Origin: Hymenobacter rubidus | GTDB taxonomy: Bacteria; Bacteroidota; Bacteroidia; Cytophagales; Hymenobacteraceae | NCBI RefSeq assembly: GCF_016734815.1 | Contig: NZ_JAERQF010000006.1 | Coordinates: forward strand, 1 to 64,000 | Length of the DNA stretch: 64,000 nucleotides | Direction of reading: 5' to 3' | Shown here: one piece after another, positions 1-64,000 of the stretch | Layout: every line of letters starts with the position of its first letter | Numbering within the stretch: the first letter of the stretch is position 1 | Made by a program: the position numbers and the translations under genes | Notes under the pieces: generated by a model | Seen by the model: the letters and a program-made list of their open reading frames with translations, nothing else | Databases searched by the model: none | Told to the model about the DNA's origin: nothing

Positions 1-641
1 GCGGCCGGGCTAGCCCCGGCCCGACCGCCGGCCACGGACTTGCGGGCCTTGGGTTTGGCCTTGCGCCGAGGCGGTCGGCGCTCACGCTCAGCTTTGCGTT
101 CGGCCCGCATGAGCAGGCGCTCGGGCAGGCGGGCCATGAGGCGTTCGCGCACGTATTGGGCCAGGCTGGACAAGGGCACGAGCTGCGTGGTACGCAGAAA
201 ATGGCTGATTTCGCGGCTCCGCAGCGTGCTCACGCCCGTGAGGCCCCGGGCCAGCAGAAATTGCTTTACCTCTTCGAGCAGCAGGAGCCGGGCAATGGGC
301 GCGCGCTCCACGGTGGCGTTGTAGGCGGCGGGGCGGTGAGCGCGCAGGCCCGCGCCCGAAGCCACCTGAATGCCCACCCAAACGGGCAGCAGTGGCAGCA
401 GTTTTTCCAGATGCTTTTCGGTGACCACGAACGTGACAAAGTCGTAGACTTCGCCGTAGCAGCGCAGCTGGTTGGCCACGCGCTGCAAGGTGTCGCCGTC
501 GCCTTTCACCTCGTAGCCGTGCATGAAGTGCTCGGTGATGTGCACCACATCGGCCCGCGTGGTGCCGGTGGGCAGCTCATCGATGCAAACGCCGCCGGTG
601 AGCTGTGGGTAGAGCAGGGCGCGGATTTCCGGGTCGTTCAT
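1..641 (-). CDS. sce7726 family protein, cut by the window edge (3' end missing)
   Basis: The frame is open from an ATG at 641 to the window edge, so at least 213 residues are seen and the stop is missing. The start reads MNDPEIRALLYPQLTGG. It matches what I know of the sce7726 family: an aspartate in RADVV (D31), then GYEVKGDGDTLQRV (E44, K46), then a glutamine (Q58) with a following tyrosine, and a VWVGIQVA block. The D, ExK and Q spacing is what PD-(D/E)XK nuclease folds show, but no activity is established for the family as far as I know. The last roughly 30 visible residues are a basic tail rich in Lys, Arg and Pro, which could bind nucleic acid. The overlapping plus-strand frames are GC-rich shadows. 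Function is unknown; a nuclease-like role is inference. Confidence 0.7.
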   Translation of the reverse strand, partial: MNDPEIRALLYPQLTGGVCIDELPTGTTRADVVHITEHFMHGYEVKGDGDTLQRVANQLRCYGEVYDFVTFVVTEKHLEKLLPLLPVWVGIQVASGAGLRAHRPAAYNATVERAPIARLLLLEEVKQFLLARGLTGVSTLRSREISHFLRTTQLVPLSSLAQYVRERLMARLPERLLMRAERKAERERRPPRRKAKPKARKSVAGGRAGASPA

Positions 642-711
642 GGCAACCCCAAAAGTAGGCAGCCTGTTCGCACGCCACAACTCAGGCCCTGAGGCGCTGG
701 CAATAGCACAG

Positions 712-852
712 CTACGCTTTAGCTTCGAGCACTTGCCGGAAAATTTGTAGCTCCTGCCCGTTCACCGGCGAGCCGTGCAGGCTGACAGTCAGGATGTCGG
801 ACAGCGCATCGGCCTGCACCACCTGCGCCACGTAGCTCTCCGTCCCTATGAA
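712..852 (-). pseudogene. 3' remnant of an unidentified gene
   Basis: The minus strand reads about 47 codons with protein-like content (FIGTESYVAQVVQADALSDI, later LHGSPVNGQELQIFRQV) to a TAG at 712-714. There is an in-frame stop just upstream and no ATG. The reading starts exactly where the composite palindrome at 851-998 begins, so the 5' part may have been lost when that element arrived. I do not recognise the family. A short GTG-started protein of about 40 residues is the alternative. Confidence 0.3.
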
Positions 853-998
853 GCTGCTCTAGAAAGTCTGATTTGCCTGCATGTCTGTCATCCTGAGCGC
901 AGCGAAGGACCTTATCACGTCAGAACAACGCCTATTCTGACGTGATAAGGTCCTTCACTGCGCTCAGGATGACAACGATTTTGACTTTCTAAACAGCT
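851..998. repeat. Composite palindrome: family A hairpin inside an outer inverted repeat
   Basis: The core at 887-973 has arms starting GTCATCCTGAGCGCAGCGAA and ending with the reverse complement. Around it lies a second inverted repeat, AAGCTG..TAGAAAGTC (851-868) against GACTTTCTA..CAGCTT (982-998). The core belongs to the family seen at nine other places in this window. It borders the gene remnant at 712-852. Confidence 0.85.
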
Positions 999-1265
999 TC
1001 TATTTCACTAGCCGATGCCATGTGCAGCTTACCGCTACCCAATTCAAGTTATTTGCCCAACTGTTGCAGGACGTGGGTAGTGGGCTGAAAATCTTTTTTC
1101 TACTGCTGCTTAAGCAAGTGAGAATCTTAGCCGTTGGTCGAGCGAAGCTGGCAAACGGACGATAGTGGGAACATTCTTTTGCCGGTTGTGCGCTACCTTG
1201 CCCAGCTGCCTCCGTTGTCCGTCCCCGACGGAATAGCGCCCAAAACCAGCAGCTATTCCTCCTGG

Positions 1266-1294
1266 TTGTCGGGCCGCGAAGGCCATTAGATTTG
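1266..1294 (+). promoter_or_regulatory. Bacteroidetes-type promoter of the sugar operon
   Basis: TTG at 1266-1268 is followed after 18 nt by TAGATTTG at 1287-1294. This matches the known TTG / TAnnTTTG pattern of the Bacteroidetes primary sigma factor. The -7 box ends 31 nt before the ATG at 1326, which leaves a short leader. Confidence 0.6.
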
Positions 1295-1325
1295 TGGTTC
1301 GGTTGCTTCAACTTTTTCGTCCTGC

Positions 1326-2408
1326 ATGTCCCGCAAAAAGGTTCTGTTTCTCATCGGCTCGCCCAACCAAACCACGCAGATGCACCAGATTGCGCAGCTG
1401 CTGGACGACGATTTTGAGCCGTATTTCAGCCAGCTCTACTACGACGGCTGGCAACGTGGCTTCTACAAATTTCTGCTCTGGACGGGCGGCCTCGACAACA
1501 CCATTGTCACCGGAAAAATCAAGGCCAAAGCCGACAAATACCTGGCCGAGCACGGCTTGAACAACGATTTTGAGGCCCGCGTCTTTCACAACACCTACGA
1601 CCTCGTGGTGTGCTGCTCCGATGTGGTGGTGCCCTGGCCGCTGGTGCGCACCACTAAAACCGTGTTTGTGCAGGAAGGCATGACCGACCCGCTCAACCTC
1701 TGGGCCCGGCTGGTGAAGCGCTTCACCCGCTACCCTATCCTGGCCATTGGCACGGCACTCAACGGGATGAACAACTGCTGCGACATTTACTGCGTGGCTT
1801 CGGAGGGCTACCGCCAGCATTTTGCCCGCGTGGGCGTGGATGCGGACAAGCTGGTGGTGACGGGCATTCCCAACTTCGATAACATCGAGCAGGTGCGGCA
1901 CAACGACTTTCCGCACCACGGCTACGTGCTGGTGGCTACCTCCGACCTGCGCGAAACCTACACCCCCGAGAACCGGCCCAAATTTATTCGGGAGTGCGTG
2001 CGCATTGCGGCCGGGCGGCCCCTCGTTTTCAAGCTGCACCCCAACGAAACCCTGCCCCGCGCGGTAGACGAAATCAAGCAGCACGCCCCGCCCGGCACGC
2101 TCATCTTCACCGACGGCAATACCGACCACATGATTGCCAACTGCGTGGAGCTTATCACCCAATACTCGACGGTGGTGTACGTGGGGCTGGCACTGGGCAA
2201 GCCCGTCCATTCCTATTTCGACGTCGAAGACCTCAAACGCAAGCTTCCCTGGCAAAACGGCGGCACTTCGTCCCGGCGCATTGCGGCCATTTGTCGGGAG
2301 TTTAGCCGGTTTGAAGGCAGTGGGCCGGCTTTTCTGCGTCAATACCAACCCGAGAATTTTGATACCACGACAGCAGCCGCGCCGGGAAGTTCATTAGCTG
2401 TTCACTAA
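1326..2408 (+). CDS. GT-B-type glycosyl- or glycerophosphotransferase-like protein
   Basis: The 360-residue protein starts MSRKKVLFLIGSPNQTTQMH and has no signal peptide, so it is cytoplasmic. The C-terminal half has the donor-site style of capsule and teichoic-acid transferases and of UDP-GlcNAc 2-epimerases: LVFKLHPNE near residue 235, then FTDGNTDHMIANCVELITQYSTV, then GLALGKPVHSYF. The last two blocks resemble the part of GT-B enzymes that holds the nucleotide. It is the first gene of a run that goes on to a cytidylyltransferase and a NeuB-type synthase, so it may transfer the CMP-activated sugar made by those genes. The exact family (CDP-glycerol transferase, capsule transferase or other) cannot be settled by eye. 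Confidence 0.6.
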   Translation: MSRKKVLFLIGSPNQTTQMHQIAQLLDDDFEPYFSQLYYDGWQRGFYKFLLWTGGLDNTIVTGKIKAKADKYLAEHGLNNDFEARVFHNTYDLVVCCSDVVVPWPLVRTTKTVFVQEGMTDPLNLWARLVKRFTRYPILAIGTALNGMNNCCDIYCVASEGYRQHFARVGVDADKLVVTGIPNFDNIEQVRHNDFPHHGYVLVATSDLRETYTPENRPKFIRECVRIAAGRPLVFKLHPNETLPRAVDEIKQHAPPGTLIFTDGNTDHMIANCVELITQYSTVVYVGLALGKPVHSYFDVEDLKRKLPWQNGGTSSRRIAAICREFSRFEGSGPAFLRQYQPENFDTTTAAAPGSSLAVH

Positions 2409-2527
2409 GTCGCGCCCTTTTTGTATCCTTTTTAAGGATTTATTCGACAGGAGCTTACCAATTATTTGGCCTAAGGAAGCCTCCGTTTTAGAGTATTTCT
2501 GCCCCCATTCCGACTACTGAGGCGCCT

Positions 2528-3334
2528 ATGCCCTACCCTAAGATACTGACTGTAGTGCAAGCCCGCATGGGCTCGTCGCGCCTGCCCGGCAAGGTGCTGC
2601 TGCCACTGGCCGGCCAGCCGCTGCTGGTGCGCATGGTGGAGCGGGTGCAGCGCGCCCGCCTGGCCGGCACGGTGGTAGTGGCCACCACCACCGACGCCGC
2701 CGATGACGCCATTGCCGAGTTGTGCGCCGCTCACGGCATGGCGTGCTTCCGGGGCGATGCGCTGGATTTGTTGGACCGGCATTACCAGGCCGCCTGCCAC
2801 TACGGCGCCGACGTGGTGCTGAAAATCCCGTCGGACTGCCCGCTCATCGACCCGGCCGTGATTGACGAAGTGGTGGGCTTTTACCTCGATTTCGCCGAGC
2901 GCTACGATTTTGTAAGCAACCTGCACCCCGCCACTTTCCCCGATGGCAACGACGTGGAGGTAATGCCTTTCGAGGCGTTGGAAACCGCCTGGCGCGAAGC
3001 GAAACGCCCCCTAGAGCGCGAGCACACCACCCCTTTCTTTTGGGAAAATCCCGACCGTTTTCGCATTGGCAACGTGACCTGGGATGCTGGGAAGGACTTT
3101 TCGATGAGCCACCGCTGGACCATTGACTACCCCGAAGACTATTCCTTCATCAGCGCCGTATACGATGCCCTGTACAACCCAAACCCCGCTTTCGGCCTCG
3201 ATGACATCATGAGGCTGACCACCGAGCGCCCCGACATTGCCCAACTCAATGCCCGGTATGCAGGCGTGAACTGGTACCGCAACCACCTCGACGAGTTGAA
3301 AACCGTGGATTCGTCGCAAACCCGGAAAATCTAG
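2528..3334 (+). CDS. SpsF-like cytidylyltransferase (acylneuraminate/ulosonate activation)
   Basis: The 268-residue protein carries the nucleotide-binding signature VQARMGSSRLPGKVL at about residues 10-24, and further blocks ATTTDAADDAI and KIPSDCPLIDP. These are typical of the SpsF / COG1861 branch of CMP-sugar synthetases, which is close to CMP-NeuAc and CMP-Kdo synthetases. The expected reaction is transfer of CMP from CTP to the anomeric hydroxyl of an ulosonic acid. This fits the NeuB-type synthase later in the operon. The C-terminal 40 residues are variable in the family. The substrate is inferred from context only. Confidence 0.8.
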   Translation: MPYPKILTVVQARMGSSRLPGKVLLPLAGQPLLVRMVERVQRARLAGTVVVATTTDAADDAIAELCAAHGMACFRGDALDLLDRHYQAACHYGADVVLKIPSDCPLIDPAVIDEVVGFYLDFAERYDFVSNLHPATFPDGNDVEVMPFEALETAWREAKRPLEREHTTPFFWENPDRFRIGNVTWDAGKDFSMSHRWTIDYPEDYSFISAVYDALYNPNPAFGLDDIMRLTTERPDIAQLNARYAGVNWYRNHLDELKTVDSSQTRKI

Positions 3335-3420
3335 TTGTCAGTTGTTCGTTGTCGGTTGTCAGCTTTTTGGCAAGTCGACACTTAAACGACCTGACAACAG
3401 ACAACCAACAACTGACAACC
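3333..3420. repeat. Family D hairpin with GTTGTCAG-type repeats
   Basis: The left arm reads AGTTGTCAGTTGTTCGTTG and the right arm is the near reverse complement ending CAACAACTGACAACC. Each arm is itself a chain of short TTGTCAGT-like words. It overlaps the stop codon of the previous gene by two bases and ends 8 nt before the ATG of the transketolase gene. A second copy is at 7658-7740 and a related element at 25309-25391. Confidence 0.8.
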
Positions 3421-3428
3421 AACCCCTC

Positions 3429-4286
3429 ATGCTTCCCGAGAAACAACAGAAACTAGAGCAAATGGCCCTGAAAGTGCGCGAGCACATCGTGCGCCTCAGC
3501 ACCGACGGCGGCTGCTTCACGGGCGCCTCCCTGAGCTGCGCCGATTTGCTGGTGTACCTCTACAGCGACCTGCTAAACGTGCGGCCCGACAACCTCCAGG
3601 ACCCTACCCGCGACTACCTCTTCCTGAGCAAAGGCCACGACGTGCCCGCCCTCTACGGCACCTTTGTGGAGCTGGGCTTTATGGACAAAGCCCGCCTCGA
3701 CCAGCACCTGAGCACCGACGACCACATCTATTGGCACCCCAACCGCAACGTGCCGGGCGTGGAATTCCATTCGGGTTCGCTCGGGCACCTGCCCAGCGTG
3801 GCTCTGGGCGTGGCCATGGACTGCAAAATGCGCGGCCAAGACAACAAAGTCATTGTCATCACCGGCGACGGTGAGCTGAACGAGGGCACGGTGTGGGAAA
3901 GCCTGCTGGTGGCCAGCGCCCACAAGGTGAACAACCTCACGCTGGTGGTCGACCGCAACCACTTCCAGGCCAACGTGGCCACCGAAGACCTGATTCCGCT
4001 GGAGCCGATGTCGCCCAAGTTTGAGGCCTTTGGCTGCGAGGTACGCCGGATTGATGGGCACGATTTCGCGCAGTTGGAAGAAGCTTTCTCGGCCCTCCCC
4101 TTCTCCGACACCAAGCCTTCCGTCATCATTTGCGACACAGTGCGCGGACGCGGCCTGCCCAGCATCGAAGCGCGGGCCGACCGCTGGTTCTGCAACTTCT
4201 CGGCCGAGGAAATGGACGAGTTGCTGCGCGAGCTGCACAGCCAGGTAGCCTCGACGCTGACCAGCGAAACCCTGACGGTCCGGTAA
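3429..4286 (+). CDS. Transketolase, N-terminal (TPP-binding) subunit
   Basis: The start is set at MLPEKQQ; codons upstream in the same frame lie in the palindrome. The 285-residue protein has the thiamine-diphosphate motif GDGELNEGTVWESLLVASAH with a following NNLTLVVDRNHFQAN, and the early block CFTGASLSCADLLVYLY with SKGHDVPALY, all typical of split transketolase N-terminal subunits. The partner is the next gene. Together they should move a two-carbon ketol unit between sugar phosphates. Placement between a CMP-transferase and a NeuB-type synthase suggests it makes or reshapes the sugar precursor of the final ulosonic acid and does not serve central metabolism. Confidence 0.88.
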   Translation: MLPEKQQKLEQMALKVREHIVRLSTDGGCFTGASLSCADLLVYLYSDLLNVRPDNLQDPTRDYLFLSKGHDVPALYGTFVELGFMDKARLDQHLSTDDHIYWHPNRNVPGVEFHSGSLGHLPSVALGVAMDCKMRGQDNKVIVITGDGELNEGTVWESLLVASAHKVNNLTLVVDRNHFQANVATEDLIPLEPMSPKFEAFGCEVRRIDGHDFAQLEEAFSALPFSDTKPSVIICDTVRGRGLPSIEARADRWFCNFSAEEMDELLRELHSQVASTLTSETLTVR

Positions 4287-4307
4287 TATTCAGAACGAAC
4301 ACAGAAC

Positions 4308-4401
4308 GTCATGCTGAGCGCAGTCGAAGCATCTCTACCGCGCAAGTAATTCAATCGAGCCAACGAAGCGGTAGAGATGCTTCGACTGCGCTCAGCATGA
4401 C
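4308..4401. repeat. Family A palindrome
   Basis: The arms are GTCATGCTGAGCGCAGTCGA..GCATCTCTACC and its exact reverse complement, with a loop of about 30 nt holding TAATTCAATCGAG. It sits in the 144-bp gap between the two transketolase subunit genes. Confidence 0.9.
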
Positions 4402-4430
4402 CGTTGTACGATTCTCAAGATTCAAAAAGC

Positions 4431-5384
4431 ATGAACTACGAAGAACTAATCAAGCAAACTGCCCTCGCCGATGAGCGCATTGTGGTGATGACGGCCGAAA
4501 ACCGTGCCCTCATCCGCAACCTGCCGGCTGTGCTAGGCCCGCGCTTCATCGATACCGGCATCACCGAGCAAACCCTCATTGGCGCGGCGGCCGGCCTGGC
4601 CCTGCGCGGGCGGGTGCCCATTCTGCACGCACTGGCCACGTTTCTCACGCTGCGGGCCTTCGAGTTTATCCGCACCGACGTGGGCATCGGCCAGCTGCCG
4701 GTTAAGCTGAGCGGCTTTGTGCCCGGCTTCCTTTCGGATGGCAACGGACCAACCCACCAGGCCATTGAAGATGTGAGCCTGATGCGCGGCATTCCGGGCA
4801 TGACGGTTTTCGCGCCGGCCGATGAGCAGGACATGCTGGCCATGCTCCCCGCTATCTGGGCCTCGCCCCAGCCGGCCTACGTGCGGGTGAACACCCGCCC
4901 GGCCACGTATGAGCACGCCCCCTTCGAGATGGGCAAGGCCGAAATCGTGGCCGAGGGCACCGACATCACCATCCTCACCTACGGCATGCTCTTCGAGCAA
5001 ACGCTGGTGGCTCGCGAGCTGCTGCAGGCGCAGGGCAAATCGGTGGGCCTCCTCAACCTGCGCAGCCTCAAACCCGTGGACGAAGCCGCGCTGCTCGATG
5101 TGGTGCGCCGCGGCTCCCTCATTGTGACGGTGGAGGACCATTTCATCACGGGCGGCCTCTATTCCATTCTGGCCGAGGTGCTGCTGCGCAATCAATTGAC
5201 GGCCCGTGTGCTGCCCTTGGCGTTGGAGGAGCGGTGGTACCGCCCCGGCCGCCTCAGTGCCGTGCTGGAGTACGAAGGCTTCACCGGCCACCACATTGCC
5301 CGCCGCATCACGGAATACCTGGGCGAGTCGGGCGCGGCCATTGCCGAAGGCCCGGCTGTGCTGGAAAATGAGTTTGCGGAGTAA
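4431..5384 (+). CDS. Transketolase, C-terminal (pyrimidine-binding) subunit
   Basis: The start chosen is MNYEELIKQ, just after the palindrome, giving 317 residues. The pyrimidine-binding domain fills roughly residues 1-170. It includes FIDTGITEQTLIGAAAGLAL, where the glutamate of ITEQ is in the position of the catalytic Glu that activates the cofactor. The C-terminal domain follows with VEDHFITGGLYSILAEVL. The protein pairs with the upstream N-terminal subunit. Split transketolases of this kind also resemble 1-deoxyxylulose-5-phosphate synthase-like enzymes, but a two-gene split is more usual for transketolase-type proteins in secondary or surface-sugar pathways. Confidence 0.87.
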   Translation: MNYEELIKQTALADERIVVMTAENRALIRNLPAVLGPRFIDTGITEQTLIGAAAGLALRGRVPILHALATFLTLRAFEFIRTDVGIGQLPVKLSGFVPGFLSDGNGPTHQAIEDVSLMRGIPGMTVFAPADEQDMLAMLPAIWASPQPAYVRVNTRPATYEHAPFEMGKAEIVAEGTDITILTYGMLFEQTLVARELLQAQGKSVGLLNLRSLKPVDEAALLDVVRRGSLIVTVEDHFITGGLYSILAEVLLRNQLTARVLPLALEERWYRPGRLSAVLEYEGFTGHHIARRITEYLGESGAAIAEGPAVLENEFAE

Positions 5385-5395
5385 CTCAAATACCT

Positions 5396-5497
5396 GTCAT
5401 GCTGACGAAGGAAGCATCTTATCACGGCTGTTTTCGTCAGAATTACTAACTCATGCAGCCAGGACGTGATAAGGTCCTTCGCTGCGCTCAGGATGAC
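5396..5497. repeat. Degenerate family A palindrome
   Basis: The ends are GTCATGCTGACGAAGGAAGC and GGTCCTTCGCTGCGCTCAGG followed by ATGAC. The right half resembles the variant at 887-973 (with GTGATAAGGTCCTTC), while the left half is eroded, so pairing is imperfect. It ends 9 nt before the start of the aminotransferase gene. Confidence 0.7.
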
Positions 5498-5506
5498 AAA
5501 ATAGCC

Positions 5507-6841
<1,335 letters not shown>

Positions 6842-6847
6842 GTGTTC

Positions 6848-7654
6848 ATGGACCTCTTTTCTTTAACCAACAAAACCGCCATTGTCACGGGCGCCTGCGG
6901 GCTCATCGGTCGGCAGCATTGCGTAGCCCTGGCCAATGCCGGCGCCAACGTGGTGGTGGCCGACATCAACGCCGAAGCCTGCGCCGCCACGGCAGCCGGA
7001 TTGCCCGGCGGCATCCACCTGCCGCTGGCGGTGGATGTGACAAGCCCGGAGTCGCTGGCCGCTGCCCGCAATAAGATTCTGGAGCAGTTCGGCCACATCG
7101 ATGTGCTGGTGAACAATGCCGCCATCAACGACATGTTTGAGAATCCGGCCCTGGCGGCCGACCTGAGCAAGTTTGAGAATTTCCCACTGGCCACCTTCCA
7201 GAAAGTGCTGGAGGTGAACGTGACGGGCATTTTTCTGGCCGCGCAGGTTTTCGGCACGCCCATGGCCAAACAAGGCCACGGCTCCATCATCAACGTGGCG
7301 AGTACCTACGGCATCGTCGGGCCCGACCAGAGCATCTACCGCAACGAGGCCGGCGAGCAGACCTTCTACAAATCGCCCTCCTACCCCATGACCAAGGGCG
7401 CGGTGGTGAACTTCACCCGCTACTTGGCCGCCTACTGGGGCCAGGCCGGCGTGCGCGTGAACACGCTCTCGCCCGGCGGCGTGGAAAACAGCCAAGACGA
7501 ATTTTTCATCAAGCAATACAGCGCCAAAACGCCCCTGGGCCGCATGGCTACGCCCACCGATTACCAGGGCGCGGTGATATTCCTGGCCTCGGATGCGTCG
7601 GCCTATATGACCGGTGCCAACCTGGTGGTGGATGGCGGCTGGACGGCAATCTGA
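6848..7654 (+). CDS. SDR family NAD(P)-dependent oxidoreductase (sugar operon)
   Basis: The ATG at 6848 (MDLFSLTNKTAIVTG) is preferred to an in-frame GTG two codons earlier. The 268-residue protein has the cofactor motif TGACGLIG (14-21), NNAAIND in place of NNAG, and the catalytic set Ser152, Tyr179 and Lys183 (YPMTK). There is an extended loop between Ser and Tyr with IYRNEAGEQTFYKSPS. The C-terminus GANLVVDGGWTAI is typical of classical SDRs. It likely makes or reduces the keto group used by the neighbouring aminotransferase. It is translationally close to that gene. Confidence 0.85.
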   Translation: MDLFSLTNKTAIVTGACGLIGRQHCVALANAGANVVVADINAEACAATAAGLPGGIHLPLAVDVTSPESLAAARNKILEQFGHIDVLVNNAAINDMFENPALAADLSKFENFPLATFQKVLEVNVTGIFLAAQVFGTPMAKQGHGSIINVASTYGIVGPDQSIYRNEAGEQTFYKSPSYPMTKGAVVNFTRYLAAYWGQAGVRVNTLSPGGVENSQDEFFIKQYSAKTPLGRMATPTDYQGAVIFLASDASAYMTGANLVVDGGWTAI

Positions 7655-7657
7655 TTT

Positions 7658-7740
7658 AGTTGTCAGTTGCTCGTTGTCAGTTGTTAGTCTCAGACGTTCA
7701 ACTCAACAACCTAACAACTGACAACGAGCAACTAACAACT
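7658..7740. repeat. Family D hairpin with GTTGTCAG-type repeats
   Basis: Left arm AGTTGTCAGTTGCTCGTTGT, right arm ACAACGAGCAACTAACAACT. It starts 3 nt after the SDR stop and ends 15 nt before the NeuB-type gene. Confidence 0.8.
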
Positions 7741-7755
7741 AAAACCAAACATCTT

Positions 7756-8646
7756 ATGCAAGCTGTTGAAATTCGCAAAAACCGATTCATTGGCACGGGC
7801 CACCCGGCCTACATCATTGCCGAAATCGGCATCAACCACAACGGCTCGCTCGACCTGGCCAAGCAGCTGATTTCCGAAGCCGCCAAGGCTGGCTGCGACG
7901 CCGTGAAGTTCCAGAAGCGTACGCCCGAGTTGTGCGTGCCCAAAGACCAGTGGGAAAAGCAGCGCGACACCCCCTGGGGCCGCATGAGCTACATCGACTA
8001 CAAGCGCAAAACCGAGTTCGGCCAAGCCGAGTACACAGCCATCGACGACTACTGCCGCGCCTTGGGCATCGACTGGTTTGCCTCGTGCTGGGACGAGCCG
8101 TCGGTGGATTTCATGGAACAATTCGCGCCTGTGCTGTACAAAATGGCCTCCGCTTCCCTCACCGACAAACCCCTGCTCGACCGCGTGCGCGCCACCGGCC
8201 GCCCGCTGATGCTGAGCACCGGTATGAGCACGCTGGACGAAATCAACCAGGCTGTGAAATGGGTGGGCCTGGATAAGCTGATGATTGCGCACTCCACGTC
8301 CTCCTACCCCTGCCCGCCGGCCGAGCTAAACCTGCGCATGGTGCCCGTGCTGCAAGGCATGTTCCCCGGCACACCCATCGGCTACTCGGGCCACGAAACC
8401 GGCCTGGCCACCACCGTAGCCGCCGTGACCTTGGGCGCCAGCTTCGTTGAGCGCCACTTCACCCTAGACCGCGCCATGTGGGGTTCCGACCACGCCGCCA
8501 GCGTTGAGCCGGGCGGCATGGCCAAGCTCGTACGCGACATCCGCGACGTGGAAGAAGGCCTCGGTGACGGCGTGAAGCGCGTGTACGACTCCGAGCTCGA
8601 ACCCCGCGCCCGCCTGCGCCGCGAGCTGACACCGAACCAGGAGTAG
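7756..8646 (+). CDS. NeuB-type N-acetylneuraminate/ulosonate synthase without SAF domain
   Basis: The start MQAVEIRKNRF is taken because the longer in-frame extension is palindrome sequence. The 296-residue protein is the TIM-barrel of the sialic-acid synthase family: YIIAEIGINHNGSLDLA, DAVKFQKR, MLSTGMSTLDEI, IGYSGHETG, and GASFVERHFTLDR. Enzymes of this family join phosphoenolpyruvate to an aldose to give a 3-deoxy-ulosonic acid. Full-length NeuB, PseI and LegI proteins are about 335-350 residues with a C-terminal SAF (antifreeze-like) domain. That domain is absent here; the protein ends about 20 residues after ELEPRARLRR. The sugar substrate is probably made by the transketolase, aminotransferase and SDR upstream. 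Confidence 0.85.
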   Translation: MQAVEIRKNRFIGTGHPAYIIAEIGINHNGSLDLAKQLISEAAKAGCDAVKFQKRTPELCVPKDQWEKQRDTPWGRMSYIDYKRKTEFGQAEYTAIDDYCRALGIDWFASCWDEPSVDFMEQFAPVLYKMASASLTDKPLLDRVRATGRPLMLSTGMSTLDEINQAVKWVGLDKLMIAHSTSSYPCPPAELNLRMVPVLQGMFPGTPIGYSGHETGLATTVAAVTLGASFVERHFTLDRAMWGSDHAASVEPGGMAKLVRDIRDVEEGLGDGVKRVYDSELEPRARLRRELTPNQE

Positions 8647-8693
8647 CCTGTTTGGGTTGAACGCTCGAACTTCCTGAACGAATAAAAACGAAC

Positions 8694-8791
8694 GTCATGC
8701 TGAGCGCAGCCGAAGCATCTCTACCGTTTAACTAATCCAATTGAGAGGATTACTACTGCGGTAGAGATGCTTCGGCTGCGCTCAGCATGAC
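8694..8791. repeat. Family A palindrome
   Basis: Arms GTCATGCTGAGCGCAGCCGA..GCATCTCTACCG and reverse complement; the loop holds TAATCCAATTGAGAGGATTA, itself partly palindromic. It separates the sugar operon from the desaturase-family gene and could act as a terminator. Confidence 0.9.
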
Positions 8792-8824
8792 GTTCTTTTA
8801 GCTCACAATCTGCCCTGACAAGCC

Positions 8825-9826
8825 ATGCATCACGTCGAACTTATCACCACGGCTATCCTGCTGATTTGGGTGGCCATTGTGATTACGCTGGAGCGCATCA
8901 TTCCTTACCGCAAGGGGCTGCCTTTTTTTCGGGAGGGTTTCTGGACTGACTTGGTACTTTACACCTTCGTGCAGAGCTACGCACTGAAAATCATCATTTT
9001 CGACTACATCATTCAGCCGCTGGACCAGCACTTTGGGTTCTCGAAACTGCATTTTGTGACAGACTGGCCGGTGTGGGTGCAAGTGCTGTTTTTCGTGATT
9101 ACGCACGATTTCTACATCTACTGGTTTCACCGGTTTCAGCACAGCAGCCCGCTGTTCTGGCGCACCCACGAGGCGCACCACTCGGGCAAGCAGGTGGACT
9201 GGCTGGCCGGCTCCCGCTCGCACGCGCTGGAAATCATCATCAACCAGACCATTGAGTTTGCGCCCATCGTCCTGCTCGGGGCCGACCCCATGGTGGTACC
9301 CATCAAGGCCTGCATCGATGCCGTGTGGGGCATCTGGATTCACTGCAACGTGGACGTGCGCTCGGGCTGGCTGCAATACTTTATCAACGGACCCGAGATG
9401 CACCTTTGGCACCACGCCGACCACGAGGAAGTGTTTTACGCCAACTTCTCCACCAAATTCGCCTTCTGGGACTGGATTTTTGGCACTGCCTACCGCCCCG
9501 ACCAAAAGCCGCTGAAGTGGGGCTTGCCCTATACTTTCCCGAAGGACTATTTCAGCCAGCACGTATTTTCCGTGGCCCGCTTCGATGAAGAGGAGCTGGC
9601 CAAACGCTCCCGGCTGTTCCGCGCCTACCATGGCATCCGCGGGCGGCTGCTCCGCAAGCTCACCGACCGGGTGCCGGCCCTGCGCCCGCTGCACGGCTGG
9701 CCCGTGCCCGAAACCCATACGACTACCATCCCGGCTCAGCGGCCGGGCGGTAATTTCGCTGCCTCTGCACCCGCAAAAATTCAAGAACCTTCTCTTTCGA
9801 CCACCGCAGCTGCTTCTTCCCGTTGA
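8825..9826 (+). CDS. Sterol desaturase / fatty acid hydroxylase family membrane protein
   Basis: The 333-residue protein has hydrophobic N-terminal segments (about 5-24 and 40-65, 80-98) and the di-iron histidine clusters of this superfamily: THDFYIYWFHRFQH (HxxxxxxxH), THEAHHSG (HxxHH), and later MHLWHHADHEE. The enzyme would use two irons and O2 to hydroxylate or desaturate a lipid. The true substrate (sterol, hopanoid, carotenoid, fatty acid) cannot be told. The C-terminal 90 residues, after FPKDYFSQHVFS, are Pro- and Ala-rich and look disordered. The stop overlaps the next start (TTGA), so the two genes are probably co-translated. Confidence 0.82.
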   Translation: MHHVELITTAILLIWVAIVITLERIIPYRKGLPFFREGFWTDLVLYTFVQSYALKIIIFDYIIQPLDQHFGFSKLHFVTDWPVWVQVLFFVITHDFYIYWFHRFQHSSPLFWRTHEAHHSGKQVDWLAGSRSHALEIIINQTIEFAPIVLLGADPMVVPIKACIDAVWGIWIHCNVDVRSGWLQYFINGPEMHLWHHADHEEVFYANFSTKFAFWDWIFGTAYRPDQKPLKWGLPYTFPKDYFSQHVFSVARFDEEELAKRSRLFRAYHGIRGRLLRKLTDRVPALRPLHGWPVPETHTTTIPAQRPGGNFAASAPAKIQEPSLSTTAAASSR

Positions 9827-10194
9827 TAAATCCCTGGTTTTCCCTATTCCTGGCCTCTTTCATGGAGGTGTGCTGGACGTACAGCCTCAAAGCGCTCAAC
9901 ATGCAGCGCATCAAGGAGGTAGCGTGGCTGCATAGTTTCAGCCAGCCCACCGTGCTGCTGCCCGTTGTGCCGCTGATTGGCTACGTAGCTTTCGGGTTAG
10001 CCAACGTCGTATTCCTGTCGTGGGCTATGCGGGCCATTCCCACCGCCACCGCCTATTCGTCCTGGATGGCGCTGGCGGTGGTTGGCATCAAGCTAGTCGA
10101 TTTGTTCTACCTCAAACAGCCGTTTTCCTGGCTGAGTGTGTTTTACACCAGCCTCATTATTATTGGCGTGTTGGGGCTGCGGCGTATAGATTAA
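9823..10194 (+). CDS. Small multidrug resistance (SMR) family transporter
   Basis: The likely start is the TTG at 9823, which overlaps the upstream TGA; the protein is then 123 residues. An ATG at 9862 would delete half of the first helix and the family glutamate, so it is rejected. Four hydrophobic segments are visible (about 5-23, 45-66, 70-90, 97-118). Glu15 in FMEVCWTYSLKAL sits where EmrE has its proton- and drug-binding Glu14. TAYSSWMALAVVGIKLVDLF matches the TM3-TM4 region. The family exports cations as a dimer. Coupling to the hydroxylase gene may reflect a shared role in envelope or lipid-linked cargo, which is inference. Confidence 0.82.
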   Translation: MINPWFSLFLASFMEVCWTYSLKALNMQRIKEVAWLHSFSQPTVLLPVVPLIGYVAFGLANVVFLSWAMRAIPTATAYSSWMALAVVGIKLVDLFYLKQPFSWLSVFYTSLIIIGVLGLRRID

Positions 10195-10233
10195 TATCAC
10201 CTATTGCACGCAATAAACGCATGCAAAAAGGAC

Positions 10234-10319
10234 GTCCTGCTGAGCTTGTCGAAGCAGCTCTACCGTGGAAGAAAATGAAAACTTCCACGGTAGAGCTGCT
10301 TCGACAAGCTCAGCAGGAC
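10234..10319. repeat. Family A palindrome with perfect 38-bp arms
   Basis: The arms (10234-10271 and 10282-10319) begin GTCCTGCTGAGCTTGTCGAA and are exact reverse complements over 38 bp, around a 10-nt A-rich loop. It lies between two converging genes (SMR and GH28), where it can end transcription from both sides. Confidence 0.92.
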
Positions 10320-10345
10320 CGCCTTTTATTACGAGCAGCTTTGCA

Positions 10346-12004
10346 CTACCACTTTTTAGGCATCGCAACGACCTTCTTATTCATGCCGGCTCCCAGCTCC
10401 AGGGCCTGTTTGGCCTTCGAAGTATCGGTGTTGGCCAGCTTAATATTCTGGGCCTTCTCGGGGCCCGACACGCGCAGCAGCACCGCCGCGCCGGGCGCGT
10501 ATCGGATGCCGTCGAGGGTGATGTTGCGGCTGTTGTGCACTTCCATCACCGGGTCGGTTTGGGTGGGCAGCAAGGTCACGTTGGTGAGGTTGATGCGGTC
10601 GGCTTCGATGCACACTAGGCCCTGCTCGCTCTTCAACACCGCGTTTTTAATGCTGATGTCCTGAATGGCCATTTCGGGCAGCCCGCGCACCAGGATGCCG
10701 GTTTTGGCCCCGTTGCAGGTTACGTCCGAGATGTAGATTTTACGAAACTGGGGCGTGCCCGCGTCCACAGGCTTGGGCGGCGAGGCGGGGCGCTCCTTCG
10801 AGCCGGCCACCTGCGGGCTGGGGTCTTTTATCATGTAGTACATGTCGAAGAGCAGGGCCTCGTTCAGAATATCCTTCATGGTGATGTGGTCGATGAAAAT
10901 GTTCTCGACCACCCCGCCCCGGCCGCGCGTGGTTTTGAAGCGCAGGCCGATGTCGGTGCCAATGAAGGTGAGGTTGGAGGCGTAGATGTTGCGGGCGCCG
11001 CCCGACATTTCGGAGCCAATCACGAAGCCGCCATGGGCGCGGTACACGGTGGTGTTGCGGATGAGGAAATTCTCGGTGGGCACGCCGCGGGCCCGGCCCT
11101 GCTCGTTGCGGCCCGATTTGATGCAGATACCGTCATCGCCGGCCGAGAAGGAGCAGCCTTCTACAATGCCGTTGCGGCACGATTCCAGGTCCAGGGCGTC
11201 GGTGTTGGGGCTGTAGGGCGGGTTGATGACCGTCACGTTGCGCACAATCACGTCGTCGCTCAGCAGCGGATGCACCGTCCAGGCCGGCGAGTTCTGGAAC
11301 GTGACGCCCTCAATCAGCAGGCGCTTGCAGCCATCCAGCACCAGAAAATCGGGCCGCAGGTAGTCTTTGATGTCTTCAAAATCGGCAATGTTCTTTTTTT
11401 CCTCGGTTAGCACGCCGGGCTCCTTCACGGTGGTGCCTTTCAGGGCCTGGGCCGAAGGATACCACCGGTCCTGCTTTTCGTTGAGGGCGCCGCCCGAAGC
11501 CACCAGCCTTTTCCAGTCGCTTTCCAGCGTGCGGGGCTTTTGCACCATCCACCAGGCTTCGCCCGCGCCATCCAGGATGCCGCGGCCGGTAATGGCGACG
11601 TTCTCCAGGTTTTTGCCGTAGATGAGCGGCTGGTTGCGCACAGCGGCCAGGCCTTCCCAGTTGGTTTTGATGAGCTTGTAGTCGGCGCGCTGCTCGCTGA
11701 ACTGCACCAGTGCGCCGGTGGCTACGTGCAGGTTCACATTGCTTTGCAGCTCGATGGGGCCCGTGCGCCACTGGCCGGGCGGCACCAGCACCACGCCCCC
11801 GCCCTTGGCCGCGCACGCGGCGATGGCTTGCCGGAAAGCGGCGGTGTTGCTCGTTTGGCCATCGCCTACGGCGCCGTATTTGGCAATGGAAAACGTATCG
11901 GCCTGGAAGGCCGTGGGTTTGACGGGCGGCAGGGCGGCGGGCGTCTGAGCCAGGGCGGAGTGGGTCAGCAGGGCGGCGAGGCCGAGGAGAAGCTTATTTT
12001 TCAT
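10346..12004 (-). CDS. GH28 family glycoside hydrolase (polygalacturonase-like), secreted
   Basis: The start is MKNKLLLGLAALLTHSALAQ; codons upstream are repeat sequence. This 552-residue protein has a signal peptide and a right-handed beta-helix. The GH28 landmarks appear in order: NTDALD, GDDGICIKSG (two catalytic Asp), AHGGFVIGSEMSGG (the GHG site, here AHG), and RFKTTRGRGG (the RIK site, here RFK). The N-terminal DTFSIAKYGAVGDGQTSNT block is typical. It should hydrolyse galacturonic acid links in pectin, probably exo-acting on released oligomers in the periplasm. It is the last gene of a run of five minus-strand genes headed by GH2 at 23583. Confidence 0.9.
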   Translation of the reverse strand: MKNKLLLGLAALLTHSALAQTPAALPPVKPTAFQADTFSIAKYGAVGDGQTSNTAAFRQAIAACAAKGGGVVLVPPGQWRTGPIELQSNVNLHVATGALVQFSEQRADYKLIKTNWEGLAAVRNQPLIYGKNLENVAITGRGILDGAGEAWWMVQKPRTLESDWKRLVASGGALNEKQDRWYPSAQALKGTTVKEPGVLTEEKKNIADFEDIKDYLRPDFLVLDGCKRLLIEGVTFQNSPAWTVHPLLSDDVIVRNVTVINPPYSPNTDALDLESCRNGIVEGCSFSAGDDGICIKSGRNEQGRARGVPTENFLIRNTTVYRAHGGFVIGSEMSGGARNIYASNLTFIGTDIGLRFKTTRGRGGVVENIFIDHITMKDILNEALLFDMYYMIKDPSPQVAGSKERPASPPKPVDAGTPQFRKIYISDVTCNGAKTGILVRGLPEMAIQDISIKNAVLKSEQGLVCIEADRINLTNVTLLPTQTDPVMEVHNSRNITLDGIRYAPGAAVLLRVSGPEKAQNIKLANTDTSKAKQALELGAGMNKKVVAMPKKW

Positions 12005-12020
12005 ATCGAAATCAAAGAAC

Positions 12021-12115
12021 GTCATGCCGAGCGCAGCCGAGGCATCTCGCTCGCTTCGTTGCCATGCCATTGATTACTTCGGCACGCGAGATGCCTCGGC
12101 TGCGCTCGGCATGAC
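12021..12115. repeat. Family A palindrome
   Basis: Arms GTCATGCCGAGCGCAGCCGA..GGCATCTCGC and reverse complement, with GATTACTT in the loop. Note CCGAGC paired with GCTCGG where most copies have CTGAGC/GCTCAG. It lies between two genes of the same strand. Confidence 0.9.
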
Positions 12116-12137
12116 GACAGATTAGGGGTGTTCGTTA

Positions 12138-14324
12138 TTACGGCATTTTCTGCAGGCCTTCCCACTTCACTTTCCAGTTTTTGGGAATGCCGGGGTTGGG
12201 TTCTTTGCAGCCGTCGTAGCCGGCGCACATGAGGGCCACGGCCGCGAGCAGACCGCCGTTGCCGGGCAGGTAGAGGGGCAAGCGGCCTTCCTGGTAGTTG
12301 TGGCCGTTAGGCAGGTAGGTGTTCTTCTGCACCTTCATTAGGAGGGCGTCTACGGCTTTTTCGGGCAGGCCGAGGCGTGTGGCCGTCATGGAGGTCATAG
12401 GAAAGTCCCAGCCCCAGGTGTCGTTCCAGCTCCAATCCTTCCAGATGAGGTCGAAGGTGCGGCGCATGGTGGCAGCGTCCTGCTGGCCGGTAGCGGGCAT
12501 CATACCCAGCGCCGCCAGCACCGAGGGATGGTCGGTTTTGAATTCGGGGTTGGTGTAGGAATCGGGGGCGCTTTCGGTGGCCAGGTACACGCCGTTGGCC
12601 TCGGGCAGTTTCGAGAGTTTGGCCAGCACCTCGTCCCACTGGGCGTTGCGCGGCTGGCCCTGGCGCTCGCGCCATTTCTGGGCAATGTCGAGCGCCCAAT
12701 GCCAGTACACCAGCTCAAACGTGGGGTTGAAGGTTTCTTCGGCCTTGAATCGCTCTTGGGCCGGAATCACGCCTTTGCCCAGAATAAACCGGTTCTTGTC
12801 CTTCTCAAAAAACGGATAGGACGCCATGAATTCGGCCGTTTGCGCCACCCGCTCCTGGTAGAGCTTCAGGGTGGCGGCGTTGGGGTGGGCCCGGTAGGCT
12901 TCCTCGGCGAAATAAATGGTGTGCGGCTGCTGCCAGATGAGAAACGCGCCCACCGACGAAGGGCCTTCCTCGCCCCAGGGGTCGGTCATTTTCTGCCAGC
13001 GCCAGCCGGCGAAGCCCTCGCGCTGGGCAATGCCTTTGGCCACAGCTTGCACATCGGGCCGGGCATACCAGGTGAGGCTTTTTTCTAGGATTTCGGGGCG
13101 GCCCCACAGGGCAAAATGGGCCGCGTGCCACCAGTGCATTTCGAGGTGCGGGCGGCCGTACCAGCTGTTGAGCAGCAGGCCGGTTTCCTGGGGCGGCTGC
13201 GCGCCGGCGTTGTGAATCCGCGTGAGGTATTGCGACAGCACCACGCGGCGCTCCAGCTCCGTGGCGCGCGGGTCGGGGGTGCCGCCAAAATCGACGGCGC
13301 CGCCGCTGCGCCAGAAGGCTGGCCACTGCTGGCGGCTATTGGCCAGCGTGGCGGCAAAAGTGGGCGCGGCGGCCCGGGCTTTTTTCGGTGTGAACTGGCA
13401 GCCCAGCTCCAGTGTGGCACTTTGGCGGCCCGGCGTGAGGATGAATTCATGGGGCCGGCCGGCGGCCAGCGTGGCCGGCTGGGCCCAATTCAGCGCAACA
13501 AAATAGGTGGTGGTATCGAGCTGGTGGGTGAGCAGGGCGCGGCCGGTTTTCTGCTCCGCAATGGCCGACTTATGCGCATCGTCGTGGCTGTAGTCCACGG
13601 CCATATCGGCCCAGCCGGCTGTGGGAAACGGGAACCGCAGCGCCACTTTCAGCCGCCCGGCTTTCAGCAGCTCGGAAGTGACTTTGGCGGCCACGGCATC
13701 CTGGGACTGGTGGCCTACGGTCAGGACATCTACTGCCGTGCCTTCCACCGTGAAGTGGCTTTGGATTTCGCCGGTCCAGGGGTTCAGCACCTGGTGGATG
13801 TTTTTGATATCCCTGACCGTGGCGGCTTGGCCATTTTTTTTCAGAATGATGAAGCCCAGGTTGCCCAGCTGCAGCCGGTGCGGGTTGGCGCGGAAGTAGT
13901 CGCCCGACTCCTTGTTGCCGGGCGTTTTCACCTGCACTGCGTAGCTGATGGGCCGGCCGTTGAGGGTGTAGGTACGCAGACTCTGCTCGAATTTATACCC
14001 CTCCTTATTGGGAAAGCGGTGCCAGCCCCACTCCGATTCGGTGCCCAGGGGAATGCCCTTCTCGTAGTGCAGCGGAAAGGTTTGAAGACCCGTAAAGTCA
14101 GCGGTGAAGGCGAATTTGCCATTGCCCACCGACAGCGAATTGAGCGAATCAGTATTGGTGGCCACCACTTTGTGGCGCTCCACTACGGCCTGGCGGTTGA
14201 TGGGTTGAGCTGTTAGCGAGCATGGAAGCAGTAGCAAAAGAAGCAGGCGTGGCGCCTCACCCCCCGGCCCCCTCTCCGATGGAGAGGGGGTGCCAGGCAT
14301 GGAGTATCTATTTAGTTTTTTCAT
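12138..14324 (-). CDS. Secreted six-hairpin glycosidase-like protein of unassigned family
   Basis: The ATG at 14324 (MKKLNRYS) is preferred to a TTG seven codons upstream; the product is 728 residues. An N-terminal beta-sandwich (about 45-290) is followed by an (alpha/alpha)6-type region with LLLNSWYGRPHLEMHWWHAA, WRWQKMTDPWGEEGPSSVG, and WKDWSWNDTWGWDFPMTS, patterns that resemble GH65/GH95-like clan enzymes. I cannot name a CAZy family. The signal peptide is split: the basic start is followed by PGTPSPSERGPGGEAP, encoded by one arm of a palindrome, before LLLLLLLPCSLTAQ. Glu or Asp residues in HLEMHWWH and DPWGEE are candidate acids. It most likely cuts an uronic-acid-containing side chain; this is inference from its neighbours. 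Confidence 0.65.
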   Translation of the reverse strand: MKKLNRYSMPGTPSPSERGPGGEAPRLLLLLLLPCSLTAQPINRQAVVERHKVVATNTDSLNSLSVGNGKFAFTADFTGLQTFPLHYEKGIPLGTESEWGWHRFPNKEGYKFEQSLRTYTLNGRPISYAVQVKTPGNKESGDYFRANPHRLQLGNLGFIILKKNGQAATVRDIKNIHQVLNPWTGEIQSHFTVEGTAVDVLTVGHQSQDAVAAKVTSELLKAGRLKVALRFPFPTAGWADMAVDYSHDDAHKSAIAEQKTGRALLTHQLDTTTYFVALNWAQPATLAAGRPHEFILTPGRQSATLELGCQFTPKKARAAAPTFAATLANSRQQWPAFWRSGGAVDFGGTPDPRATELERRVVLSQYLTRIHNAGAQPPQETGLLLNSWYGRPHLEMHWWHAAHFALWGRPEILEKSLTWYARPDVQAVAKGIAQREGFAGWRWQKMTDPWGEEGPSSVGAFLIWQQPHTIYFAEEAYRAHPNAATLKLYQERVAQTAEFMASYPFFEKDKNRFILGKGVIPAQERFKAEETFNPTFELVYWHWALDIAQKWRERQGQPRNAQWDEVLAKLSKLPEANGVYLATESAPDSYTNPEFKTDHPSVLAALGMMPATGQQDAATMRRTFDLIWKDWSWNDTWGWDFPMTSMTATRLGLPEKAVDALLMKVQKNTYLPNGHNYQEGRLPLYLPGNGGLLAAVALMCAGYDGCKEPNPGIPKNWKVKWEGLQKMP

Positions 14325-14397
14325 AGCAAGCTTGACTCTTTTCAATTTCTTTTGGCACCCCCTCTCCGAAGGGAGAGGGGGCTGGGGGGTGAGGCGT
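14251..14397. repeat. Family C palindrome overlapping the start of a glycosidase gene
   Basis: The arms are GCGCCTCACCCCCCGGCCCC..CTCTCCGATGGAGAGGGGGT at 14251-14294 and a near-identical inverted copy at 14353-14397. Each arm contains its own small hairpin CCCTCTCCGATGGAGAGGG. The left arm codes in frame for residues of the downstream protein's signal peptide region; the start codon lies in the loop. Confidence 0.88.
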
Positions 14398-14413
14398 CGC
14401 GTCGAACCTTGTG

Positions 14414-17400
14414 TTAAAGCCGCTCCAGGGTCACGCTCATCAGGCCGATTACCACGTCGTTGGCTAGGGCGCGCACGGTGAGGCTTTTGAGCTTTTTCTT
14501 CGGGTCCAGCGGCAGTTCCAGCACGGTGGCCGCGCCGCCGTCGATGGCGCGGGTGCTGAAGCCTTTGATGCTGGTGTATTGACTGAATTCGCGGGTCATC
14601 AGCCCGGTTTTGAGGTGGACGCGCAGGGGCTTGAGCGCGCCGGTCCGGAAGGCAAAGCCGTCGTCGGCGTAGTCCTGCTCAATGGGCCACCAGTTGTCGG
14701 GGTTGCGCAGCGGCAGTGTGGCCGTGGTGTTGTCATTGTAGGTTACCAGCACTTCGCCATTCGTCAGCTGGCTTTGCATGGCATTGGTCGAGCCCGCCAT
14801 GAGCAGCACCGCGCGGTGGGCCCGGCCCGCGAGCGGCACGGTAGCCTGCTTGGGGTAATTGTCCCACTGCGACACAAACAGTACGTTCTTTTCACCCTCC
14901 GCGCCGGGCGTGCGCAGGGATGCGCCACCGGGCAGCTGAACTTCGTTTTTCGCTCCCGCCAGCCGGCGCAGGCCGCTGTCGTCGATGTTGGCCTGGGTGA
15001 GCGGGTAGCACCAGTTGCCGATGCCCTGGGTGGGCAGCTCCAGCGTAGCCACGGCGGGGCGGGGCGCGAGGTATTTCTGCTGAAAAATGCGCGTCACCTG
15101 GTCGTTGAAGTGGCGGCCCAGGTCCACCGTTTCCCATTTTGTGGCAGCGGTAGCGAGAGCGGCTTCGGGGGTATTCGTTGGCCTGGCTACGTTCAGGTTC
15201 AATGGGGCCCACCACGTCAGGGCGCCCTGCCGGAGCTGCACGAAGGCCGTGCGGGCGCCGGCCTCCCCTCCAACCTGCGCAGCTAGTTCGTGCCCGGTGT
15301 TTTTCACTTGGCGCAGCAACTGTTGCGGGTCGAAAACCCTGATAATGGTGGCTTGCGGAAATTTCACCGTCAGCGTTTCCTTTGCCGCATAATCGGCCTT
15401 CGTCGAAGCCACATCAGGCGCAGCACCCTGCCACTGGATTTCGACCACGTATTTCGCCGCGGGTGCGCTGCTGATTTCAATCACGGGCTGGCCCACGGCG
15501 GTTTCTACATTGCGCCATTGACCCGGCTGGCCATTTACAAGCACCGACTGCACCGCGGCAGCACGGGCCACAACCTGCAGCTGCAGCTTCAGGGCTTGGG
15601 CAAAGGCTGGCGTAATGGTGTAGGTGTCGCGGGCATCTTTGCGCTTGAAATCGAAGGCCACGTCCGGCACGGTCAGGGCGGCCTCGTTCCAGGCGGCGGG
15701 CAGGCCGGGGCGAATGCGCAGAATGCCGTGCAGGGCATCGGGCACAATGCCGAACAGGCCTTCTACCAGCGTGCGGGCGGCCATGCCGATGGGGTCGGCA
15801 AAGTCGCGGTACAGCTCGCCGCGGTTGGCGTCGTAGAAGGAAATCTGCTGGAAGTTGCCGGGGCTGCTGCCCAGGTACATGCTTTCGAGCAAAGCGCTTT
15901 TCCAGAGCCGGAAAGCTTCTTCGGTGCGGCCGGCCTGCCAGTTGGCCAGCGTGGTGTGCAGGTTTTCGGCCAGCACCACGTTGTTGAGCGACCAGTCGTA
16001 AGGCTGCCAGTTGGTGGTGGAAAGCAGGTAGTAGCCGGCATCGGGCAGGCCAGCGGCCAGCACCGGAATGTGCGGCAGCTCGGCATCGACGTAGCGTAGC
16101 GCCTGATAGGCCTGGAAGGCATCGGGCACTTCCGAATCCAAGGCGTGGTACACCGTCCAGAGGCCGGCGGCGGGGTGCAGGGCTTTCAGGCCCAGGGCAT
16201 CCTGGTATTCGGCGGACCAGCCGCGGGCGGGCATCCACAGCCGGGCGTTCAGAGCCTGATGGATTTTGGCTGCTTCCTGGCGGTAGGGCTCGGCGTTCTC
16301 GCCTAGCAGCCGGGCCAGCTCGGCGGCTTTCTGGTTGGCGAAGTAGTTATAGGCCGACGAATGCGTAACTGCACCGCCGCTGTACTGCAACGCATCGGAA
16401 GCCCAGATGGCGGCGTAGGCGTCATACAGGCCATCGCCGTCGGGGTCGAAATTGCGCTTTTCCCAGGCCAGGTGGCGCTGCAGCACGGGCCACATCTGGC
16501 GGGCAAAGGCCAGGTCGCCGGTCCAGTTGAAATGGCGCAGCAGCTCGTCGATGAACACGAGATTCATGTCGTAGTGATGCGGGCGGAAGTCGCCCCCGGG
16601 GTTGCGGCTAATGTAGCCTTCGCTGAAAATGGTGGTGCCCAGCTTCTCCAATTGCCGGGCCAGGTGCAGGGCCGTATCGGGCACTACCGGACCGCTGGGT
16701 GGGCTGGTGAGCTGCGACTTTGCGTAACTGCCAAAGTGCAGCTGGGCGCGGTCGTGCCAGCCCAGCGGGTCGGCCGCGTAGGGCCCGCGCCAGCCGTTGA
16801 GGCGCATGCGCCAGGCCACGGCCCCATGCATGTACGAGGGCGTCTCCCAAATGGCGTCGGCGGCCACGGCCAGTGCCCCGCCCATGGTGTTGATGTAGGG
16901 GTCGGGCGTACTGACTTGCACGCGGCCGGCCAGCGCCTGCCGGGCAGCTTCGGCGCGGGCAAAGGCGGCCGGCAGCGCCGCATAACGCAGCGCCGGGGCA
17001 GCATCTGGCTTTTGCACCGCGAAATAAAAATCCTGGCTGCTTTGGACGGCAACCGTGCCCGTCACGGCCGGCGTTTCCGAAGCCTGTGAAGCCAGCAGCA
17101 GCTGCGGCGTCTCCTGCTGCCGGGCGTCGGCCACGTGGATTTCAGCCGATGGTGGCACTAGGCCCAGCAGCATATTCGGCGGGGCAATGGGAGCCGGGGC
17201 GGGAGTACCGGCCGGCTGTTTGGCGCCCAAGTTGCGGTAGGGGTCGGCCGCGGGCGGAGCAGGCTGTTTGCCGTAGGTGAGGGTGAAGGCGTTTTTCCGG
17301 ACTTCGAACGCATTGCCCTGGCAATACTCGGGCTTGAGGTAAAAGCTGGATTCCGGGTCGGCACCGATGTCGCCGTCGCGGTTGAATTTCTTGCCCGTGG

Positions 17401-18004
17401 CCCCGCCAAAAGCCCACAGCAGGCGCACCTGGCTGGCCGGCACGTTTTCAAATCGGGACTTTACCACCACCCCTTCGGCATCGGCCCGCGCCAGCACTTC
17501 GAGGTGCAGCCGGCCGTCGCCCAGCAGCGGGTCAGTTATGTCGTAGAGCATCATGCCGGGACGGTAGCGGGCGGTGATACTGGTCGCCTGAATCAACCAC
17601 TTGCTTTGGCCCTTGGCCAGCAGGCCAAACTTCAAATTGCCGCCCATGCCGGGCAGGTAGAGGGCAAATTCAGGCAGGTCGCCGGCCTCCACGCGGAAGG
17701 CAGTATTGGTGCCGTAGAGGGCGCGGGTGAAGCGGTGCGTGCCATTGGTGATGACAAAGTCAGTGCCTTCGGGGTGATAGCGCAGGGTGCGCGGCTGGTT
17801 GTGCCAGAGCGCCGGGGCCGGGGTTTGGGCGTTGCAAATGGCACTTAGAAAAGCCATCAACAGGACTGCCCAGACGTTACGCCTTCCCCCCCGCCGCCAT
17901 CTCCGATGGAGAGGGGGTGCGTTCAACGGTTCTCGGGTTTGTCCCCCCTTCTCCATCGGAGAGGGGGCCGGGAGATGAGGCATACGATTGGTAGCTGTAC
18001 TCAT
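14414..18004 (-). CDS. Large secreted six-hairpin protein (DUF4450-like)
   Basis: The ATG at 18004 overlaps the stop of the GH115 gene in an ATGA pair, which supports this start and translational coupling. The 1,196-residue protein has an unusual N-terminus: MSTATNRMPHLPAPSPMEKG and a further basic stretch, encoded by a family C palindrome, lie before the hydrophobic core VWAVLLMAFLSAICNAQ. After that come a beta-sandwich (about 75-400), an (alpha/alpha)6 region with GGALAVAADAIWETPSYMHG, MRLNGWRGPYAADPLGWHDR, RPHHYDMNLVFIDELLRHFN and YDWSLNNVVLAENLHTTLANW, and beta-rich C-terminal domains. It resembles proteins annotated with DUF4450, an assignment I make from memory. A glycosidase of the utilisation locus is likely; substrate unknown. 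Confidence 0.7.
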   Translation of the reverse strand: MSTATNRMPHLPAPSPMEKGGQTREPLNAPPLHRRWRRGGRRNVWAVLLMAFLSAICNAQTPAPALWHNQPRTLRYHPEGTDFVITNGTHRFTRALYGTNTAFRVEAGDLPEFALYLPGMGGNLKFGLLAKGQSKWLIQATSITARYRPGMMLYDITDPLLGDGRLHLEVLARADAEGVVVKSRFENVPASQVRLLWAFGGATGKKFNRDGDIGADPESSFYLKPEYCQGNAFEVRKNAFTLTYGKQPAPPAADPYRNLGAKQPAGTPAPAPIAPPNMLLGLVPPSAEIHVADARQQETPQLLLASQASETPAVTGTVAVQSSQDFYFAVQKPDAAPALRYAALPAAFARAEAARQALAGRVQVSTPDPYINTMGGALAVAADAIWETPSYMHGAVAWRMRLNGWRGPYAADPLGWHDRAQLHFGSYAKSQLTSPPSGPVVPDTALHLARQLEKLGTTIFSEGYISRNPGGDFRPHHYDMNLVFIDELLRHFNWTGDLAFARQMWPVLQRHLAWEKRNFDPDGDGLYDAYAAIWASDALQYSGGAVTHSSAYNYFANQKAAELARLLGENAEPYRQEAAKIHQALNARLWMPARGWSAEYQDALGLKALHPAAGLWTVYHALDSEVPDAFQAYQALRYVDAELPHIPVLAAGLPDAGYYLLSTTNWQPYDWSLNNVVLAENLHTTLANWQAGRTEEAFRLWKSALLESMYLGSSPGNFQQISFYDANRGELYRDFADPIGMAARTLVEGLFGIVPDALHGILRIRPGLPAAWNEAALTVPDVAFDFKRKDARDTYTITPAFAQALKLQLQVVARAAAVQSVLVNGQPGQWRNVETAVGQPVIEISSAPAAKYVVEIQWQGAAPDVASTKADYAAKETLTVKFPQATIIRVFDPQQLLRQVKNTGHELAAQVGGEAGARTAFVQLRQGALTWWAPLNLNVARPTNTPEAALATAATKWETVDLGRHFNDQVTRIFQQKYLAPRPAVATLELPTQGIGNWCYPLTQANIDDSGLRRLAGAKNEVQLPGGASLRTPGAEGEKNVLFVSQWDNYPKQATVPLAGRAHRAVLLMAGSTNAMQSQLTNGEVLVTYNDNTTATLPLRNPDNWWPIEQDYADDGFAFRTGALKPLRVHLKTGLMTREFSQYTSIKGFSTRAIDGGAATVLELPLDPKKKLKSLTVRALANDVVIGLMSVTLERL
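17883..17981. repeat. Family C palindrome inside the 5' end of the DUF4450-like gene
   Basis: Arms (about 17883-17920 and 17943-17981) share ATCTCCGATGGAGAGGGGGT and its inverse TTCTCCATCGGAGAGGGGGC. The whole element lies within the reading frame, between the start codon at 18004 and the signal-peptide core near 17870-17820. Confidence 0.85.
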
Positions 18005-20559
18005 TGAATCTGAATCTGATTAACTACCAGCCCGGCATCGAGCAAATAGAGCCGGATAGTGGCCGGGCCACTGCCTGCCACCTCGTGCGAAGTCTGGCCC
18101 TGCGAGAAGCCACGCAGCACATTTTCCTTCCACTGCTTGGAGTCGGCAGGTACGTTCACATCCACAACTTCCGGGGCGCTGCCATTGACGGAAACCGCGT
18201 AGTGCAGCCCCCGCCCGGCATACAGCCCAAACGTAGGCAGGCAGCGTACGGCCACCGTGTGCGCCCCGGCCGGCAAATTGGCGCGGTACTCCAGGTAAGG
18301 CGCGTTCGTCACCTCGGCCGCAAACGAGGGCACATCGTAGGGCATGCGGGTCAGTCCCTGCCCTTCCACCCCGAGGCCGGGCAGCAACGTCAGCGTTTCA
18401 TTGGGCGCTACTTTCTTGCTAAAGAAAGCCGTGGCAGGTATCACCAGCGTCGCGGTGGCTGGAGCAGCTTCTGCCACTGCAGCAATGGGCGTACTAGCAA
18501 TTCCAGGCGTTTTATGAGCCGCTTTTCCTTCGGCCAACAGCGCGGCAGTGGCTACAGGCGGCATCTCGAAAATCTTCTGGTCGCGCGGGTGCGAGCTCAT
18601 CATACCGGCCCATTTGCCGCCCGCGATTTCATCATTATAGCGGCGCGTCAGGGTCTGAATCTGGTCGTGGGCAGCTTGGGCTTTCCGGGCAAAAACCAGG
18701 GCCTGGTCGTCGCCTTTTTTGGCCAGCTCCAGGCTGCGGGCGGCGTAAAACACCTTTTCATTCATCAGCCGGGCGCCCTGCGTGGGGTAGAGAATCAATT
18801 CAAAATAGGCATCCTGCAAGCTGGCCGGAATTAGCTTCTGCACGGCATCGGCTTCCGCCGCAATTTTCTGGTAATCGGCCAGGCGCTGGTCCTGCTCCGC
18901 AGCCGTGAAGCTTACGCCGCCGAGGTGCTCGGGCTTGACGGCGTGGCCCAGGCGGTAGTATTCGTGCTTGATGCGGGCAATGACCGGAGCCAGCTTAGCT
19001 CCGAAGGTTTCGGTGGCCCAGTGCGCAGCGTAAGCATCGGCGGTGGTTGGCGTCCAGCGGCCCACGTTCCAGGCCAGGTCCATGGCAAACTGCGTTTCCA
19101 GCTCGGCGGGCTTGATGTCGCCCACGTTCACCACCCACAGGCGCCGGGCGTCCAGCGCGTAGGCCTTGCTCAGTTCGTAGCTCATCAGCGCGGGCGAAAT
19201 GCTCGACAGCCATAGGTAGTCCTGCGGCGCACCCCAGTATGAAACGTGGTAATACACGCCGCTGCCGCCGCTGCGCTTCTGCTCGGATTTGTCCGACAGC
19301 TGGCGGATGTAGCCGTGGTTGTCGTCGGCCCACACAATGGTCACGTCATCGGGCAGTTTCAGACCGGCCTGGTACAGCGTCAGTACCTCTTTGTAGGGGC
19401 AAAAAATCTGCGGCACCGGGCGGCCATTGATGGGCTTCACGTACTGGCTCAGCAGGCGGCGCTGGTCGGTGATGACGGTATCGAGCAGGCGCACTTTGGC
19501 GGCGCGGTCGGGCGGGCCGGGCATGCTGCCGTCGTGGATGCCGCGCATGCCCACTGTGTACACCGACTCGTAGCGGGCCGACTGCTTCAGCCGGTCTTCC
19601 CAGTAGTGGTACATCTGCGGGCCGTTGAGGTCGTAGCGCCATTCGCCGGGCTTCTGGCCGTATTCGTGCTGGTAGTTTTCGGCCCACTCAAACACGTTAT
19701 TGCGCAGCATGGGCTCGCAGTGGCTGCTGCCCACCACAATGGCGTAGCGGTCGGCCAGCACGGGGTCGGCCGGGTAGTGGTAGAAGGCCTTGGTTCCGGG
19801 GTGCATAGCCGGCCAGATGTAATTGGCTTTCAGGCGCAACAGCAGCTCGAAGATGTGGGCGTAGGTATTCGGGCCGATGTCGTGCACGTCCTTGTCGAGG
19901 TGGCGGGCGGCCCAGGGGCGCAGGCCCCAGTCCTCATCATTCAGGAAAATGCCGCGGTACTGCACCGAGGGCGGGCCCTGCACTACTTGGCCGGGCTGCA
20001 CATACAGGGCATCGTGGTGCGCAGGCGCTACATCGGCCCACCACACCCACGGCGACACGCCCATGCGCCGCGCCACTTCAAACACGCCGAAAGCCGTACC
20101 CCGCCGGTCGCTCCCCACAATGACCAGGGCCCGCGGCGCACCCGGAAACGGTTTCTCCACCACGCTGATGCTGAAGCTTTCCCATTGCCCGCGCAACTTT
20201 CCGGGTTGAAGCTTGCCGCTGGCTACGAGTTTGTTGACCAAAGCCGACTGGCCCAACGTGCCGATGATGACGGCCGGCCCGACCGGCGCTTTGCCATTGG
20301 CTTGCAGCTTGGGTTTCAAGCCCGTCACCCGCGCCACGTCAGTAGCAAAAGCTTCGGCCGCTACGCGCACCACGGCGGCATCCCTGGCGTCGGTGTAAAG
20401 CGTAGCGGCCTGCTTCGCGCGCACCAGGGGAAAGGCCTGAGCTGAATATGTAGCTGATAGCGGGAATGTGAGTGGGCCTTGGGCGTAGGTCGCCCTGCCG
20501 GTCAGCAAGCAAAAGCCCACGACCAACAGCTTCAAAAACGAACTACTATACCGGCGCAT
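18001..20559 (-). CDS. GH115 alpha-glucuronidase-like enzyme, secreted
   Basis: The ATG at 20559 (MRRYSSSFLKLLVVGFCLL) is chosen over a TTG at 20577; the product is 852 residues with a signal peptide ending near ATYA|QG. Characteristic GH115 stretches include RGTAFGVFEVARRMGVSPWVWWADVAP, YRGIFLNDEDWGLRPWA, GPNTYAHIFELLLRLKANYIWPAMHPGTKAF (each seen here in part), HCEPMLRNN, and WADDNHGYIRQLS. The family removes glucuronic acid or 4-O-methyl-glucuronic acid from xylan or arabinogalactan. A C-terminal carbohydrate-binding-like domain follows the alpha-helical part (about residues 700-852). It lies 18 nt after the GH2 stop and overlaps the next gene by 4 nt, so these three form one operon. Confidence 0.88.
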   Translation of the reverse strand: MRRYSSSFLKLLVVGFCLLTGRATYAQGPLTFPLSATYSAQAFPLVRAKQAATLYTDARDAAVVRVAAEAFATDVARVTGLKPKLQANGKAPVGPAVIIGTLGQSALVNKLVASGKLQPGKLRGQWESFSISVVEKPFPGAPRALVIVGSDRRGTAFGVFEVARRMGVSPWVWWADVAPAHHDALYVQPGQVVQGPPSVQYRGIFLNDEDWGLRPWAARHLDKDVHDIGPNTYAHIFELLLRLKANYIWPAMHPGTKAFYHYPADPVLADRYAIVVGSSHCEPMLRNNVFEWAENYQHEYGQKPGEWRYDLNGPQMYHYWEDRLKQSARYESVYTVGMRGIHDGSMPGPPDRAAKVRLLDTVITDQRRLLSQYVKPINGRPVPQIFCPYKEVLTLYQAGLKLPDDVTIVWADDNHGYIRQLSDKSEQKRSGGSGVYYHVSYWGAPQDYLWLSSISPALMSYELSKAYALDARRLWVVNVGDIKPAELETQFAMDLAWNVGRWTPTTADAYAAHWATETFGAKLAPVIARIKHEYYRLGHAVKPEHLGGVSFTAAEQDQRLADYQKIAAEADAVQKLIPASLQDAYFELILYPTQGARLMNEKVFYAARSLELAKKGDDQALVFARKAQAAHDQIQTLTRRYNDEIAGGKWAGMMSSHPRDQKIFEMPPVATAALLAEGKAAHKTPGIASTPIAAVAEAAPATATLVIPATAFFSKKVAPNETLTLLPGLGVEGQGLTRMPYDVPSFAAEVTNAPYLEYRANLPAGAHTVAVRCLPTFGLYAGRGLHYAVSVNGSAPEVVDVNVPADSKQWKENVLRGFSQGQTSHEVAGSGPATIRLYLLDAGLVVNQIQIQ

Positions 20560-20577
20560 AAGTATGGTTTCGAGCAA

Positions 20578-23500
20578 TTAAGGAGCAGGTACAGAAGCCG
20601 GCCTTTCGTACACTTCCACTTCCACCAAGCCCAGCGTGCCGGGCGGGCCAGCCTGGTCGGTGGCGGCGGTGGCTACTTTGGGTGTTTCCAGCTCCGTGAT
20701 GTTGAAGGCATCCTTGGCTTGGGTCTGCCCGGTCAATTCGATGCGGACTTTCTGGCCGGTGCGCGGCGGGAACACGGCCGTAAAGTAGCCCAAACTACGT
20801 TCGGTTTTGCCGCTGAAGACCTCCTGTCCATCCACCAGAATGCGAATCGGGTAAGTGCTGGTGCGCCAGCCGGTCAGCTTCATGGCCACCTGGCTGATGG
20901 GGGACGGCCGCACCAGCGTGTATTCTATCCAAGGTTCGGCCTGTTTGCGGTCCGAAATCCACTCCGTCAGCTCGTTGTCATCGAAGCTGAACGCGGCATT
21001 GGCCGCATTGGAGTTGGTGGTGGCGGATTGAATGGGCACCGACACCCGCGACACCGTAAATGAGGGCCCGGGCGGCGTAGGCCCGCGCTGCAGGCGCACC
21101 GGCAAATCGGTGCCCGGCAGTTGCGGGCTCATGCCGTTTTCTACTTTTATAGGCGACGATTTCAGACTTACCGTAGCCGACTGCAAGCCCTCGGAAGCAG
21201 CAGTAATTTTGATAGTACCGGCCTGCGTGGTGCTGCGAATGAGTACCCGGTTCACGCCGCCTTCCACGGGCAGGCTCTTGGCCAGAATGTAGTTGCCGGG
21301 GCCTTGGGCCAGGCCGCCGCGCCACTCGGCCGGGCCGCTGAGAGTGAAATTGACCATATTCAGCGCCGTGGGACAGCGGCGGCCCTGGGCGTCCACGGCC
21401 TCGACCTGCAACAGGGCCAGGTCGGCGCCATCGGCGCGCAGACCGGTGGGACTGGCGATGTTGGTCAGGCGTAGGGCCACAGCCGGGCCGGCCGTTTGGT
21501 GCTCGGCTTCGCTTACCTTTTTACCAGCCGCGTCGTAGCTCACGGCGCGCAGGGTGCCGGGCTGCCAGGCCACGTTTTGGAAGGTGAACAGAAAGCGGTA
21601 GCTCTGCTGCCCAAAACCCAGCGACTTGCCGTTGAGAAACAGCTCCACTCGCTCGCCGTTCGATACTACCTCCACGTTTTTTACGGTGCCCGCCGGGTAG
21701 TTCCAGTGGCCGATGAGGTGCGTGCGGGCGTGCTCGGGCTCCACCCAGCCGTCCCACATTACCTGGTGGGCAAAGTAGCCGTCTTTGGCAATGCGCAGGG
21801 CGTCGACTTCGCCGCTGCGACGGTAATTTTCCTCGCCCCGGTAGTGGGTGTTGGTGTCGGAGAAGACGATGTTGACACCGCCGGCGCTGCTGCGCGTGCC
21901 GGTGCCGGGCCGCTCGTGCCAGTAGTCGTACCAACGAATCACGTCTTCGCGGGCCTGCGAATCCTGGTTGCGGTTGTACTCGGCGGCGTTGGCGCCTTTG
22001 TAGAGCGGGCCCGCGCCATCCTTATGGAAGGGCGGGCTCAGCTCGTCCCAATACTTGCGCAGGGCCTCGTCGCGCGAGTATTCCATGGCCCAGAGCGGCT
22101 TGGTGGCGCTTTTGTTGATGTAGAGCATCTCGCCGCCATATTCGGCCTCGGGGATATCCAGCATCTCGCGCGAGCCGATGGCCCGGCCGCCGTGCGGGTC
22201 GTACTGGTTCCGGATGTCCTTCAATTCCTGCATGTGGGCGGCGCTGATGCTTTCGTTGCCACCCTCGTAGAACACGACGCTGGGGTTGTTGCGGTTGTAG
22301 ATGATGGCGTCGCGCATCAGTTCCAGGCGCTGGCCCCAGCGACGGTCGGCCACGTCTTTTTCGGCGTCGCCGGCGGGCATGGCTTGCAGCAGGCCCACCC
22401 GGTCGCAGCTTTCCACGTCCTGCTTCCAGGGGGTCACGTGCATCCAGCGCACCAGGTTGGCGTTGCCGGCCACCATCAGGCCGTTGCTGTAGTCGGAAAG
22501 CCAGGCGGGCACGCCCAGGCCCACGGCGGGCCATTCGTTGCTGGTGCGTTGGGCATAGCCGTGCACCATCAGCGCCCGGTCGTTCAGTTTGATGAGGCCT
22601 TTGGCAAACTCGGTTTTGCGGAAGCCGGTGCGGGTTTTCACCTCGTCGACGACTTGCTTATTGACGAGCAAGCGGGTTGAAACCGTGTAGAGGTAACCGT
22701 AGCCCCAGCTCCAGAAATGCAGCCCATGCAGGGTTGCCCGCGCGCTCACCGTTTTCATTTCGCCCGGCGCCAGCGTCGTTTCGCCACCGCTAAAAGTGCC
22801 CACGGCTTTGCCTTCGCCATCCGTTACCCTCGTTTCAAACGTGAAGGAGCGGGCCGCTGGAAACTCGTTTTTCACCTGCGCCTCGGCCACCACCGTGGCC
22901 TTGCCCGCAGGCACGTCGAAGTCCTGTGCATACACATACACGCCGGTGGTGCCCAGCACCGAAAACAGCGGCAGCGTTTGGTGCAGCGGGCTCATTACGT
23001 GCAGAAACACGTTCTTCGGAATGCCGCCGTAGTTGGCGTTGAAGTTGCGGTTGCTCCACTGGAAGGACGAGCCACTGGCTTTCTCCTTGTAGTCCCAGTC
23101 GTTGTCGGTGCGCACGGCCAGCACGTTGTCGGCCGGCGCGGGCTTCAGGTAGGGCGTGAGGTCGAAGCCCACGGCCATCACGCCGTTTTCGTGCAAGGCC
23201 AGGCGGTGGCCGTTCAGCCAGAACTCGCCGGCCAGCCGCACGCCTTCAAACTCCACGAACACCTTCTGGCCCGCCGCACCCGCCGGCAGCCGAAAATGCT
23301 TGCGGTACCACGCCACGCCGGTGCTCAGGTCTTTAATGTCCTTGCTAAACGCCTCATTCTCGTTCCAGGCGTAAGGCAACGTCACGCTTTTCCACTTGGC
23401 GTCGTCAAACGCTACGGCTTCGGCGCCGGGCGCCTCCCCTACCTGCACGCGCCATTCGGGGTTGAAGTTGAATTTCGTGCGGCCAGCAGTGGGCAGCGCG

Positions 23501-23583
23501 GCCACCGCGGCCGTGGCCAGGCACCACAGAACCATCAGTGGCAACCAGGCCATCGCAAACCGGCGCAAATCGGGAATCGGCAT
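20578..23583 (-). CDS. GH2 family glycoside hydrolase with Ig-like and F5/8-like C-terminal domains, secreted
   Basis: The start is MPIPDLRRFAMAWLPLMVLW (1,001 residues, signal peptide cut near AAVA|AL). The N-terminal jelly-roll (about 25-190) has WYRKHFRLPAG and VFVEFEGVRLAGEFWLNG. An Ig-like domain (about 200-310) precedes the TIM barrel with VHGYAQRTSNEWPAVG, NLVRWMHVTPW, NPSVVFYEGGNESISAAH (acid/base Glu in GNES), and LWAMEYSRDE. A DUF4982-like block (WVEPEHARTHLIGHWNY), a bacterial Ig-like domain, and a discoidin-like domain (FDDNELTEWISDRKQAEPWI) follow. It is the first gene of the GH2-GH115-DUF4450-like-six-hairpin-GH28 run and has its own promoter at 23607-23641. Likely beta-galactosidase or beta-glucuronidase activity. 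Confidence 0.88.
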   Translation of the reverse strand: MPIPDLRRFAMAWLPLMVLWCLATAAVAALPTAGRTKFNFNPEWRVQVGEAPGAEAVAFDDAKWKSVTLPYAWNENEAFSKDIKDLSTGVAWYRKHFRLPAGAAGQKVFVEFEGVRLAGEFWLNGHRLALHENGVMAVGFDLTPYLKPAPADNVLAVRTDNDWDYKEKASGSSFQWSNRNFNANYGGIPKNVFLHVMSPLHQTLPLFSVLGTTGVYVYAQDFDVPAGKATVVAEAQVKNEFPAARSFTFETRVTDGEGKAVGTFSGGETTLAPGEMKTVSARATLHGLHFWSWGYGYLYTVSTRLLVNKQVVDEVKTRTGFRKTEFAKGLIKLNDRALMVHGYAQRTSNEWPAVGLGVPAWLSDYSNGLMVAGNANLVRWMHVTPWKQDVESCDRVGLLQAMPAGDAEKDVADRRWGQRLELMRDAIIYNRNNPSVVFYEGGNESISAAHMQELKDIRNQYDPHGGRAIGSREMLDIPEAEYGGEMLYINKSATKPLWAMEYSRDEALRKYWDELSPPFHKDGAGPLYKGANAAEYNRNQDSQAREDVIRWYDYWHERPGTGTRSSAGGVNIVFSDTNTHYRGEENYRRSGEVDALRIAKDGYFAHQVMWDGWVEPEHARTHLIGHWNYPAGTVKNVEVVSNGERVELFLNGKSLGFGQQSYRFLFTFQNVAWQPGTLRAVSYDAAGKKVSEAEHQTAGPAVALRLTNIASPTGLRADGADLALLQVEAVDAQGRRCPTALNMVNFTLSGPAEWRGGLAQGPGNYILAKSLPVEGGVNRVLIRSTTQAGTIKITAASEGLQSATVSLKSSPIKVENGMSPQLPGTDLPVRLQRGPTPPGPSFTVSRVSVPIQSATTNSNAANAAFSFDDNELTEWISDRKQAEPWIEYTLVRPSPISQVAMKLTGWRTSTYPIRILVDGQEVFSGKTERSLGYFTAVFPPRTGQKVRIELTGQTQAKDAFNITELETPKVATAATDQAGPPGTLGLVEVEVYERPASVPAP

Positions 23584-23606
23584 GGGTGGGAATTGAGGGA
23601 GAGCTA

Positions 23607-23641
23607 CAAATGAAGCGGTAGCTGCGGGGCGCACTGTCCTG
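23607..23641 (-). promoter_or_regulatory. Shared locus promoter in front of the GH2 operon
   Basis: Read on the minus strand, TACAGGACAGT (CAGGACAGT at 23641-23633) is followed by exactly 18 nt and then TTCATTTG (23614-23607), 23 nt before the ATG. The same spacing is found before SusC, the Tat-type GH43-like gene and others. Confidence 0.5.
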
Positions 23642-23755
23642 TACTGTGGGGTATCCCCGGCCCCAAACGCAAGTGCGCCCGGCTTCGGACGCACCCGCAG
23701 CGGCGGGCACAACCAAAACCGGGCGCAAAAGCCGGTGTCAGGCCAGATTAACGGT

Positions 23756-25294
23756 TTAGTAACCGTCGTTCTGGGTGTAGAGGCCCGGGGCCGAGCTCAG
23801 CTCCACCTGCGGCACCGGCAGCAGCAGCAGCGGGGCCGTGATGGGGCGGGTGATTTTGGGCGTGGTGCCCGTATCCTCCCGCTGCGCCCAGGCGTTCATC
23901 ACAGTCAGGGCCAGGCCCGAACGCATCAGGTCGTTCCACCGCAGATTTTCACCGGCAAACTCGCGGCGGCGCTCCTCCATCAGGGTGGGCAGGTCGATGG
24001 TGGTGAGGGCGGGCAGGCCGGCGCGCACGCGGATGGGCGTAATCAGCGCGGCTGCGTCGGCGGGCGTGCCGCCCACGTTGCGCACCTGGCACTCGGCCTT
24101 CATCATCAGGATGTCGGCGTAGCGCAGCACGATGTAGTTGATGCCCCAGTCGGTGCGGCTGGCGCCCTTGGCCGCCACGTTGATGTACTTCTTGAAGAAG
24201 GGCCGGGTGTCGGTGGTGCCGGCGTTGGTGTAGCCCTGCTGGATATTCACGGCGCGGCGCACGTCGGTCGGGCTATACGACACGTTGTTCAGGTCATTGG
24301 AGCAGGGCTTGATTTCGACCGAGCCGGCCGAGAACGACAGGCCCAGGTTGCCCTGCGCGACGGTGCCGGTGTAGTAACCGTCGGGCGCCACAATGTTGGG
24401 GAAGCTGCCGCCCACCGTGCCGTTGGCGATGTATTGGATGTCGAACAGCACCTCGGCGTTGTTCTCGTTGGTGGGCGAGAAAATGCTGGCGTAAGCGCCG
24501 GTGCCGGTCAGCAGGTTGTAGCGGGCCGTGCCGCGGGCGGCAATGATGTCGGAGAGCAAACTATCGGCCCGGGCGTACTCGTTGAGCCCCATGCCGGGGC
24601 CCTTGATGCCGTAGTCGGGGCCGGAACGGGTGAGAAAGACCTGCGCCAGTACGCCCTTGGCGGCACCGGCTGTGACGCGCCCGACGTTGGTGCCGGTGTA
24701 GGAAACGGGCAGGTTGGCAATGGCCGTCCGCAGGTCCCGGATAATCAGCTTGTACACATCGGCCACTTCCGAGCGCGGAATCTTTTCCACCTCCTGCGGA
24801 ATCAGGGCGTGCTCAATCACGGGCACACGGCCAAACTTGCGCACCAAGTCGAAGTACATGAAGGCCCGGATGAACTTGGCCTCGCCTTCGTAGCGGGTGC
24901 GCAGCGAGCCGGTCACACCCCCGTTCAACGCCAATTGGTCGAGCAGGGTGTTGGCCCGGAAGATGGTGGAGAAATCCGACGCCCAGGCATCGGCCACGTT
25001 GGCGTTGATGGGCAGCGCCGAGGCCGTGAAGTTGTTGACCGGGTCCCAGTCGCGCGAGCCGATGGAGCTCACGGCAAACATGTTATCGGAGCGCAGCTCC
25101 GAGAGAATAACCTCGCGGTCGGGGAAGCCGCGCAGTTGGCTGTACACGGCCGTCATGGCCTGGTCGAAGTCGGCCGCCGTTTTGTAGAAGTCCGGCACCG
25201 AACCGTTCGAAATCGGCGTTTGGTCGAGGTCCTTTTCGCAGCCGGTGAGGGCCACGGCGCAGGCCAGCGAAATGAAGAGAAATATGCGTTTCAT
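23756..25294 (-). CDS. SusD/RagB family outer-membrane glycan-binding lipoprotein
   Basis: The 512-residue protein starts MKRIFLFISLACAVALTGCEKDLDQ, with a lipobox LTGC, so it is a lipoprotein. The N-terminal block SVPDFYKTAADFDQAMTAVYSQLR and the C-terminal IVLRYADILMMKAECQVRNVGGTPADAAALITPIRVRAGLP (seen in part) and EERRREFAGENLRWNDLMR are typical of the SusD/RagB family. The protein caps the SusC transporter and holds oligosaccharides at the cell surface. It follows SusC on the same strand after a 104-bp gap filled by a palindrome. Confidence 0.95.
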   Translation of the reverse strand: MKRIFLFISLACAVALTGCEKDLDQTPISNGSVPDFYKTAADFDQAMTAVYSQLRGFPDREVILSELRSDNMFAVSSIGSRDWDPVNNFTASALPINANVADAWASDFSTIFRANTLLDQLALNGGVTGSLRTRYEGEAKFIRAFMYFDLVRKFGRVPVIEHALIPQEVEKIPRSEVADVYKLIIRDLRTAIANLPVSYTGTNVGRVTAGAAKGVLAQVFLTRSGPDYGIKGPGMGLNEYARADSLLSDIIAARGTARYNLLTGTGAYASIFSPTNENNAEVLFDIQYIANGTVGGSFPNIVAPDGYYTGTVAQGNLGLSFSAGSVEIKPCSNDLNNVSYSPTDVRRAVNIQQGYTNAGTTDTRPFFKKYINVAAKGASRTDWGINYIVLRYADILMMKAECQVRNVGGTPADAAALITPIRVRAGLPALTTIDLPTLMEERRREFAGENLRWNDLMRSGLALTVMNAWAQREDTGTTPKITRPITAPLLLLPVPQVELSSAPGLYTQNDGY

Positions 25295-25308
25295 GGGAAG
25301 TTTTTTAT

Positions 25309-25391
25309 TAGCTGTTAGCTTTTGGCTGCTAGCTGTTAGCCTCGTTGTAGCATTTCTAACTGGAAAGCTAACGGCTAACAGCTACGAGCTA
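25309..25391. repeat. Palindrome between SusC and SusD genes (family D-like)
   Basis: Left arm TAGCTGTTAGCTTTTGGCTG..CTAGCTGTTAGC, right arm GCTAACGGCTAACAGCTACG..AGCTA. Like the other family D members the arms are made of short repeated words. It fills the susC-susD junction, where these genes are usually close together. Confidence 0.8.
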
Positions 25392-25398
25392 GTCGCTT

Positions 25399-28300
25399 TT
25401 AAAAAGTGAGGTTGAGGCCCAGCACCAGGGTTTTGGCCAGGGGCAGCCCGCCGTAGTCGGAGCCCGACACGAAGGTGCCGGTGTTGCTCGTGTTCAGGGC
25501 GTCGGGGTTGAGGCCGCCGTAGTACTTGTCCCAGCCAAACCAGTTTTCAGCCGTCACGTACACGCGGGCGCCTTGCGCCACTTTCTTGCTGATGACCTGG
25601 CCCAGGTCGTAGCCCAGGGTGATGAAGCGCACGCGGTAGTAGTCGGACGAGTACAGCCAGTCGGTGCTACGCACAAAGGTGAAGGCGCCAGCGCCCGTGG
25701 CCTTGCCCTTGATGCCCGCGCCGGGGTTTTCGGCCGAGTACCACCGGTCGCGCACACGGCCCAGGGCGTTTTCGAGGTAGCTCACGGCGGGGCGGTCGAT
25801 GGCGCGGCCCAGGGTGGAGTAGATGGAACCGCCGGCCTGGCCCTGAATCAGGAAGCTCAGGTCGAAGCCCTTGTAGCGGAAGGTGTTGGTGATGCCGTAG
25901 GTATAGGTCGGGTTGGGGTTGCCCACCACCTGGCGGTCGTTCACGTCAATTTTGCCGTCGCCGTTGATGTCTTCGTACTTGGGGTCGCCGGCCGTTTCGC
26001 CGGTCAGGCGGGCGGCGTTGTTGTCGATGTCGGCCTGGCTCAGGATGCCGGTTTGCCGTATCACAAACAGGCTGTAGATGGGCAGGCCCACCTGCAGGAT
26101 GTTGCTGGGCGTGTCGAGGCCGTTGGGCACTTCGATGCGGGCATCGCCAGGGCCCAGGTGCACCACTTTGTTCTCGTTATGGCTCACGTTGAGCGAAGTG
26201 GTCCAGGAGAAGGCCCCTTCTAGGTTGCGGGTGCTCAATTCCACTTCCCAGCCTTTGTTCTGCATCTCGCCAATGTTTTCGAGGTTGGTACCAAAGCCGG
26301 AGGCCGTGAGCACGGGCACGTTCAGCAACAGGTCCTGGCTGGTTTTGGTGTAGTAATCAGCCGCCAGCACAATGCGGTTTTTCAGAAACGAAACGTCCAG
26401 GCCGTAGTCGAAGGTGCGGTTGCGCTCCCAAGCCAGCAAGGTGTTGCCCACTTTGTTGGGCGCCTGGCCCGTTACCTGCACGCCGCCGAGGGTGTAGTTG
26501 CTGAAGCCCAGCGTCGGAATCGAGCTGTAGTCGCCGATGGTGTTGTTGCCGGAGTAGCCCAGGCTGGCGCGCAGCTTCAAATCGCTCAGGAAGGTGACTG
26601 GCTGCAGGAACGGCTCCTGCGAGATGCGCCAGCCCACGCTCACGGCCGGGAAGGTGCCCCACCGGCTGTTGGCGCCGAAGCGCGACGAGCCGTCGCGGCG
26701 CACGCTGGCCGACAGCAGGTACTTGCCGTCGTAGGCGTACTGCAAGCGCGTGAAGTAGGAAATCAGCACGTTGCGCGTCTCGGTGGTGTAGTTGCTGCCC
26801 GTGCCCGTGATGTTGGTGGCCGCGTTCAGCGTGGTCACCGTGTTGTTGATGAAGCCGCCCGAAGCGGCCAGCGCCACGTTGTCGAGCTTGGTGTTGCTGT
26901 AGGACTGGCCCACCAGCAAGGTAAAATCGTTTTTGCCGAGGGCACGGTTGTAGGTGGCCGTGTTTTCGTTCACGAACGTCTGGCGGCGGTAGGCGCTGTA
27001 CGACCCCGAAGCCAGCGACGTGGCCAGGTTGCGCGTGGGCGGCGAGTACGATTTTGACGTCGCGTCGGTGTTGTCGAAGTTGAGGGTGGAACGCAGGCGC
27101 AGGCCGTTGATGGGGGTCAATTCGCCGAATACCGTGCCCAGCGTGCGGTAGGTGCGGGTGTCGCCCTGGTAGTTTTTGATGACGGCAATGGGGCTGGCCG
27201 TGCTCACGCCCCAGCGGTAGGTTTCGTTTTTGCCGTAGCCGGTGTAAATGCCTGCCGTGTCTTCCACAATTGGGGTTTCCGACAGTATCTGGTGGAAGCG
27301 GTTGTCCTTGCCTTCAATGCCAGGGTCCGTCGAAATGGAATAGGTCGGGCTCACCTGCAAGCCAAACTTCAGCTTGTCGGTGGCCTTCACTTCCACATTG
27401 GCGCGGGCCGAGTAGCGCTTGTAGTCCAGCCCCAGCGCAAAGCCCTGCTGGTCGCTGTAGTTGCCCGACACGAAGTAGTTCACGTTGTCGGTGGCGCCCG
27501 AGGCGCTTACCTGGTAGTTCTGGCTCACACCGGTGCGGTACAGCTCGTCCTGCCAGTCCACGTACTGCAGGCCGGGGTGGCCGGGCATGGCCCACCGGTC
27601 GTCCAGCATGTAGGTGGGGTTCACGTTGTTGCCCGTCAGGCCCAGAATGGCGCGGCGCTGGGCCGTGGTCTGGTCGGCGGTGCGGGCCGGCCCGCCGGCC
27701 GGCGTCGACTTCACCCACTTGTCGTTGATGATTTCCGTAGCGCGCGCCGCCCACTCTTCGCCGCTCAGCAGGTCGAGTTTTTTGGCGGCCCGCGAGCCCC
27801 CCACGTAGGAGTTTACGCTGATTTGGGCCTTGCCCGAGCGACCGCGCTTGGTGGTGATGAGCACCACACCATTGGCCGCCCGCGAGCCGTAGATGGCGGC
27901 CGCGGCCGCATCCTTCAACACCTCAATTTTCTCGATGTCGTTGGGGTTGATGTTATCCAGGGGGCTGCCGTTGCTGAAACGGCCGCCGCCGTTGGCCGCG
28001 GCCGTTTCCAAGGGAAAGCCGTCAATCACATACAGCGGCTCGTTGCCAGCCGAGATAGAACCCGCACCCCGCACCTGAATGCTGAAGGCCCGGCCGGGCA
28101 CGCCCGAGGTCTGCTTCACTTGCACACCGGCCAGCTGGCCCACCAGGGCCTGGTCGACGCGGGCAATGGGCCGCTCTTCCAGTTTGCGGGCATCCAGGGT
28201 GGCAATGGCGCCGGTCACGTCGGCCCGTTTCTGGGTGCCATAGCCCACTACCACCACTTCTTCGAGGCTCTTGGTGTCGTCAACCATCTTAATGGTGAAG

Positions 28301-28620
28301 GCACCAGGCCCGGAAAAGCTGCGCTCCTGGGTCTGGAAGCCTATGAAGCTGAATACCAGCGTGCCCGTTTTGTCGGGCACCGACAAGGAGAACGAGCCGT
28401 CGGCGTTGCTGGTGGTGCCCAGGGTGGTGCCCTTCACCACCACCGTTACGCCGGGCAGGCCTTCGCCCGTGGGCGAAGTTACTTTGCCGGTGAGTGGCCA
28501 ATCAGCCACCACGTGGCGAACAGGGGGTGCCGCCGCTGCCGCCGCGCCCGGCCCGGCCAACAGGAGCATTGGCAAGCACGCAACCAAGCGCAAACGTTGC
28601 CAGGAGTAAGTATTCTTCAT
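25399..28620 (-). CDS. SusC/RagA family TonB-linked outer-membrane transporter
   Basis: The 1,073-residue protein has a signal peptide (MKNTYSWQRLRLVACLPMLL), a carboxypeptidase-regulatory-like domain (about 40-115: GKVTSPTGEGLPGVTVVVKG, DGSFSLSV, FSFIGFQTQE), a TonB-box-like stretch EEVVVVGYGTQKR, a plug domain (about 135-230, with IQVRGAGSISAGNEPLYVID and IEKIEVLKDAAAAAIYGSRA) and a long beta-barrel ending LVLGLNLTF. It imports oligosaccharides with TonB energy, paired with the SusD protein downstream. The promoter region with a shared regulatory motif is at 28683-28717. This pair is the defining core of the utilisation locus. Confidence 0.95.
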   Translation of the reverse strand: MKNTYSWQRLRLVACLPMLLLAGPGAAAAAAPPVRHVVADWPLTGKVTSPTGEGLPGVTVVVKGTTLGTTSNADGSFSLSVPDKTGTLVFSFIGFQTQERSFSGPGAFTIKMVDDTKSLEEVVVVGYGTQKRADVTGAIATLDARKLEERPIARVDQALVGQLAGVQVKQTSGVPGRAFSIQVRGAGSISAGNEPLYVIDGFPLETAAANGGGRFSNGSPLDNINPNDIEKIEVLKDAAAAAIYGSRAANGVVLITTKRGRSGKAQISVNSYVGGSRAAKKLDLLSGEEWAARATEIINDKWVKSTPAGGPARTADQTTAQRRAILGLTGNNVNPTYMLDDRWAMPGHPGLQYVDWQDELYRTGVSQNYQVSASGATDNVNYFVSGNYSDQQGFALGLDYKRYSARANVEVKATDKLKFGLQVSPTYSISTDPGIEGKDNRFHQILSETPIVEDTAGIYTGYGKNETYRWGVSTASPIAVIKNYQGDTRTYRTLGTVFGELTPINGLRLRSTLNFDNTDATSKSYSPPTRNLATSLASGSYSAYRRQTFVNENTATYNRALGKNDFTLLVGQSYSNTKLDNVALAASGGFINNTVTTLNAATNITGTGSNYTTETRNVLISYFTRLQYAYDGKYLLSASVRRDGSSRFGANSRWGTFPAVSVGWRISQEPFLQPVTFLSDLKLRASLGYSGNNTIGDYSSIPTLGFSNYTLGGVQVTGQAPNKVGNTLLAWERNRTFDYGLDVSFLKNRIVLAADYYTKTSQDLLLNVPVLTASGFGTNLENIGEMQNKGWEVELSTRNLEGAFSWTTSLNVSHNENKVVHLGPGDARIEVPNGLDTPSNILQVGLPIYSLFVIRQTGILSQADIDNNAARLTGETAGDPKYEDINGDGKIDVNDRQVVGNPNPTYTYGITNTFRYKGFDLSFLIQGQAGGSIYSTLGRAIDRPAVSYLENALGRVRDRWYSAENPGAGIKGKATGAGAFTFVRSTDWLYSSDYYRVRFITLGYDLGQVISKKVAQGARVYVTAENWFGWDKYYGGLNPDALNTSNTGTFVSGSDYGGLPLAKTLVLGLNLTF

Positions 28621-28682
28621 GAGGGTAATAATGGGTGAGATTTTGAAGTAGCAAGCAGTGCGTGGGAGGCGGGACCTGAGGC

Positions 28683-28717
28683 CAATATTAGCGGGCCATA
28701 ATGCCCATACTCTCCTG
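28683..28717 (-). promoter_or_regulatory. Shared locus promoter in front of SusC
   Basis: On the minus strand CAGGAGAGT (28717-28709, preceded by TCTA) is followed by exactly 18 nt and then TAATATTG (28690-28683), about 62 nt before the ATG. A second partial copy, ACAGGATAGTGAC, is at 28742-28759, 36 bp further upstream, which could be an extra binding site. Confidence 0.5.
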
Positions 28718-29117
28718 TAGACTACTGTATAGGCTTATTTCGTCACTATCCTGTCCAGTTTTTATAGTCACTTATCATGTCGCCGGTGGCTTGCTTAGCC
28801 GGAGCGGTAGTAGGCAATCTCGGTGTAGGAGCAAGGAACGTGGCGTCAAGCCACCGAAATGCTACAACACCGTCTGATTATCCTGAAAACGATTACACCA
28901 AGGCTGATTTAGCCGTAAATGCCTTATCTCCTGAGTGGTTACTTACCATTTCCATACAAAAATCCAGTTCATCCAATATAAATCCTTCCCGCACTCTCCT
29001 GCCTTATTTACACAATCGATTGCGGTAATGATATCAGCAGCGTTGTCTAACATGCGGCTGCTTGCTTTTCAAGCTGGGAACCTGCAGCCGTTTCAAAGTC
29101 AGTGTCCGTGCGGGTCA

Positions 29118-29192
29118 GTAGCGCGCACGTTGTCGTTCGCGTGCCAGAACGAGCTGGCAGCGCGGGGACGCGAACGACACAGTTCGCGCTAC
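29118..29192. repeat. Family B palindrome (GTAGCGCGAAC type)
   Basis: Ends GTAGCGCGCACGTTGTCGTT and ACGACACAGTTCGCGCTAC. Related copies are at 40841-40925 and 54421-54503. Confidence 0.75.
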
Positions 29193-29215
29193 TCTACACC
29201 AACCCCGACACCGCG

Positions 29216-29342
29216 CTAGGCGAGTAGTGCGTTGAGTGTGTACTCAATTAAACCACCTATAAAGTAAAGCAACCCATCAATCCCGTTAACAAAACGATAC
29301 CAGTTTCCGGAACTGCACCGCATGGGTTCGCCCGCTTGCATG
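29216..29342 (-). pseudogene. Short frame resembling the start of an RDD-type membrane protein
   Basis: From an ATG at about 29342 the minus strand reads some 40 residues, including GNWYRFVNGIDGLLYFIGGL, to a TAG at 29216. The RFxNxxID pattern followed by a hydrophobic segment recalls the first helix of RDD-family proteins, which are much longer. It may be a fragment or a chance frame. The stretch is more AT-rich than the genes around it. Confidence 0.2.
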
Positions 29343-29391
29343 GGGATGGCAATTGGCTCCGCTTCTACCGCGCGAACTTGCGGCCAAGTAC

Positions 29392-30906
29392 TCAATTCTT
29401 GCCTTGCGTAGGCGTCCGCCACGCATCGGTGCGAAACGGCGAAGCCGGCAGCCCGGCGCCGTTGAACAGATTGGGCATTGGCGACTTGCTCCAGCCAAAG
29501 CGCACGGCCACCGGCTGCGCCACCCGCGGGCTGCTCACCACCACCGTGCGCCCTTCGATGCGGGCTTGGGCGGGCACAAACACGCTATCGGGCCCGGCAA
29601 TGGTGAATTCGCGCAACGCGCCTCCACCCGGGGCAGTCAGGCCATCGGCGTAATCAAAAGTGAGGCGCGCCTCACCAGTTTTTACGGTCATGGCTTTATA
29701 CAGGGGCCCGGAATACGGCAGGCTTTTCTGGCCGTAATCCTTGGCCAAAGCCCACAGAGCCAGGCGGTGCCCTACGGTGAGCTTGTCGCGCGGGTGGATG
29801 TCGAGCGAGTCGCCCACGTCCGTCGTCACCACCATGCCGGTGTGGGGCACGGTGCGCAGCGTGAGCAGCTGCGCTTCGCGGATTTCGGCATTCTGGCTCT
29901 TGTGCGGGGCAATCTGCACGAAGTAAAACGGCAGGCTGGGTTGCTGCCAGTCCTGCCGCCAGCTGGCAATCAGGGCCGGAAACAGGGTGCGGTACTGGTA
30001 GGCCCGTTCGGCATTGCTCTCGCCCTGGTACCAGATGACGCCGCGCAGCGTGTACGGCTCCAGGCCCCGAATCATGCCGTTATAGAGCTTGTAAGGCGAC
30101 TTGTTGCTGCCGGCACTGAGAGGGTCAGTGGGCTTGGGCCGGGTGCTCTGGGGGTTGTCGGCTTTTTCCTGTTTCCAGGCGGCCAGGGCTGTTTCGTAGG
30201 CGGGGCGCTGGGCCAGGCCCGTGTTGTAGCGGGTGAGGATGGGGCGCAGCAAGGGGTTGTTTTCCAGCACATCCTTCCGCGTCCACGACTCGGCCGGCGT
30301 GCCGCCCCAGGAGGAGTGAATCAGGCCAACGGGCACGTTCAGATTCTGCTGAATTTCGAGCCCGAAAAAGTAGGCCACTGCCGAGAAAGTGCCCACGGTT
30401 TCCGGGCTGCACACGGCCCAGCTGCCGCTCACGTCGCGCTGCGGCGAGTCGGCCACTTTCTGTGCCACCGTGAAGAGGCGGATGGTTGGGTGGTTGGCCT
30501 TGGCAATAACTTCCGCAGCATTTTTGAGGCCAGTGCGCCAGCCTTCGCCCTTGGCAATGGGGAAGTTCATGTTCGACTGCCCGGAGCACAGCCACACCTC
30601 GCCCAGCATCACGTTGTTGATTTGAAGCTTGTTTTTGCCTGCGATGGCAATGCTGTAGGGGCCACCGGCTTTCACGGTAGGCACGCGTACCAGCCAATTG
30701 CCCTGCGCGTCGGCGGTGGTTTTGGCCACCGCTTTTTGCCAGCCGGCCGTTACCGTCACAGCCTCGCCGGGGATGGCCCAGCCCCAAAGGGCCACGGTGG
30801 TTTTCTGCTGCAATACCATGTTATCGGTCAGCAGCGCGGGCACCGTGACATCGGCGCGGCCGAGGGTTGGCAGAAATAGCAGGAGTAGCAGGAAATAGCG
30901 GGCCAT
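29392..30906 (-). CDS. Sialate O-acetylesterase family (SASA) carbohydrate esterase, secreted
   Basis: The 504-residue protein has a signal peptide (MARYFLLLLLFLPTLGRADV) and the SGNH-type blocks of this family: LCSGQSNMNFPIAKG (nucleophile Ser of GQSN), VGLIHSSWGGTPAESWT, GVIWYQGESNAER, and VVTTDVGDSLDIHPRDKLTVG (Asp and His of the triad). It removes acetyl groups from sugars in the periplasm. In this locus acetylated pectin or xylan is the probable substrate and not sialic acid. It lies 96 nt after the Tat-type GH43-like gene on the same strand, so it is likely co-transcribed with it. Confidence 0.9.
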   Translation of the reverse strand: MARYFLLLLLFLPTLGRADVTVPALLTDNMVLQQKTTVALWGWAIPGEAVTVTAGWQKAVAKTTADAQGNWLVRVPTVKAGGPYSIAIAGKNKLQINNVMLGEVWLCSGQSNMNFPIAKGEGWRTGLKNAAEVIAKANHPTIRLFTVAQKVADSPQRDVSGSWAVCSPETVGTFSAVAYFFGLEIQQNLNVPVGLIHSSWGGTPAESWTRKDVLENNPLLRPILTRYNTGLAQRPAYETALAAWKQEKADNPQSTRPKPTDPLSAGSNKSPYKLYNGMIRGLEPYTLRGVIWYQGESNAERAYQYRTLFPALIASWRQDWQQPSLPFYFVQIAPHKSQNAEIREAQLLTLRTVPHTGMVVTTDVGDSLDIHPRDKLTVGHRLALWALAKDYGQKSLPYSGPLYKAMTVKTGEARLTFDYADGLTAPGGGALREFTIAGPDSVFVPAQARIEGRTVVVSSPRVAQPVAVRFGWSKSPMPNLFNGAGLPASPFRTDAWRTPTQGKN

Positions 30907-31002
30907 ATCAGGTTGAAGCGCGGATTTTGTGAGCCTGCAGATAGTTAGGGTTTGAATATACTTGGTTGCCTTTTGTGCGGATGCGGACTTGCCGAGCCTG
31001 CC

Positions 31003-32079
31003 CTACCCAACCTTCAGAATAAACGACGAAGCCGTCATCTCCCGGCCGCCCTGCGAGGCGCAGAACAGATACTCGGGCTTGCCGTCGCGCAGCAGCAGTT
31101 GCGGCCGTTCGAGGCGGCCGTAGCGCTTGAGCTTGGGCGGCGCGGGCGGCTCCGTCACGCCGTAGTCGCGAATGGGCAGGAAGGCGATTTTGGGAAACGT
31201 CCAGGTTTTGCCATCTTTCGATTCCAGATACAAGCCCACTTCCTGGCTGTACACGCCCATATCGCGGGCCAGCATGTTGAATTTGCCGTGCTGCCGCCAC
31301 ACAAAGGCGTCCTCGAACTGCTTGTTGTTGCCTTGCTTGGAGAAATCGATAACCGGGTTGCCTTCAAATTTCTGGTAGGGCCCTTGCAGCTTATCCGAAA
31401 TGGCCAAGCCGTATTTGCGGTTGCCACGAATGACGGGGTCCTTTGACTCCTCGTATTCCTTTGTGTTCCAGGACTTGTAGTAGAGCCAGTACTTGCCTTC
31501 GTGCTTGATGAAGGCGGGGTTGGTGGTGCAGTGGTCGTCCCAGGCACCGGCGGGGCCGGGCAGCAGCAGGGGCGCCTCCGGCCGCGTCCAGGGGCCATTG
31601 AGGGTGGGCGCAGTGGCCAGGCCGATGCGCTTGGTGTCGGTTTTGCCGTTGGAGTTGCCCATGAAAAACAGGCAGTACTGGCCGTCCACGAACTGAATGC
31701 TGGGGTTGTGGCAGGTGGTGGCGTCCCAGTGGCCGGGGCCGCGCGGGGCCAGCACGGTCTCGAGCACCTGGTAAGGGCCTTCGGGCTTGTCGGCCACGGC
31801 GTGGGCTATTTCGGAACCGCGAATCCAGCCGCCCATGCCCTTTTTGGCGTCCCAGCGCGAGAAGAAAACGTGCACCCGCCCATCGGGCCCGTAAATGGGC
31901 GAGTTGCACCACACATAGTAATCGGGTAGTTCCAGCGCCCGGCCCACCGGCTTCAGGTGCTTGCTGAACTTGGCAAAGTCGGCCTTCGGATAATCAATCA
32001 GTCGGCCCGAAAATCCGGCCAGCGCCCGCGTGAGCGGGGCCAGAAGCAAACCAGTCAGAAACGTGCGGCGAGCCAGCAT
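31003..32079 (-). CDS. GH43-like five-bladed beta-propeller glycosidase with Tat-type signal
   Basis: The start MLARRTFLTGLLLAPLTRALA is preferred; the frame runs further upstream, but those codons cover promoter sequence. The leader has the twin-arginine pattern ARRTFLTG, so export may use the Tat system. The 358-residue protein has propeller repeats such as VFFSRWDAKKGMGGWIRGSEIAHAV, GHWDATTCHNPSIQFVDGQY, WDDHCTTNPAFIKHEGKYWL and FEDAFVWRQHGKFNMLARDM (seen in part). The layout matches GH43/GH117-type or DUF-type propellers. Arabinosidase, xylosidase or galactosidase activity is possible; the exact family is open. Confidence 0.75.
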   Translation of the reverse strand: MLARRTFLTGLLLAPLTRALAGFSGRLIDYPKADFAKFSKHLKPVGRALELPDYYVWCNSPIYGPDGRVHVFFSRWDAKKGMGGWIRGSEIAHAVADKPEGPYQVLETVLAPRGPGHWDATTCHNPSIQFVDGQYCLFFMGNSNGKTDTKRIGLATAPTLNGPWTRPEAPLLLPGPAGAWDDHCTTNPAFIKHEGKYWLYYKSWNTKEYEESKDPVIRGNRKYGLAISDKLQGPYQKFEGNPVIDFSKQGNNKQFEDAFVWRQHGKFNMLARDMGVYSQEVGLYLESKDGKTWTFPKIAFLPIRDYGVTEPPAPPKLKRYGRLERPQLLLRDGKPEYLFCASQGGREMTASSFILKVG

Positions 32080-32119
32080 GCGGGGGTGGGAATGAGTAAT
32101 CGAAGCGGCAGAAAGCATT

Positions 32120-32154
32120 GCAAGAAAGCGAGCCTTGGCCCCCGTACTCTCCTG
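32120..32154 (-). promoter_or_regulatory. Shared locus promoter in front of the Tat-type GH43-like gene
   Basis: On the minus strand GTGCAGGAGAGT (CAGGAGAGT at 32154-32146) is followed by exactly 18 nt and then TTTCTTGC (32127-32120), 40 nt before the ATG. The -7 box is weaker than in the SusC copy. Confidence 0.42.
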
Positions 32155-32260
32155 CACTCTGCCGTTTGCATCACACCGGGCTCCTACGGAGCAGCCGCTG
32201 AAAGCTTGGGTGCCGCGGCCCTTGAGAAAGGCCGGGGCTGGAGCAGTAGGCATGACAGTG

Positions 32261-32295
32261 CAGGTATGCGTCGGCAAGTGCCTCGGGTACTTTTA
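32261..32295 (+). promoter_or_regulatory. Possible shared locus promoter in front of the acetylesterase gene
   Basis: GTGCAGGTATGC (CAGGTATGC at 32261-32269) is followed by exactly 18 nt and then TACTTTTA (32288-32295), 30 nt before the ATG at 32326. Only the CAGG core agrees with the stronger copies. Confidence 0.38.
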
Positions 32296-32325
32296 AGCCA
32301 TCGTCACTTCCCACCCCCTTGCTTT

Positions 32326-33657
32326 ATGAAAAAAAGCTTCTCCGCGGTAACTGCTACTTGCGTGCTGCTGGCGGCCACGGCCGCTGCCCAAACACCCAAA
32401 ACCACCTTCAAATTCGATTTTGGACCGGGCAAAGCAGCCGCGGGCTATCAGCAGGTGCTTCCTTCGGCCGCCTACTCCCCTACCACGGGCTACGGCTTCG
32501 ATTTCGGCACCACGGTGACGGGCACCGACCGCGGCGGCAAAGACGCGCTTAAAGGTGACTTCGTGACCAGCAAACAGCCCTTTTACTTCTCGGTGAAGCT
32601 GCCCGAGGGCAACTACAACGTGACCGTGACCCTGGGCGATGCCAAAGGCCCGGCCAGCACCTTCCTCAAGGCCGAATCGCGGCGCTTGCTGCTCGAAACC
32701 ACCGCCACCAAACCGGGCCAGTTCACTACCCATACCTTCACCCTGAACCTGAAGAGCCGCCGCATCAGCGACACCGAAACCGTGGCCCTCAAGCCCCGCG
32801 AGCTGCGCAAGCTGGACTGGGACGACCGCCTGACGCTGGAATTTGACGGGGCGAACCCCTGCCTGGCCGCGCTGGAAATCACGCCCGCGCCCACCGCTAC
32901 CACCGTTTTCCTGGCCGGCAACTCCACCGTGGTGAACCAGGACGACGAGCCTTGGGCGGCCTGGGGCCAGATGCTGCCGCGCTTCCTCAAGCCCGGCGTG
33001 GCCGTGGCCAACCACGCCGAATCGGGCCTCACGCTGGGCTCCTTCCTGGGCTCGAAGCGCCTGGCCAAGGTGCTGAGCGTGATGAAGCCCGGCGACTACC
33101 TGTTCATCGAATTCGGCCACAACGACCAGAAGGACAAGGGCGAGAACGACGGCGCCTGGAAATCCTACACCGAGCGACTGCACCTGTTTGTGCAGGAGGC
33201 CAAGAAAAAGGGCGGCATCCCGGTCATCGTCACGTCTACCAGCCGCCGCAGCTTTGGGGCCGATGGCAAGATTGAAAACAGCCTCGGCGATTTCCCCGCC
33301 GCCGCCCGCAAGGTGGCCCAGGAGGAAAACGTTGCCCTCATCGACCTCAACGCCATGACGGCGAAACTCTACGAGGCGATGGGCGTGGAAGAGTCGAAAA
33401 AAGCGTTGGTCCACTACCCTGCCAACACCTACCCCGGCCAAACTGCACCCCTGGCCGACAACACCCACTTCAACCCCTACGGCGCCTATGAAATCGCCAA
33501 ATGTGTGGTCGAAGGCATCAAGGCCAACAAGCTGGGCCTGGTGAAATTCCTGCGCAACGACACGCCGACGTTTGACCCCGCCAAGCCCGATGCGCTGGCC
33601 ACTTGGATATGGATTGACAGCCCGCGGAGTGAAGTGACCAAGCCGGACGGGAATTAG
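32326..33657 (+). CDS. Rhamnogalacturonan acetylesterase-like SGNH hydrolase, secreted
   Basis: The start is MKKSFSAVTATCVLLAATAAAQ (443 residues), a clean signal peptide. An N-terminal beta-domain (about 25-185) begins TFKFDFGPGKAAAGYQQV, a pattern seen in RhgT/YesY-type esterases. The SGNH domain has FLAGNSTVV (block I, Ser), HAESGLTLGSF, FIEFGHNDQKD (block III), and DNTHFNPYGAYEIA (Asp and His). The family removes acetyl groups from rhamnogalacturonan I, so this gene is the best evidence for a pectic substrate. It is the first of four plus-strand genes (esterase, GH95, two propellers) that diverge from the GH43/SASA pair. Confidence 0.88.
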   Translation: MKKSFSAVTATCVLLAATAAAQTPKTTFKFDFGPGKAAAGYQQVLPSAAYSPTTGYGFDFGTTVTGTDRGGKDALKGDFVTSKQPFYFSVKLPEGNYNVTVTLGDAKGPASTFLKAESRRLLLETTATKPGQFTTHTFTLNLKSRRISDTETVALKPRELRKLDWDDRLTLEFDGANPCLAALEITPAPTATTVFLAGNSTVVNQDDEPWAAWGQMLPRFLKPGVAVANHAESGLTLGSFLGSKRLAKVLSVMKPGDYLFIEFGHNDQKDKGENDGAWKSYTERLHLFVQEAKKKGGIPVIVTSTSRRSFGADGKIENSLGDFPAAARKVAQEENVALIDLNAMTAKLYEAMGVEESKKALVHYPANTYPGQTAPLADNTHFNPYGAYEIAKCVVEGIKANKLGLVKFLRNDTPTFDPAKPDALATWIWIDSPRSEVTKPDGN

Positions 33658-33680
33658 GCAAATTCCCCAAATTAAGAACG

Positions 33681-33780
33681 GTCATGTCGAGCGCAGCCGA
33701 GACATCTCGCGTGCCACCACTAATCCCTTTTGACTGGATTACTAAAGCACGCGAGATGTCTCAGCTGCGCTCGACATGAC
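33681..33780. repeat. Family A palindrome
   Basis: Arms GTCATGTCGAGCGCAGCCGA..GACATCTCGCGTGC and reverse complement with one mismatch; TCGAGC pairs with GCTCGA. The loop holds AATCCCTTTTGACTGGATTA. It is in the gap between the acetylesterase and GH95 genes. Confidence 0.9.
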
Positions 33781-33825
33781 GGGCCTGTTTATGGGCACCA
33801 ACCCTTACTCCTCAAAACTTCACCC

Positions 33826-36240
33826 ATGAAGAAACTGCTTGCTTTCTTCTTCCTTCTCCTAGCCCTGCCCGCCCTTGCGCAAACCAAGCCCGCACGCACG
33901 CTTTGGTACGACCAGCCCGCCAAGGTGTGGGAAGAGGCCCTGCCGCTGGGCAACGGCCGGCTGGGCGCCATGGTGTTTGGCCGCCCGGCCGAGGAATTAA
34001 TTCAGCTGAACGAGGCCACGCTGTGGACCGGTGGCCCCGCCAATCCCAACCCCAACCCCGAGGCGTTCAGCCACCTAGCGGAAGTGCGCCGCTTACTCTT
34101 CGCCGGCGACAACGGCGCGGCCGTGAAGCTCATGCGCCAGATGCAGGGCCCCAACACCAACGCCTACCAGCCCCTGGGCGACCTGCTGCTGCGCCAGCCA
34201 ATGACCGGCCAGCCCACCAACTACTACCGCGACCTGAACCTGGCCGATGCCACGGCTACCACCCGCTTCACGGTGAACGGCGTGGACTACACCCGCGAAG
34301 TGTTCGTGACGGCGCCGGGCCAGGTGGTGGTCATTCGCCTCACGGCCAGCCGGAAAAAGGCGTTGGATTTCAGCCTTTCTACCAAAACCCAACTAGACTT
34401 TACCAAGGGCATAGAAGCTAAACAAGACTTGGTGCTGCGCGGCAAAGCCCGCATCTTCGCCGACGAGCGCCGCGCAATGAAACCGGTAGTGTATAAGGAC
34501 GACCAGAGTTGCAACGGCATGCGCTACCAAATGCGCATTCGGGTGGTAAAAACGGATGGAAGGGTGCAGGCCGACAGCATTCTGCATATCAGCGGGGCCA
34601 GCGAGGCCCTGATACTTGTGTCGGGCGCCACCAGCTTCAACGGTTACGATAAGTGCCCCGATAAGGACGGCAAGGACGAAACCAAAGAAGCCCTGCGCTA
34701 CCTCGATGCCGCCAGTCGCCAAAGCTTTAGCACGCTAAAAACGGAACACGTCAAGGACTACCAGCGGTATTTCAACCGGGTGCAGTTTACGCTGGATGGC
34801 GCCGTACCACCCAACCTGCCCATCGACCAGCGCCTAAAGGCCTACAAAGCCGGCCAGCCCGACCCCGCACTGGAGTTGCTGTACTTTGATTTTGGCCGCT
34901 ACCTGCTCATTTCCAGCTCGCGCCCGGGCGGCCCGGCGGCCAACCTGCAAGGCATCTGGAACCCGCTGATTCGGCCCTCCTGGCGCAGCAACTACACCAC
35001 CAACATCAACCTGCAGATGAACTATTGGCCCGCCGAGGCCTGCAACCTGCCCGAGATGCAGGAGCCGCTACGGGCTCAAATCAGCCGCTTCGCCAAAAAC
35101 GGCACCGCCACAGCGACTAATTACTACCACGCCCGCGGCTGGGCGGTGCACCACAACTCCGATATCTGGGCCCAGACCAACCCCGTGGGTGAAGGCAGCG
35201 GCGACCCCAAATGGGCCAACTGGAGCCTGGGCAGCCCCTGGCTCGCGCAGCATTTGTATGAGCACTACCGTTTCACGAATGACCGAAATTACCTGCGCCA
35301 GGAGGCCTATCCACTGATGAAGAGTGCCGCCGAATTCTGCCTCGACTGGCTGGTAGAAAAGGACGGCTACCTCGTCACGGCCCCTTCCACCTCGCCCGAA
35401 AACAGCTACCTGCTGCCCAACGGCAGCAAGGAAGTCGTGACCATCGCCTCCACGATGGACATGTCCATCATGCGCGACTTATTTGCCAACGTCATCGAGA
35501 CCGATTCCATTCTGGGCATCGACGCGGATTTTGCCAAGCTGCTGGAGCAGAAGCGGGCGCGGCTCTACCCGCTGCACATTGGGCAAGCCGGCAACCTGCA
35601 GGAATGGTACGGCGACTGGGCCGACGTGGACCCGCAGCACCGGCACGTGTCGCAGCTGTTCGGCCTGCACCCCGGCCGCGAAATCTCGCCCCTGCTCACG
35701 CCCCAATACGCCGCGGCGGCCCGCAAAACCCTAGAAGTGCGCGGCGACGAAGGCACCGGCTGGAGCAAGGCCTGGAAAATCAACTTCTGGGCTCGCCTGC
35801 TCGATGGCAACCACGCCTACAAGATGTACCAAGAGCTGCTCAAAGTATCTACCCTCAACAACCTCTTCGACACCCACCCGCCCTTCCAGATTGACGGCAA
35901 CTTCGGGGCCACCGCGGGCATCACCGAAATGCTTCTGCAAAGCCAGCTCGACGACGTGCACTTGCTGGCGGCCTTGCCTGCCGCCTGGCGCACGGGGCAT
36001 GTGGCGGGCCTGGTGGCCCGCGGTGGCTTTGTGGTAGACATGGATTGGCGCGAGGGCAGGCTGACCAAAGCCCGCATTCTCTCCCGCACCGGGGCCCTGC
36101 TCAATCTTCGCACCTATGTGCCCGTGACGGTGACGGGCGCATCAACTAAAACGGTGACGAGCCTGGTGAATGGTCAATCGCAGTACGTGACTTCGTTCGA
36201 AACGACGGCCGGCAAAACCTACGCAATTGTGGCGCAGTAG
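33826..36240 (+). CDS. GH95 family glycosidase (alpha-L-fucosidase/galactosidase type), secreted
   Basis: The start MKKLLAFFFLLLALPALAQ gives 804 residues with a signal peptide. Typical GH95 blocks are present: LWYDQPAKVWEEALPLGNGRLGAMVFG, IQLNEATLWTGGP, NLQGIWNPLIRPSWRSNYTTNINLQMNYWPAE (in part), WAVHHNSDIWAQTNP, TAPSTSPENSY, and DEGTGWSKAWKINFWARLLDG. The N-terminal beta-sandwich, linker and (alpha/alpha)6 barrel order is as in known members. The family removes terminal alpha-1,2-L-fucose or L-galactose, sugars found on xyloglucan and rhamnogalacturonan II. It follows the acetylesterase with a palindrome between them. Confidence 0.92.
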   Translation: MKKLLAFFFLLLALPALAQTKPARTLWYDQPAKVWEEALPLGNGRLGAMVFGRPAEELIQLNEATLWTGGPANPNPNPEAFSHLAEVRRLLFAGDNGAAVKLMRQMQGPNTNAYQPLGDLLLRQPMTGQPTNYYRDLNLADATATTRFTVNGVDYTREVFVTAPGQVVVIRLTASRKKALDFSLSTKTQLDFTKGIEAKQDLVLRGKARIFADERRAMKPVVYKDDQSCNGMRYQMRIRVVKTDGRVQADSILHISGASEALILVSGATSFNGYDKCPDKDGKDETKEALRYLDAASRQSFSTLKTEHVKDYQRYFNRVQFTLDGAVPPNLPIDQRLKAYKAGQPDPALELLYFDFGRYLLISSSRPGGPAANLQGIWNPLIRPSWRSNYTTNINLQMNYWPAEACNLPEMQEPLRAQISRFAKNGTATATNYYHARGWAVHHNSDIWAQTNPVGEGSGDPKWANWSLGSPWLAQHLYEHYRFTNDRNYLRQEAYPLMKSAAEFCLDWLVEKDGYLVTAPSTSPENSYLLPNGSKEVVTIASTMDMSIMRDLFANVIETDSILGIDADFAKLLEQKRARLYPLHIGQAGNLQEWYGDWADVDPQHRHVSQLFGLHPGREISPLLTPQYAAAARKTLEVRGDEGTGWSKAWKINFWARLLDGNHAYKMYQELLKVSTLNNLFDTHPPFQIDGNFGATAGITEMLLQSQLDDVHLLAALPAAWRTGHVAGLVARGGFVVDMDWREGRLTKARILSRTGALLNLRTYVPVTVTGASTKTVTSLVNGQSQYVTSFETTAGKTYAIVAQ

Positions 36241-36243
36241 CGT

Positions 36244-36295
36244 GGACTCTGCGAGTCCGCGCATAGTCGTCATGCTTCGCTGCGCGCTGCGTGAC
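36244..36295. repeat. Small hairpin and decayed half of a family A element
   Basis: GGACTCTGCGAGTCC (36244-36258) forms a short hairpin just after the GH95 stop. GTCATGCTTCGCTGCGCGCT..GTGAC (36269-36295) looks like the ends of a family A element with the middle deleted. Confidence 0.4.
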
Positions 36296-36322
36296 GTTCT
36301 TTATCAGTAAATTACCCTTCCG

Positions 36323-37264
36323 ATGAAACTCCCCGCCCTCCTCACGCTCTTTGCCCTGGCTACAGGCGCCACCCATGCCCAAACCGCTCTAAAACCCAGC
36401 GAAGCCTTCGTCTTCTGCTACTTCAAAAACAACGGCCAGGACGGCCTGCACCTCGCCAGCAGCCGCGACGGCTACACCTGGACCGCCCTGAAACGCGACA
36501 GCACCTTCCTGCGGCCCACCGTGAGCAAGGACCGCCTGATGCGCGACCCCTGCATCCTGCACGGCGCCGACGGCCTGTTTCACATGGTCTGGACGGTGAG
36601 CTGGCAGGACAAGGGCATCGGCTACGCCAGCTCCAAAGACCTGATTCACTGGAGCGAGCAGCGCTTTCTGCCCGTGATGGCGCAGGAGCCCGGCACCCGC
36701 AACACCTGGGCCCCGGAAATCACCTACGACCCCGCCACCAAAACCTACCTCATCTACTGGGCCAGCACGATTACGGGCAAATTCCCCGAAACCCAAAGCC
36801 AGGAGGAAAACGGCTACAACCACCGCATCTACGCCACCAGCACGCAGGATTTCAAGACCTTCACGCCCACCAAACTCCTCTACGAGCCCGGCTTCAACGT
36901 CATCGACGCGAGCATTCAGGCCGACGGCCAGCGCTACGTCATGTTCCTGAAGGACGAAACCCGCGAGCCCGTGCAGAAAAACCTGCGCGTCGCCTTCGCC
37001 GACCAGCTGGCCGGTCCCTACGGCAAACCCTCGGCGCCCATCACCGGCAATTACTGGGCAGAAGGGCCCACCGCCGTGAAGCTGGGCGCGGAGTGGCTGG
37101 TGTATTTCGACAAGTACCGCGAGCACAAGTACGGCGCCGTAAAATCCACTGATTTGACGCACTGGACCGATATTTCCGACCGGATAACGCTGCCCGCCGG
37201 CCTGCGCCACGGCACCATTTTTCGCGTCTCGGCCAAGGAGCTGAAGCTGCTGGAGCAACAATAG
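36323..37264 (+). CDS. GH43-like beta-propeller glycosidase, secreted
   Basis: The 313-residue protein has a signal peptide (MKLPALLTLFALATGATHAQ). The repeats carry GH43-like features: LHLASSRDGYTWTAL, RDPCILHGADGLFHMVWTVSW (Asp of RDP), NTWAPEITYDPATKTYLIYWAS, VIDASIQADGQRYVMFLKDE (Asp), and YWAEGPTAVKLGAEWLVYFD (Glu). These could be the catalytic base, the pKa-tuning residue and the acid of the family. Arabinofuranosidase or xylosidase activity is plausible. It is only 6 nt from the next gene, a second propeller of similar design. Confidence 0.8.
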   Translation: MKLPALLTLFALATGATHAQTALKPSEAFVFCYFKNNGQDGLHLASSRDGYTWTALKRDSTFLRPTVSKDRLMRDPCILHGADGLFHMVWTVSWQDKGIGYASSKDLIHWSEQRFLPVMAQEPGTRNTWAPEITYDPATKTYLIYWASTITGKFPETQSQEENGYNHRIYATSTQDFKTFTPTKLLYEPGFNVIDASIQADGQRYVMFLKDETREPVQKNLRVAFADQLAGPYGKPSAPITGNYWAEGPTAVKLGAEWLVYFDKYREHKYGAVKSTDLTHWTDISDRITLPAGLRHGTIFRVSAKELKLLEQQ

Positions 37265-37270
37265 AAGCTG

Positions 37271-38431
37271 ATGAAAAACGTGTTTCATTTTCTCTTTCAG
37301 CGACGATTAAACCTGCCAACTGCCGGCAGCGGCTCTAGTCGTCAGGCCCCCCATTCCTGGGCAAAGGGGCCGCCCCGAAGGGGTCCCGTGAGGTTGGCCA
37401 GCCGCGCCGCATGCGTTGCGTTAGGCCTCGCGCTACTGCTGGCTTTACCCCATCAATCGGCGGCTCAAAAAGCGAAAGCCACAAAAGCCGCCAAGCCCGC
37501 GCCCAAACCCCTTTTCAGCGACCCCATCTACGACGGCGCGGCCGACCCGGCCCTTATCTGGAACAAGCAGGCCAAGAAATGGTGGATGTTCTACACCAAC
37601 CGCCGCGCCACCGACACCACCGCCCACGGCGTGACGTGGGTGCACGGCACCCGCATCGGCATCGCCGAATCCGGTGACGGCGGCACCACCTGGACCTACC
37701 GCGACACGGCCAACATCAACTTCCGCCCCGACCGCGGCTACACGCACTGGGCCCCCGATATTGTGGAAGATAAAGGCCGCTACCACATGTTCCTGACCTA
37801 TGTGCCCGGCACGTTTACCGACTGGAACCACCCGCGCGTCATCATCCAGCTCACCAGCACCGATTTGCGGAACTGGAAATACGTGCAAACCCTGCCGCTC
37901 ATCACCGATAAGGTCATTGATGCCAGCGTTTTGAAGCTGCCCGACGGCACCTGGCGCCTCTGGTACAACAACGAGCGGGACCACAAATCCATCTATTACG
38001 CCGACAGCCCCGACCTGCTGCACTGGACCGACCACGGCCAGGCCCTGAACGAGCGCGGCGAAGGCCCCAAAGTCTTCCGCTGGCACGAGCAGTACTGGAT
38101 GATAATCGACCAATGGAAAGGCATGGCCGTGTACTACTCCACCGACCTGCTGCACTGGACCGCCCAGCCCGAGCGCCTCCTCGAACTCCCCGGCCAGGGC
38201 CAAGACGACCAGGCCATCGGCGGCCACTGCGACGTGGTGGTGAGCAACGGCCGCGCCTACGTGTTCTACTTCACCCACCCCGGCCGCAGCAAAGCCAGCC
38301 CCGCGCCAGCCAATAGCATTGCTGCCAAGCGTAGCGTGATTCAAGTGGCAGAGTTCGAATTCAAAGACGGCCAACTGACCTGTGACCGGGACAAGCCGAC
38401 GTACGTGCAATTGCTGAAGCCGAAAAAATAA
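37271..38431 (+). CDS. GH43-like beta-propeller glycosidase with interrupted signal peptide
   Basis: The 386-residue protein has an unusual leader: MKNVFHFLFQRRLNLPTAGS is followed by a Pro/Arg-rich stretch and only then by the hydrophobic core CVALGLALLLALPHQSAAQ. The extra stretch is encoded by a GC palindrome (37366-37387). Internal starts (GTG in PVRLASRAA) would give a normal leader and remain possible. Propeller blocks are YDGAADPALIWNKQAKKWWMFY, GYTHWAPDIVEDKGRYHMFL, VIDASVLKLPDGTWRLWYNN and GEGPKVFRWHEQYWMI (in part), and fit GH43-like enzymes. Last gene of the plus-strand part of the locus. Confidence 0.75.
   Translation: MKNVFHFLFQRRLNLPTAGSGSSRQAPHSWAKGPPRRGPVRLASRAACVALGLALLLALPHQSAAQKAKATKAAKPAPKPLFSDPIYDGAADPALIWNKQAKKWWMFYTNRRATDTTAHGVTWVHGTRIGIAESGDGGTTWTYRDTANINFRPDRGYTHWAPDIVEDKGRYHMFLTYVPGTFTDWNHPRVIIQLTSTDLRNWKYVQTLPLITDKVIDASVLKLPDGTWRLWYNNERDHKSIYYADSPDLLHWTDHGQALNERGEGPKVFRWHEQYWMIIDQWKGMAVYYSTDLLHWTAQPERLLELPGQGQDDQAIGGHCDVVVSNGRAYVFYFTHPGRSKASPAPANSIAAKRSVIQVAEFEFKDGQLTCDRDKPTYVQLLKPKK
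37366..37387. repeat. Short GC hairpin in the signal-peptide coding region
   Basis: GGGGCCGCCCCGAAGGGGTC at 37366 forms a compact stem around GAA. It lies in frame between the start codon and the signal-peptide core of the second propeller gene. Confidence 0.55.
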
Positions 38432-38438
38432 CGTCTGG

Positions 38439-38545
38439 CGATGTAGAGGCGCAATATTTTGCGTCTCATCGTTGAATGATGACGTGAGAACGGCGCGGTT
38501 CCGGTCGTTCAACGACGAGACGCAAAACATTGCGCCTCTACATCG
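38439..38545. repeat. Palindrome of a separate type (GATGTAGAGGCGCAA)
   Basis: Ends CGATGTAGAGGCGCAATATT and ATTGCGCCTCTACATCG with further pairing of GCGTCTCATCGTTGAA. It lies between the propeller gene and the tetR-type gene and may end transcription. Confidence 0.85.
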
Positions 38546-38578
38546 TTCGAAAACTTTTTTCACACTCGCACAGTTTAA

Positions 38579-38597
38579 ATACCAAACGGTATATTTG
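38579..38597 (+). promoter_or_regulatory. TetR operator overlapping the -7 box of its own gene
   Basis: ATACC-AAAC-GGTAT (38579-38592) is an inverted repeat. It overlaps TATATTTG (38590-38597), a good -7 box 10 nt before the start codon. The same palindrome, with spacer GATT, stands before the transporter gene. Autorepression is therefore likely. Confidence 0.65.
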
Positions 38598-38607
38598 CAC
38601 CGTCATC

Positions 38608-39204
38608 ATGTCCAAAGCCGAGCGCACCCGCCAGTTCATCATCGAGCAAACGGCCCCTGTTTTCAACAAGCAGGGCTACGCCGGCACGTCCCTGAATGAC
38701 CTCACGGCCGCCACCGGCCTCACCAAGGGTGCCATCTACGGCAATTTTGAGAACAAGGAAGAAGTAGCCCTGGCTGCTTTCGACTACAACCTGGGCCTGG
38801 TGCACGAAGGGCTTCGGGCCGGCACCAGCAGCACGGCGCCGGTGCGCGAGCAGCTGCTGGCCATGCCGCGCTTTTACCGCCAGCACTACCCCTCCCTCAA
38901 GCAAAAGGGCGGCTGCCCTATCCTGAACGCCGCCGTGGAATGCGACGACGCCCCGCCCGCCGCCCTGCTCCAACGCGTGCAGGCCAGCCTCGCCAAGTGG
39001 CACCGCAACCTCGTGCGCCTCATCGAAAAAGGCCAGCAAACCGGCGAAATCAAGCCCGCGGCCGATGCCAGCCGCTATGCCAACCTGTTCATCGCCCTCA
39101 CCGAGGGCGGCATTCTGGTCTCGAAAGCCACCGGTGATTCCACGGCCCTCTTCACCGGCCTCGACCACATCGAGCACCTGATTGAAACCGAACTGGTGAG
39201 CTGA
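38608..39204 (+). CDS. TetR/AcrR family transcriptional repressor
   Basis: The start MSKAERTRQFIIEQTAPVF gives 198 residues. The helix-turn-helix fills about 10-55: FNKQGYAGTSLNDLTAATGL followed by TKGAIYGNFENKEEV. The C-terminal ligand-binding part has GCPILNAAVECDD and a helical end. It is followed after 50 nt by a DHA2 exporter gene. Matching operators precede both genes, so it most likely represses itself and the exporter until a drug or metabolite binds. Confidence 0.9.
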   Translation: MSKAERTRQFIIEQTAPVFNKQGYAGTSLNDLTAATGLTKGAIYGNFENKEEVALAAFDYNLGLVHEGLRAGTSSTAPVREQLLAMPRFYRQHYPSLKQKGGCPILNAAVECDDAPPAALLQRVQASLAKWHRNLVRLIEKGQQTGEIKPAADASRYANLFIALTEGGILVSKATGDSTALFTGLDHIEHLIETELVS

Positions 39205-39221
39205 TATTTTTTTACCCAAAA

Positions 39222-39239
39222 TTATACCGATTGGTATAA
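39222..39239 (+). promoter_or_regulatory. TetR operator before the exporter gene
   Basis: TTATACC-GATT-GGTATAA is a perfect 7-bp inverted repeat with a 4-nt spacer, 15 nt before the exporter start. It shares ATACC-N4-GGTAT with the site at 38579. Confidence 0.65.
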
Positions 39240-39254
39240 AATTTTTGTTCTCAA

Positions 39255-40817
39255 ATGAGCCCTCTCCGCCTTTTGCTGCTGTGCAGCACGGTCATTGCCG
39301 CTGCCGTGATGGAGCTGATTGACACCAGCATAGTGAACGTGGCGCTGTCGCACATGAGCGGCAACCTGGGCGCCACGCTGGCCGACACCTCGTGGGTCAT
39401 CACGTCCTACGCCATTGCCAACATCATTATCATTCCGATTACCAGCTTTTTAGCGGCACGTTTTGGGCGGCGGCGCTACTTCATCGGGTCGATAGTTCTA
39501 TTCACCGTGGCCTCGGCGCTGTGCGGCACAGCCGGCAATATCTGGACGCTGGTGGCCTTTCGCTTCGTGCAGGGCCTGGGCGGCGGAGCCTTGCTGTCCA
39601 CCTCGCAGACCATTGTGTTCGAAGCGTTTCCGCCGGCTAAGCGCGGGGTGGCGAGTGCCCTGTTCGGCATCGGCGTATTTACCGGGCCCACCATTGGGCC
39701 CACGCTGGGCGGCTACATTCTGGACGTAAGCACCTGGCACTGGATATTTCTGGTGAATGTGCCCATCGGTATGCTGGTCACCGTTGCGTCCTTTTTTCTG
39801 GTGAAAGAGCCGGCCCTGCAGGTGGCCCGCAACACCTTGCGCATGGATTGGCTGGGCCTGTTTTTCCTGATTGTAGGCGTGGGCGCGCTGCAGGTGGTGC
39901 TGGAGCGCGGCCAGGAGGAAGACTGGTTTCAAACAACTTACATTGTGCAGCTGAGCGTGGCCGCGGCGGTAGGCCTCGTGGCGTTCATCTGGTGGGAACT
40001 GACCACCGAATTTCCCATTGTGAACCTGCGCGTGCTCAAAAGCCGCACGCTGGCCGTGGCCGCCATCCTCACGTTTGTGACGGGCGCGGGGCTGTTTACG
40101 TCGGTGTATCTCACGCCCGTTTTTGCCCAGCGCCTGCTGCATTTCCCGGTGCTCGATACCGGCTTACTGCTATTGCCGGGCGCGGTGCTGGCCATTTTCT
40201 GCCTGATGCTGACGGCGCGGGCTCTGCAAAAAGGCGTGCCTATTCCGGTGGTCGTCACGCTGGGATTTTTGCTGTTTTTCGCCTTCAGCTGGCGCATGGC
40301 TTTGCTGAATGGCACGGCGGGCAAGGGCGATTTTTACCTGCCCCTGATTTTGCGCGGCGCGGGCCTGGCCTTGCTCACGGTGCCGCTCACGGCGCTGGCC
40401 GTATCGGGCCTGGCCCTCAAGGACATTGCGCAGGGCGCAGCCCTCAACAACATGATGCGCCAGCTGGGCGGCTCTTTCGGCATTGCCATCGTCAACACCT
40501 ACCTGGCCACCCAGTTTGCCGTGCACCGGCAGGCGCTCGTGACGCACCTCACCACCGGCGACCTGGGCGTGGCCCAGCGCCTGGCCGCCGGGGCGCAGCT
40601 GGTGGCAGTGCGCCTCGGCCAACCCATGCTGGAAGCGCAGCACCGCGCCTACCAGCTGCTCGATGCGACCGTGAATCAGCAGGCCGGCATTATGAGCTAC
40701 AACGACGCTTTTCTGCTGGTGGGCTGCTTTTTCCTGGCCGCCATGCCGCTGCTGCTTTTGGTGGTGAAGCGGAAAGCTGGTAGCGCGCCGGTACAGGTGA
40801 GTTTGTCGGACCATTAG
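39255..40817 (+). CDS. DHA2 family multidrug MFS exporter (EmrB/QacA type)
   Basis: The 520-residue protein shows about 14 hydrophobic segments. The first helix has MELIDTSIVNVALSHMSGNL (motif D1 of DHA2), motif A is LAARFGRRRYF, and motif C is GIGVFTGPTIGPTLGGYI. The last part has the usual DIAQGAALNNMMRQLGGSFG block. Such proteins export drugs or lipophilic compounds using the proton gradient. EmrB-type members often work with an EmrA adaptor, but none is present here. Controlled by the TetR-type gene just upstream. Confidence 0.92.
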   Translation: MSPLRLLLLCSTVIAAAVMELIDTSIVNVALSHMSGNLGATLADTSWVITSYAIANIIIIPITSFLAARFGRRRYFIGSIVLFTVASALCGTAGNIWTLVAFRFVQGLGGGALLSTSQTIVFEAFPPAKRGVASALFGIGVFTGPTIGPTLGGYILDVSTWHWIFLVNVPIGMLVTVASFFLVKEPALQVARNTLRMDWLGLFFLIVGVGALQVVLERGQEEDWFQTTYIVQLSVAAAVGLVAFIWWELTTEFPIVNLRVLKSRTLAVAAILTFVTGAGLFTSVYLTPVFAQRLLHFPVLDTGLLLLPGAVLAIFCLMLTARALQKGVPIPVVVTLGFLLFFAFSWRMALLNGTAGKGDFYLPLILRGAGLALLTVPLTALAVSGLALKDIAQGAALNNMMRQLGGSFGIAIVNTYLATQFAVHRQALVTHLTTGDLGVAQRLAAGAQLVAVRLGQPMLEAQHRAYQLLDATVNQQAGIMSYNDAFLLVGCFFLAAMPLLLLVVKRKAGSAPVQVSLSDH

Positions 40818-40840
40818 AGCATTTTCGGGGTCGCTGTATA

Positions 40841-40925
40841 GTAGCGCGAACTGTGTAGTTCGCGCCGCCACGCCGTTTGACCTTCTTTAACGGAGCAGGT
40901 ACGCGAACGACAAAGTTCGCGCTAC
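40841..40925. repeat. Family B palindrome (GTAGCGCGAAC type)
   Basis: Ends GTAGCGCGAACTGTGTAGTT and CGAACGACAAAGTTCGCGCT..AC. Each arm also has an internal hairpin (GCGAACTGTGTAGTTCGC). Very similar to 54421-54503. Confidence 0.85.
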
Positions 40926-40999
40926 TACTGCCGCTGCTTCGGACTGTACACTGATACCGAAACCGCTCTAGAAAGGCACGAATGCAACGAAAAGGAACA

Positions 41000-41093
41000 G
41001 TCCTGCTGAGCGCAGTCGAAGCATCTCTACCTCGATAGTAATTCAGTCGATTCAACGAAGCGGTAGAGATGCTTCGACTGCGCTCAGCAGGAC
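41000..41093. repeat. Family A palindrome
   Basis: Arms GTCCTGCTGAGCGCAGTCGA..GCATCTCTACC and reverse complement; loop with TAATTCAGTCGATTCAAC. The loop is like that at 4308-4401. Confidence 0.9.
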
Positions 41094-41154
41094 GGCCACA
41101 CGGACCATCAGAAAACTAAACGGCCCAATTTCTCCACTAAATTCCCCTTCCAAT

Positions 41155-42408
41155 ATGCCTGCGTACAAACGGGTAGTTATCACGGGCGTGGGTGCCCTCA
41201 CGCCCATCGGCAACGACGCGGCCAGCTTCGGGCGGGCGCTGCGGGCGGGCGTGAGCGGCGCCGCGCCCATCACCCACTTCGATGCGTCGAAATTCAAAAC
41301 CCGCTTCGCCTGCGAGCTGAAGGGCTTTGACCCGCTCAACTTCCTTGACCGCCAGGAGGTGCGCAAATACGATGCCTTCACGCAATATGCGCTGGTGGCA
41401 GCCGACGAGGCCATCGGCCACGCGCAACTCGATTTTGCGACGCTGGACCGCAACCGTATCGGCGTTATCTGGGGTTCGGGCGTGGGCGGGCTGGGCACCT
41501 TGCAGGAGCAGATAACCGAGTTTGCCCACGGCGACGGGACGCCGCGCTTCAACCCATTTATGGGCGCGAAGATGATTATCGACATCGCGGCCGGGCTTAT
41601 TTCCATCAAGTACGGGTTGCGGGGGCTGAATTTCGCCACGGTTTCGGCCTGCGCCACGTCCACCACGGCGCTGATTGACGCCTTCAACTACATCCGTTGG
41701 GGCAAGGCCGACGTGCTGATTTCGGGCGGCTCCGAAGCGGCCATCAACGAAACGGGCATTGGCAGCTACAACGCGCTGCGGGCCCTTTCGACCCGCAACG
41801 ACGACCCGGCCACCGCCTCCCGGCCCTTCGATGTAGCCCGCGACGGCTTCGTGGTGGGCGAAGGCGCCGGGGCGCTGATTCTGGAAGAATACGAGCACGC
41901 CCTCCGGCGCGGGGCCCCTATCCTGGCCGAAGTGGTGGGCGGCGGCATGGCGGCCGACGCCTACCACCTCACCGGCACCCACCCCGAGGGCGAGGGCGCC
42001 TACCTGAGCATGCTGGCCGCGCTGGACGATGCCGGCCTGCACGCCGCCCAGATTGACTACCTCAACGCCCACGCCACCTCCACCGGCCTGGGCGATGCCA
42101 GCGAATTGAAGGCCATCGGGCGGGTGTTTGGGCCGGCACCGCAGCTGCACATCAGCGCCACCAAAAGCATGACCGGGCACCTGCTGGGCGCCGCCGGCGC
42201 TGTAGAAGCTATTGCCTGCGTGCAGGCCGTGCAGCACGGTGTGGTGCCGCCCACCATCAACACCACCCAGCCCGACCCGGAAATCGCGGGCCGGCTTCAG
42301 CTCACGCTGGGCCAGCCCGCTTATCGGCCCATTGAGTACGCCATGAGCAATTCCTTCGGCTTCGGCGGCCACACGGCCACGCTGATTGTGAAGAAGTTTT
42401 CCGAGTGA
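41155..42408 (+). CDS. fabF: Beta-ketoacyl-ACP synthase II (FabF type)
   Basis: The 417-residue protein has the complete condensing-enzyme triad: Cys166 in VSACATSTT, His306 in NAHATSTG, and His342 in SMTGHLLGAAGA. The N-terminus RVVITGVGALTPIGND and the C-terminus NSFGFGGHTATLIVKK are classical. It extends acyl-ACP with malonyl-ACP in fatty acid synthesis. No acyl carrier protein or other fab gene is next to it, so it is either a stand-alone FabF or a copy used for a special lipid. The gene stands between two family A palindromes. Confidence 0.93.
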   Translation: MPAYKRVVITGVGALTPIGNDAASFGRALRAGVSGAAPITHFDASKFKTRFACELKGFDPLNFLDRQEVRKYDAFTQYALVAADEAIGHAQLDFATLDRNRIGVIWGSGVGGLGTLQEQITEFAHGDGTPRFNPFMGAKMIIDIAAGLISIKYGLRGLNFATVSACATSTTALIDAFNYIRWGKADVLISGGSEAAINETGIGSYNALRALSTRNDDPATASRPFDVARDGFVVGEGAGALILEEYEHALRRGAPILAEVVGGGMAADAYHLTGTHPEGEGAYLSMLAALDDAGLHAAQIDYLNAHATSTGLGDASELKAIGRVFGPAPQLHISATKSMTGHLLGAAGAVEAIACVQAVQHGVVPPTINTTQPDPEIAGRLQLTLGQPAYRPIEYAMSNSFGFGGHTATLIVKKFSE

Positions 42409-42435
42409 TTTGACGAACAGTCATGCAGAAGAACA

Positions 42436-42540
42436 GTCATGCAGAGCGCAGCGAAGCATCTCGCGTGCTGAAGCAATCCGGTCGTTTTAGCGCCACTAAT
42501 TACTACCCCAAGCTCGATGCTTCGCTGCGCTCTGCATGAC
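42436..42540. repeat. Family A palindrome
   Basis: Arms GTCATGCAGAGCGCAGCGAA..GCATCTCGCGTGCT and GATGCTTCGCTGCGCTCTGC..ATGAC; CAGAGC pairs with GCTCTG. TAATTACT is in the loop. A partial extra copy of GTCATGCAGA lies just before it (42420). Confidence 0.88.
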
Positions 42541-42641
42541 GGACAAACTGTTCAATCGAAACTAACAACCCAACCAAAACGGCTGCGCCGGCAGCCGTCT
42601 GCAAGCCCGGCATTTTTCACCAATTCCAGTTTTTCAACATT

Positions 42642-43379
42642 ATGAACATCACCAACCAAACCGTCCTCGTCACGGGTGGCGGTTCCGGCATCGGCCTGGC
42701 CATTGCCAAAACGCTCGCCGAAAAAGGCAGCCGCGTCATCATCGTGGGCCGCAACGAAGCCAAGCTGCAAGCGGCGGCCAGTCAACTGCCCGGCGTCACG
42801 GCCCTGGCGGCCGATATCAACAGCGAAGCCGATGTGGCCCGCTTGGTGCAGCAAGTGCAAGCCGATTTCAGCGACTTGAGCGTGCTCGTCAACAACGCCG
42901 GCCAGGCCTCGGCCTACGAACTTACCGCTGGGGCCAACGCCTTCGAGAAAGCCAGCGCCGAAATCGCCACCAACTACCTGGCCATGATTCGGCTAACCGA
43001 ACTGTTGCTGCCCACGCTGAGTGCGCAGCCGGAAGCGGCCATCGTCAACGTGTCGTCCATCGTAGCTTATGCGCCGAGCGCCAACATTTCCACGTATTCG
43101 GCCAGCAAGGCGGCCGTGCATTCCTACACGCAGTCGTTGCGCCACACGCTGGCCAAGACCACCTCTATCCGCGTCTTTGAGCTGATGCCACCCCTGGTGG
43201 ACACCGAGTTTTCGTCCGAAATCGGTGGGGCGGCTGGCATCCCACCGCAGCAAGTGGCCGATGAGTTGCTGGCCGGACTGGCGCAGGACGAATACGAAAT
43301 CCGCGTGGGCGACACGGCTGGCTTTTATGAGTTCAGCCGCACTTCGCCAGCCGAGGCATTTGCCACGATGAACGGCTGA
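42642..43379 (+). CDS. SDR family oxidoreductase
   Basis: The 245-residue protein has TGGGSGIG (11-18), NNAG, a serine in NVSSIVAYAP and YSASK, so the classical SDR set is complete. The SLRHTLAKTTSIRVFELMPPLVDT region is like that of DltE-type SDRs. The substrate is unknown. A terminator follows at 43405-43438. Confidence 0.87.
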   Translation: MNITNQTVLVTGGGSGIGLAIAKTLAEKGSRVIIVGRNEAKLQAAASQLPGVTALAADINSEADVARLVQQVQADFSDLSVLVNNAGQASAYELTAGANAFEKASAEIATNYLAMIRLTELLLPTLSAQPEAAIVNVSSIVAYAPSANISTYSASKAAVHSYTQSLRHTLAKTTSIRVFELMPPLVDTEFSSEIGGAAGIPPQQVADELLAGLAQDEYEIRVGDTAGFYEFSRTSPAEAFATMNG

Positions 43380-43404
43380 TTTTCCGTTGTTGATTACAGC
43401 TTCT

Positions 43405-43438
43405 GCAGCTCGAATTCCGGTTCGGGCTGCATTTTTTC
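43405..43438 (+). terminator. Rho-independent terminator after the SDR gene
   Basis: GCAGCTCGAA..TTCGGGCTGC forms a 10-bp stem (one G-U pair) with a 6-nt loop, followed by ATTTTTTC. Confidence 0.7.
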
Positions 43439-43466
43439 TATTCGGCCAGGCCCCCCGTTGATTGGC

Positions 43467-44768
43467 CTAACGCTGGGCGCCCGGGTCGGCATTGAAACGG
43501 TAGCTGAGCATTGCGCTCAGGCTCCAGGGGGTATAGGCGTAAGTCGTTTGAAGGAAACCACTTGGCGCACGGTATGCCAGCGCAAAGGTATCATCCTGGT
43601 AGATGCGGCCCAGCAAGGTGAAGGCGAAACGCTGACGGCTCAGGCCGGCTTCCAGGTAGGGCAGGCCGGTGCTGTGAAACTCATAAATAAAGCCGGCCTG
43701 GTCGGCGCCGAGGCTTAGGGCGCTGAAACCGTCCCAGAAAGAGTTGAACTCGTAGCCCACGCCTGCCAGCAAGCGCACCTGAGAACCAACCGGCAAAAAG
43801 CCCCGCAGGCCCACTTGCATCGCGACCAAGGTGCCGTGCCATTCGTAGGTGCCGGTCAGGTTGTTGGCGGCAATGGCCACCGGCTGGCGCTGCCCAAACC
43901 GGGAAACCATTACCGCCGAGTGCAGCGCCAGCCGCCGCCGGCCATTCACGACGTCGGCGTAGAGGCCAAGCTGGGGATGAAACTGCGCATCGGGGTTGGC
44001 GTTGTCGAGCACGGCGTTGGTTTGGCCCTGGCCATCAAAACGCAGGGAATTGAACCGTAAGCCAGCCAGCACGCCCAGTTGCACGGCGACGGGAGGCTGC
44101 GGCGCCTTGCCCCGGACGGCAATTTCCCGTCCGGCTTGCCGGGCCTCCGAACAATGCAGGTTATAAGCCTGCACGAGGCCGGTGAGGGATTGGGCAGTGA
44201 AATCGGTTTTAGCAAGCCGATGGGTCACGGCTTCGCAATCACCGAAATAGCGCAGCAGCTGGCTCTTGAAATCGTTGCCGTCGGCGATGCGGGTGGCGCC
44301 GTCTTTGTTCACCAGGTAGTTGCGGGCGGCCAGCTCAAGGTAAGGCTGGCCGGCACGCTGCACGAAGAAATGCCTGGTGCCGTTGAGGGTGAGGCTCCGC
44401 AGCGATGCCGGGCCAAGGAGCAGCACATCGGCGAGAACCGATTCGGGCTGCTGCCGGCGCACCACGCTGTAGGACAGGAGGTCGACCTTCGTTTCAGCGG
44501 CCCGGTCGAGGGGCAGGGTTTCGCGCCGAAGTAGCCGGCCCGAAGTCAGGTACAGGCTTTCAATAAACTCGCCGGAGTAGGTGGCCAACGGCGCGGCAGC
44601 CGTGGTCCGGAACCTAACGGTGACGGGAGGTTCTTCCCAAAAATCATTCTCAACCTCGCCGCGCAACGTATCGCCGCGTTGCAGCACCAAATAACCAGGC
44701 TCAAAAGACTGACAATGTGCGTCCTGAACACAAAGCGCCAGGAGGGACGCAAGGAGCGTTTTCCGCAT
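43467..44768 (-). CDS. Putative outer-membrane beta-barrel protein
   Basis: The 433-residue protein has a signal peptide (MRKTLLASLLALCVQDAHCQ). The first part (about 20-220) includes YLVLQRGDTLRGEVENDFWE, FIESLYLTSGRLLRR and HFFVQRAGQPYLELAARNYL. The second part (about 240-433) has alternating beta-strands with glycine, GLRFNSLRFDGQ, LGLYADVVNGRRRLALHSAV, and ends LSAMLSYRF, typical of a barrel. Proteins of this design are common in Hymenobacter-like genomes with no known function. It may be translated with GH2 at 44841, 72 nt upstream on the same strand, or have its own promoter. Confidence 0.65.
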   Translation of the reverse strand: MRKTLLASLLALCVQDAHCQSFEPGYLVLQRGDTLRGEVENDFWEEPPVTVRFRTTAAAPLATYSGEFIESLYLTSGRLLRRETLPLDRAAETKVDLLSYSVVRRQQPESVLADVLLLGPASLRSLTLNGTRHFFVQRAGQPYLELAARNYLVNKDGATRIADGNDFKSQLLRYFGDCEAVTHRLAKTDFTAQSLTGLVQAYNLHCSEARQAGREIAVRGKAPQPPVAVQLGVLAGLRFNSLRFDGQGQTNAVLDNANPDAQFHPQLGLYADVVNGRRRLALHSAVMVSRFGQRQPVAIAANNLTGTYEWHGTLVAMQVGLRGFLPVGSQVRLLAGVGYEFNSFWDGFSALSLGADQAGFIYEFHSTGLPYLEAGLSRQRFAFTLLGRIYQDDTFALAYRAPSGFLQTTYAYTPWSLSAMLSYRFNADPGAQR

Positions 44769-44840
44769 AGTTTGGAGAAGGCAAGTGGAAAAGTGAAGGC
44801 ACGGCGAAGGTAGCTGCCTGCACTATTTTCCGGTACTTGG

Positions 44841-47708
44841 CTAAAACAAATCGTCCTTCGCGGGGGCGATGTAAGGCTGGGGCTTGCTGTCGGTGGGCGG
44901 CAGGCCGAAGTAAAAATAAAGCGTGCGCTTGATGGGCGTGCCGCTGAGGTGATTGGGCTCGCTATTCGGGCCGAGGTGCTCGGGGTGGTTGTCGATGTTG
45001 AGCCCCAGCTTGGTGCCGATGGGCGGGATGCCATCGAGGAAGGAAATATCGCCGGTGGGCAGGCCGGGCTGAGGCTTCACGCCCGAAAGGCCGTAGAAGT
45101 TGAAGCGCCGCACGAACAAGCCGGGGTCGGGGCTGGCGACGAGGAAGGCGCCTTCCACGGTGTTAAATTCCATCCAGGCGATGTCGGCGAAGTAGCCCTT
45201 GAACTCGGGGTAAATCCAGGGCGCTGCTGCCGTTTGGGTGTTGTTGTTGGCGTTTTCCCACACGTTGAGCGTGGTGCCGGCCAGGCGGTTTTTCCAGGCG
45301 CGGTACGGGCCCTGGCCCAGCCACTTGGCCCCGATGACGAAGTTTTCGGGGTAGCTGAAGCTGAGGCCGGTGAAGGCGTGGTCGCCGGTTAGGGCGTACT
45401 CGTAATCCATTTGCAGCCAGCCGGTGGCGTGCATTTTCCAGCGCACCGTTTTCAGGTTGCCGGTGTAGCTGGCTTCGATAACTTCGCCGTCGGGCTCGGC
45501 GCGGTGCGTGAGGCCGGTGAAGGCGGCGGTGCCGGCCACCAGCACGGGGCCGTTGGTGAAGCTGAGCTTGTCGCCGTTGTTGCCCTTCACGCCGCTGATG
45601 CGGCCGTTGGTTTTGTTGAAGGTGACCGAAATGCCGCTGGCCGTGAGGCTGAGCGTAGTGTCGGTTTCGGCCACCTGCACGGCGGGCTTGTCCTTGGCCT
45701 GGAGCGCCAGCACACCGTCGAGGAGGCGGGGGTTGCCGCCGGTTTTCCAGGTCCATTTATACACGAGGTTCTTCTGCGGGTCGAAGGCGGAGAGGACCAG
45801 CGCGTCGTAGTTCCTCCAGTCTTTGGGCAGCTCCAGGTTCAGCTTGCCGGTGGCCAGCGGGGCCAGATTCGGGCTTTTGAAACGGCTTTTCTTGCCCGGC
45901 AGGCTGCCCGCAAACGGGTCGCTCGGCTTGCGGAAATTCACCAGCTCCCACTGAAAAAAGCACTGGTTGAGGTTGGTAAAATGGTAGCGGTTTTCGACTT
46001 CTATCTTCCCGTCAAACTTGGCCGGCAACTCTTTCAGCGTGATGTGCACGGGCGAGAAAATCTCGCGGATGGCGAAGAAGCTGCCCTCCTTTTCGCGGTG
46101 CGGGCCCAGCAGGCCGTCGGGCGCGTTCACGCCGTTCACGTCGATGATGTTGTGCTGGTCGGTGCGCACGATGCCCTCGTCCACCATCGCCCACAGGAAG
46201 CCGCCGCCCGAGCGTTGGGCCTTCCAGTGCAGTTCCCACATATCGGCCAGGCCGGCACCTCCTCCCCCATCGTCCTGGCTGTGCAGGAATTCAGTGGGCA
46301 TGTAGATGAGCGAGTCGGCGAGAATTTTCTGGGTGCTGTAGTAGTCCTCGTAATGGTTGCAGTCGATGCCGCTCACGGCGTTGCCGGGACGGTGATGCGG
46401 ATGAATGACGGGCCGCCGGGTAAGGTCGTACTGATAGAAAATGGCGTCCAGCTCCTTGTTGGTGCCGCCCTCGTTGCCGTTGTCCCAGAAGATGATGCTG
46501 GGGTGGTTCTGGTCTTTCTGCACCATCGAGCGCACCAGTGGCGTGCCGGCTTTGGTGCTGTAGAATTTCTGCCAGCCGGCCAGCTCGTCGAGCACATAGA
46601 GGCCCAGCGAATCGCAGAGGTGCAGGAATTCGGCATCGGGCGGGTAGTGCGACATGCGGACGGCGTTCATGTTCATCTCCTTCAGCAGCTTCACGTCCTG
46701 GAGGTGGATGCTGTCGTTGAGCGTCCGGCCGGTTTCGGGCCACCAGCTGTGGCGGTTGGTACCCTTCATTTTCACCTGCGTGCCGTTCACATAAATGCCC
46801 TTGCCACGCCGCACCTCAATGGTGCGGAAGCCGAAGGTTTCGGTGGTTTGGTACTGGGTTTCGGAGCCGTTGCGCAGCGTGAGGCGGGCGCGGTAGAGGC
46901 TGGGCGTTTCGGCCGTCCACTGGCGCGGGTTTTTGATAGTGGCAGTTAGGCGGGCCACAGTATCACCAGCGACAACAGTGGTGCTGGCAGTGAGTACAGT
47001 TTGGCCGGTTTGGTCGAGAATATCGGCTTGCAGTTGGGCGGTTTGCTGCACGTTACGCACGTTGGCGCGGAGAGTGAAGCTGCCGTTGGCGCGGGCGTCG
47101 ATGGCCACGTTTTCGGCGTACTGCTGCGGGTAGGATTGCAGGTAAACCGGCCGGAAAATCCCGCCGAACACCCAGTAGTCGGCCAGCCGCTCGGCGTTGT
47201 TCACGCTGGCATCAGCCGACATCTTGCTCACTTTCACTTCGAGCAAATTGGCCTCCCCAAACTTCAGCTTGTCGGTGATGTCGTATTTAAACCGGTAGAA
47301 TGCGCCCTGGTGCACGGCCCCGGCCACCTGCCCGTTCACCTTCACCTCCGTATCCGTCATCGAGCCTTCAAACACGATTTCGACGCGCCGCCCGCGCCAG
47401 GCGGCGGGCACCGTGAACGAGTGTTTATACAGCCCCTGCTCATCGGCGAAGCGGAAATTTTTGCCGTAGGTTTTGTAGTCGCGGCCGTAGTTGTAGAGGC
47501 CGAAGCCCTGCTGCTCCCAGCACGAGGGCACGGCAATGGTGGTCCAATAGCCGCTTTTGCGCCCGCCGGTGCAGTAGAAATCCCACTTCACCGTGGGGTG
47601 GTTATCGCGGCCCGAGAGATACTGGATTTGCTTCTGGGTGGCGGGGGTTTGGGCGCGGATGGGCTGAGTCGGCAGCAGGGCCAGGAGTAAGAAGCAGAGG
47701 TATTTCAT
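44841..47708 (-). CDS. GH2 family beta-galactosidase-like enzyme, secreted
   Basis: The 955-residue protein has a signal peptide (MKYLCFLLLALLPTQPIRAQ). An N-terminal sugar-binding domain (about 55-195) with YKHSFTVPAAWRGRRVEIVFEG (in part), an Ig-like domain and a TIM barrel follow: KMKGTNRHSWWPETGRTLN, MNAVRMSHYPPDAEFLHLCD, NHPSIIFWDNGNEGGTN (acid/base Glu of NEGG) and GGFLWAMVDEGIVR. The C-terminal part has WLGQGPYRAWKNRLAGTTLN, like the small-chain domain of beta-galactosidases. Beta-galactosidase or a related activity fits. It is downstream of the propeller gene at 47846 with a palindrome between them. Confidence 0.9.
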   Translation of the reverse strand: MKYLCFLLLALLPTQPIRAQTPATQKQIQYLSGRDNHPTVKWDFYCTGGRKSGYWTTIAVPSCWEQQGFGLYNYGRDYKTYGKNFRFADEQGLYKHSFTVPAAWRGRRVEIVFEGSMTDTEVKVNGQVAGAVHQGAFYRFKYDITDKLKFGEANLLEVKVSKMSADASVNNAERLADYWVFGGIFRPVYLQSYPQQYAENVAIDARANGSFTLRANVRNVQQTAQLQADILDQTGQTVLTASTTVVAGDTVARLTATIKNPRQWTAETPSLYRARLTLRNGSETQYQTTETFGFRTIEVRRGKGIYVNGTQVKMKGTNRHSWWPETGRTLNDSIHLQDVKLLKEMNMNAVRMSHYPPDAEFLHLCDSLGLYVLDELAGWQKFYSTKAGTPLVRSMVQKDQNHPSIIFWDNGNEGGTNKELDAIFYQYDLTRRPVIHPHHRPGNAVSGIDCNHYEDYYSTQKILADSLIYMPTEFLHSQDDGGGGAGLADMWELHWKAQRSGGGFLWAMVDEGIVRTDQHNIIDVNGVNAPDGLLGPHREKEGSFFAIREIFSPVHITLKELPAKFDGKIEVENRYHFTNLNQCFFQWELVNFRKPSDPFAGSLPGKKSRFKSPNLAPLATGKLNLELPKDWRNYDALVLSAFDPQKNLVYKWTWKTGGNPRLLDGVLALQAKDKPAVQVAETDTTLSLTASGISVTFNKTNGRISGVKGNNGDKLSFTNGPVLVAGTAAFTGLTHRAEPDGEVIEASYTGNLKTVRWKMHATGWLQMDYEYALTGDHAFTGLSFSYPENFVIGAKWLGQGPYRAWKNRLAGTTLNVWENANNNTQTAAAPWIYPEFKGYFADIAWMEFNTVEGAFLVASPDPGLFVRRFNFYGLSGVKPQPGLPTGDISFLDGIPPIGTKLGLNIDNHPEHLGPNSEPNHLSGTPIKRTLYFYFGLPPTDSKPQPYIAPAKDDLF

Positions 47709-47733
47709 AGGCGGTTTTGAATTCTATCAAAAC

Positions 47734-47822
47734 GTCATGCGGAGCGCAGCCGAAGCATCTCTACTGCATCAGTATAATAATTACTTGTGCGGTAGAGATG
47801 CTTCGGCTGCGCTCCGCATGAC
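47734..47822. repeat. Family A palindrome
   Basis: Arms GTCATGCGGAGCGCAGCCGA..GCATCTCTACTGC and reverse complement; CGGAGC pairs with GCTCCG. The loop includes ATAATAATTACTTG. Confidence 0.9.
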
Positions 47823-47845
47823 GTTCATTTTTTTATGAACAGTCG

Positions 47846-49594
47846 TTAGTAATGCGTGTGGTTGACCACGCTGTTTCTCAGATATTCCCGGTCTTTCTTC
47901 AAATCCTTGCCGCTGTGCGCGGCACTGCGGCTGCCGAAAACACTCAGCCGCCCCTGGTTCAGCGTAATGACTTCCTCTGCGCCGCGCCCCGTGAAATCGA
48001 ACATGTGGAAGACGGTATCCGGAAAATACAGCTCGCCGGTGCCGGCGTCGTTCAGTCGAAACTTGTGCCAGAACAGCCAGGTGGCGCCGTCGCCGCGCCA
48101 GTTGCCGCGCACGAAATCGGGGTTGCCGTTGATGGGGTTGCCGGGCCACTTCTTCACCAGGTTGCCGCTTTTGTCGAACCAATAGAGCTGGCTGGACAGG
48201 CCGGGCTCGTCGGTACCCTTGGTGCCGTAGGTGCGGCCCCCGATGACGACCTGCGGGCCGGACACACCTTTCAGGAAATTGCCCACCGCCAGCTGCTGGC
48301 TGTGCTCGGCGGTGTTTTGCCAGATGATTTTGCCGCTCATGCCGTCGTAGATGAACACGCCGGTTTCGCTGTTGGCGGTGGCGATGTCGAGCTTGCCGTC
48401 GCCGTTCATGTCGATGAATTTGTAGCTGTCGGCGTGGTCGTGGTTGTCGGGCAGCAGGTCGAAGCGGTTCCAGATTTCCTGGCCGTTTTTGTCGAGCAGC
48501 AGCGAGCCAACCAGCACCTCATCAAGGCCGTCGGCGTTCAAATCAACGGGGTAGATGTAGTGGCCGAGGTTGTCTTTTTTGCGGTGTTCGGTGTGCTGCC
48601 AGAGTTGCTTGAGGTCGGCCGCGTAGGCCGTCACGTTCTGGGTGCCGCCCATGTCGGTGTAGGCCACCAGGTCGTTGGCCGGGCCGGCGTGCAGGTGGGC
48701 GATGGCCAGCCGGAAGTTGTTGTAGACGTGCGGCAGCGGCTGGGTGGGCCAGGCCGTTTTGCGCAGGATTTTGCCGGTGCGGCCATCGGCCACTACCAGC
48801 CACTCCTGCCCCTCAATGAAGCGCCAGTGCACCACTTCGGCGCGGCCGTTGTGGTCGAAATCCCAGAGCACGCCGGGCGCTTCGAATTCGGAACGCTCTT
48901 TCACGTATTCCGTCGGCGCTTTGTAGGCCCACAGCTCCTTGCCGGAATTGTCAAAAACGTGGGCCGAAAAGTCCGGTTCCAGCACCATGAAATCGGTTTT
49001 GCCGTCGCCGTCCACGTCGCCAAATTTTACGGCATTTGAATTGGGAATGGCGTATTGCTTCAGCAGCTGCACGTCGTCCGGCAGTTGGTAGGGCCGCACA
49101 TCTTCTTCCTTCAAGCTGGCGTTTTTGCTCAGCACCAGCACGTCCACGGCCGCGCCCATTTCAATGCGCGTGAGCTTCACATACGCCGGGCCGGCGGGCA
49201 GCTCAAACGTGCCCCCGGCCTGCCAGCCCAGCGGGCCGTGCCCAAACGTGGCGGCCGTCACCTGGTCGTTGATGGCGACTTTGAAGCTGGTATTTTTCTC
49301 GCCCTGGCTGCGCACGAATAGCGTGTAGGTGCCCGCTTCCGGCACCTGCACGCGCACCTGCATGTTGGTTTTGGATTTTAATACCAGCGCCGTGTTGTTG
49401 AAAATCCAGGGCGCGTGCAAGGCGTTCGCATCGGCAATGACGACGCCTTTGGGAATTTCCTGAATAAAATCCGAAGCCGGGATGATGACGGTGCCCGGCA
49501 GCGGGGCGGGCCGGGCGGCGGGCGGGGTTTGGGCGCCGGCGCATGGGCCGAGCAAGCCGCGCAGCAGCACGGCCAGAGCAACAAGCTTCTTCAT
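47846..49594 (-). CDS. Secreted FG-GAP/beta-propeller protein, possibly rhamnogalacturonan-lyase-like
   Basis: The start MKKLVALAVLLRGLLG is preferred to one five codons upstream; the product is 582 residues. A jelly-roll-like N-terminal domain (about 30-155) precedes a propeller with calcium-type repeats: VKFGDVDGDGKTDFMVLEPD, WDFDHNGRAEVVHW, PVDLNADGLDEVLVGS and FIDMNGDGKLDIATANSETG. The D-x-D-x-D-G layout recalls family PL11 rhamnogalacturonan lyases, which are also propellers. FG-GAP proteins without enzyme activity look the same, so this is only a suggestion. Upstream of GH2 on the same strand. Confidence 0.6.
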   Translation of the reverse strand: MKKLVALAVLLRGLLGPCAGAQTPPAARPAPLPGTVIIPASDFIQEIPKGVVIADANALHAPWIFNNTALVLKSKTNMQVRVQVPEAGTYTLFVRSQGEKNTSFKVAINDQVTAATFGHGPLGWQAGGTFELPAGPAYVKLTRIEMGAAVDVLVLSKNASLKEEDVRPYQLPDDVQLLKQYAIPNSNAVKFGDVDGDGKTDFMVLEPDFSAHVFDNSGKELWAYKAPTEYVKERSEFEAPGVLWDFDHNGRAEVVHWRFIEGQEWLVVADGRTGKILRKTAWPTQPLPHVYNNFRLAIAHLHAGPANDLVAYTDMGGTQNVTAYAADLKQLWQHTEHRKKDNLGHYIYPVDLNADGLDEVLVGSLLLDKNGQEIWNRFDLLPDNHDHADSYKFIDMNGDGKLDIATANSETGVFIYDGMSGKIIWQNTAEHSQQLAVGNFLKGVSGPQVVIGGRTYGTKGTDEPGLSSQLYWFDKSGNLVKKWPGNPINGNPDFVRGNWRGDGATWLFWHKFRLNDAGTGELYFPDTVFHMFDFTGRGAEEVITLNQGRLSVFGSRSAAHSGKDLKKDREYLRNSVVNHTHY

Positions 49595-49684
49595 GAATGG
49601 AGGGGGCACCGGGCGTGCCAGCGGGCGAGGGTGGGAATTGGCGCCGCCCCTCTACCAGACCCAAGCGAGGGACGCGCCGGGCCC

Positions 49685-49719
49685 CGAAGGAACCATGCCC
49701 TCCCGCCGCAAGCCTCCTG
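49685..49719 (-). promoter_or_regulatory. Possible shared locus promoter before the beta-propeller gene (weak)
   Basis: On the minus strand GGTACAGGAGGCT (CAGGAGGCT at 49719-49711) is followed by 18 nt and then TTCCTTCG (49692-49685), about 90 nt before the ATG. Two more CAGGAA motifs (49729, 49752) are just upstream. This is the weakest member of the set. Confidence 0.25.
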
Positions 49720-49771
49720 TACCTTCCTGCCAGCGCCCGGGCCGCTTTCCTGCACGCCGCGGAGCACTGGC

Positions 49772-50047
49772 CTATGCCAGCACGTCGGCGTATTCGTCGT
49801 GGTGCCGCTTCACAAAGCCCGCCATGAAGGTGCAGCTGGTTTTCACTTTCAGCTGTTCCTGGCGGGCAAAGGCCAGGGCAGTGCGGGCCAGCTCATCGGC
49901 CACGCCCTGGCCGCGCAGGGCTTTGTCGACGTAGGTGTGGGTGAAATCGATGAGGCCGGGCGCGGGGCGTGCATAAGCCAGCTCGGCGTCGTGGCCGTCG
50001 CGGGTGGTGGTGAATTCCTGGTTTTCGGTATCGTGATGAACGGGCAT
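49772..50047 (-). CDS. Small GNAT-type N-acetyltransferase (YjdJ-like)
   Basis: The ATG at 50047 (MPVHHDTENQEFTTT) is preferred to a TTG at 50062; the product is 91 residues. DGHDAELAYARPAPGLIDFTHTYV, then VDKALRGQGVADELARTALA (acetyl-CoA loop RGQGVA) and TSCTFMAGFVKRHHDEYADV match the short YjdJ-type acetyltransferases (in part). The substrate is unknown. The gene stands alone. Confidence 0.85.
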   Translation of the reverse strand: MPVHHDTENQEFTTTRDGHDAELAYARPAPGLIDFTHTYVDKALRGQGVADELARTALAFARQEQLKVKTSCTFMAGFVKRHHDEYADVLA

Positions 50048-50186
50048 AGCAATGAAGGTCAATGACTAAGGAATGCGAATAGGCCGAGGCAGTCGCGCAG
50101 GTGAACGGCGGCGCCCGGTTTGCGTACAGTGAAGGTAGAAAGACGGGCCCGACCCGTTTGGTTTTCCACTCTTCACTACTTTCCCA

Positions 50187-50657
50187 ATGGATACGCAAAA
50201 CACCCCCGCTCCGTCGACCGACGATGCTCGTCCCCTTGACCAGCAAGAGCGGGCCGCCGCTGCCCGCCCCAATTCCAACGACCCGGCCGTGAACGCCAGC
50301 AGCCCTACTTACGGCGAGTTTGGCGGGGTGCCCGCCTCGGCTCCTTTAGCTGCTCATCACGCGGCGGCGCCCACCAACGCCGCCCCCGGCCGCAGCGGGG
50401 CCAACGACAATCCCGACGAATTCAGTGAATTCCGTGACCGTGAAAAAGAAGCGCGCAACGCCCCCGACAACCCCGAAGACCAGCCCGGCCACGTAGAGCA
50501 GAACCAGGCGCCCGACGCCGTCCGGGCCGCGCAGCACGCCGACACCGACGAGCAGCGGGCCGCCTGGTCGAAGGATGACCCGCGCTACGCCGGGGGCGGC
50601 ACGCACAACACCCGCGAAGAGCCCGCCGACGCCCAATACCCGGCCTCTGACGAATAG
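50187..50657 (+). CDS. Disordered acidic protein of unknown function
   Basis: The 156-residue protein is rich in Ala, Asp, Glu, Pro and Asn, with no hydrophobic segment and no cysteine. Blocks such as NPDEFSEFRDREKEARNAP and NREEPADAQYP-like ends suggest an intrinsically disordered protein. No family was recognised. It is followed by another disordered protein gene after 40 nt. Confidence 0.6.
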   Translation: MDTQNTPAPSTDDARPLDQQERAAAARPNSNDPAVNASSPTYGEFGGVPASAPLAAHHAAAPTNAAPGRSGANDNPDEFSEFRDREKEARNAPDNPEDQPGHVEQNQAPDAVRAAQHADTDEQRAAWSKDDPRYAGGGTHNTREEPADAQYPASDE

Positions 50658-50697
50658 GCGGAATCTACTTTTCATTTCATTACCCATCCCCCACTTC

Positions 50698-50970
50698 ATG
50701 TCACCTGACAACCCCAACCCTTACGACGAGCAGTCGAACAGCGAAGACGGTGCTTCCACACCCATGCTCGACGCGGCTACGCACGGCCAGCAGCTCGACG
50801 ACAACAACGCTTCCGGCCAGGAAAAAGCCGACGAAATGGACGATTCGCTCCGTTCGGATATCCAGGCCATGACCAAGCCGGGCCCCGCCCCTGCTTCGGA
50901 CGAAAACCTGCCCCGCGAGCTCACCGACCCCAGCGACCGCGCCTTCACCCTGCCCGAGGAGCAGAGCTAG
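50698..50970 (+). CDS. Small acidic disordered protein of unknown function
   Basis: The start MSPDNPNPYDEQSNSEDGA gives 90 residues. It is acidic (ends FTLPEEQS), without hydrophobic or cysteine residues. It shares its style with the preceding gene, so the pair may be co-expressed. No family was recognised. Confidence 0.6.
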   Translation: MSPDNPNPYDEQSNSEDGASTPMLDAATHGQQLDDNNASGQEKADEMDDSLRSDIQAMTKPGPAPASDENLPRELTDPSDRAFTLPEEQS

Positions 50971-50987
50971 ACGCTTCACTTAATGAT

Positions 50988-51180
50988 AGGACTTACGCAG
51001 TTGAAGCCCCAGCGGGGCGGCATATTGGTAGTAAGTTATTCATTATGCAATGGCAAAGCCCCGGCGGGGCGACACTCGCCAAGCACTCAACCGAGTGTCG
51101 CCCCGCCGGGGCTTTCTACCCAACATCAGCCAGTTATTATCGATATGGCGCCCCGCTGGGGCTTCAACTGCGTAAGTCCT
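50988..51180. repeat. MITE-like element with 38-bp terminal inverted repeats and inner hairpin
   Basis: The ends are AGGACTTACGCAGTTGAAGC..CCCAGCGGGGCGGCATAT and its near-perfect reverse complement (51143-51180). Inside is a second hairpin, AAAGCCCCGGCGGGGCGACA (51055) against its inverse (51092-51115). There is no transposase. The AGGACTTACGCA end resembles termini of small non-autonomous elements in other bacteria, from memory. Confidence 0.75.
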
Positions 51181-51192
51181 AAATGAATAAGT

Positions 51193-51320
51193 TGTTCAAG
51201 GAGTTGGTTCCGCTCGGTCCGACGGCGTAGGCGTCCGACCGGTGGCCGCCCGAACGAGGCACCAATGACCGTTGACCGACGACCGGTCGGACGCCTACGC
51301 CGTCGGACCGGTCCTGAACA
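51193..51320. repeat. Long GC palindrome
   Basis: CGGTCCGACGGCGTAGGCGT (51215) pairs with ACGCCTACGCCGTCGGACCG (51291-51310), with outer TTGTTCA / TGAACAG pairing. The loop of about 35 nt has GACCGTTGACCGACGACC. Confidence 0.8.
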
Positions 51321-51325
51321 GCTTC

Positions 51326-51398
51326 GAAGAATGAGGAGTGAGGAATGAAGAATTGTCGTTACGATAATTCTTCATTCCTCACTCCTCATTCTTCATTA
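51326..51398. repeat. Palindrome of GAATGAGGAGT-type words
   Basis: GAAGAATGAGGAGTGAGGAA..TGAAGAATTGTCGT pairs with ACGATAATTCTTCATTCCTC..ACTCCTCATTCTTC around a very short loop. It ends 11 nt from the stop of the TonB receptor gene. Confidence 0.85.
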
Positions 51399-51409
51399 AG
51401 CCGAAGGCG

Positions 51410-53524
51410 CTACCAGCGCCAGCCCAGCTGCGTGCCTCCGTACCAGTTGCGGCCCGGCGCGGGCTGAAAATAGCGGCCGCCAAAAGCGTTCAGGTCGTTG
51501 CCGAGACTGTAGCTGCGGTCGATTGCGTTGTCGAGGCCCGCGTAGATATTGGCTTCCAACTGACGCCAGCGGCGCTGCCAGCCGCCTCGCGCCCCAAACA
51601 CCCAGTAGCCGGCGGCTTCCTCCGTATTGGCATCGTTGAGCACTACCCGGGCCTGGTGGCCGAGGTTGGGGGCGAGGTAGAAGCCGTGCGTATCGCTAAA
51701 ATCCAGCCCGGCGCTGAGCGTGTGGGGCGTGGTGCCGGTGAGGCGGTTGCCGCTGAGGTCGGCCCCGCCGCTGGGGTAGCTGCCGAAGCGGAAATCGTTG
51801 TAGGCATAGCTGGCCCAGGCGCGCAGGCCGGTGGGCTGGGCGTCGGTGGCAAGACCAGGTGTGGATACGGGCGCCGCCTGCCACAGCCAACCACTCAGGG
51901 CCGCTTCGAGCCCGCGCTGGTGCGTGCTGCCGGTGTTGCGGAATATCACAATGCCTTGGTCGGTGCTGCTGCTGACGATGGTTTGGCGCAGCTCAAAATC
52001 AAACACGTTCAGCTCGTAGCGCAGCCGGTTGTCGAAGAAATTGCCGCGCGTGCCCACTTCGTAGCTGGTGCCCCGCTCGGCCTGCAGGGCGCCGTTGAGG
52101 CGGCCGTCGGAGGTGCGAATTTCGTCGGTCGTGGGGGGCGAAAAGCCCGTGCTCACGCTGGCGTAAGCCGATAAGCTGGGGCTTATTTCCTTCAGCAAGG
52201 CCACGCGCGGGGATATTTCGGGCCGGAAACTGCGGGCAAACTCGTAGCCGGTGGGGTTGGTTGCGGCACCACTCACCCGCGCAATGCGGTAGCGCAGGCG
52301 GTTGTAGCTCGCGGCCACGGTCAGCAGGAAATTGGCGGGCAATTCGTAGTCGGCCTGCGCGAAGGCAAATCCGGTAGTGGTCGAAATTTCGTCGTTGTAG
52401 CGCAGCACCCCTGGCGTGCCGCCGTTGTTCTGGTAGCTGCGCCCGTCGGTAAAGCTGGCCTGAAACTCGCCGCCGGTTTGCAGCCGCAGCACCCGGCCGG
52501 CCAGCGTGGTACGGTAGCGCAGGGCCGTGCGCCCGCCCGTGCCCACCGCCGTGTTCCGCTCATAATCGACCAAGTACGGCGTCCGAATAGCCGTGCCGCT
52601 GCCATAAAGCGTAGTTTGCAGTTCCATCTTCTCCGTGAACCGATACTCATGGGTGAGCCCAAGCAAGCCGGTTTGCGAGGCATAAAATGCCTGCTGGGCC
52701 ACGGTGCCGGGGGCCGTGGCCGTGCCCGGCCGCGCCTGCCGGGGGTCGGCCAGAAATTGAGCGCGGGTGAGGCCGCCGGGCAGCTGGTAATTTATGTCGG
52801 TGTAGAGCAAATGGGCCGCCAGCGTGGTTTTGGGCGAAGCCACGGTCCGGACATCCAGCGCCAAAACGTCGCGCCGCAGGCTGCTCTGCTGGCGGTATCC
52901 ATCCAACTCCTGGTGGGCATACTGCGCCCGCACGCTGGTATTCAGGCTGCCCGTTTCGGCCGTGATGGTGTTGCGACGCAGGCCGAAGCTGCCCACCGTG
53001 GCGCCCACGGCCACGCGGCTACTACCGGCCGCCACCGTCGGCGTGCCAAACAGCGCCACGCCGCCCGTGCCCGCGCCGTACACGCTGCCGGCCGGCCCTT
53101 TCAGCACCTCCAGCCGCCCAATGATGGCGGGGTCGAGCAGGTTGAGCGGGGTGCTGCCGCCGGCTTCGGTGAACGGAATGCCGTTGTAATACACCTTCAC
53201 GTTGCGCACTCCAAACGGCGAGCGCAGCGTGCTGCCCCGGATGCTGAGCCGGTAGCTGGCTGTGGCGCGCTCTTCGAGCCGCACGCCGGGCAGCGTGTTC
53301 ACGGCCTGGGTGAGGGCGGCGGGGCTGAACTGCTGAATGGTGCGGGCATCGAGCACGCCCACGGCCGCGGCAGTGTGGCGCAGCGGCAGGCGCTGGCCGT
53401 AGCCGGTCACGGTGGCTTCGGGCAGGGCTACGGTGTGGGTAGTATCGGGCAGGGTTTGGGTTTGGGCACGGCTGCCGAGCGAAGCGAGCAGCAATGCCGC
53501 GGGCAATAGGGAGCGTATGGTCAT
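51410..53524 (-). CDS. TonB-dependent outer-membrane receptor (siderophore type)
   Basis: The start MTIRSLLPAALLLASLGSRA gives 704 residues with a signal peptide. The plug (about 35-155) has LPEATVTGYGQRLPL (TonB-box-like), TLPGVRLEERATASYRLSIRG and IIGRLEVLKGPAGSVYGAGTGG (in part). The barrel follows and ends GGTQLGWRW, a normal C-terminal aromatic. It lacks the N-terminal regulatory-like domain of SusC proteins, so it fits a metal or siderophore receptor. It diverges from the DUF2490 gene with a 91-bp gap. Confidence 0.87.
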   Translation of the reverse strand: MTIRSLLPAALLLASLGSRAQTQTLPDTTHTVALPEATVTGYGQRLPLRHTAAAVGVLDARTIQQFSPAALTQAVNTLPGVRLEERATASYRLSIRGSTLRSPFGVRNVKVYYNGIPFTEAGGSTPLNLLDPAIIGRLEVLKGPAGSVYGAGTGGVALFGTPTVAAGSSRVAVGATVGSFGLRRNTITAETGSLNTSVRAQYAHQELDGYRQQSSLRRDVLALDVRTVASPKTTLAAHLLYTDINYQLPGGLTRAQFLADPRQARPGTATAPGTVAQQAFYASQTGLLGLTHEYRFTEKMELQTTLYGSGTAIRTPYLVDYERNTAVGTGGRTALRYRTTLAGRVLRLQTGGEFQASFTDGRSYQNNGGTPGVLRYNDEISTTTGFAFAQADYELPANFLLTVAASYNRLRYRIARVSGAATNPTGYEFARSFRPEISPRVALLKEISPSLSAYASVSTGFSPPTTDEIRTSDGRLNGALQAERGTSYEVGTRGNFFDNRLRYELNVFDFELRQTIVSSSTDQGIVIFRNTGSTHQRGLEAALSGWLWQAAPVSTPGLATDAQPTGLRAWASYAYNDFRFGSYPSGGADLSGNRLTGTTPHTLSAGLDFSDTHGFYLAPNLGHQARVVLNDANTEEAAGYWVFGARGGWQRRWRQLEANIYAGLDNAIDRSYSLGNDLNAFGGRYFQPAPGRNWYGGTQLGWRW

Positions 53525-53615
53525 GCTGAAAAACGGGGTTAGTTGGTCCCGAACCGACAGGCAGGCGCAATGTTGGCGGTGCCGACCCATGCGGTATTTG
53601 GTGGCATCTTGCCGC

Positions 53616-54398
53616 ATGAAATTTTGCTTCTTTATTGGAATGATGGCGGCCTGCCTGGCAGCCCGGCCAGCGGCCGCGCAACAGGTTAACCGCATCGACG
53701 ACTTCAACCGCATTGGCTGGTTTGTATACGAGGGTGACCATCAGTTGGGCCCGCGCCTGACCATTCACACCGAGTACCAGGTCCGCCGCACAGGCTTCGT
53801 CACCGATTGGCAGCAGTCGCTGCTGCGGGGCGGCGTGGGCTATCAGGTGCTGCCCCGGCTCAAGCTGGGCGGCGGCTACACCTACCTCACCACCCACCCC
53901 TACGGCACCCACCCCGTGGCCGACGCCGGCACCTACCCCGAGCAGCGCTTCTACGAAGACGTATCGCTCAGCGACACGCTGGGCCGGTTCGGGCTGGTGC
54001 ACCGCGTGCGGCTGGAGCAGCGCTACATTGGCGTGCCCGGCGCCAGCGGCAGCCTGGGCAATTCGGCCGTGTGGCAGCGCCAGAACCGCATTCGCTACCA
54101 GCTGGCCGTGGAAGTTCCGCTGCAAGGCTCCGTGGTGGACAACGGCGAATGGTATTTCACGGCTTTCGACGAGGTCTTCCTCAACTTCGGCCGCGACATC
54201 ACCACCAACGTGTTCAACCAGAACCGGGTGGGCGCCGGCATCGGCTACCAGTTCCAGGACAATTTCCGCGTCGAGCTACAGGTACTCAACCAGATACTTC
54301 AGCACTACGACCCCGACCCGGCCACCAAATTCCCGGTATATGAGTTCAACAACGGCTTCCGGCTGGCGGTGTCGTATGATTTGACGCTGATGAAATAA
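53616..54398 (+). CDS. DUF2490 domain-containing outer-membrane protein
   Basis: The start MKFCFFIGMMAACLAARPAA gives 260 residues with a signal peptide. The block RIDDFNRIGWFVYEGDHQLG, then LTIHTEYQVRRTGFVTDWQQSLLRGGVGY, YGTHPVADAGTYPEQRFYED and RLEQRYIG is the DUF2490 pattern (seen in part). The protein is predicted to be a beta-barrel. Function unknown. Shares a divergent promoter region with the TonB receptor. Confidence 0.85.
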   Translation: MKFCFFIGMMAACLAARPAAAQQVNRIDDFNRIGWFVYEGDHQLGPRLTIHTEYQVRRTGFVTDWQQSLLRGGVGYQVLPRLKLGGGYTYLTTHPYGTHPVADAGTYPEQRFYEDVSLSDTLGRFGLVHRVRLEQRYIGVPGASGSLGNSAVWQRQNRIRYQLAVEVPLQGSVVDNGEWYFTAFDEVFLNFGRDITTNVFNQNRVGAGIGYQFQDNFRVELQVLNQILQHYDPDPATKFPVYEFNNGFRLAVSYDLTLMK

Positions 54399-54420
54399 GC
54401 GGCCAGTCGAGCCGTTGGGA

Positions 54421-54503
54421 GTAGCGAGAACTGTGTAGTTCGCGTCCCCGCGCCGTTTAAACGAAATGTCGTTCTGCCTCGCGAACTACAAAGTTCGCGC
54501 TAC
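54421..54503. repeat. Family B palindrome (GTAGCGAGAAC type)
   Basis: Ends GTAGCGAGAACTGTGTAGTT and GCGAACTACAAAGTTCGCGC..TAC. It lies 22 nt after the DUF2490 stop and just before the next gene. Confidence 0.85.
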
Positions 54504-54512
54504 TCCCCTGCT

Positions 54513-55385
54513 ATGCATCTCTATCTTCCTCGTCGCCACCGCCGCAAACTGTTGTTACCGCCGGGCCTGCTGGCGCTGACGGGGCTGCTGTGGCTGGGAA
54601 GCGTGGCTATTCGGTCGTGGCGGGAAAAGCTGAGGAGGAAGGCCGTAGTGCAGTTGACTATGCCCCCGAGACCAGATTCAGATACCATTTTCCATACCTC
54701 TTCATTTTCAAATCCGCTAAGAATCCCATTTCTCTATTCACAACTATATAAGCTATACAAATGGCGGGAAGTAGAATTCAACGGCAATGCTGCACATGAC
54801 TCTTTATCCGCATTGCTGATTTCGCAAAATATCCAAGCAATGCGCGCCGATACAATTCCAAATTGCGGGATACGTGTCGTGTTCACATCGAAAGTAAGCT
54901 ACAAAGGCTGGGTGAAACTGATTGATTTGATGACTCTGAATGACCAGAAGAAATACCTTTTCGACATGTATCACGGTCCGCTTACTTTGTATGTTCTGGT
55001 GGATGAGTACAGCCCGCAAGCAGCGAGGACAGATGAACCTCAAATGTTCTGCGGAACCATGGCCACCATGCCCCCAGCCAATTATAAGTTCACTCCTGTT
55101 GGTTATTGGTCCGTTTCCTACTTCACCAGAATTGGCCATTGGCTGGCCGCGCTGTGGAAACCGGAAGTAAAAAACACCTCCTGGTACACTTCAGCAATCG
55201 GCACGGGCACCGAGTACGATATAACGCTAACCTTAGAAAAGCAGTACCTACCGCACTTTCTGCGTAGTATTCCGCGTCAGATATTTACCCTCAGTTGCTC
55301 GGAGTGGGGTGTCCAATTTCTACTGATTATTGGCATGTCTGCCATAAGTTGGCGGAAATTGAAGCGCCAATTGCAGCCTAGCTGA
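54513..55385 (+). CDS. Hypothetical membrane protein
   Basis: The 290-residue protein has a basic N-terminus (MHLYLPRRHRRKLL), a hydrophobic segment (about 14-34), a long soluble middle, and a second hydrophobic segment near 265-280 (WGVQFLLIIGMSAI). The middle has conserved-looking GIRVVFTSKVSYKGWVKLID and ITLTLEKQYLPHFLRSIPRQ. No family was recognised. From about 54680 the sequence is clearly more AT-rich than the surrounding genes, which suggests acquisition from elsewhere. The next gene starts 5 nt after its stop. Confidence 0.65.
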   Translation: MHLYLPRRHRRKLLLPPGLLALTGLLWLGSVAIRSWREKLRRKAVVQLTMPPRPDSDTIFHTSSFSNPLRIPFLYSQLYKLYKWREVEFNGNAAHDSLSALLISQNIQAMRADTIPNCGIRVVFTSKVSYKGWVKLIDLMTLNDQKKYLFDMYHGPLTLYVLVDEYSPQAARTDEPQMFCGTMATMPPANYKFTPVGYWSVSYFTRIGHWLAALWKPEVKNTSWYTSAIGTGTEYDITLTLEKQYLPHFLRSIPRQIFTLSCSEWGVQFLLIIGMSAISWRKLKRQLQPS

Positions 55386-55390
55386 CCATT

Positions 55391-55945
55391 ATGCCTGCCC
55401 TTTCACCCGACCTGCGCCGTGCGCTTTTCAGCCTGCCCGAACGGGAAAAGGACCAGCTTCTGGCCCGCCTCGTGGCCCAGGATGCCGTACTAACGGAGCA
55501 GCTAGCCTACCGCTTGCTCGAAGGCCCCGACGCGCTGGAAACCCGCCGCGCCGCGCTCCGCACCCTGGTCGATGACCCCGTACGCGGCTACCACCCAACC
55601 CCCAACGACCTGCTGGTGATTCTGCGGCAGCTACAGGCGCGCCTGGCGTACCACGCCCGCATTACCGACGACGCTTTTGGCGAAGTGGAGCTGAGCTGGC
55701 GCCTGCTGGCCAACGTATTTCGGCACCAGGCAGCGGCCACCGCGCGCCTGCACGGGCCCACCCAGCCGCTGCTTCAGCACCTCACCAAGCGCACCCAGGA
55801 AGCGCTGAAACAAACCGCTCGCCTTCACGCCGATTACCACCTGGAGCTGGCCGAAACGGCCAATGCCGTGCTGGCGGCCCTGTGGCAGTCGGGCGCGGCC
55901 CCGCTGGCGCGGGAGGCGGGGCTGCCCCGCTCCTTTGGCGGCTAA
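55391..55945 (+). CDS. Hypothetical helical protein
   Basis: The 184-residue protein (MPALSPDLRRALFSLPEREK) is rich in Leu, Ala and Arg with long helical stretches, such as REKDQLLARLVAQDAVLTEQ and LLVILRQLQARLAYHARITD. There is no signal peptide or membrane segment. No family was recognised. It follows the membrane protein gene after 5 nt and probably shares its transcript. Confidence 0.65.
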   Translation: MPALSPDLRRALFSLPEREKDQLLARLVAQDAVLTEQLAYRLLEGPDALETRRAALRTLVDDPVRGYHPTPNDLLVILRQLQARLAYHARITDDAFGEVELSWRLLANVFRHQAAATARLHGPTQPLLQHLTKRTQEALKQTARLHADYHLELAETANAVLAALWQSGAAPLAREAGLPRSFGG

Positions 55946-56021
55946 GCCGCGTTTTTATGGAATCTTTTCCCGGCCATCTACAGTACACTACGGTAGTTTG
56001 ACGCTGCTTTTTCTGCTGCCT

Positions 56022-56324
56022 ATGTCCGCCATCAACATCCCCGATTACCCCCGCGACCCGCGCCTGTCGGCCGCCGACCTGCACCAGGCCCTGGACGAGC
56101 TGGACGCCAAAATCAAGACCCTGCACAGCCGGGCCCATGCCACGGTAGCGGGCTCGACCAATACCTACGAAGCCCACGCCACCGCCCTCGAAGCCAAGCG
56201 CGCCCGCTTGGCGGAGCAGCTTCGCCAGGCGGGTAGCGCCGACGCCAACCCCGAGCCCAGCGTGTGGACCAGCATTCGCCGCAGCATTGCCGAACTCGGC
56301 GACGAAGTGCGCGACGCGCTGTAG
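56022..56324 (+). CDS. Small helical protein of unknown function
   Basis: The start MSAINIPDYPRDPRLSAADL gives 100 residues. It is helical and coiled-coil-like: LHQALDELDAKIKTLHSRAH, and EAHATALEAKRARLAEQLRQ. No cysteine, no signal peptide. No family was recognised. Confidence 0.6.
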   Translation: MSAINIPDYPRDPRLSAADLHQALDELDAKIKTLHSRAHATVAGSTNTYEAHATALEAKRARLAEQLRQAGSADANPEPSVWTSIRRSIAELGDEVRDAL

Positions 56325-56384
56325 ATTTTTACCCACAGCTTTCTTTCTGCTATTTCCATTTGTTCGTTTTTAACCCCGCCAGCC

Positions 56385-56636
56385 ATGAAAAAGCTTTTTC
56401 TTCTCCTGCTAGTCCTGTTCGGGCTTGCCGATACCGCTTCGGCCCAGGCCAAACCCAAAGTCAAGGCACGGGCCTTTAAACACACCTCGGAGTCCGGCAA
56501 AGGCAAAACCGAACGGATGCACTTCCGGCAAGGCCGAAAGCACCGGTCTACGCTGGACCTGACCCCTGGCAAGCTGGAAAAATTCAAGAGTGCCAAAGCT
56601 AACAAGAACTATACTTTCCCCAACCCGCACAAGTAA
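56385..56636 (+). CDS. Small secreted basic protein of unknown function
   Basis: The 83-residue protein has a signal peptide (MKKLFLLLLVLFGLADTASA, cut before QAKPK), and the mature part is very basic (KPKVKARAFKHTSESGKGKT). No family was recognised. A strong terminator follows 4 nt after the stop. Confidence 0.65.
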   Translation: MKKLFLLLLVLFGLADTASAQAKPKVKARAFKHTSESGKGKTERMHFRQGRKHRSTLDLTPGKLEKFKSAKANKNYTFPNPHK

Positions 56637-56640
56637 GCAC

Positions 56641-56674
56641 AGGCCGCCGTTTCGCAAAAACGGCGGCCTTTTTG
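56641..56674 (+). terminator. Rho-independent terminator
   Basis: AGGCCGCCGTTT / AAACGGCGGCCT form a perfect 12-bp stem with a 5-nt loop and a following T run. Confidence 0.9.
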
Positions 56675-56766
56675 TTGAACTGGCTATGGTTGGAACGGGC
56701 GTTGTAGTGCTGCCACTACGCAAACGGGTATATTTACTCAAGCAATAATTCCAGCTATTCTGCCTG

Positions 56767-59607
56767 ATGAAAAACACGTTACGCCTGCTCATCTGCCTGA
56801 CTATTACGGTTCTGCTTCTGGCCCAGTCGGCCGTTGCTGCGCCGCCCACCGTGCCCGGCCAGTTGGCCCTCAAGCTGCGCCCCGGTCAGCATCCCGCCGT
56901 TCTGGAAGCGGTTCTGCTGAAGCTGGGCGCCAGCGGCCTGCGCCAGAAATTTCCGCACACGCTGGCGCCCAACCCCGAAACGCCCGGCAGCGTGGATTTG
57001 CGTGGCATCTACCAGTTTCAACTTCCCCTCACGGTGTCATTAGCCCAGGCCCGTGCTGTGCTGCTGGCCACCGGCGCGGTGGAATACGTGGAGCCCTTGT
57101 ACATCCGTCAGCCGCAGTACCAGCCCAACGACCCGCTTTCGGACTCCACCATCACCAGCCTGTCGGCGGGCCAGTACTACCTCAAGCAAATCAAGGCCTA
57201 CCGGGCCTGGGACGTGACGCCCGGCGACAGCTCCATCGTCATCGGCATCACCGACGGCGGGGTGCGGCTGACGCACGTCGAGCTGGCCCCGCAGATTAAG
57301 CACAACTACGCCGACCCCGTCAACGGCCGCGACGACGACGGCGACGGCTACATCGACAATTTCACCGGCTGGGACCTGGCCAACAACGACAACGACGCCG
57401 GCTACGACATCACCATCATTCACGGCACGCTGGTGGCCGGCGTGGCCGCCGCGGCCGTGAACAACGGCCACGGCATTGCCGGCGTGGGCAACCGCAGCCG
57501 GTTCATGCCCCTCAACATTTACCCCAACACTGCCACCGGCACCTTTGCCGGCTTCGAGGCCATTGTGTACGCCGTGGACCACGGCTGCCAGGTGGTGGTG
57601 ATGGCCTGGGGCGCGCCGGGCGGCTACTCGCGCCTGGAGCAGGACGTGTGCACCTACGCCGCCGTGAACCGCGACGCCGTGCTGGTAGCCGCCGCCGGCA
57701 ATACCAACGCCGACCTGCTGTTCTACCCCGCTTCCTACGACCATGTGCTTTCGGTGTCGGGGGTCGACAACTTGGACCGAAAAACCGGTGCCGCCACATT
57801 CAGCCACCGCGTCGACTTGGTGGCGCCCGGCACCAGCATCCTCACCTGCTACGGCTACCACCTGGCCAACAGCGGCGGGCCGGCTGATGACGACTACACG
57901 GCCGTGGGCGGCACCTCGTTTTCGGCGCCCATGGTGGCCGGTGCGGCGGCGCTGGTGCGGCGGCGCTTCCCCGCCTACAACGCCGCGCAGGTGGCCGCCC
58001 GCCTGCGCCAAACCACCGACAACATCGACGGCATACCCGCCAATGCCGCCTGGGTGGGCCGCCTCGGCACCGGTCGCCTCAACATGGTGCAGGCCCTCAC
58101 CCGCCCCAACGTGCAGGAGGCCCGCGTGGTGAGCAGCACGTTTGCGCCCGCCCGCGCCGCCTACGCCCCTGGCGATACCCTGCGCCTCACGGCCGACGTG
58201 CAGAACCTGTTGCAGCCCGTGGCGGGGCTCACGGTTACGCTCACCTCGCTCTCGCCCTTCGTCACGGTGCGGCAGGGCAGCTTTGCAGTAGGCAGCCTGG
58301 CTACGCTGGCCCGCGCTAATAATGCGGCGGCGCCCTTCCGGCTGGCCGTGGCTGGCAGCGGCATTCCACTCAATACCACCGTGTCGCTGCGCTACCGCCT
58401 CACGGCCACCGGCGGCTTCCAATACGACCAGTACGTGGACCTCGTGCTGAACCCCGACTACGTGGTGCTCGATGCCAACGACCTGGCCGTGACGCTCACC
58501 AGCCGCGGCAATCTGGCCTACGACAACCTGGCCGGCACCATCGGGGCGGGCCTCACCTACCGCACCAGCGGCAACATTCTCAGCGAAGGCGGGCTGATGC
58601 TGGCCACCAGCCCCACCCGCGTGTCGGACCGCATCCGCAGCAGCGGCGGGCAGTCGCGGCAGTCGTTTTTCAGCCTCCGACAAGCCACCCGCCAGCAGCC
58701 CGGCCCCCGCGCCGACCAGGAAGCCCGCGTGGCGTTTCAGGACACCGTTCCGGTGGTGGGCAGCCGCGTGCGCAGCCTGGGCGTGGCCGTGCGCCAGCGC
58801 GCCTACGCCTGGGCCACCCCCGCCCGCCGCGATTTTGTGCTGCTCGAATACTCCATCCGCAACCTCACCGCCGATACCCTCAAGCCCCTCTACGCCGGCA
58901 TTTTCACCGACTGGGACTTGCCCAACCCCGACGGAGCTGCGCAAAACGCCGCCGCCTGGGACAGCACCCGCAACCTGGGCTACTGCTACGCCGTGGGCCG
59001 TATTGCGCCCAGCGTGCCCGCCCAATACGCCGGGGTGCGGCTATTGCGCGGGGGCGCCCCGGCCGTGTATTCCATCAACAGCGCTGCCCCTGCGGGCTCT
59101 CCCATTCGCCTGGCCGATGGTTTTTCAATTGCCGAAAAATTTCTAAGCCTGAGCAGCGGCACGGCCCGTGCCCAACGCACCGCCGGCCTGCCCAACGGCG
59201 CCGACGTGGTGCAGGTAGTAGGCACCCGCCTGGCCCGCCTCGCGCCCGGCGATTCCACTACCGTTACGTTCGCGCTGCTGGCCGCGCCCTCCCTGGCGCA
59301 GCTCCAGGCTTCAGCCGATGCGGCAGCCCTGGCCTACACCACCCTATTGCCCACGCGCACGGCCAGTCAAGCCGGCTTCTCCGTCTACCCCAACCCAACC
59401 ACTGGCCTGTTGCAAGTGGAAGTGCCGGTGGACTTTGGGCTGCGGGAAGTGCAGGTGCGCGACGCCTTGGGTCGGCTTGTACTACGTCGCGAGGCCACCG
59501 GCCGGCAGGTGGACCTGCGCTTGCCTGACTTGGCCCCCGGCTACTACACGCTGCAAGCCATTGGCGAGGCTGGAGTAGCTGTGCGGCCGGTGACCGTCGA
59601 GTATTAG
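56767..59607 (+). CDS. S8 family serine peptidase with type IX sorting domain, secreted
   Basis: The 946-residue protein has a signal peptide (MKNTLRLLICLTITVLLLAQ). A propeptide-like region (about 30-125) is followed by a subtilisin domain. The triad is Asp163 (GITDGGVRLTHVEL), His219 (IIHGTLVAGVAA) and Ser384 (GGTSFSAPMVAGAAA). Note TDGG where most subtilisins have DTG. A beta-rich region leads to a C-terminal sorting domain (FSVYPNPTTGLLQVEVPVDF), so export through the type IX system is expected. A terminator lies upstream. Confidence 0.92.
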   Translation: MKNTLRLLICLTITVLLLAQSAVAAPPTVPGQLALKLRPGQHPAVLEAVLLKLGASGLRQKFPHTLAPNPETPGSVDLRGIYQFQLPLTVSLAQARAVLLATGAVEYVEPLYIRQPQYQPNDPLSDSTITSLSAGQYYLKQIKAYRAWDVTPGDSSIVIGITDGGVRLTHVELAPQIKHNYADPVNGRDDDGDGYIDNFTGWDLANNDNDAGYDITIIHGTLVAGVAAAAVNNGHGIAGVGNRSRFMPLNIYPNTATGTFAGFEAIVYAVDHGCQVVVMAWGAPGGYSRLEQDVCTYAAVNRDAVLVAAAGNTNADLLFYPASYDHVLSVSGVDNLDRKTGAATFSHRVDLVAPGTSILTCYGYHLANSGGPADDDYTAVGGTSFSAPMVAGAAALVRRRFPAYNAAQVAARLRQTTDNIDGIPANAAWVGRLGTGRLNMVQALTRPNVQEARVVSSTFAPARAAYAPGDTLRLTADVQNLLQPVAGLTVTLTSLSPFVTVRQGSFAVGSLATLARANNAAAPFRLAVAGSGIPLNTTVSLRYRLTATGGFQYDQYVDLVLNPDYVVLDANDLAVTLTSRGNLAYDNLAGTIGAGLTYRTSGNILSEGGLMLATSPTRVSDRIRSSGGQSRQSFFSLRQATRQQPGPRADQEARVAFQDTVPVVGSRVRSLGVAVRQRAYAWATPARRDFVLLEYSIRNLTADTLKPLYAGIFTDWDLPNPDGAAQNAAAWDSTRNLGYCYAVGRIAPSVPAQYAGVRLLRGGAPAVYSINSAAPAGSPIRLADGFSIAEKFLSLSSGTARAQRTAGLPNGADVVQVVGTRLARLAPGDSTTVTFALLAAPSLAQLQASADAAALAYTTLLPTRTASQAGFSVYPNPTTGLLQVEVPVDFGLREVQVRDALGRLVLRREATGRQVDLRLPDLAPGYYTLQAIGEAGVAVRPVTVEY

Positions 59608-59776
59608 CGGGGCCGGCGAAACACGGACCCATGCCCTGACAGCTGCAGCCTGAGCCGAAAAACAACGCCGTGAATCAGCATGCCGCCTGTATGAATCCCT
59701 GAAATTCCTATTGATTTGCATATTTTACAAGAAACAGTTCCGCGACCATTTTCTCACTTCACTTCCCTTCATATGT

Positions 59777-62323
59777 ATGACAAACCGATTTACGCTTCTG
59801 ATTATTCTGGCCCTCTCGGCGCTTAACTGGCCGGCTGTCTTGCTGGCCCAAACCTTGGACCCCGCCTTTCAGCCCACCTTGCTGAAGGCAACCTACACGG
59901 CGGGCCTGCAAAGCGCTCCGCAGTTTGTAGTGGCGCAACCTGATGGCAAGCTGCTCGTGAGCGGCGGCTTCGATTTCATGAACGGTACGATATCGGGCAA
60001 AATCCAACGCCTGAACCCGGACGGAACCGTTGACTCTGGCTTTAACGCCGGCGGAGTGGGTGCCAACGGCTTCGTGGCCGCTATGGTGCTGCAACCTAAC
60101 GGCAAAATCATGATTGGCGGCGGCTTTACGGCCTACAACGGCGTGCCTGCTTTCACGGTGGCCCGGCTCAATGCCAACGGTACGCTGGACACGTCGTTCT
60201 CGCCCTCGGGGCCAATGGCCACCGTACGCCGGCAGGTGGGGGCCCTGGCCGTGCAGCCCGATGGCAAAATTCTGGTGGGCGGCAGCGGCAGCCTCAGCAC
60301 CGGCCTGCCCGATGGTGGCCTCTACCGCCTCAACACCGATGGCACCCCTGATGCAACGTTCAACATCGGTACCGGCGCTTCCAGTACGGGGGCTTTTGTC
60401 CGGAGCCTTTTCGTGCAGGCTGATGGCAAAATCCTCGTCGGAGGCTTGTTCACCGCCTTTAGCGGCCAAACCGTTGGCAACCTGGTGCGCCTGAACTCCA
60501 ACGGCAGTCTGGATACTGGTTTTGCCATCGGCACAGGCTTCGATAGCACTGTGCGCACCATTGCCCAGCAGGCCGACGGCAAGCTCCTGCTCGGCGGCAG
60601 TTTTGCCACCCTCAACGGCCAGGCGGCACCCCGGCTGGTGCGGGTGCTGCTCAACGGCACCCTGGACAACACGTTTGCCGCCACCACAGGGGCGGGCACG
60701 GTGTACAAAGTACTGATTCAGAGCAACGGGGGTGCCCAGTTCAACGGCAGCATCGTGTATTGCGGCTCCTTTACGCAGGTGAATGGCCAAACTCGCAACC
60801 GGCTGGCGCGCGTGTTCGACAACGGCACTCCGGACGCGAGTTTTGGCGCCGGGGCCGGTGCTAATAACATTGTTTCGGAAGTGGAACAAATAGGTACGGG
60901 CCAGTTTGTAGCCGCCGGCTATTTTACGCAGTTTGATGGCTTGGCCAAGACCGGCCTGGCCCGCGTGACAGCCACCGGGGCCAACGAGCCCAGCTTTACG
61001 GCTACGGCCGAAGTTCGGGGCACGGTTTCTTCGGCCATCCCCCTCACGTCGGGCCAATTGTTGGTAAGCGGCAATTTCACCGACTTTAACGGCACCGCCG
61101 CAGGGTCCTCGCCGGTGCGGCGCCTCAATGCCAACGGCACCCTGGACGCCAGCTACTCCACCACTTATAGCCCGGTCTTTAACGGAATGCAGCCGGATGG
61201 CAGTTTCTATACGTACACCGTTTCGGGCACCCAGTATTTGTTTCAGCGCGTATTACCCTCGGGTGCTCTGGATAACACCTTTACCGGACTCCTGTTCGGC
61301 TCTACTGCCGTGGTAAACCCGGCACCCGTGCAGGGCCTCACGGTGCAGCCCGACGGCCGCATTCTGGTATATGGCAATTTTACTACCTTCGGGGGAGCAG
61401 CCCGCAACGCCATTGCCCGGCTCAATGCAAATGGCACGCTGGACAATGCTTTTTTGCCCCCGGCCAGCACGGTTACCCGCTATATCGGAGGGGCCAGTGT
61501 TCAGCCCAGCGGCAAGATTGTCTTCACCTACGTCGAAGCCGGCACGGGCGCCGCAGTGGGTACGCTGCTGGCCCGCCTGAACCCGGATGGCACGCTCGAC
61601 AATACATTCAACATCGGCACGGGCCCCACGGCCGGGTCTGCCTATTCGATACTGATGCAGCCCGATGGCAGGTTGCTCCTTGGTGGCAGCTTCACGAGCT
61701 TCAACGGCCAGTCCACTCCGGTTGGCTTGGTTCGCCTCGACGTCAATGGCGCCATCGACAACACCTTCGCCCCGACTACTGCCGCCAGCCTCTATCTCAT
61801 TCAGCCCGACGGACGCATCCTGGCCAAAACCGGTACCCTCAACGGCACCGACGCCCTTGTGCGCCTCAATGCCAATGGCAGCCTCGACACCTCGTTCCCG
61901 GCGGTGAGCATTCCGCTGGCCATTTTCAGCGGCGACGACACTTTTTTCGGGCTTGCTCTGCAGCCCACCGATAGCAAAATCATTGTGTACGGTAACTTCC
62001 GTTCGGTAGCCGGGCAGCCACGCATCGGCCTGGCCCGCCTCACCAATACGGTGCTGGCGACCCGTTCGGCGGCGTCCCTGCTGCCCCTGGTGGCCTACCC
62101 CAATCCCACCAGCCAGCGCCTCACCGTGCTGCTGCCCGCTTCGGCAAAAGCCGGTGAGGCCGTGCTGCTCGACCTCACCGGCCGCGCCGTGCGCAGCTGG
62201 CCCCTGCCCACCAGTCAGCCCGAAGCAACGCTTGACCTGAACACGGTAGCTGCCGGCGTGTACGTGCTGCGCATTCCCGGTACTACCGACACCTATCAGC
62301 AGAAAGTAGTAGTAACCCACTAG
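59777..62323 (+). CDS. Delta-60 repeat protein with type IX sorting domain, secreted
   Basis: The start MTNRFTLLIILALSALNWPA gives 848 residues with a signal peptide (cut near LLAQ). About a dozen repeats of roughly 50-60 residues follow the pattern QPDGKLLVGGSF..NG..RL..NGTLDTSF, which is the delta-60 repeat and forms a beta-propeller-like fold. The C-terminus VAYPNPTSQRLTVLLPASAK is a type IX sorting domain. Function unknown; likely cell-surface adhesion or scaffold. A terminator follows, shared with umuC. Confidence 0.9.
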   Translation: MTNRFTLLIILALSALNWPAVLLAQTLDPAFQPTLLKATYTAGLQSAPQFVVAQPDGKLLVSGGFDFMNGTISGKIQRLNPDGTVDSGFNAGGVGANGFVAAMVLQPNGKIMIGGGFTAYNGVPAFTVARLNANGTLDTSFSPSGPMATVRRQVGALAVQPDGKILVGGSGSLSTGLPDGGLYRLNTDGTPDATFNIGTGASSTGAFVRSLFVQADGKILVGGLFTAFSGQTVGNLVRLNSNGSLDTGFAIGTGFDSTVRTIAQQADGKLLLGGSFATLNGQAAPRLVRVLLNGTLDNTFAATTGAGTVYKVLIQSNGGAQFNGSIVYCGSFTQVNGQTRNRLARVFDNGTPDASFGAGAGANNIVSEVEQIGTGQFVAAGYFTQFDGLAKTGLARVTATGANEPSFTATAEVRGTVSSAIPLTSGQLLVSGNFTDFNGTAAGSSPVRRLNANGTLDASYSTTYSPVFNGMQPDGSFYTYTVSGTQYLFQRVLPSGALDNTFTGLLFGSTAVVNPAPVQGLTVQPDGRILVYGNFTTFGGAARNAIARLNANGTLDNAFLPPASTVTRYIGGASVQPSGKIVFTYVEAGTGAAVGTLLARLNPDGTLDNTFNIGTGPTAGSAYSILMQPDGRLLLGGSFTSFNGQSTPVGLVRLDVNGAIDNTFAPTTAASLYLIQPDGRILAKTGTLNGTDALVRLNANGSLDTSFPAVSIPLAIFSGDDTFFGLALQPTDSKIIVYGNFRSVAGQPRIGLARLTNTVLATRSAASLLPLVAYPNPTSQRLTVLLPASAKAGEAVLLDLTGRAVRSWPLPTSQPEATLDLNTVAAGVYVLRIPGTTDTYQQKVVVTH

Positions 62324-62345
62324 GGCCCCGCTTATTTTTCTGTGG

Positions 62346-62381
62346 AAAGGGCCGCCGTACTACCCAGTACGGCGGCCCTTT
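62346..62381. terminator. Bidirectional terminator
   Basis: AAAGGGCCGCCGTACT / AGTACGGCGGCCCTTT is a perfect 16-bp stem with a 4-nt loop, with A and T runs on both sides. It stands between the delta-60 gene (plus) and umuC (minus). Confidence 0.88.
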
Positions 62382-62422
62382 TGGTTGAGGTAGCCCTACC
62401 GCTTTCTGAAGCACCGCGCAAC

Positions 62423-63751
62423 TCATACCGTCCACAGGTCCTTCCAGGCGGTAGTGTAGAGGGGCGAGCGGTGCGCAGCGCGGCCGGCCCAGGCCGGTTG
62501 CTGGGGCTGGCCCACCCGGTTTTTGGCCACTCCGGCAGCGGCCAGCCGCACCAGTTGCCGACCAAACCGGGCGTTAAGGGAATCCACCGTCATCATTAGC
62601 CGGTGGCTGCGCTGCTGCTCGGCGGCCGTGCCGGAAAACAGGCCCAGCTGCCCCTGCCCCGCCGGCTCCAGCCCGCTGAAAAGCACTCCGGCCCGGTAGT
62701 AGGCCACGCCGGTGCGGCGCAGCTGGCGCAGGCCGCGCAAGGCAGCGCGCGTGAGTTCGCCGAGGTCGTTGGTGCCCGTGGGCAGGCTGACAACGGTCGT
62801 AAACGTTTTGGGCCCAGCATCGGCGGCGTGTTTATCGGTGCCGAGCAACACCGTTACCACGTGTGCCGCGAGGCCATGCCGGCGCAGCTTTTCCGCCGCC
62901 TTAGCGGCGAAGGTGGCCACGGCTTCGGCCAGGGCGGCGGCCTCGTGCTGCGGCCGGCCAAACGAGCGGGTGCACGTCAGGCTGTGCCGGTGGGCGGTGC
63001 TGGGTTGCAGGTGGTCGTCCTCGTCCCATTCGGCGGGGTTCCATTCCAGGCACGGCTGGCCGTGCAGCTCCCGCCACAGGCGCTGGCCCACCACGCCGCC
63101 CAGGTGGCGGCGCAGCCAGGCCTCGGGCAGGGCCGCCAGTTCGGCCCCGGTGCTGATGTTCATTTCCCGCAGCTTGCGGGCATAGCGCCGCCCCACGCCC
63201 CAAATGCTTTCGACGGGCGCCTGGGCCAGCGCCGCTTCCCATTGGGCCGGGGTTTCGAGCACCAAAACCTTGTGCTCGCCGTGCTTATCAGCCAGTCGGT
63301 TGGCCAGCTTGGCCAGTGTTTTGGTGGGCGCAATGCCCACGCAAGTGGGGATGCCGGTGTGTTGCCGTACGGTGCGCTGCACCCGTTGGCCGTAGGCCAT
63401 TAGGTTGGGTGCCAGCAGGTTCATACCCCGAAAATCCAGAAAGGCTTCGTCGATGGAGTACACTTCGACGCCTGCCGCAAAATGGCTGAGCACCTGCACC
63501 ACGCGCCGGCTCATGTCGCCATACAAGGCGTAGTTGGAGGAGAAAACCTGTACCCGATGCTGCTCCAGCAGCGGGCGCACCAAGTGGTAGGGCTCGCCCA
63601 TTTTCAGGCCCAGCGCCTTGGCCTCGGCGGAGCGGGAAATCAGGCAGCCATCGTTATTTGACAGCACCACCACCGGCCGGCCCTCCAGCCGCGGGGCAAA
63701 AACCCGCTCGCAGGACACGTAAAAATTGTTGCCATCGACCAGCGCGTACAT
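62423..63751 (-). CDS. umuC: Y-family DNA polymerase V catalytic subunit (UmuC)
   Basis: The 442-residue protein begins [20 protein letters not shown], with the first catalytic Asp, and has [11 protein letters not shown] with the second and third. [21 protein letters not shown] and the helix-hairpin-helix [16 protein letters not shown] are typical, with a C-terminal little-finger part. It copies damaged DNA with UmuD' in SOS. It lies 121 nt downstream of umuD, with which it forms the usual umuDC pair. Confidence 0.93.
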
Positions 63752-63872
63752 AGATGTTTACCTGAGGTTGGACGGTGGATAGCTGCCACTCGCCGATTTA
63801 CTGAAATCAGTTAAAATAGCTATTACACTTTTGTTGAGTACCCAGGCTACCGCCCTGGCCGCCACTACCGCC

Positions 63873-64000
63873 TTAGCCATGGCCCAGCGAATGAATAACG
63901 TGCGTGACTACGCCCCATACCACCAGCTCCATGTCGTGCACCACGGCTAGGGGCGGGTAGCGGACGTTTTCGGCCACCAGCCAGGGCTGGCCGGCGCGCA
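63873..64000 (-). CDS. umuD: UmuD / LexA-like S24 peptidase, cut by the window edge (5' part missing)
   Basis: The minus strand is open from the window edge to a TAA at 63873-63875 and reads RAGQPWLVAENVRYPPLAVV, then MELVVWGVVTHVIHSLGHG. This is the C-terminus of the UmuD/LexA fold (PENPRYPP-type and WGVVTxVIH-type blocks). Only about 42 residues are in the window, so the catalytic Ser and Lys cannot be checked. It stands upstream of umuC on the same strand. Confidence 0.8.
   Translation of the reverse strand, partial: RAGQPWLVAENVRYPPLAVVHDMELVVWGVVTHVIHSLGHG

What the first reader, a model, noticed from the sequence alone, without database searches (positions are those of the whole stretch)
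1326..8646. Sugar operon joining a split transketolase, class III aminotransferase, SDR and NeuB-type synthase to a cytidylyltransferase
The order is GT-B-type transferase, SpsF-like cytidylyltransferase, transketolase N and C, aminotransferase, SDR, NeuB-type synthase. Known sialic, legionaminic and pseudaminic acid routes start from UDP-GlcNAc or GDP-GlcNAc with epimerases, dehydratases and N-acetyltransferases. None of those is here. A plausible reading is that transketolase builds a ketose or extends an aldose, the aminotransferase and SDR put an amino group on it, NeuB adds pyruvate, and CMP activation feeds the transferase. This would be a new type of nonulosonic-like acid for the surface. 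I do not know a characterised pathway with this gene set.
Basis: inference. Interest (0 to 1): 0.75.

Follow-up and report, generated by a model that had tools for sequence, protein, structure and literature searches.

The report
Conserved operon for unknown amino-ulosonic acid
A set of genes shared by many Bacteroidota and Ignavibacteria, and by a few unrelated bacteria, appears to build an undescribed sialic-acid-like amino sugar and, judging from its neighbours, may attach it to a membrane lipid; no described pathway with this gene set turned up in the papers searched.

Summary
The genes in order are GT-B protein, cytidylyltransferase, split transketolase, class III aminotransferase, SDR and NeuB; it continues with a fatty-acid-hydroxylase-family protein and an SMR transporter (window 1326-10194). 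All seven reported genes occur together at 70 of 95 distinct untruncated orthologous loci, and 14 more lack only the transketolase pair. Hosts include the window's order, Ignavibacteria, a Kapabacteria and a Nitrospirae MAG, and a Methylomagnum plasmid. Most loci (65 of 95) also have a KDN9P/Kdo8P-type phosphatase, once fused to NeuB; here it lies elsewhere in the genome. Operon-type transketolases keep the cofactor residues but have Phe and Trp in place of two active-site histidines in 83 of 83. Kdo genes are present separately. Neighbours hint at a lipid: hydroxylase near 83 of 98 loci, SMR or LPG_TM membrane proteins at 42 of 98, OlsF at 11, OlsB/OlsA-type acyltransferases at 3. Best reading: a CMP-activated amino-ulosonic acid, made by an unknown route, is moved onto a membrane aminolipid or related acceptor. 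The sugar pathway is well supported; the lipid acceptor is a moderate inference; the sugar's structure is unknown.

The parts
1326..2408 (+). GT: GT-B-fold protein, putative CMP-ulosonate transferase
   Evidence: No Pfam hit at E 0.001; GT-B model. Invariant E117-G118 and H238-P239 in 22 sequences, 121 residues apart, resemble the D/E-D/E-G and HP motifs of bacterial sialyltransferases (E153-G154 and H278-P279 in NmB-polyST; PMC2169525 passages); the first motif position is Q here, not D/E.
2528..3334 (+). CMPs: SpsF/KdsB-type cytidylyltransferase
   Evidence: PF02348 103 bits; NCBIfam KdsB/PseF models match below their cut-offs.
3429..4286 (+). TKN: transketolase N-terminal subunit
   Evidence: PF00456 86 bits. 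Mg/ThDP residues kept; TktA H26 -> F and H261 -> W in 83 of 83 operon-type sequences.
4431..5384 (+). TKC: transketolase C-terminal subunit
   Evidence: PF02779 and PF02780; nearest PDB sequence is the split transketolase C-chain 6yaj. TktA E411 and H473 kept; no counterpart of R358, S385, H461 or R520 in the 9 operon pairs aligned.
5507..6841 (+). AT3: class III PLP aminotransferase, GSAM-like
   Evidence: PF00202 168 bits; best NCBIfam PRK06209 397 bits, below its cut-off of 486. PLP lysine in 119 of 119.
6848..7654 (+). SDR oxidoreductase
   Evidence: PF13561 168 bits.
7756..8646 (+). NeuB-type PEP-condensing synthase without a SAF domain
   Evidence: PF03102 256 bits. E23, K51, K129, H213, E232 and H234 in 109 of 109, aligned with PDB NeuB/SpsE chains.
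8825..9826 (+). FAhyd: fatty-acid-hydroxylase-superfamily membrane protein
   Evidence: PF04116 103 bits; only NCBIfam hit is OlsE, 104 bits, far below its cut-off of 475. His motifs invariant in 17. Near the core at 83 of 98 distinct loci.
9823..10194 (+). SMR: small transporter of the EmrE/Gdx type
   Evidence: PF00893 45 bits; nearest PDB sequences are SMR proteins 6wk5/8vxu. Near the core at 35 of 98 distinct loci.

Best explanation
A dedicated biosynthetic operon. A divergent split transketolase, a PLP aminotransferase and an SDR prepare an amino sugar, probably as a phosphate. A SAF-less NeuB condenses an aldose with phosphoenolpyruvate to give a 3-deoxy-2-ulosonic acid. A KdsC/KDN9P-type phosphatase, encoded at the locus in most relatives and elsewhere in this genome, removes the phosphate. 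The cytidylyltransferase makes the CMP derivative, and the GT-B enzyme transfers the residue to an acceptor. From the neighbours, the acceptor or final product is most likely a membrane lipid of the aminolipid (ornithine/glycine-lipid) type or similar, hydroxylated by FAhyd and handled by a small transporter. SHOWN (sequence, conservation): gene set, linkage, kept catalytic residues, altered transketolase site, lipid-gene neighbours. INFERRED: order of steps, a phosphorylated intermediate, an amino group on the product, the lipid acceptor. UNKNOWN: chain length, stereochemistry, acyl groups. My separate estimates: dedicated pathway 0.9; CMP-ulosonic acid 0.85; amino-bearing 0.7; phosphorylated NeuB substrate 0.6; lipid acceptor 0.45.
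For: All seven genes at 70 of 95 distinct untruncated loci (in L093 and L146 the transketolase match is of a divergent type), and all but the transketolase pair at 14 more. The eight-gene set on a gammaproteobacterial plasmid; GT to NeuB plus phosphatase and SMR in a Nitrospirae-labelled MAG (L175). NeuB and AT residues invariant. The HAD phosphatase of two relatives scores 162 and 159 bits against the KDN9P phosphatase model (cut-off 180) and 140 and 145 against TIGR01670 (cut-off 107); best PDB match 3e81 (I recall this as the Bacteroides KDN9P phosphatase); fused to NeuB in one 475-aa frame in L080. Transketolase F/W signature 83 of 83. A fused 652-aa transketolase stands in its place in L093; of 8 genomes with transketolase-less operons, 6 have a 656-665-aa transketolase frame elsewhere at 35-40%, one has it in pieces, one has none. 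Lipid link: FAhyd 83 of 98, SMR 35 of 98, LPG_TM 7 of 98, the last two never together; OlsF 50-2117 bp after the last core or FAhyd gene, same strand, at 11 loci, over its cut-off in the 4 scanned; LplT and an OlsB/OlsA-type pair after the Methylomagnum operon; OlsB/OlsA-type pairs near L082 and L141.
Against: No biochemistry. 15 of 98 loci lack FAhyd nearby, 56 of 98 have neither SMR nor LPG_TM, and 81 of 92 lack adjacent OlsF. The OlsB- and OlsA-type proteins score below their model cut-offs, and at L082 and L141 lie on the opposite strand. In the window's genus the link to OlsF is negative: none of 36 AT3 carriers has an OlsF-like protein at E 1e-50 or better, while 26 other same-genus genomes do; none of the 149 genomes passes the OlsF cut-off. 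The SMR resembles cation exporters in sequence. A glycosyltransferase that looks like family 9 by eye lies upstream at 7 loci, as would suit a glycan. The phosphatase is the only KdsC-type protein in 18 of 21 genomes, so it may serve Kdo alone; two carriers (G109, G124) have none. The fused L093 transketolase keeps H26, and a paralogous split transketolase of G000 lacks the phosphate binders too, so only the F/W pair marks the operon type. Five loci with AT3 and NeuB show no SDR (L154, L157, L158, L161, L165), three of them no TKN.
Confidence: 0.45

Rival explanations
1. Same pathway, but the CMP-ulosonic acid is built into a surface polysaccharide, LPS core or protein glycan; the hydroxylase and small transporter are neighbours with a separate or indirect role.
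For: Most known NeuB pathways feed surface glycans (established knowledge). More distant AT relatives (33-40%) lie beside cytidylyltransferase-type genes (L065, L079) and in L065 also beside a NeuB gene, with a PseG-like protein by eye. A Legionella O-antigen cluster has a gene annotated GSA aminomutase between PseG and an acylneuraminate cytidylyltransferase (PMC3694923 passages). A family-9-like glycosyltransferase (by eye) lies upstream of the operon at 7 loci.
Against: Among the 16 commonest neighbour families listed I recognised by eye no flippase/polymerase or ABC exporter of polysaccharides (most were not profiled); the commonest are SMR (35 loci) and a phosphoesterase (23), with OlsF/OlsB (13) and LPG_TM (8). 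Only one transferase-like gene is in the unit.
Confidence: 0.33
2. The operon supplies a substitute for Kdo in lipid A/core assembly.
For: NeuB, phosphatase and CMP synthetase parallel KdsA, KdsC and KdsB; the phosphatase in carriers is usually the genome's only KdsC-type protein.
Against: WaaA in 21 of 22 genomes; in a partly different set of 22, KdsA over cut-off in 20 and KdsB in 21, carriers and non-carriers alike. Only the KSB1 MAG G831 fails all three; G828 fails only the KdsA cut-off.
Confidence: 0.05
3. The transketolase is the ordinary pentose-phosphate enzyme and is here only by chance or for supply; NeuB and the rest form the real pathway.
For: 14 of 95 operons lack the transketolase pair, so a general transketolase may do.
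Against: G000 has two further split transketolase N-chains. The operon type has F and W for H26 and H261 in 83 of 83. Linkage holds in several phyla, and in L093 a fused enzyme takes its place.
Confidence: 0.08
4. The aminotransferase and SDR make a different, separately used metabolite and NeuB makes plain KDN or a KDN-like acid.
For: NeuB plus KDN9P-type phosphatase plus CMP synthetase is the Bacteroides KDN gene set (recalled), and five loci keep NeuB and AT without a detected SDR.
Against: AT3 lies between the transketolase or cytidylyltransferase genes and NeuB in nearly all loci; but loci were chosen by AT3, so NeuB clusters without AT were not looked for.
Confidence: 0.09

Closest known systems
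Bacteroides KDN pathway (KDN9P synthase, KDN9P phosphatase, CMP-KDN synthetase; recalled, plus NCBIfam NF058599)
   Same: NeuB-type synthase, KdsC-like phosphatase near the KDN9P phosphatase model, CMP synthetase.
   Different: Here with split transketolase, class III aminotransferase, SDR, GT-B protein, hydroxylase and transporter; substrate unknown; phosphatase model below its cut-off.
Sialic, legionaminic and pseudaminic acid pathways
   Same: NeuB family and CMP activation.
   Different: No epimerase, dehydratase or N-acetyltransferase matched in the operon; NeuB below the NeuB_NnaB and PseI cut-offs (256 vs 400; 199 vs 340) and without a SAF domain.
Aminoshikimate/AHBA (kanosamine) route with split transketolase, oxidoreductase, aminotransferase and PEP-condensing synthase (recalled)
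   Same: Same enzyme logic: oxidise, aminate, transketolase step, condensation with PEP.
   Different: NeuB instead of an aDAHP synthase, and CMP activation; no homology tested here.
8-amino-Kdo pathway KdnA/KdnB of Shewanella (recalled)
   Same: Amino group on an ulosonic acid by a dehydrogenase and an aminotransferase.
   Different: KdnA/KdnB act on Kdo; different enzyme families, no transketolase and no NeuB (recalled, not tested).
Ornithine/glycine-lipid synthesis and modification (OlsA/B/F, OlsE, GlsA/B)
   Same: OlsF or OlsB/OlsA-type genes beside the operon in some lineages; hydroxylase of the OlsE superfamily.
   Different: No ulosonic acid or CMP-sugar genes known in that system (recalled); OlsE model far below cut-off.

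Membership tests
Canonical NulO (Neu/Leg/Pse) pathway | NeuB-family synthase with catalytic residues | tested here: met
   PF03102 256 bits; key residues 109 of 109.
Canonical NulO (Neu/Leg/Pse) pathway | UDP- or GDP-sugar epimerase/dehydratase and N-acetyltransferase in the cluster | tested here: not met
   None matched among the operon genes. Caveat: the GT-B protein has a 2-epimerase-like fold; 21 of 22 members match Epimerase_2 weakly (best E 1.8e-6), the window's at 16.7 bits vs cut-off 30.6.
Canonical NulO (Neu/Leg/Pse) pathway | NeuB_NnaB or PseI equivalog score | tested here: not met
   255.6 vs cut-off 399.65; 198.5 vs 340.25.
Bacteroides-type KDN pathway | KDN9P phosphatase equivalog | tested here: not met
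   Best model for both proteins scanned but 162 and 159 bits vs cut-off 180.
Bacteroides-type KDN pathway | Mannose 6-phosphate as NeuB substrate | not testable with these tools
   Needs an enzyme assay.
Pentose-phosphate transketolase | ThDP/Mg-binding residues (roles recalled) | tested here: met
   TktA D155, E160 and N185 in 83 of 83; E411 in 11 of 11 aligned proteins, 9 of them operon split pairs.
Pentose-phosphate transketolase | Active-site H26 and H261 (roles recalled) | tested here: not met
   F and W in 83 of 83 operon-type TKN, chosen at E 1e-60 to the window's. The paralogue at G000 C10 keeps both; the fused L093 enzyme keeps H26.
Pentose-phosphate transketolase | Phosphate-binding R358, S385, H461, R520 (roles recalled) | tested here: not met
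   No counterpart in the 9 operon pairs aligned; nor in the G000 C10 paralogue, so not specific to the operon type.
Glutamate-1-semialdehyde aminomutase (HemL) | NCBIfam HemL score | tested here: not met
   TIGR00713 248 bits vs 527.
Bacterial GT-B sialyltransferase group | D/E-D/E-G and HP motifs | tested here: inconclusive
   Invariant QEG (first position not D/E) and HP, 121 residues between E and H (PMC2169525 passages).
Ornithine-lipid hydroxylase OlsE | NCBIfam OlsE equivalog score | tested here: not met
   104 bits vs cut-off 475.
Kdo pathway substitute | Loss of KdsA/KdsB/WaaA in carriers | tested here: not met
   KdsA and KdsB over cut-off in 20 and 21 of 22 genomes; WaaA in 21 of 22 of a partly different set.

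The most novel reading that the evidence does not exclude
The operon makes a new class of bacterial membrane lipid: an aminolipid (ornithine/glycine-lipid-like or another acyl amine) carrying a CMP-donated amino-ulosonic acid head, a bacterial counterpart of sialolipids. The transketolase-like enzyme catalyses a new sugar-building or sugar-cutting reaction, and FAhyd creates the hydroxyl to which the sugar is joined. It could be one of the unidentified aminolipids reported for Hymenobacter and relatives (recalled).
Probability: 0.28. Interest if true: 0.88.

Novelty: new variant of a known kind. Interest (0 to 1): 0.72.

Why it matters
Ulosonic acids are key surface sugars, and their described routes start from nucleotide amino sugars, mannose phosphate or arabinose phosphate (recalled). 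An operon kept in the window's order, in Ignavibacteria, in Nitrospirae-labelled MAGs and on a gammaproteobacterial plasmid, which pairs NeuB with a transketolase whose active site is altered, would add a new entry route to this sugar class. If the lipid link holds it would also define an undescribed lipid in environmental bacteria, and it makes a long-standing gap (unidentified aminolipids, recalled) testable by one gene deletion plus lipidomics.

Tried and rejected
Kdo replacement: rejected by WaaA, KdsA and KdsB counts. NeuC-like 2-epimerase for the first gene: the fold matches (Z 18) and 21 of 22 members match Pfam Epimerase_2 weakly, but the window's protein is below threshold and the EG/HP pairs suit a CMP-using transferase; it remains possible. 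Housekeeping transketolase: see rivals. Literature: eight searches aimed at the cluster listed nothing that, from titles and abstract openings, describes it; one search looked for amino-Kdo and for sialyltransferase motifs. Only open-licence papers are searchable; I read passages of four papers and none in full. PMC11766843, which came up with transketolase and ulosonic, concerns an unrelated Cobetia capsule (passages). PMC7695847 (passages) has none of the lipid-transport words I searched for. PADLOC gave no hit for the GT and NeuB proteins. A PDB profile search with the hydroxylase gave no meaningful hit. The two haloarchaeal plasmid regions opened (AT relatives 42-44%) show no annotated NeuB in the stretch. 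The HemL residue positions other than K265 are not used, as my numbering was off. The OlsF/operon exclusion in the genus (0 of 36 AT3 carriers vs 26 of about 55 others; hypergeometric about 9e-8 to 2e-7 for a genus size of 91-93) ignores relatedness and may reflect a few clade-level events; two carriers (G042, G082) have weak partial hits that I did not count as OlsF-like.
Full report
WHAT IS THERE. The window is the first 64 kb of contig C66 of a 5.49 Mb genome.

CONSERVATION. AT3 served as probe, so all counts are of loci chosen by AT3. In 149 genomes (the window's own included), 36 of the same genus carry AT3 at 82-100% identity and two of another family at 73%. I looked at the loci of 23 of those 36, the window's included, and all have the seven genes. 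In an even sample of the order 34 of 390 genomes match at E 1e-100, 33 at 61% or more and one at 41%, and in the phylum 53 of 395 at 52% or more. By record title most are Ignavibacteria, Melioribacter(aceae) or just Bacteroidetes MAGs, with single KSB1, Myxococcota and Chitinophagaceae records, two Kapabacteria and two Nitrospirae. I scored 123 loci: the 80 plus 43 of the 60 fetched stretches, the other 17 being excluded because their AT was under 50% identical. Of the 95 with at least 1 kb on both sides of the core, 70 have all seven genes on one strand (in L093 and L146 the transketolase match is of a divergent type), 14 lack only the transketolase pair and 11 are otherwise incomplete (one of these, L078, has NeuB and FAhyd inverted). 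A KdsC-type HAD gene lies near the core in 65 of the 95, in four of them only as a 34-43% match upstream. Among 98 loci with AT3, NeuB and at least 1.5 kb downstream, FAhyd is nearby in 83, SMR in 35 and an LPG_synthase_TM protein in 7, the last two never together. In L068 FAhyd and SMR are present but further off, and counted as absent. A Methylomagnum ishizawai plasmid has the eight-gene set with the phosphatase, 51-69% identical to the window's proteins (the phosphatase compared with that of L048).

THE MISSING PHOSPHATASE. In relatives a HAD protein lies between SDR and NeuB. The two scanned score best against the KDN9P phosphatase model, below its cut-off, and above the cut-off of the Kdo8P phosphatase family TIGR01670. 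In L080 it is fused to NeuB in one frame of 475 residues. The window's genome has it at C7, 73% identical. Of 21 genomes searched, the 5 same-genus operon carriers have one such protein each, at 70-100%, and the 6 same-genus non-carriers have one each, at 33-37%. Two carriers of another family have none, and only G365 has two. So it probably also serves Kdo, and a phosphorylated NeuB product is likely but not proven.

THE TRANSKETOLASE. It keeps the Mg/ThDP machinery, but TktA H26 is F and H261 is W in 83 of 83 operon-type sequences (82 loci plus the window, chosen at E 1e-60 to the window's TKN). The TktA phosphate-binding residues have no counterpart in the nine operon pairs aligned (residue roles recalled). 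Two controls in the same call: a paralogous split enzyme of this genome (C10) keeps both histidines but also lacks the phosphate binders, and the fused enzyme inside the L093 operon keeps H26. So the F/W pair, not the missing phosphate binders, marks the operon type, and one operon works with an enzyme that lacks at least part of that signature. Of 8 genomes whose operon lacks the pair, 6 have a 656-665-residue transketolase frame elsewhere at 35-40%, one has it in pieces and one has none; the fused enzyme of L093 (genome G818) is of this kind. Transketolase-type chemistry therefore appears to belong to the pathway, with altered substrate handling in most lineages.

NEUB, AT AND GT. Key NeuB residues are invariant in 109 of 109 and the AT lysine in 119 of 119. 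AT3 is GSAM-like but below the HemL and PRK06209 cut-offs. The GT model is GT-B, nearest to UDP-GlcNAc 2-epimerases; Pfam Epimerase_2 matches 21 of 22 members weakly. Its invariant EG and HP pairs are spaced 121 residues apart, against 125 for the sialyltransferase motifs described in PMC2169525 (passages read), with Q at the first motif position. I take it for a transferase, but a nucleotide-sugar hydrolase or epimerase is not excluded.

NOT KDO, AND NOT THE ONLY NEUB ROUTE. WaaA was found in 21 of 22 genomes, and in a partly different set of 22 KdsA and KdsB pass their cut-offs in 20 and 21. G000 also has another NeuB at C1:141026 with a cytidylyltransferase-type match at C1:135022, apparently a separate NulO locus.

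THE LIPID LINK. OlsF lies 50-2117 bp after the last core or FAhyd gene, on the same strand, at 11 of 92 loci with at least 3 kb downstream; all 11 are among 63 loci outside the window's order (this grouping of loci is mine, and the Chitinophagaceae record L166 is counted in the 63). The four of the 11 that were scanned pass the OlsF cut-off at 721-737 bits. The Methylomagnum operon is followed by LplT (552 bits, cut-off 297) and by OlsB- and OlsA-like genes, both below cut-off. L082 and L141 have OlsB/OlsA-like pairs on the opposite strand; their OlsB-like proteins and the OlsA-like one of L082 are below cut-off, that of L141 was seen only by similarity. A calcineurin-type phosphoesterase recurs at 23 of 118 loci (the Pfam result for L087's copy is). 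Against this, a family-9-like glycosyltransferase (by eye) lies upstream at 7 loci, and in the window's genus none of the 36 AT3 carriers has an OlsF-like protein at E 1e-50 or better while 26 other same-genus genomes do, none of them over the OlsF cut-off. This may mean one lipid replaces another, or only shared ancestry.

CONCLUSION. A dedicated pathway to a CMP-activated, probably amino-bearing ulosonic acid is well supported. Its acceptor is probably a membrane lipid, though a surface glycan remains a serious rival. No characterised cluster of this kind was found in the listings of the held papers.

Noticed in passing
window 4308-4401, 8686-8799, 33666-33795, 47731-47825; further single copies near 12009-12123 and 40988-41101: REP-like palindromic elements (inverted arms of 34-53 nt, 84-100% complementary) of one repeat family; two sit inside the operon, between TKN and TKC and between NeuB and FAhyd.
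   Followed up: no
G000 C1:135022 and C1:141026 (L001): Second NeuB gene (436-aa frame) with a cytidylyltransferase-type match about 6 kb away, apparently a separate nonulosonic acid locus.
   Followed up: no
same-genus genomes: Operon carriers and non-carriers have different single KdsC-type phosphatases (70-100% vs 33-37% identity to the operon type), suggesting displacement of the Kdo phosphatase: 5 of 5 vs 6 of 6 tested.
   Followed up: partly
OlsF-like aminolipid synthase (E 1e-50 or better) and AT3 of the operon were not found together in the genus (0 of 36 carriers), yet in some Ignavibacteria OlsF sits next to the operon.
   Followed up: partly
L085 5924-6907: A YhcG-type PDDEXK nuclease gene (PF06250, PF17761) lies inside the operon between CMPs and TKN.
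   Followed up: no
L056, L062, L064, L065, L079: Related class III aminotransferases (33-40%) lie near NeuB and/or cytidylyltransferase-like genes, without a detected transketolase pair; a wider uncharacterised group.
   Followed up: partly
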